Assembly: GCA_030637455.1 (NCBI GenBank)
Contig: DAOWGL010000179.1
Span: 1-11,660, forward strand
Source: Candidatus Nitrosopumilus sp.
GTDB taxonomy: Archaea; Thermoproteota; Nitrososphaeria; Nitrososphaerales; Nitrosopumilaceae
DNA: 11,660 nt
Reading direction: 5' to 3'
Shown here piece by piece: positions 1 through 11,660 of the stretch; the stretch's first letter is position 1; each line of letters opens with the position of its first letter. The notes below the pieces were generated by a model that was not told where the DNA came from, made no database searches, and worked only from the letters and a program-made list of their open reading frames with translations. A program made the translations under genes and the position numbers.

Positions 1-1
1 A

Positions 2-379
2 ATGGCAGCAAAAAAAGTCGATTTACTTGATGTAGTTCAAAAAATTCTCAAATTAGATACAAAGATGAGATTTGCAGCAATTATTGAACCTAAAGGCAAA
101 ATCCGTGAGGCCATTATGAAAACAGGAAAAACTAATTTAAAAAATCAAAAGGAAGAAGAGCATTTCTGTAAACAAGTTGCTCAAAGACGTACTATGAGAA
201 AAGAGTTTGATAGATCCCTTGGTAAAGTAAGGTATGTTCACGTAGAAAGAGAAAAGGTATCTCAAATGGTAATTTACACAAAACGAAACATTGTTTATTT
301 TACAATGGAGCCTGAAATGCCAATCAGTACAAAACTTAGATTAATCACAAAAGTTAAAAAAATAACTGCTAGTCTTTAG
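2..379 (+). CDS. DUF6659-like hypothetical protein
   Basis: A 125-residue soluble protein with no signal peptide or membrane segment. From memory it resembles the DUF6659 family common in Nitrosopumilus-type archaea: a hydrophobic N-terminal beta part (residues 22-28, RFAAIIE), a conserved basic/acidic middle (EEEHFCKQVAQRR, residues 52-64), then alternating strands (VRYVHVE, VSQMVIY, IVYFTME) and a lysine-rich end. The alternating strands and helices suggest a small alpha/beta, perhaps roadblock- or profilin-like, fold, but that is inference. No catalytic motif is visible. The function is unknown. The ATG lies at the second base of the window, so a longer upstream start cannot be excluded. 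It is followed by a T-rich stretch (383-387) that also serves as the likely TATA element of the next gene. Confidence 0.75.
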   Translation: MAAKKVDLLDVVQKILKLDTKMRFAAIIEPKGKIREAIMKTGKTNLKNQKEEEHFCKQVAQRRTMRKEFDRSLGKVRYVHVEREKVSQMVIYTKRNIVYFTMEPEMPISTKLRLITKVKKITASL

Positions 380-382
380 ACC

Positions 383-390
383 TTTTTAAC
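383..390 (+). promoter_or_regulatory. TATA-like element of the 411 gene
   Basis: TTTTTAAC is centred about 24-25 nt before the ATG at 411, the spacing repeated at several genes in this window. It supports a leaderless transcript starting at 411 and argues against the TTG at 399 as the start. The T run may also help end transcription of the gene before it. Confidence 0.4.
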
Positions 391-410
391 GACATTACTT
401 GTTAGATATT

Positions 411-773
411 ATGACAATTCGTAAATATTTTGGTGATTCAAAAATGTTTGAATACGATAGATTTTATCGTGAATGTCAACAGGAAAACAGACCTTTTATC
501 AAAGCAAAAATAAATCCTCTTCACGGAAATTACCTTGTACAAATTGATTTGATGACGTGTGATTATGAATTATCAATTGAGATTCAAGAAAAAATCTCTA
601 AACTGATCCAAGATGAAATTGAATATGTGAAATCAAATTCAAAATATACATTTGAAGGATTTAACATCGACAAGGAATTAGCTTGGTTTGATGGTGTATC
701 TTCAGAACATCTTGAGGTTTTTTGTAATTCACTATATGATTTATCTTTAAAATCAAGCCTAGAATCGAATTAA
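411..773 (+). CDS. Hypothetical protein, 120 residues
   Basis: I do not recognise this protein. It is acidic, soluble and mixed alpha/beta (MTIRKYFG start, a strand pair around PFIKAKINPLHGNYLVQIDL, then long helices), with no membrane segment, signal peptide or cysteine pair. A TTG at 399 would add four residues, but the ATG at 411 fits the upstream TATA-like element better, so I use it. The end overlaps the convergent gene on the minus strand (759-965) by 15 bp, so the two transcripts are complementary at their 3' ends. Codon use looks like the neighbours. Confidence 0.7.
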   Translation: MTIRKYFGDSKMFEYDRFYRECQQENRPFIKAKINPLHGNYLVQIDLMTCDYELSIEIQEKISKLIQDEIEYVKSNSKYTFEGFNIDKELAWFDGVSSEHLEVFCNSLYDLSLKSSLESN

Positions 774-965
774 ATTTTTCAAAATTTTATCAATTACTTG
801 GATTTCTTGTTTTCGTTCCTTTATTGTGGATTGATTCCACTCTTTTGCAAATTCTGATTGCTTGTCCATCTTTTCCAACATTTCGATATATTTTACAAGA
901 TGGATTTTGTAGTCATGAAGCATGTCTAGATGCTTGTTATGATTCTTTTCAGTTGGTGTAACCAT
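759..965 (-). CDS. Small helical hypothetical protein, 68 residues
   Basis: A charged, mostly helical protein (MVTPTEKNHNKHLDML start) of unknown function. An open frame continues upstream to 1031, but the ATG at 965 is preceded by a good Shine-Dalgarno-like GAGGAG on the minus strand (around 970-975), and the 17-bp overlap with the upstream gene (949-1182) is a normal operon arrangement, so I choose 965. It is probably coupled in translation to the gene before it. Its 3' end overlaps the convergent 411-773 gene by 15 bp. The spacing of leucines and methionines suggests helix packing or a short coiled coil (YIEMLEKMDKQSEF). Confidence 0.6.
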   Translation of the reverse strand: MVTPTEKNHNKHLDMLHDYKIHLVKYIEMLEKMDKQSEFAKEWNQSTIKERKQEIQVIDKILKNLIRF

Positions 966-1182
966 CCCACTCCTCTTCCTTGATATCTGGAAACATGTCT
1001 CTAATTCTTTCCTTGTCCTTCTCCATTGCATCGATTCTATTTTCTAAATGACTTTTAATTGCAGGCTCTCCTTCTTGCCCTTTTTCTTTCTGAAGGTCTG
1101 AGATTACTTTGGTAAGTGATTTGTAATATGAGATATGATTTTTTTTAGATTCTTCTGATGTATCTTCTTCTTTTACATCCAT
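949..1182 (-). CDS. Small acidic hypothetical protein, 77 residues
   Basis: First gene of a two-gene minus-strand cassette with 759-965. The protein is strongly charged and predicted helical, with an acidic disordered N-terminus (MDVKEEDTSEES) and a C-terminal segment with several acidic residues and a tryptophan (DIKEEEWDGYTN). I do not recognise a family. The ATG at 1182 has an AT-rich element (CTTATTTTC read on the minus strand, 1202-1210) about 24 nt upstream, next to an inverted repeat (1208-1225), so it may be a regulated leaderless gene. The 17-bp overlap with the next gene suggests coupled expression. Confidence 0.65.
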   Translation of the reverse strand: MDVKEEDTSEESKKNHISYYKSLTKVISDLQKEKGQEGEPAIKSHLENRIDAMEKDKERIRDMFPDIKEEEWDGYTN

Positions 1183-1207
1183 TGTATTTTATGATATAAT
1201 TGAAAAT

Positions 1208-1225
1208 AAGTACTTGATGGTACTT
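1208..1225. promoter_or_regulatory. Inverted repeat in divergent promoter region
   Basis: AAGTAC and GTACTT form perfect 6-bp arms around a 6-nt spacer. The repeat sits between the minus-strand gene starting at 1182 and the plus-strand ORF starting at 1278, touching the likely TATA element of the minus-strand gene. This is the position expected for a repressor operator, but no regulator can be assigned. Confidence 0.35.
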
Positions 1226-1249
1226 TACAATGTTGTAATCCCGATACGC

Positions 1250-1257
1250 TTAAGTTA
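1250..1257 (+). promoter_or_regulatory. TATA-like element of the 1278 ORF
   Basis: TTAAGTTA is centred about 24-25 nt before the ATG at 1278. Its presence at the usual spacing supports the 39-residue ORF as a real, leaderless first gene of the pair with the PIN-like gene. Confidence 0.4.
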
Positions 1258-1277
1258 ATAATTCATACAGAAAATTT

Positions 1278-1397
1278 ATGGATCTTAATGAAATACTCAC
1301 AAGAGAAAGGGATTCTCTAAGAGATGAAAATATAGAGTTAAGAAAAAAAGTAAAGGAACTTGAATTAAAAATACAGGAATTGGAGAAAAAAGAATGA
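1278..1397 (+). CDS. 39-residue leucine-zipper microprotein
   Basis: A very short ORF (MDLNEILTRERD start, ends QELEKKE) that is almost entirely one charged coiled coil. Leucine or isoleucine recurs with heptad-like spacing (L14, L21, L28, L35, with I19, L30 and I32 between), like the zipper part of a bZIP protein. The stop codon overlaps the next start in an ATGA arrangement (1394-1397), and a TATA-like element lies at the standard distance upstream. These are good signs of a translated gene coupled to the PIN-like gene. I infer that it is a partner or oligomerisation subunit, possibly an antitoxin-like peptide, of the downstream protein. It has no visible DNA-binding domain, so it could instead be a leader peptide that sets the level of the second gene. 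Confidence 0.55.
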   Translation: MDLNEILTRERDSLRDENIELRKKVKELELKIQELEKKE

Positions 1398-1687
1398 AAA
1401 ATGTGTTAATTGATCAGAATTGCAAGTGGTTAGTAAATGAAGATGCTAAAAAACATCTAGAAAATTATGAAAAAATATTTGTTGTTGGAGTTGATTTGAA
1501 ACAAAGAGATTATGATGAGACATTGGCAACCTTTTGTAAAGATCATGATTGTGAGTTACTTACGGCTGATAATCGTGCGTATATTCACTTTTTTAGTGAG
1601 AAAAACATCAAAAATGTCCAACTTTCTGAATTCATTTATGAAGATAAAGCAGATAGGCCCATCTATCTTGTTAAGATTGTAGACTAG
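1394..1687 (+). CDS. PIN-like (DUF5615/Mut7-C type) small protein
   Basis: A 97-residue alpha/beta protein with the acidic layout of small PIN-like nucleases. An N-terminal strand ends in LIDQN (D7), a middle segment RDYDETLATF carries D39, D41 and E42, and LLTADNRAY (D59) matches the (I/L)xTxDxxF motif. In DUF5615/Mut7-C-type proteins these acidic residues coordinate metal for RNA cleavage; activity here is inferred and the domain is divergent. It starts by ATGA overlap with the 39-residue zipper ORF, implying stop-restart translation and a matched amount of both products. Its stop codon overlaps the convergent winged-helix gene in a CTAG. It could alternatively be a non-catalytic member of the fold. 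Confidence 0.6.
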   Translation: MKNVLIDQNCKWLVNEDAKKHLENYEKIFVVGVDLKQRDYDETLATFCKDHDCELLTADNRAYIHFFSEKNIKNVQLSEFIYEDKADRPIYLVKIVD

Positions 1688-2250
1688 TTTACGTTCTTTG
1701 TGTCAATATGTGATATTCTCAAATTTGCAAGAACTTCATTAAGAAAATCCCTCTCTGGTTGATGTGTTATACTGTTCATTATTGATTCCCAACAATCATT
1801 TATTTTTCTTATGATCTGTGAATACATTTTGTCTTTTTTGAATGCAGGATAGTATGACAATAGTTTCATTATTCCATCAGTTGATTGAACTATGTGTATT
1901 TGATGAATAACTGATCTTAGTCTTTCATGATGTGAGAAATTTTCCTCCTTCACTGTAATTTCAAAATTAGCAATTTCTTCAAATATCATATCTACTTCTT
2001 TATGCAGATTTTTTAATTGATTATTTACAGATTCTGATAGATTTATCAACTCATATTCGATATGGGAGCGACTGTGAACTTTTTTATCGATTTCTCCTGC
2101 TTCTACTAGGGCACTAATCTCTCTGTATACTATTTTCTCATTACCTACTTTTGCTATCACTCTTTTGGCAAGGTCTGTACCTCTAATCTTTCCATTTTCA
2201 TTTAGTATTCTGATAATTTCTGTTTTGATGATTTCTGAATTTTTATCCAT
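1684..2250 (-). CDS. Winged-helix transcriptional regulator
   Basis: A 188-residue protein with an N-terminal winged helix (about residues 5-70): helix ENGKIRGTDLAKRVI, a recognition helix in VGNEKIVYREISALVEAG, then a wing ending HSRSHIEYELI. A long helical C-terminal part (75-188) follows that may dimerise or sense a ligand. It is likely a cytoplasmic DNA-binding regulator; the target is unknown. The ATG at 2250 has a Shine-Dalgarno-like AGGAG 6-7 nt before it and lies 14 nt after the stop of the 2265-2498 gene, so the two form an operon. The end overlaps the PIN-like gene by 4 bp. Its plan (winged helix plus helical C-terminus, about 187 residues) matches the second regulator at 7877-8437. 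Confidence 0.65.
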   Translation of the reverse strand: MDKNSEIIKTEIIRILNENGKIRGTDLAKRVIAKVGNEKIVYREISALVEAGEIDKKVHSRSHIEYELINLSESVNNQLKNLHKEVDMIFEEIANFEITVKEENFSHHERLRSVIHQIHIVQSTDGIMKLLSYYPAFKKDKMYSQIIRKINDCWESIMNSITHQPERDFLNEVLANLRISHIDTKNVN

Positions 2251-2264
2251 TATTTCTCCTAAAA

Positions 2265-2498
2265 TTATTTTTGATATTTTGCAATTACTGCTTTTTCTCC
2301 CGTCTCGCTAATCTCTATTACTAATTTTTCTAATATCTCGATTCCTTTCTTTATTGGCTCTTTTTCTAAATTTTTGTATTCTAATTTTTGTTTGAGTACC
2401 ATTCTTTCATTATTTACAAAACTCAATAATGGCACATTTTCCCCCATGTTCAGGTTTATGAAAAAATCAATATATTCTTCAGTTGATTTTATTGCCAT
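2265..2498 (-). CDS. Hypothetical protein, 77 residues
   Basis: First gene of an operon with the winged-helix regulator. A small soluble protein (MAIKSTEEYIDFFINLN start) with a helical N-terminus, a short hydrophobic patch (NVPLLSFV) and a C-terminal strand-like end (VIEISETGEKAVIAKY). It has no cysteines or membrane segment, and I recognise no family. The close spacing (14 nt) to the regulator suggests related function or shared control, which is inference. Confidence 0.6.
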   Translation of the reverse strand: MAIKSTEEYIDFFINLNMGENVPLLSFVNNERMVLKQKLEYKNLEKEPIKKGIEILEKLVIEISETGEKAVIAKYQK

Positions 2499-2546
2499 GT
2501 TTTACAATCTTTAATCTAGTATTTGTTTCAAGTTATTCATACTAGG

Positions 2547-2554
2547 TTTATTTA
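2547..2554 (+). promoter_or_regulatory. TATA box of the 2576 gene
   Basis: TTTATTTA is centred about 25 nt before the ATG at 2576. It selects that ATG over the TTG at 2564 and predicts a leaderless transcript. Confidence 0.45.
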
Positions 2555-2575
2555 CAATTTTGATTGAACCTGAGT

Positions 2576-2824
2576 ATGGATAGTTGTGACAGGCGTGTTC
2601 GTGCTTACAAAAATGGCAAAACATTTGATCAATGCAGAGATATCGCAGAATCTATGAATCCTGATTTTAAAAAAATTATTGACAATGATGGTAAAGTTCT
2701 CTGGACTGAGATTTTAGAAAAAGTTGATCATGATGAAATTATTTACAAACTTACTCTAAAATTCTTGAGACGCGATGGATATGATATTGGAAATCACAAA
2801 ATTCCTGAAGTAAAAAAATTCTAA
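2576..2824 (+). CDS. Hypothetical protein, 82 residues
   Basis: A small basic/acidic protein (MDSCDRRVRAYKNGKTFDQC start) that I do not recognise. It has two cysteines near the N-terminus and a predicted helical body (ILEKVDHDEIIYKLTLKFLRRDGYDIG), with no membrane segment. The reading frame is open from a TTG at 2564, but the TATA spacing favours the ATG at 2576. Its stop codon overlaps that of the convergent membrane-protein gene in a CTAA (2821-2824), so there is no room for a separate terminator between them. Confidence 0.6.
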   Translation: MDSCDRRVRAYKNGKTFDQCRDIAESMNPDFKKIIDNDGKVLWTEILEKVDHDEIIYKLTLKFLRRDGYDIGNHKIPEVKKF

Positions 2825-3642
2825 TCTGAATTAATCTTACAACTACCATCTGCATTTCGCAATTTCTTTGCCATGATGTATGGAGTTACTAGCAATATGG
2901 GGATTGAAATTGCAATAAAAAATGTCTGCAGCTGAGTTAATGCAATTGATAATGCAATTCCACTTGCAGTTCCAATGAATACTGACAAAAATGATCCTGC
3001 ACAAGTTGGGCATGCAATGAATAACCCTGCTATTGCACCTATGCTGCTTGTCCCTCTACCCTTTTTAGATATTGTATATGCGTTGACTGCAATTGCTGCA
3101 TTTAATCCCACCAAATATGAAACGATAATTTGCAAAACAAGATTAATTGGTATGATGTTTAATCCAATATGATCTGTAAGGTATATGATAACTTGTGGCA
3201 TGTATCCTGGTCCATCACAACATGGTGCAACAAATCCTGATGGGATAGTGGCACCATAATGATATGAAAAGCTAACTTCTGGTTGATACACTAGTGTTCC
3301 TGAAACTAGTGAAAAAAATATTCCATACCCGATAAATGTTGCAACAAAGATTTTGCGTGATTTTGAATTCCATGTGGTTAATGCAATAATTGATGAAAGA
3401 TCCTTTCCTTTGTTTTCTACTTTTTCTCTATGATAGCGGTACATTCCAAATGCAATGGCTCCAAATGAAACTATTAGAATGATGTAAAACCCATAGGCGA
3501 TTCTTTGTATCGTATCTATTGCACTTGGTGTTAGTAGTTCAGGATCTTGATATCTACCATACATTAAAAATAAAATTCCAATAGTTACAAATCCCAAAAC
3601 AATTAGTTTTTTTCCTTGGTTGGTACTATTTTGCACAGTCAT
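2821..3642 (-). CDS. Six-helix membrane protein with CC and CPTC motifs
   Basis: A 273-residue integral membrane protein with hydrophobic segments near residues 12-28, 47-67, 98-117, 163-188, 201-227 and 230-256. Two cysteine motifs stand out: a CC pair in VAPCCDGPGYMP (141-142), in a long loop after helix 3, and CPTC (211-214) inside or at the edge of helix 5, with another cysteine at 268 near the C-terminus. A CxxC within a membrane helix is typical of thiol-redox or metal (for example copper) handling, but I cannot name a family. The gene starts 29 nt after the stop of the TrkH-like gene on the same strand, so the two are likely co-transcribed, although an AT-rich element over the TrkH stop could give it its own promoter. 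Confidence 0.7.
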   Translation of the reverse strand: MTVQNSTNQGKKLIVLGFVTIGILFLMYGRYQDPELLTPSAIDTIQRIAYGFYIILIVSFGAIAFGMYRYHREKVENKGKDLSSIIALTTWNSKSRKIFVATFIGYGIFFSLVSGTLVYQPEVSFSYHYGATIPSGFVAPCCDGPGYMPQVIIYLTDHIGLNIIPINLVLQIIVSYLVGLNAAIAVNAYTISKKGRGTSSIGAIAGLFIACPTCAGSFLSVFIGTASGIALSIALTQLQTFFIAISIPILLVTPYIMAKKLRNADGSCKINSD

Positions 3643-3671
3643 GATTTTTCTATATGAAATTAAATTCTATC

Positions 3672-5486
3672 TTAACTAAGTTTAGGCACGAAAATGTAGA
3701 TGATTGCAATTATTTCTAATCTACCAAAGATCATTAAAAATCCCAAGACGATTTTTGTTGCAGGATCTGTATCAAAATCAATTACTCCTGCAGACAATCC
3801 TCCTGTGGTAATTACTCCAGCAGCTTCAAAAAATGCATCTTGGAATGGGACATCCTCTATTGCTGCAAGGTGCATTCCTGTAACTGCTGAAATTGTAGGA
3901 AATAATGCTAGAATAATGAGTGTAGAAATTACTTCTTTTTTTGCTTGAGTTGATAGTTCTGCACGTTTTACTTTACTGAGTAATGCTCTGACATCTCTAA
4001 GATGGAATATTCTGAATATTTTCAAGCCTCCTGCTGTAGAGAATCCACATCCTCCTATGAACATCAAAATTATCAGAATGGTGTGTGCTCCTCCGTTTAA
4101 TCCTGCGAGACTTTCTTGTTGCAGTCCTGCAGTTGTACTAGCTGATACTGAATAAAATGCACTCAACATTGGATCTAATCCACTTATTACAATAAACAAA
4201 ATAGTTGCACTTCCTAAAATTGCAAAGTATGTCAAAACTTCTTTTCCAAGTTTTGGTGATAGGAATTTTTTTCTTACAAATGCATAATGGAATGTAAATG
4301 GTAATGCACCTAGTATCATTGCACCCATTAAGATAACATGCTCTTGCCATAGTAACCCATCAAGAATTGTGGATGTGGGTAAGAATCCTCCTGTTGAAAG
4401 AGTACTCATGGCCAATGAAAAATTATCAATAATATTTCCTTCATTGAAAATATGCAACAATGATGCAACAATTACAATGTAAATTGAAAAGATGACTGTG
4501 ATGGTTAAGAACAGTTCTTTCATGTGAAGGGTTCTTCCAGATATGAAACCTCTCATTGATTGTAATTTTGACTCTGGATAAAATGCTGTAATTACCAAAT
4601 AAATGAAACTCATTCCTCCTACGAGCTGTGTATAGCTGCGGAAGAATGTGAAACTTTGTGTAAGTTCTTCTGGTTCATCAAATAGAGATATTCCGCCTGT
4701 TGTAAAACCTGCAGCACTTGAAAAGAATGCATTACTAAATACCTCTATACTAGTTTCATCACTTGGAAACACGTACAGATACGGTATTGTTCCAAACAAT
4801 GACAGCAAAAATAGGCTCGCAAATACCAAAATTGATGCCTGTTGTAAATTCAGGCTAGATTTTTCACCATAAGAATTCAGAAAGAACCCTGTAACCAGTA
4901 AGAGGACCGTTGTAAGGTAAATTCCTGTAGCCGTTAATGGGTCTTCTAATAATGTCGCAACAATTGCTGGCACCAGTAACAATACCCCTGCAAATTGTAA
5001 CACAAACCCGAGATTTCCTAAAACTGCTTTTACTGGTGGACTCAAAAGACGCGGAGCCGTAGCTGTGGCATCTCGTATAACATTTGCAATGGTTGATTGA
5101 AAAATCATTCCCATCACTTGGTTTTTCCTTGATAGGACTGGTAGTTTTCTGATATTGTTATCTCTCATTTTGTGTAATGCATCTTGCAATGTTGATTTTT
5201 CACTAATTGTAATTAGAGGTGTGCTCATGACATCTTTCAGTGATGTAGCTTCTGCGTAAACTGTAACATCACTAACTTTACTTAGAATATCTTCATCTGT
5301 AACAATTCCGACAGGGAGATTATCTTTATCTGTAACAACAATGTCATCTGTTTCATAGTGACGTAACATTCTGGCTGCTTCTCTGGTTTGTGTATCTAGT
5401 CCGAGAATCAGTACATCTTTGTCCATGTACTTTGTAACGGACTTGCTAAGAACATATGATACTGCACGTTCTGGATTAGTTGACAT
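3672..5486 (-). CDS. TrkH-type K+ transporter with N-terminal CBS pair
   Basis: A 604-residue fusion. Residues about 17-140 hold two CBS repeats (TDDIVVTDKDNLPVGIVTDED and NIRKLPVLSRKNQVMGMIF mark their ends), together a Bateman module that usually binds adenine nucleotides. From about 150 to the end is the TrkH/KtrB potassium-channel-like transporter. Its four pore loops are visible: AAGFTTGG (258-265), STLSTGG (361-367), SASTTAG (448-454) and AAGVITTGG (555-563), plus the family's terminal GRLE (588-591). It should move K+ (possibly with Na+ or H+) inward across the cytoplasmic membrane. Trk/Ktr systems normally use a separate RCK subunit (TrkA/KtrA). None is seen here, so I infer that the CBS module may act as built-in gating control. 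The start is the ATG at 5486, with a TATA box about 25 nt upstream. Confidence 0.9.
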   Translation of the reverse strand: MSTNPERAVSYVLSKSVTKYMDKDVLILGLDTQTREAARMLRHYETDDIVVTDKDNLPVGIVTDEDILSKVSDVTVYAEATSLKDVMSTPLITISEKSTLQDALHKMRDNNIRKLPVLSRKNQVMGMIFQSTIANVIRDATATAPRLLSPPVKAVLGNLGFVLQFAGVLLLVPAIVATLLEDPLTATGIYLTTVLLLVTGFFLNSYGEKSSLNLQQASILVFASLFLLSLFGTIPYLYVFPSDETSIEVFSNAFFSSAAGFTTGGISLFDEPEELTQSFTFFRSYTQLVGGMSFIYLVITAFYPESKLQSMRGFISGRTLHMKELFLTITVIFSIYIVIVASLLHIFNEGNIIDNFSLAMSTLSTGGFLPTSTILDGLLWQEHVILMGAMILGALPFTFHYAFVRKKFLSPKLGKEVLTYFAILGSATILFIVISGLDPMLSAFYSVSASTTAGLQQESLAGLNGGAHTILIILMFIGGCGFSTAGGLKIFRIFHLRDVRALLSKVKRAELSTQAKKEVISTLIILALFPTISAVTGMHLAAIEDVPFQDAFFEAAGVITTGGLSAGVIDFDTDPATKIVLGFLMIFGRLEIIAIIYIFVPKLS

Positions 5487-5506
5487 TAAGCTTCCTTAGT
5501 TGGGGA

Positions 5507-5517
5507 TTTTAAATAAT
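5507..5517 (-). promoter_or_regulatory. TATA box of the TrkH-like gene
   Basis: Read on the minus strand, ATTATTTAAAA is centred 25-26 nt before the ATG at 5486, predicting a leaderless mRNA. A GGGG run flanks the element on each side (5502-5505 and 5520-5523). Confidence 0.5.
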
Positions 5518-5593
5518 TTGGGGTTACGCGTGAGAAGTGATCGTTGAAAAATAATTTACCTATTCATGATTTTGATCTCATTTTTTTGCTATC

Positions 5594-5600
5594 TTTATAA
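5594..5600 (+). promoter_or_regulatory. TATA box of the BFN-domain gene
   Basis: TTTATAA is a strong archaeal TATA match. The usual 26-nt offset places the transcript start near 5622-5624, just after the first in-frame ATG (5619) and 7-9 nt before the second (5631). This decides for 5631. Confidence 0.55.
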
Positions 5601-5630
5601 GCACTGAACAGGAAGTTCATGCGTAATACA

Positions 5631-6059
5631 ATGGAAATTGATCAAGCACAAGAGCCTGATTATGACTCTGTAAAAATCGATTATGTTGGATTTGTAGACC
5701 CCTATGCAGTTGAAGGTATGGTTGTTCTAAAATCTGATAATGGTAAAGAATTCCATATGAGGGCATTTTCTGGCGAAGTTGCAAAACACATCTCAAGTTT
5801 TGGTGAAACTGAAGGTGAGGCTGCACCATCCATTTACAAGATGATTGAAGAAATTTGTGAACAAAATGAATTGGTTCTAGTCAAAGTCAAAATTTATGAA
5901 AGCGGTGAGGTATTACGCGCAAATCTGTACTTTACAGGTAAGAAAGATCTTGTATTGAGAAATTATCGTGCTTCAGACGCTATGGCTTTAGGTGCATTTT
6001 ACAAAATCCCAATTCTAGTTAGGAAGAATCTCCTAAAAGAAAGCATGGAAGCAGAATAA
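5631..6059 (+). CDS. Bifunctional nuclease (BFN, DUF151) domain protein
   Basis: A 142-residue protein made almost entirely of the BFN domain. It shows the N-terminal strands (VKIDYVGFVDPYAVEGMVVL), the helix containing PSIYKMIEEICEQ, the strand pair LVLVKVKIYE/VLRANLYFTG, and the family signature RASDAMALG (about 113-121) followed by PILVRKNLL. Bacterial and plant members have been reported with DNase/RNase activity, but the biological role in archaea is unsettled. An in-frame ATG at 5619 has a GGAAG shortly before it, but the TATA position would start transcription after that codon, so 5631 is preferred. It is divergent from the TrkH-like gene. Confidence 0.85.
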   Translation: MEIDQAQEPDYDSVKIDYVGFVDPYAVEGMVVLKSDNGKEFHMRAFSGEVAKHISSFGETEGEAAPSIYKMIEEICEQNELVLVKVKIYESGEVLRANLYFTGKKDLVLRNYRASDAMALGAFYKIPILVRKNLLKESMEAE

Positions 6060-6110
6060 CATTACTTTAGATTAGAATAGTTTTTCTTCTAGTGGAATAA
6101 TTGAGATATT

Positions 6111-6329
6111 ATGAATGAACAAGAACAACTAATGGATAATCTACTAAATGTTGATCTTGAGATTATTGATGTAGTTAGAGAACTGCATAAGGGACATTGG
6201 GATTCGGAATCTTTGAAACAACAAGTTGGAGATTTGTTGAAAATTAGAGATGAAATGGTCCAACAACTAATGTCTCTAAAAGGTGATGATCATTCTTGTG
6301 ATTGTGGCCATGATCATGCCCATGAATAA
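6111..6329 (+). CDS. Microprotein with Cys/His metal-binding tail
   Basis: A 72-residue protein. Residues 1-57 are a helical hairpin-like segment rich in acidic residues and leucine (ATG at 6111, NEQEQLMDNLLNVDLEIID). The last 12 residues form a tail with H61, C63, C65, H67, H69 and H71 in alternation (CDCGHDHAH). Such a tail can bind Zn, Ni, Cu or Co, and similar His-rich ends occur on metal chaperones and sensors, but I recognise no family and the metal is unknown. It lies 51 nt after the BFN gene with no clear own TATA box, so it may be transcribed with it. Its stop codon directly abuts the stop of the convergent 6330-6536 gene. Confidence 0.65.
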   Translation: MNEQEQLMDNLLNVDLEIIDVVRELHKGHWDSESLKQQVGDLLKIRDEMVQQLMSLKGDDHSCDCGHDHAHE

Positions 6330-6536
6330 TTAACTTAATTCTTCAAAGAAATTATCTGGAAACTTTTTCTTAATTTTTTCTATTTCCAATTCATATGTTT
6401 GAATTTTTAATTCGATTTCGTCTCTTTCTTTATCTTTGAGATTTTCTTTGTCTTTTTTCATCTTGTTGATTTGACTAGTCAGTGTCTTGTACATTATTGA
6501 AAATTCTGGAAAATTTTCAGGAAGTTCCTCGCCCAT
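6330..6536 (-). CDS. Coiled-coil microprotein, 68 residues
   Basis: A small, lysine- and glutamate-rich helical protein. Its middle (about residues 17-60: INKMKKDKENLKDKERDEIE onward) has heptad-like hydrophobic spacing over almost its whole length, and both ends carry a PENF/PDNF-like motif (PENFPEF near the start, FPDNFFEEL near the end). No known family and no catalytic residues. It is convergent with the Cys/His-tail microprotein, with zero spacing between the stop codons. Its start at 6536 is divergent from the secreted protein at 6573, with only 36 bp between them for both promoters. Confidence 0.55.
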   Translation of the reverse strand: MGEELPENFPEFSIMYKTLTSQINKMKKDKENLKDKERDEIELKIQTYELEIEKIKKKFPDNFFEELS

Positions 6537-6543
6537 TAGCTAG

Positions 6544-6551
6544 ATTAAATA
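6544..6551 (+). promoter_or_regulatory. TATA box of the secreted-protein gene
   Basis: ATTAAATA is centred 25-26 nt before the ATG at 6573, the standard spacing for a leaderless transcript here. It lies in a 36-bp divergent gap shared with the minus-strand gene starting at 6536. Confidence 0.5.
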
Positions 6552-6572
6552 CACATCCCACTAATACTGGTT

Positions 6573-6965
6573 ATGAAAATTCTATTATTCTCTTTATTTT
6601 TCATTGTGTCTGGAATGGGTGTGGCATTTGCTGATCCCATTACTGCGCAAACCTCCTCTGAAGACAAAATCCATTTTGTTGATGAACAAATTATGCTTAT
6701 GGCTGATATTTCAAACAATCAAGACACACAACAAAATTTTGCATATATCACACAAGTGAGAAATGATGACAATGTTGTAATTTCGTTGTCTTGGTTAACT
6801 GGTTCTTTATCTCCTAGACAGTCATTTTCTCCGGCACAATCTTGGATACCTACTGAACCTGGAACGTATCACATTCAGGTGTATGTTTGGGAAAGTATTG
6901 ACAATCCTTCAGCATTATCTCCGCCACTATCCATGATAGTAAATGTCAGTGAACGTGAAATCTAA
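6573..6965 (+). CDS. Secreted beta-sandwich-like hypothetical protein
   Basis: A 130-residue exported protein. Residues 1-20 form a Sec signal peptide (Lys at 2, hydrophobic core LLFSLFFIVSGMGVA, likely cut after AFA before DP). The mature part is beta-rich with a pattern seen in extracellular immunoglobulin-like or CARDB-like domains: an early strand of FVDEQIMLMADISNN, the middle FAYITQVRNDDNVVISLSW, the turn PTEPGTYHIQVYVWE, and the closing strand LSMIVNVSE. It may sit at the cell surface or be part of a larger S-layer-associated assembly. Function is unknown. It has no cysteines and no C-terminal membrane anchor. Confidence 0.7.
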   Translation: MKILLFSLFFIVSGMGVAFADPITAQTSSEDKIHFVDEQIMLMADISNNQDTQQNFAYITQVRNDDNVVISLSWLTGSLSPRQSFSPAQSWIPTEPGTYHIQVYVWESIDNPSALSPPLSMIVNVSEREI

Positions 6966-7127
6966 TTAAATTAAAAACGCTTCATAATTCGGCAATTCAC
7001 ATCATCTATCAGTTATAGCTTAGAAGGTTGATTAATCATCAGCATTTTTCCTCATATTGTCTTGAATATATTATCATTCAATCTAATAATCAGAAGCTTT
7101 TTCACATGATGGAATTTCATTACAGTA

Positions 7128-7517
7128 ATGGCTAATCTTGAAAAACTCTATCAGAGTGTGGCAGAACAGGTGGTTCAAAGATGCCATGGGGCAATCAAAA
7201 TTACTAAACATGGAAAAATAATTGAAGTTTATGACACTAGACGACATATTTGGAGTGATGGATTGGCAGGTCTTATAATTAAAGAAGAATCAAAGAATGC
7301 AAATTTACGTGAATGGGAAGTTGCAAGGTGTATTCGACCTCGTATAATTTCTATGCTTCTTGAAGATAAGACGGGATTACTATCAACAAGGTTAGCTCCT
7401 GATAGTGCAGAAAATCAAACTAGAAAAAGATTATCAAAGAAAAAATTTACTGTTAAAAAACCAACAACAAAGAAACGCACCACAAAGAAACCAATTAGAA
7501 GAAAATCTAATCAATAA
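7128..7517 (+). CDS. Hypothetical protein with Lys/Arg-rich tail
   Basis: A 129-residue protein in two parts. Residues 1-92 form a compact alpha/beta domain I do not recognise (ANLEKLYQSVAEQVVQRCHG near the start; REWEVARCIRPRIISMLL near its end). Residues about 98-127 are an extremely basic, low-complexity tail with repeated KKPTTKK/RTTKKP units, like the tails of histone H1-like and some ribosomal proteins. I infer binding to DNA or RNA. No clear TATA box lies at the usual distance; another ATG at 7105 leads to a stop after nine codons and is not used. The last 7 bp overlap the convergent zinc-ribbon gene. Confidence 0.65.
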   Translation: MANLEKLYQSVAEQVVQRCHGAIKITKHGKIIEVYDTRRHIWSDGLAGLIIKEESKNANLREWEVARCIRPRIISMLLEDKTGLLSTRLAPDSAENQTRKRLSKKKFTVKKPTTKKRTTKKPIRRKSNQ

Positions 7518-7771
7518 CCTACTTTTCTGATCAAGTGTGGTTCTTTTAGCATAATTATATCATCTTTCATTGATGATAGTTCTACTTCTTTGAGATTATG
7601 ATTTGTCATTACAATTAGTGCCTCACATCTAGAACATAGAATTGTCTTTCCATTGGATCTTTCTTCTCTAACTATGTCTTTTTCTAACCTGTCTTCTTTT
7701 TGACACGTAGGGCAAAGTCTTGGCTCTTTTAGTATGGTGATTATCTCTTTAATGAAAATAGTTTTTCCCAT
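7511..7771 (-). CDS. Zinc-ribbon protein, 86 residues
   Basis: A small protein with two cysteine pairs, CPTC (residues 20-23) and CSRC (46-49), 22 residues apart, as in a zinc ribbon or rubredoxin-like knuckle. The pairs sit between two similar phrases (ILKEPRLCPTC and MLKEPHLIRK). The role may be nucleic-acid or protein binding; no enzyme motif is visible. The frame is open from an ATG at 7822 (103 residues). I prefer the ATG at 7771 because the family-like part begins there, but an AT-rich element at 7841-7848 would serve either a longer protein or a roughly 48-nt leader, so the start is uncertain. The 3' end overlaps the basic-tail gene. Confidence 0.6.
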   Translation of the reverse strand: MGKTIFIKEIITILKEPRLCPTCQKEDRLEKDIVREERSNGKTILCSRCEALIVMTNHNLKEVELSSMKDDIIMLKEPHLIRKVGY

Positions 7772-7876
7772 GTTAAATAATTCATAAAATACCACTAAAG
7801 AGTTATGATCAACCTGATGCACAAAGTGTTGGATTCATTGGTAAATACTCAAGCATTACACAATGACCTATTTTTT

Positions 7877-8437
7877 TTAAACCTTAAATTCTAATTTCAT
7901 AGTATGATTTTGAAAATATTCTTGTATTGAAGTTTTAGTTTCCTGCTCTTGGTATTTGTTCAAAATGGTGGACATAATTTTTTCGATATACTTGTCTAGT
8001 TTTTCCTTTCTTTCTTTTGCTATTTTGTAGGGTATGATTCCTAATTTTTGTTGATAATCTATTCTAATGATGACCATGTAGGCCCTGTTAACTTCTTCTT
8101 GAATATGTTCTAATAACTCTAAACCTTTTTTTCTAAAACGTACTCCATCATTCATCATAATTGTGGGAATTTGTTTAATGACGTTTAGTTCAGTTTTTTG
8201 ATTTGTTTCAAAAACTGTCATCATTTGTATAAAATTAAATTCACTTTGAGCCGTATCCATTCTCTTATAGAGAACCTTGTTTGTGTCGGGTTTAGTTTCA
8301 AGATAACCTATCTCCAATAGTCTCTTTACTGCCTGAATTATGGCTGATTTATCCCCTCCAACTTTTCTAACTATGTCATTTGTAGCTCTCCAGTTGGAAG
8401 TCAAATTGAGTATTTTATCATCGTAGATAGTTGTCAA
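7877..8437 (-). CDS. Winged-helix transcriptional regulator, TTG start
   Basis: A 186-residue protein. Residues about 8-60 form a winged helix: TNDIVRKVGGDKSAIIQAVKRL supplies the turn and recognition helix, and LEIGYLETKPDTNKVLYKR the wing. The rest is helical (FIQMMTVFETNQ, then long amphipathic helices with YIEKIMSTILNKYQEQ), likely for dimerisation. It is probably a cytoplasmic DNA-binding protein. No ATG or GTG precedes the domain; a TTG at 8437 is the only plausible start, and a TATA-like element (8459-8467) lies 26 nt before it. The start codon is inside a perfect palindrome, so I infer that the protein represses its own gene. It runs toward the zinc-ribbon gene on the same strand, 54 nt (or about 105 nt) away. 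Confidence 0.65.
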   Translation of the reverse strand: MTTIYDDKILNLTSNWRATNDIVRKVGGDKSAIIQAVKRLLEIGYLETKPDTNKVLYKRMDTAQSEFNFIQMMTVFETNQKTELNVIKQIPTIMMNDGVRFRKKGLELLEHIQEEVNRAYMVIIRIDYQQKLGIIPYKIAKERKEKLDKYIEKIMSTILNKYQEQETKTSIQEYFQNHTMKLEFKV

Positions 8438-8460
8438 ACGGTTTGATTAAAAAAACCGTT
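8434..8460. promoter_or_regulatory. Nested inverted repeats over regulator start (candidate operator)
   Basis: TCAAACGGTTTGA (8434-8446) is a perfect 6-bp-arm palindrome around one base. AACGGTTT (8437-8444) also forms a perfect 8-bp inverted repeat with AAACCGTT (8453-8460), spacer 8 nt. The TTG start of the regulator gene and its predicted transcript start fall at 8437, so a bound protein would block initiation. A third AAACCGTT occurs at 8670-8677. Confidence 0.5.
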
Positions 8461-8467
8461 AATTAAA
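8459..8467 (-). promoter_or_regulatory. TATA box of the winged-helix gene
   Basis: On the minus strand TTTAATTAA is centred 26 nt before the TTG start at 8437, supporting both the unusual start codon and a leaderless transcript. The inverted repeats lie between this box and the start. Confidence 0.45.
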
Positions 8468-8498
8468 TCAGTTTATTTGATATACTTTCTATGGGTAA

Positions 8499-8681
8499 CT
8501 GCAAGAAATACAGAGCAAGACTAGCACCATAAAGATTCATGGCACTACAAGACAACGACTGGTAAAACATGGTGCAAAAGATCATACCAATGGTGATTTG
8601 TATCATCTAAAGTTTGCCTCAAAAAGAGTTTGTATTGTTAATTGGTATCAGCATTCCATTTTGAATGTCAAACCGTTTTAA
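8499..8681 (+). pseudogene. Relic of a ribbon-helix-helix-like small gene
   Basis: A 60-codon open frame with no ATG or GTG start. Its middle reads SKTSTIKIHGTTRQRLVKHG (from 8514), which resembles the N-terminus of archaeal ribbon-helix-helix antitoxin-like proteins of the form (M)xKTTTIKIHxxTRxRLxxHG, from memory. The codon expected to be the initiator is CAG at 8511-8513. The continuation AKDHTNGDLYHLKF looks like a damaged version of the usual helix-2 part, after which the similarity is lost. I read it as a decayed gene, with no partner toxin left nearby. Chance similarity is possible because the match is short. Confidence 0.35.
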
Positions 8682-8823
8682 TCATTCAAAATTAGAACGA
8701 ATGGTATTCAGTATATTCCCAATCTAACCAATTAACACTATTTTGTAGGGTTTCTTGAAAATATATTTTTGTAAATCTAGAGTGTTTTTCGTAGCAAATC
8801 ATTTACTGCCTTGGAATAACTGT

Positions 8824-8901
8824 ATGTGGTATTTTCTTTTTGTATCATTTTGGACTGGAATTGCCTTATTTACTTATCTATACTATCTTCAATCATTATA
8901 G
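8824..8901 (+). CDS. Possible 25-residue hydrophobic membrane peptide
   Basis: ATG at 8824 opens a frame of 25 codons rich in Phe, Trp, Tyr and Leu (MWYFLFVSFWTGIALFTYLY start), enough for one membrane helix and little else. An A/T-rich TATA-like stretch (about 8758-8769) would place a transcript start near 8790, giving a leader of about 34 nt with a GGA shortly before the ATG. Short hydrophobic frames arise easily in T-rich sequence, so this is only a candidate. Confidence 0.2.
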   Translation: MWYFLFVSFWTGIALFTYLYYLQSL

Positions 8902-9093
8902 TTACTCGTCTTCCCATGGTCCAATTCACCACTCATTGTATTAATACGGCATCAGATTTTTCATAGGTGAATTTTACATATGGAAATTATCTAATCCATC
9001 TTATTATGATTTACAATATTTTCCTATTTTTCTTGAAATAAATCATGCTAAATGTTAAATAGTTATTTGTTCTATACTATATGATGTCGTTAG

Positions 9094-9100
9094 TTATAAA
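9094..9100 (+). promoter_or_regulatory. TATA box of the candidate ncRNA
   Basis: TTATAAA, with a second TATA-like stretch TATACTATA at 9073-9081. The two would start transcription near 9123 and 9103 respectively. The first would drop the 5' GCGC arm and leave the 3' tail free for another pairing. Confidence 0.4.
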
Positions 9101-9104
9101 ATCT

Positions 9105-9215
9105 GGCGATTAGACCGCGCTACCCCGCAGAACGAAAAAGGCAATCAGGCGTTTAGACGTTTGACCACGAGAGGAAATCTCTCAGAGTTCTGCAGTTAGG
9201 GGTTTGCGCCTTTTT
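9105..9215 (+). ncRNA. Candidate structured non-coding RNA
   Basis: A GC-rich island (58 of 110 bases G or C in 9101-9210) in very AT-rich surroundings. Its two ends pair: GCGC 9117-9120 with 9206-9209, CCCC 9123-9126 with GGGG 9199-9202, and GCAGAAC 9127-9133 with GTTCTGC 9187-9193. Inside are two hairpins, 9145-9151 with 9158-9164 (7 bp, two G-U, loop 9152-9157) and GAGAG 9169-9173 with CTCTC 9179-9183 (loop GAAAT), making a three-way junction. A T tract (9211-9215) follows the last stem. TATA-like elements lie at 9073-9081 and 9094-9100, predicting starts near 9103-9105 or 9122-9123. It has no open frame of note and is not a tRNA, 5S, SRP or RNase P RNA that I can recognise. Coordinates are the outer estimate. 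Confidence 0.55.
9206..9215 (+). terminator. Stem-end plus T-tract terminator of the candidate ncRNA
   Basis: GCGCC followed by TTTTT, directly after the closing stem of the ncRNA candidate. Archaeal transcription commonly stops at U tracts. It is also positioned to insulate the RNA from the convergent purP gene, whose stop is at 9277. Confidence 0.4.
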
Positions 9216-9276
9216 GATTTCTTTAAAAATAATGTTGTAATTTTATGTATGAATATTGTAATTTTGAATATTTTAC

Positions 9277-10368
9277 TCAAGTAACGATTTCATCTAAACG
9301 GTCTTCTTCTTGGGCCCGTTTAATTTCCATGGCAATTCTTCTACCAACCCCGAATGTTTGACCATATTGATATTTTGTATATGGGCTAGTTGTTGCAACA
9401 ATTGGATTTCCTGGAACTCTTAATGATACATCGTATACGATTAATTCTAAATCTTTTGTAATTACACTTTGTAATGAAAATGGACCAATAATTCCTGGGG
9501 CATATTCTTTCTTTACTGCTGCCACAAATTTGTCTCCCATTTTGAGTACTTTTTCAAGTAATGATTCTCTGATACTTGCAGGAGTATGCCCTACTTCGAT
9601 ATTTTGTAAATCAATATCCATCTCTAATTGTTCTTTTGCTGGAAGCGCATTGTAATCATGAATGTTCGTTTGTAATCTTCTCTCAATTCCTATAAAATCA
9701 ACTTGATTTGAAATTGGAGTGTGGAAGAAATTGAAATTCATGTATGTTCCTATTGCTAATTCTTCGATGCTTGCTTTTTCAAGATCCTTTCTTGCAATTA
9801 CTCCTTGCTTGATTTTTTCTTCAGATTTTGTTACATAATCTTTGTATGATGATACGTTAAAGAATGCCCTTTCTAGTGGTCTCTTTTTTTCTTGAACTTT
9901 GACAATACATGGCTTGTTAATCCGTTTAGGATCTTTGAATAATTTAGGATATTTTATTCTGGCTTTTTCTAAAAGATAGTATTGTCCTTTTTTGGCAGTT
10001 CTCTCTTCTGCTTGGAATAGTTTTCTATTTCCAAATATTGGAACTTTGAATGAATTCTCAATCGTTTTGTATCCCAAGTATACCGTTAGTGATCTGTGAG
10101 GAACAATAATTGTACTGGAATCTCGTAATTCTTTTTGATATTTGGCTGATGCCATATCTTTGAATTTATCTAAAACTGTAATCTCATCTGCAATACGTCC
10201 AAATCTTTGGTAAGGTCCTTCTCGCCCTTTTTGACAAAAGACTCTGGTTTGAAAATCTTCATCTTTGGCCCCATCCATTATTTCAAGTGCTGAGTGACTG
10301 CCAAGAACGCCTATTTTGACATCAGAATAATCATTGACTATTTTCTTAATCTCGGAACTTTTAATCAC
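9277..10368 (-). CDS. purP: FAICAR synthetase PurP (ATP-grasp)
   Basis: PurP joins AICAR and formate with ATP to make FAICAR, the step before IMP cyclisation in archaeal purine synthesis; it acts in the cytoplasm without folate. The protein is 363 residues, normal for the family. The N-terminus carries the characteristic IGVLGSHSALEIMDGAKDE (19-37) and CQKGREGPYQRFG (45-57). The ATP-grasp body follows, with metal/nucleotide-site segments near the end: PGIIGPFSLQ (291-300), YDVSLRVPGNP (312-322) and VGRRIAMEI (341-349). The start is GTG at 10368, two bases off an out-of-frame ATG. A TATA box (10391-10398) at 26 nt supports it and a leaderless mRNA. A near-perfect palindrome between the box and the start suggests regulation. 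No other purine gene is in the window. Confidence 0.92.
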   Translation of the reverse strand: MIKSSEIKKIVNDYSDVKIGVLGSHSALEIMDGAKDEDFQTRVFCQKGREGPYQRFGRIADEITVLDKFKDMASAKYQKELRDSSTIIVPHRSLTVYLGYKTIENSFKVPIFGNRKLFQAEERTAKKGQYYLLEKARIKYPKLFKDPKRINKPCIVKVQEKKRPLERAFFNVSSYKDYVTKSEEKIKQGVIARKDLEKASIEELAIGTYMNFNFFHTPISNQVDFIGIERRLQTNIHDYNALPAKEQLEMDIDLQNIEVGHTPASIRESLLEKVLKMGDKFVAAVKKEYAPGIIGPFSLQSVITKDLELIVYDVSLRVPGNPIVATTSPYTKYQYGQTFGVGRRIAMEIKRAQEEDRLDEIVT

Positions 10369-10376
10369 ATTGTGCC

Positions 10377-10392
10377 TAGATATCGGTATCTA
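10377..10392. promoter_or_regulatory. Palindrome in the purP promoter (candidate operator)
   Basis: TAGATATCGGTATCTA has 6-bp perfect arms (TAGATA/TATCTA) and a matching C/G centre, so 14 of 16 positions are symmetric. It occupies 9-24 nt upstream of the purP start and touches the TATA box, where a bound repressor would block polymerase recruitment. Confidence 0.4.
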
Positions 10393-10398
10393 ATATAG
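10391..10398 (-). promoter_or_regulatory. TATA box of purP
   Basis: On the minus strand CTATATTA is centred 26-27 nt before the GTG at 10368, selecting the GTG start and predicting a leaderless transcript. Confidence 0.5.
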
Positions 10399-10463
10399 CT
10401 AATTTTTGATTATCCAGATCGGTTGATCAATAGACTTTTTTCAATTAGTATTTGATTCAAATC

Positions 10464-10607
10464 ATGTTATACTCTTTTGAACTACAACTGCTTGGAGCAA
10501 TTCTTCTTCCTGTCATGCTTGTTGCAGGTATAGTCATGTGGTATAAACGAAGAAAATCTGATCAAGAATTATCTGATTCTGACAATGAAAATTCTCCTAA
10601 TCTCTAG
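10464..10607 (+). CDS. 47-residue single-pass membrane protein
   Basis: A short ORF (MLYSFELQ start) with one strong hydrophobic helix (about residues 9-27, LLGAILLPVMLVAGIVMWY) followed at once by KRRK and an acidic, Ser/Asn-rich tail. By the positive-inside rule the tail is cytoplasmic and the N-terminus outside. The organisation and codon use look like a real gene, and small single-helix proteins of this kind are common subunits or regulators of membrane complexes, but no family is recognised. It is divergent from purP and upstream of ubiX, 55 nt away. Confidence 0.55.
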   Translation: MLYSFELQLLGAILLPVMLVAGIVMWYKRRKSDQELSDSDNENSPNL

Positions 10608-10635
10608 TGTTAATTCAATCCTATCTATCTAATAC

Positions 10636-10643
10636 ATAAAATA
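10636..10643 (+). promoter_or_regulatory. TATA box of ubiX
   Basis: ATAAAATA is centred 26-27 nt before the second of two adjacent TTG codons (10666), favouring 10666 over 10663 and a leaderless transcript. Confidence 0.45.
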
Positions 10644-10665
10644 CTGTACATTGTAAGATTAATTG

Positions 10666-11223
10666 TTGAAACTTGTAATTGGAATTACTGGCAGTACTGG
10701 TGCAATCTATGGGATACGAATGCTTGAAACTTTAAAAAAATTAAACATTGAAACTCACTTGGTTATTTCTGAATGGGGTGAAAAATGTATTTCAATGGAA
10801 ACTGATTTTACTCCTGAACATGTAAAATCCCTTGCAACAAATACCTCTGATGAAAAAAATATGGCATCAAATGTTTCTAGTGGCACTCATAAAATTGATG
10901 GGATGATTGTTGCTCCTTGTAGTATGAAAACATTAGCTGCAATTGCAACTGGATATGATGATACTTTGGTAGCAAGAGCAGCTGGAGTTACAATTAAAGA
11001 ATCTAGAAAATTAATTTTGATGGTTAGGGAAACTCCTCTTTCGGCAATTCATTTAGAAAATATGCTAAAGCTTGCTAGATTGGGTATTGTTATTTTACCT
11101 CCTGTAACTGAATTTTATACAAAACCAAAATCCATTGATGATATAGTAAATCATGGTGTTGGAAAATGTTTAGACCAGTTTGATATAGAGCACAATTTAT
11201 ACCCAAGATGGGGCACTCTCTAA
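10666..11223 (+). CDS. ubiX: UbiX-family flavin prenyltransferase
   Basis: UbiX attaches a dimethylallyl group to FMN, making the prenylated cofactor used by UbiD-type decarboxylases. The 185-residue length is typical. Visible family motifs are KLVIGITGSTGAIYGIRML at the start (phosphate-binding loop), IVAPCSMKTLAAIATG (about 81-96), TLVARAAGVTIKESR (100-114), LILMVRETPLS (116-126) and the C-terminal LPPVTEFYTKP. The start is one of two consecutive TTG codons (10663 or 10666); I use 10666, which gives the normal MKLVIG-like start and fits the TATA spacing. The START-domain gene follows after 7 nt, so they form an operon. No UbiD partner is in the window. Quinone synthesis is a likely context, but UbiD enzymes have other roles. 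Confidence 0.9.
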   Translation: MKLVIGITGSTGAIYGIRMLETLKKLNIETHLVISEWGEKCISMETDFTPEHVKSLATNTSDEKNMASNVSSGTHKIDGMIVAPCSMKTLAAIATGYDDTLVARAAGVTIKESRKLILMVRETPLSAIHLENMLKLARLGIVILPPVTEFYTKPKSIDDIVNHGVGKCLDQFDIEHNLYPRWGTL

Positions 11224-11230
11224 ACTACCA

Positions 11231-11659
11231 TTGCCTAAATTTTCTTTAGAAAAAATTGTTAACAGCAATAGGGATAATGTTTTTGAAATTTTTTCAAATT
11301 TTGAAAACTATCAAAGAATAATTCCACAACATTATCCATCAGTTCGTGTTCGTTCTATGCGAGGGGATGTATCAGTAGTTGAAGAACATCTGATTTTGGG
11401 TGATATGGAATTACTAATTATGGCAAAACATGTTTCTCAAAAACCCATCTTACATGAAATGATTATAATTGGTGGTGATGCAAAAGGGAGTAAAATCAAG
11501 CAAGAATTTATCCAACTTGAAAATGGAACTAAAATCTTAGTGGATGTTGATTTAAAATTTAAAGGAAAAATGAGAATTTCAGTCATGTTTGGAAAAAATG
11601 ATTTCAAACAAGATTATGATCATGTATTAGATGATTTTGTAAAACTCGCTGAAAACTAG
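11231..11659 (+). CDS. START/SRPBCC (Coq10/cyclase-like) domain protein
   Basis: A 142-residue protein with the START/Bet v1-like helix-grip pattern: an opening strand and helix (KIVNSNRDNVFEIFSNFENY with the following IIP, about residues 8-32), a run of antiparallel strands (VRVRSM, VVEEHLIL, LLIMAKHV, HEMIIIGG, KIKQEFIQL, KILVDVDLKF), and the long C-terminal helix (FKQDYDHVLDDFVKLAEN). The fold makes a cavity for lipids, quinones or polyketides. It starts at TTG 11231 with no clear Shine-Dalgarno and lies 7 nt after ubiX, suggesting a shared transcript and a role in the same pathway, for example a quinone carrier like Coq10. That link is inferred from position and fold only. The stop codon is complete one base before the window ends. 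Confidence 0.7.
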   Translation: MPKFSLEKIVNSNRDNVFEIFSNFENYQRIIPQHYPSVRVRSMRGDVSVVEEHLILGDMELLIMAKHVSQKPILHEMIIIGGDAKGSKIKQEFIQLENGTKILVDVDLKFKGKMRISVMFGKNDFKQDYDHVLDDFVKLAEN

Positions 11660-11660
11660 T

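Follow-up and report, generated by a model that had tools for sequence, protein, structure and literature searches.

What kind of gene is the short GC-rich element that lies next to a convergent PurP-type gene in an otherwise AT-rich contig of Candidatus Nitrosopumilus sp., and does it belong to any known class of RNA? The window analysed here, i.e. the whole stretch of 11,660 nucleotides, has a GC content of 32.5%, whereas positions 9105-9215 reach 51.4%. Just eight of the 11,549 possible segments of 111 nt are as GC-rich, and all eight overlap the element. A preliminary description had proposed an undescribed structured RNA at these positions with a GC content of about 53%; the figure proved somewhat too high, but the strong contrast with the surrounding DNA is real and the largest in the window.

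The RNA gene and its place in the window

The fold of positions 9105-9215 has a free energy of -40.0 kcal/mol (z -3.5), which was reached by none of 200 shuffles, and the reverse strand is likewise stable (z -3.3; 0 of 200 shuffles). The gene itself is longer: it begins near 9084 and spans about 130 nt, the fold making up its 3′ portion (Table 1). The start at 9105 given in the preliminary description must be moved about 21 nt upstream; it cuts through a hairpin at the 5′ end. In the window, helix P1 consists of GCGC (9117-9120) paired with 9206-9209 and of ACCCC (9122-9126) paired with GGGGT (9199-9203). The convergent neighbour, which we take to be PurP, belongs to a neighbour family found at 25 loci. 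About 600 nt upstream of the RNA gene (8438-9054) are devoid of ORFs of at least 60 aa, and elsewhere in the window (3672-5486, minus strand) a single protein combines CBS domains with a TrkH-type cation transport domain.

Table 1. Features of the RNA gene and its convergent neighbour (positions in the window).
Feature	Position	Strand	Remarks
TATA box TTAAATA	9055-9061	+	29 nt ahead of ATG; 100% identity in 17 orthologues
Nine-codon ORF MSLVIKSGD, probably leaderless	9084-9113	+	ATG TCG TTA GTT ATA AAA TCT GGC GAT TAG
Hairpin P0, within ORF	9087-9109	+	TCGTTAG (9087-9093) with CTGGCGA (9103-9109)
Helix P1, 5′ strand	9117-9126	+	begins 33 nt past A of ATG
Helix P1, 3′ strand	9199-9209	+	pairs with 9117-9126, covariation
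Helix P2, 5′ strand GCAGAAC	9127-9133	+	covariation
A-rich junction strand J2/3 (GAAAAAGGCAA)	9134-9144	+	strongly conserved inside genus, not in other genera
Hairpin P3	9145-9164	+	sequence variable, pairing conserved
Hairpin P4 GAGAG-GAAAT-CTCTC	9169-9183	+	outer pairs covary, inner GAG/CTC nearly invariant
Helix P2, 3′ strand GTTCTGC	9187-9193	+	covariation
T run 3′ of P1	9211-9215	+	probable transcript end region, from sequence
Convergent neighbour, PurP-type protein	9277-10368	-	Pfam DUF1246 and DUF1297

Seventeen orthologues of the window copy (type A; the class and type letters A, B and D are labels coined in the present analysis) delimit the gene. The ORF is 96% identical among them and the fold 85-97%; just downstream, identity drops to at most 50%. 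The 5′ end, which the preliminary description missed, has an invariant TATA box, flanked by DNA of 70% (9020-9054) and 78% (9062-9083) identity, with about 50% at 8880-9020. The terminal T run of the preliminary description exists in the window, but it is not a family-wide feature: identity over 9211-9216 is 67% in the same orthologues, and in 36 of 182 copies the run is absent or short, i.e. never longer than two or three within 45 nt of the fold. A U-tract end is therefore not a defining feature of this RNA.

Distribution of the RNA

A blastn search with positions 9090-9230 over 80 genomes gave matches (E ≤ 1e-3) in 46 of the 48 genomes of the genus and no match below E 0.05 in the 32 genomes outside it. 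Seventy full copies were aligned (alignment A1; nine of 79 aligned rows were left out, namely seven partial copies and the non-members L083 and L084) and converted to a covariance model, R1, which matches 222 of 250 genomes of the family, among them 127 of the 131 good-quality ones, in 18 of 22 genera. The conservation in related genomes for which the preliminary description had called is thus extensive. A matched family genome usually carries one to three copies, and the genera lacking a match among the sampled genomes include g31, g33, g34 and g46. Over 201 genomes of the order, R1 matched 53, of which 52 belong to the family; the sole match outside (L240 of genome G364; E 0.058) was discarded, as it overlaps a tRNA-Gln found by ARAGORN. 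A broader model, R2, was run on 300 genomes of the class (E 0.1), of which it matched 160, and on 398 of the phylum (E 0.01), of which it matched 63; here too, all matched genomes belong to the family. Searches over more than 40 genomes were run with stricter filters, by which some weak matches are lost. A scan of named genomes with a P4-P2 pattern returned 116 stretches, and among the 80 of these that were listed the titles are mostly Nitrosopumilus, Nitrosarchaeum or Thaumarchaeota, with two Nitrososphaeraceae. Within the sampled genomes the RNA appears restricted to one archaeal family, and no credible occurrence was found outside it.

Covariation, helix by helix

In alignment A1, 92.6% of the cells in predicted pairs can pair, as against 36-45% when the strands are slid relative to each other. 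Four of five covariation measures exceed all 500 shuffles; the exception is the count of further pair types, for which 311 of the 500 shuffles are as high. A family-wide alignment of 101 copies (A2), fitted to R1 and hence leaning towards it, has changes on both sides in 28 of 35 pairs (388 such cells) and 89% of cells paired (38-48% when slid), and its observed values on all five measures are reached by 0 of 500 shuffles. The stem covariation that the preliminary description left to be checked is accordingly present, including that of the three helix segments by which it joined the 5′ and 3′ ends and of the two internal hairpins that correspond to P3 and P4.

P1 comprises about 10 bp with extensive compensation (A2: both-side changes in seven of nine pairs, 95.5% of cells paired). 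P2 has both-side changes in six of seven pairs and 96.3% of cells paired (A2), GCAGAAC/GUUCUGC being replaced by GUAGAC/GUCUAC and GCAGAGC/GCUUUGC in other genera. All seven pairs of P3, whose sequence is free, show both-side changes (A2). In P4, the outer G-C pair becomes A-T in 13 of the 70 copies of A1, and the two inner pairs are G-C in all 101 copies of A2. The inner part of P4 (GAGG...UCUC) looks like a Shine-Dalgarno sequence; for the idea that P4 (GAGGNNAUC) might engage the anti-Shine-Dalgarno, a pattern of the 16S tail was sought in six genomes and gave 0 matches. P0 is the weakest helix family-wide, with 69% of cells paired (A2). On A1 it undergoes the exchanges CG/UA and AU/UG/UA. 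When each of 123 unique ORFs is compared with shuffles of its own interior, 121 are more stable than the shuffle mean (mean z -2.5).

A pseudoknot between AAAAAGGC (9135-9142) and GCCUUUUU (9208-9215) was also considered. The pairing is possible, and helices of at least 6 bp occur in 26 of 43 copies of the genus (about 12% with shuffled tails). In other genera, however, they occur in one of 58 copies (about 4% with shuffled tails), and we therefore reject the pseudoknot as a feature of the family.

That the element is a structured RNA can be regarded as practically certain. The structural reading of the preliminary description was correct in this respect and incomplete in others, since it missed the additional hairpin P0, the nine-codon ORF and the paralogues at other loci.

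A nine-codon reading frame ahead of the fold

For an unbiased test of the ORF, loci L001-L085 were searched with positions 9117-9215 only, so that the promoter and the ORF were left out of the query. This search matched 74 loci, 69 of them with upstream DNA, and in 64 of these 69 an ATG is found 31-35 nt before P1. In all 64 the first in-frame stop falls at exactly codon 10, the other two frames being closed at scattered places, and in 59 of them TTAAATA is found exactly at -29. The probability of such an arrangement of ATG and stop is 0.003 per composition-matched random sequence, though the 64 cases do not amount to 64 independent events, because the copies are related by descent. The five copies without the ATG (L021, L024, L039, L049, L060) have TTG or GTG in frame at codon 2, which leaves eight codons.

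The same arrangement is seen in a wider set of 187 copies, from which L240 of G364 and an overlapping minus-strand match in L230 had been removed before the ORFs were counted. Taking the TATA-like match nearest the expected place, 185 of the 187 copies have one, and in 153 of the 185 an ATG follows exactly 29 nt on. Of these 153 ORFs, 143 have nine codons and the others 8 (five), 10 (three), 12 (one) or 4 (one); length variants such as MQKDVKSTAR and MPIVPTVD stay in frame. P1 begins 33 or 34 nt after the A of the ATG in 144 of 171 copies, and 3-4 nt after the stop in 161 of 182. Over 182 copies the stop is TAA in 98, TAG in 47 and TGA in 37, in a count that preferred starts giving nine codons, three copies having no such ORF.

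Two kinds of divergent copies may be mentioned here. L236 (G180:C1:696132-696261) is a degenerate AT-rich copy (24% GC) in which the ORF is broken by an early stop. A further group (L175, L177, L180, L194, L198, L199, L224, L227, L228), with peptides of the MFTKPQKMA type and others, differs in the sequence of P0; the start codon is ATG or GTG, and taking it as the start gives an ORF of nine codons.

Upstream of 816 ordinary genes at the loci analysed, the exact TTAAATA is rarer within 60 nt than in shuffled DNA (16 vs 30 occurrences). Eight of these 16 stand at 27-29 nt, a small sample in which the peak fits a leaderless arrangement.

Judging from these sequences, the start, length and stop of the ORF are conserved, and it is very probable that the ORF is under selection. 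What is kept is the length, the start and the stop, and mostly not the peptide. Over 86 unique ORFs the three codon positions have similar entropies, with no excess at the third, and hence there is no ordinary conservation of a peptide. The pN/pS ratio is 3.0 in type A, 4.1 in class D (see below) and 1.5 in the MPM group, as against 0.5-0.6 in the B, MRKD and MQKD groups, where it must be kept in mind that all groups other than D were set by peptide motif, which lowers pN; the low values could indicate some peptide constraint.

These data bear on two alternatives. The gene may be a tiny mRNA that yields the nonapeptide, a signal or effector, as its product and whose 3′ UTR, the fold, has a stabilising or regulatory role. 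The conserved start, stop and length of the ORF, the ratios of 0.5-0.6 and the occurrence of like peptides in different classes (MRKDVNPID and MQKRVNYTA) speak for it; the missing third-position excess, the ratios above 1 in A, D and MPM and peptides as highly dissimilar as MSLVIKSGD, MFTKPQKMA and MLVQCRMMD make it rather unlikely. We consider equally improbable the opposite possibility of a purely non-coding structured RNA in which the ATG and the stop are by-products of the promoter initiator and of P0. P0 does have covarying pairs and accounts for part of the 5′ conservation, and the copies share common ancestry. However, such by-products would hardly explain why every one of the 64 copies with the ATG has nine codons, why TAA, TAG and TGA interchange, why length variants mostly remain in frame (8, 10 or 12 codons), why all five copies without the ATG have TTG or GTG at codon 2, or why class D has the ORF though its P0 sequence differs.

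Paralogues and genomic context

Class D was exposed by a pattern built on the front end of the gene (TATA-ATG-8 codons-TRR-spacer-GCGYG), which matched 26 times, in 18 of 24 mostly complete genomes, and never in the control. Members of this class (e.g. MQNRVNYNE) keep P1 and have another core. On the 201 genomes of the order it scored 58 hits, some of them nested within a single place. All fall in 39 of the 52 family genomes; the 149 others have none, and the reversed control hits none of the 201. One of the 58 (G247:C12:43732) looks like a chance match by its sequence. Nine sense codons and a stop are present in 18 of 18 aligned class D copies, which were gathered with a pattern or model including the ORF, so that the ORF is there no independent test. 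A model of class D, R3, has matches at E ≤ 0.01 in 147 of the 250 family genomes; it is strong in genera g1, g29, g35, g37 and g39, and its weaker matches are cross-hits to the main class. R2 reaches class D copies too, consistent with a common origin. The genome of the window itself holds type A (in the window), type B (split across two contig ends) and, at C57:12839-12962 (L272, L423), a class D paralogue whose ORF reads MQNRVNYKE ahead of the same P1 and a different core. L147 (G278:C184:10092-10215 and 10398-10523) holds a tandem pair, spaced by about 300 nt, in which both copies have a TATA-like box and an ORF of their own (nine and eight codons).

According to a scan of one example per neighbour family, type A faces the PurP-type gene, type B has a short-chain dehydrogenase gene on one side and a gene for a small protein without Pfam family on the other, class D lies between the chorismate synthase and EPSP synthase genes, and other copies face a TFIIB-type gene. 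The genes flanking types A, B and D are on the strand opposite to the RNA, and copies recur next to the same neighbour families across genomes. In some genera, 38 loci (e.g. L138:2239-2931) have a same-strand family of ORFs of about 215-236 aa, without Pfam match, some 600 nt downstream.

The occurrence of several copies per genome could point to a dispersed repeat or a miniature mobile element. Given that the same neighbours accompany the copies across genomes, that identity collapses immediately downstream of the gene, that pairs covary and that the P4-P2 pattern used on the named genomes had 0 matches in a viral contig collection, this origin is hardly credible.

The surroundings of the gene also bear on a cis-acting role, in which the RNA, as a leader or an attenuator of riboswitch type, would carry a leader peptide and control transcription past the fold. 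Its architecture invites this comparison: as in leader-peptide attenuators, of which the trp type is an example, a short ORF overlaps a hairpin and more hairpins stand just 3′, followed here by a T run after a GC-rich stem. Differently from them, the present RNA mostly lacks a downstream gene in the same direction, and its ORF has no run of one codon. Among copies with enough flank (mechanical ORFs; L236 left out), the nearest downstream ORF of at least 80 aa is encoded opposite to the RNA in all 24 class D copies and in 158 of the 184 main ones; the remaining 26 main copies, where it is on the same strand, and the same-strand family at 38 loci are what attenuation could draw on. In the window, the next plus-strand ORF of at least 60 aa starts at 10663, beyond the minus-strand purP, and the T run is missing from some copies. 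We therefore hold attenuation to be very unlikely. A riboswitch ahead of a gene was considered separately for type B and rejected, the coding-like conserved stretch downstream being the 3′ end of a convergent gene.

Relation to known RNAs

No Rfam 15 family matches the element in a search of the window up to E 5, and ten loci from other genera and classes, searched up to E 1, returned just an unrelated tRNA; the proposal of an undescribed RNA withstands this comparison. ARAGORN finds no tRNA or tmRNA gene in the window, and inspection of the alignments by eye disclosed no ACA box or C and D boxes of guide RNAs.

There is a likeness to dual-function small RNAs such as bacterial SgrS/SgrT, in that a small RNA gene, here probably a stand-alone one, carries a short ORF plus an RNA domain. 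The present ORF differs in being usually nine codons long, probably leaderless, of near-fixed length and poorly conserved sequence, and in standing at a set distance from a covarying fold. Archaeal dual-function small RNAs have been proposed (PMC12482152). The same source describes, from Ribo-seq in a haloarchaeon, ribosome-associated sRNAs of Haloferax volcanii without coding evidence; by that description they resemble the present RNA as archaeal small RNAs proposed to act on or through the ribosome. Another structured, previously undescribed RNA from a marine archaeal group is Tan1 (PMC5069720). It differs in its length of 229 nt and in its source, the marine group II Euryarchaeota, and the passages on Tan1 mention no nine-codon ORF.

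A search of a collection of open-access papers disclosed no description of the RNA. In the main text of a survey of 104 candidate RNAs (PMC2864571), the terms Nitrosopumilus, Cenarchaeum, Crenarchae and Thaumarch do not occur. The N. limnia genome paper speaks of "a conserved noncoding RNA with 93% identity to N. maritimus", the identity of which the passage does not give (PMC3043068). This could be the present RNA or some known RNA, and an earlier notice is thus possible.

A proposed mode of action

Sequence comparison supports the promoter, the start, length and stop of the ORF, the structure, the distribution and the paralogy. The reading that we prefer, at a probability of roughly 0.45, is that of a new RNA family in which a probably leaderless nonapeptide ORF is joined to a structured RNA, and translation gates the folding or activity of the latter. 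According to this proposal, the ribosome would be part of the RNA's mode of action; transcription from the AUG, a leaderless start, actual translation, gating and action in trans are its inferred components.

A stand-alone gene with its own archaeal promoter would give an RNA of about 130 nt starting at or next to the AUG, with nine codons and a stop, then 3-4 nt, then a domain made of P1, P2 and a three-way junction with P3 and P4. As the ORF overlaps P0, initiation would have to open this hairpin. From the geometry of the ribosome, once the stop codon occupied the A site, the foot of P1 would lie at the mRNA entry. The overlap of ORF and P0, together with the position of P1 at the ribosome entry, suggests that translation probably switches or protects the folded domain, which may then act in trans on a partner, be it the ribosome, a protein or other RNAs.

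A bolder form of the proposal, in which we have clearly less confidence, sees the RNA as a mimic of a leaderless mRNA. The nine-codon ORF would serve as a ruler that parks or times the ribosome against P1, the RNA would report or regulate ribosome availability in trans, and paralogues with different cores would share a ribosome-docking front end; this would be a categorically new kind of archaeal RNA.

Significance

The RNA is present in Nitrosopumilus and its relatives, ammonia-oxidising archaea that are described as ranking with the ocean's most abundant microorganisms (PMC7490402; similarly PMC6593220). A near-universal RNA gene of one family that has no match in Rfam points to a gap in what is known of the basic biology of these archaea. 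If the ORF is translated, selection would hold a reading frame to its length more than to its peptide, so that the act of translation itself would be the signal, and the RNA would offer a simple handle on leaderless translation in archaea.
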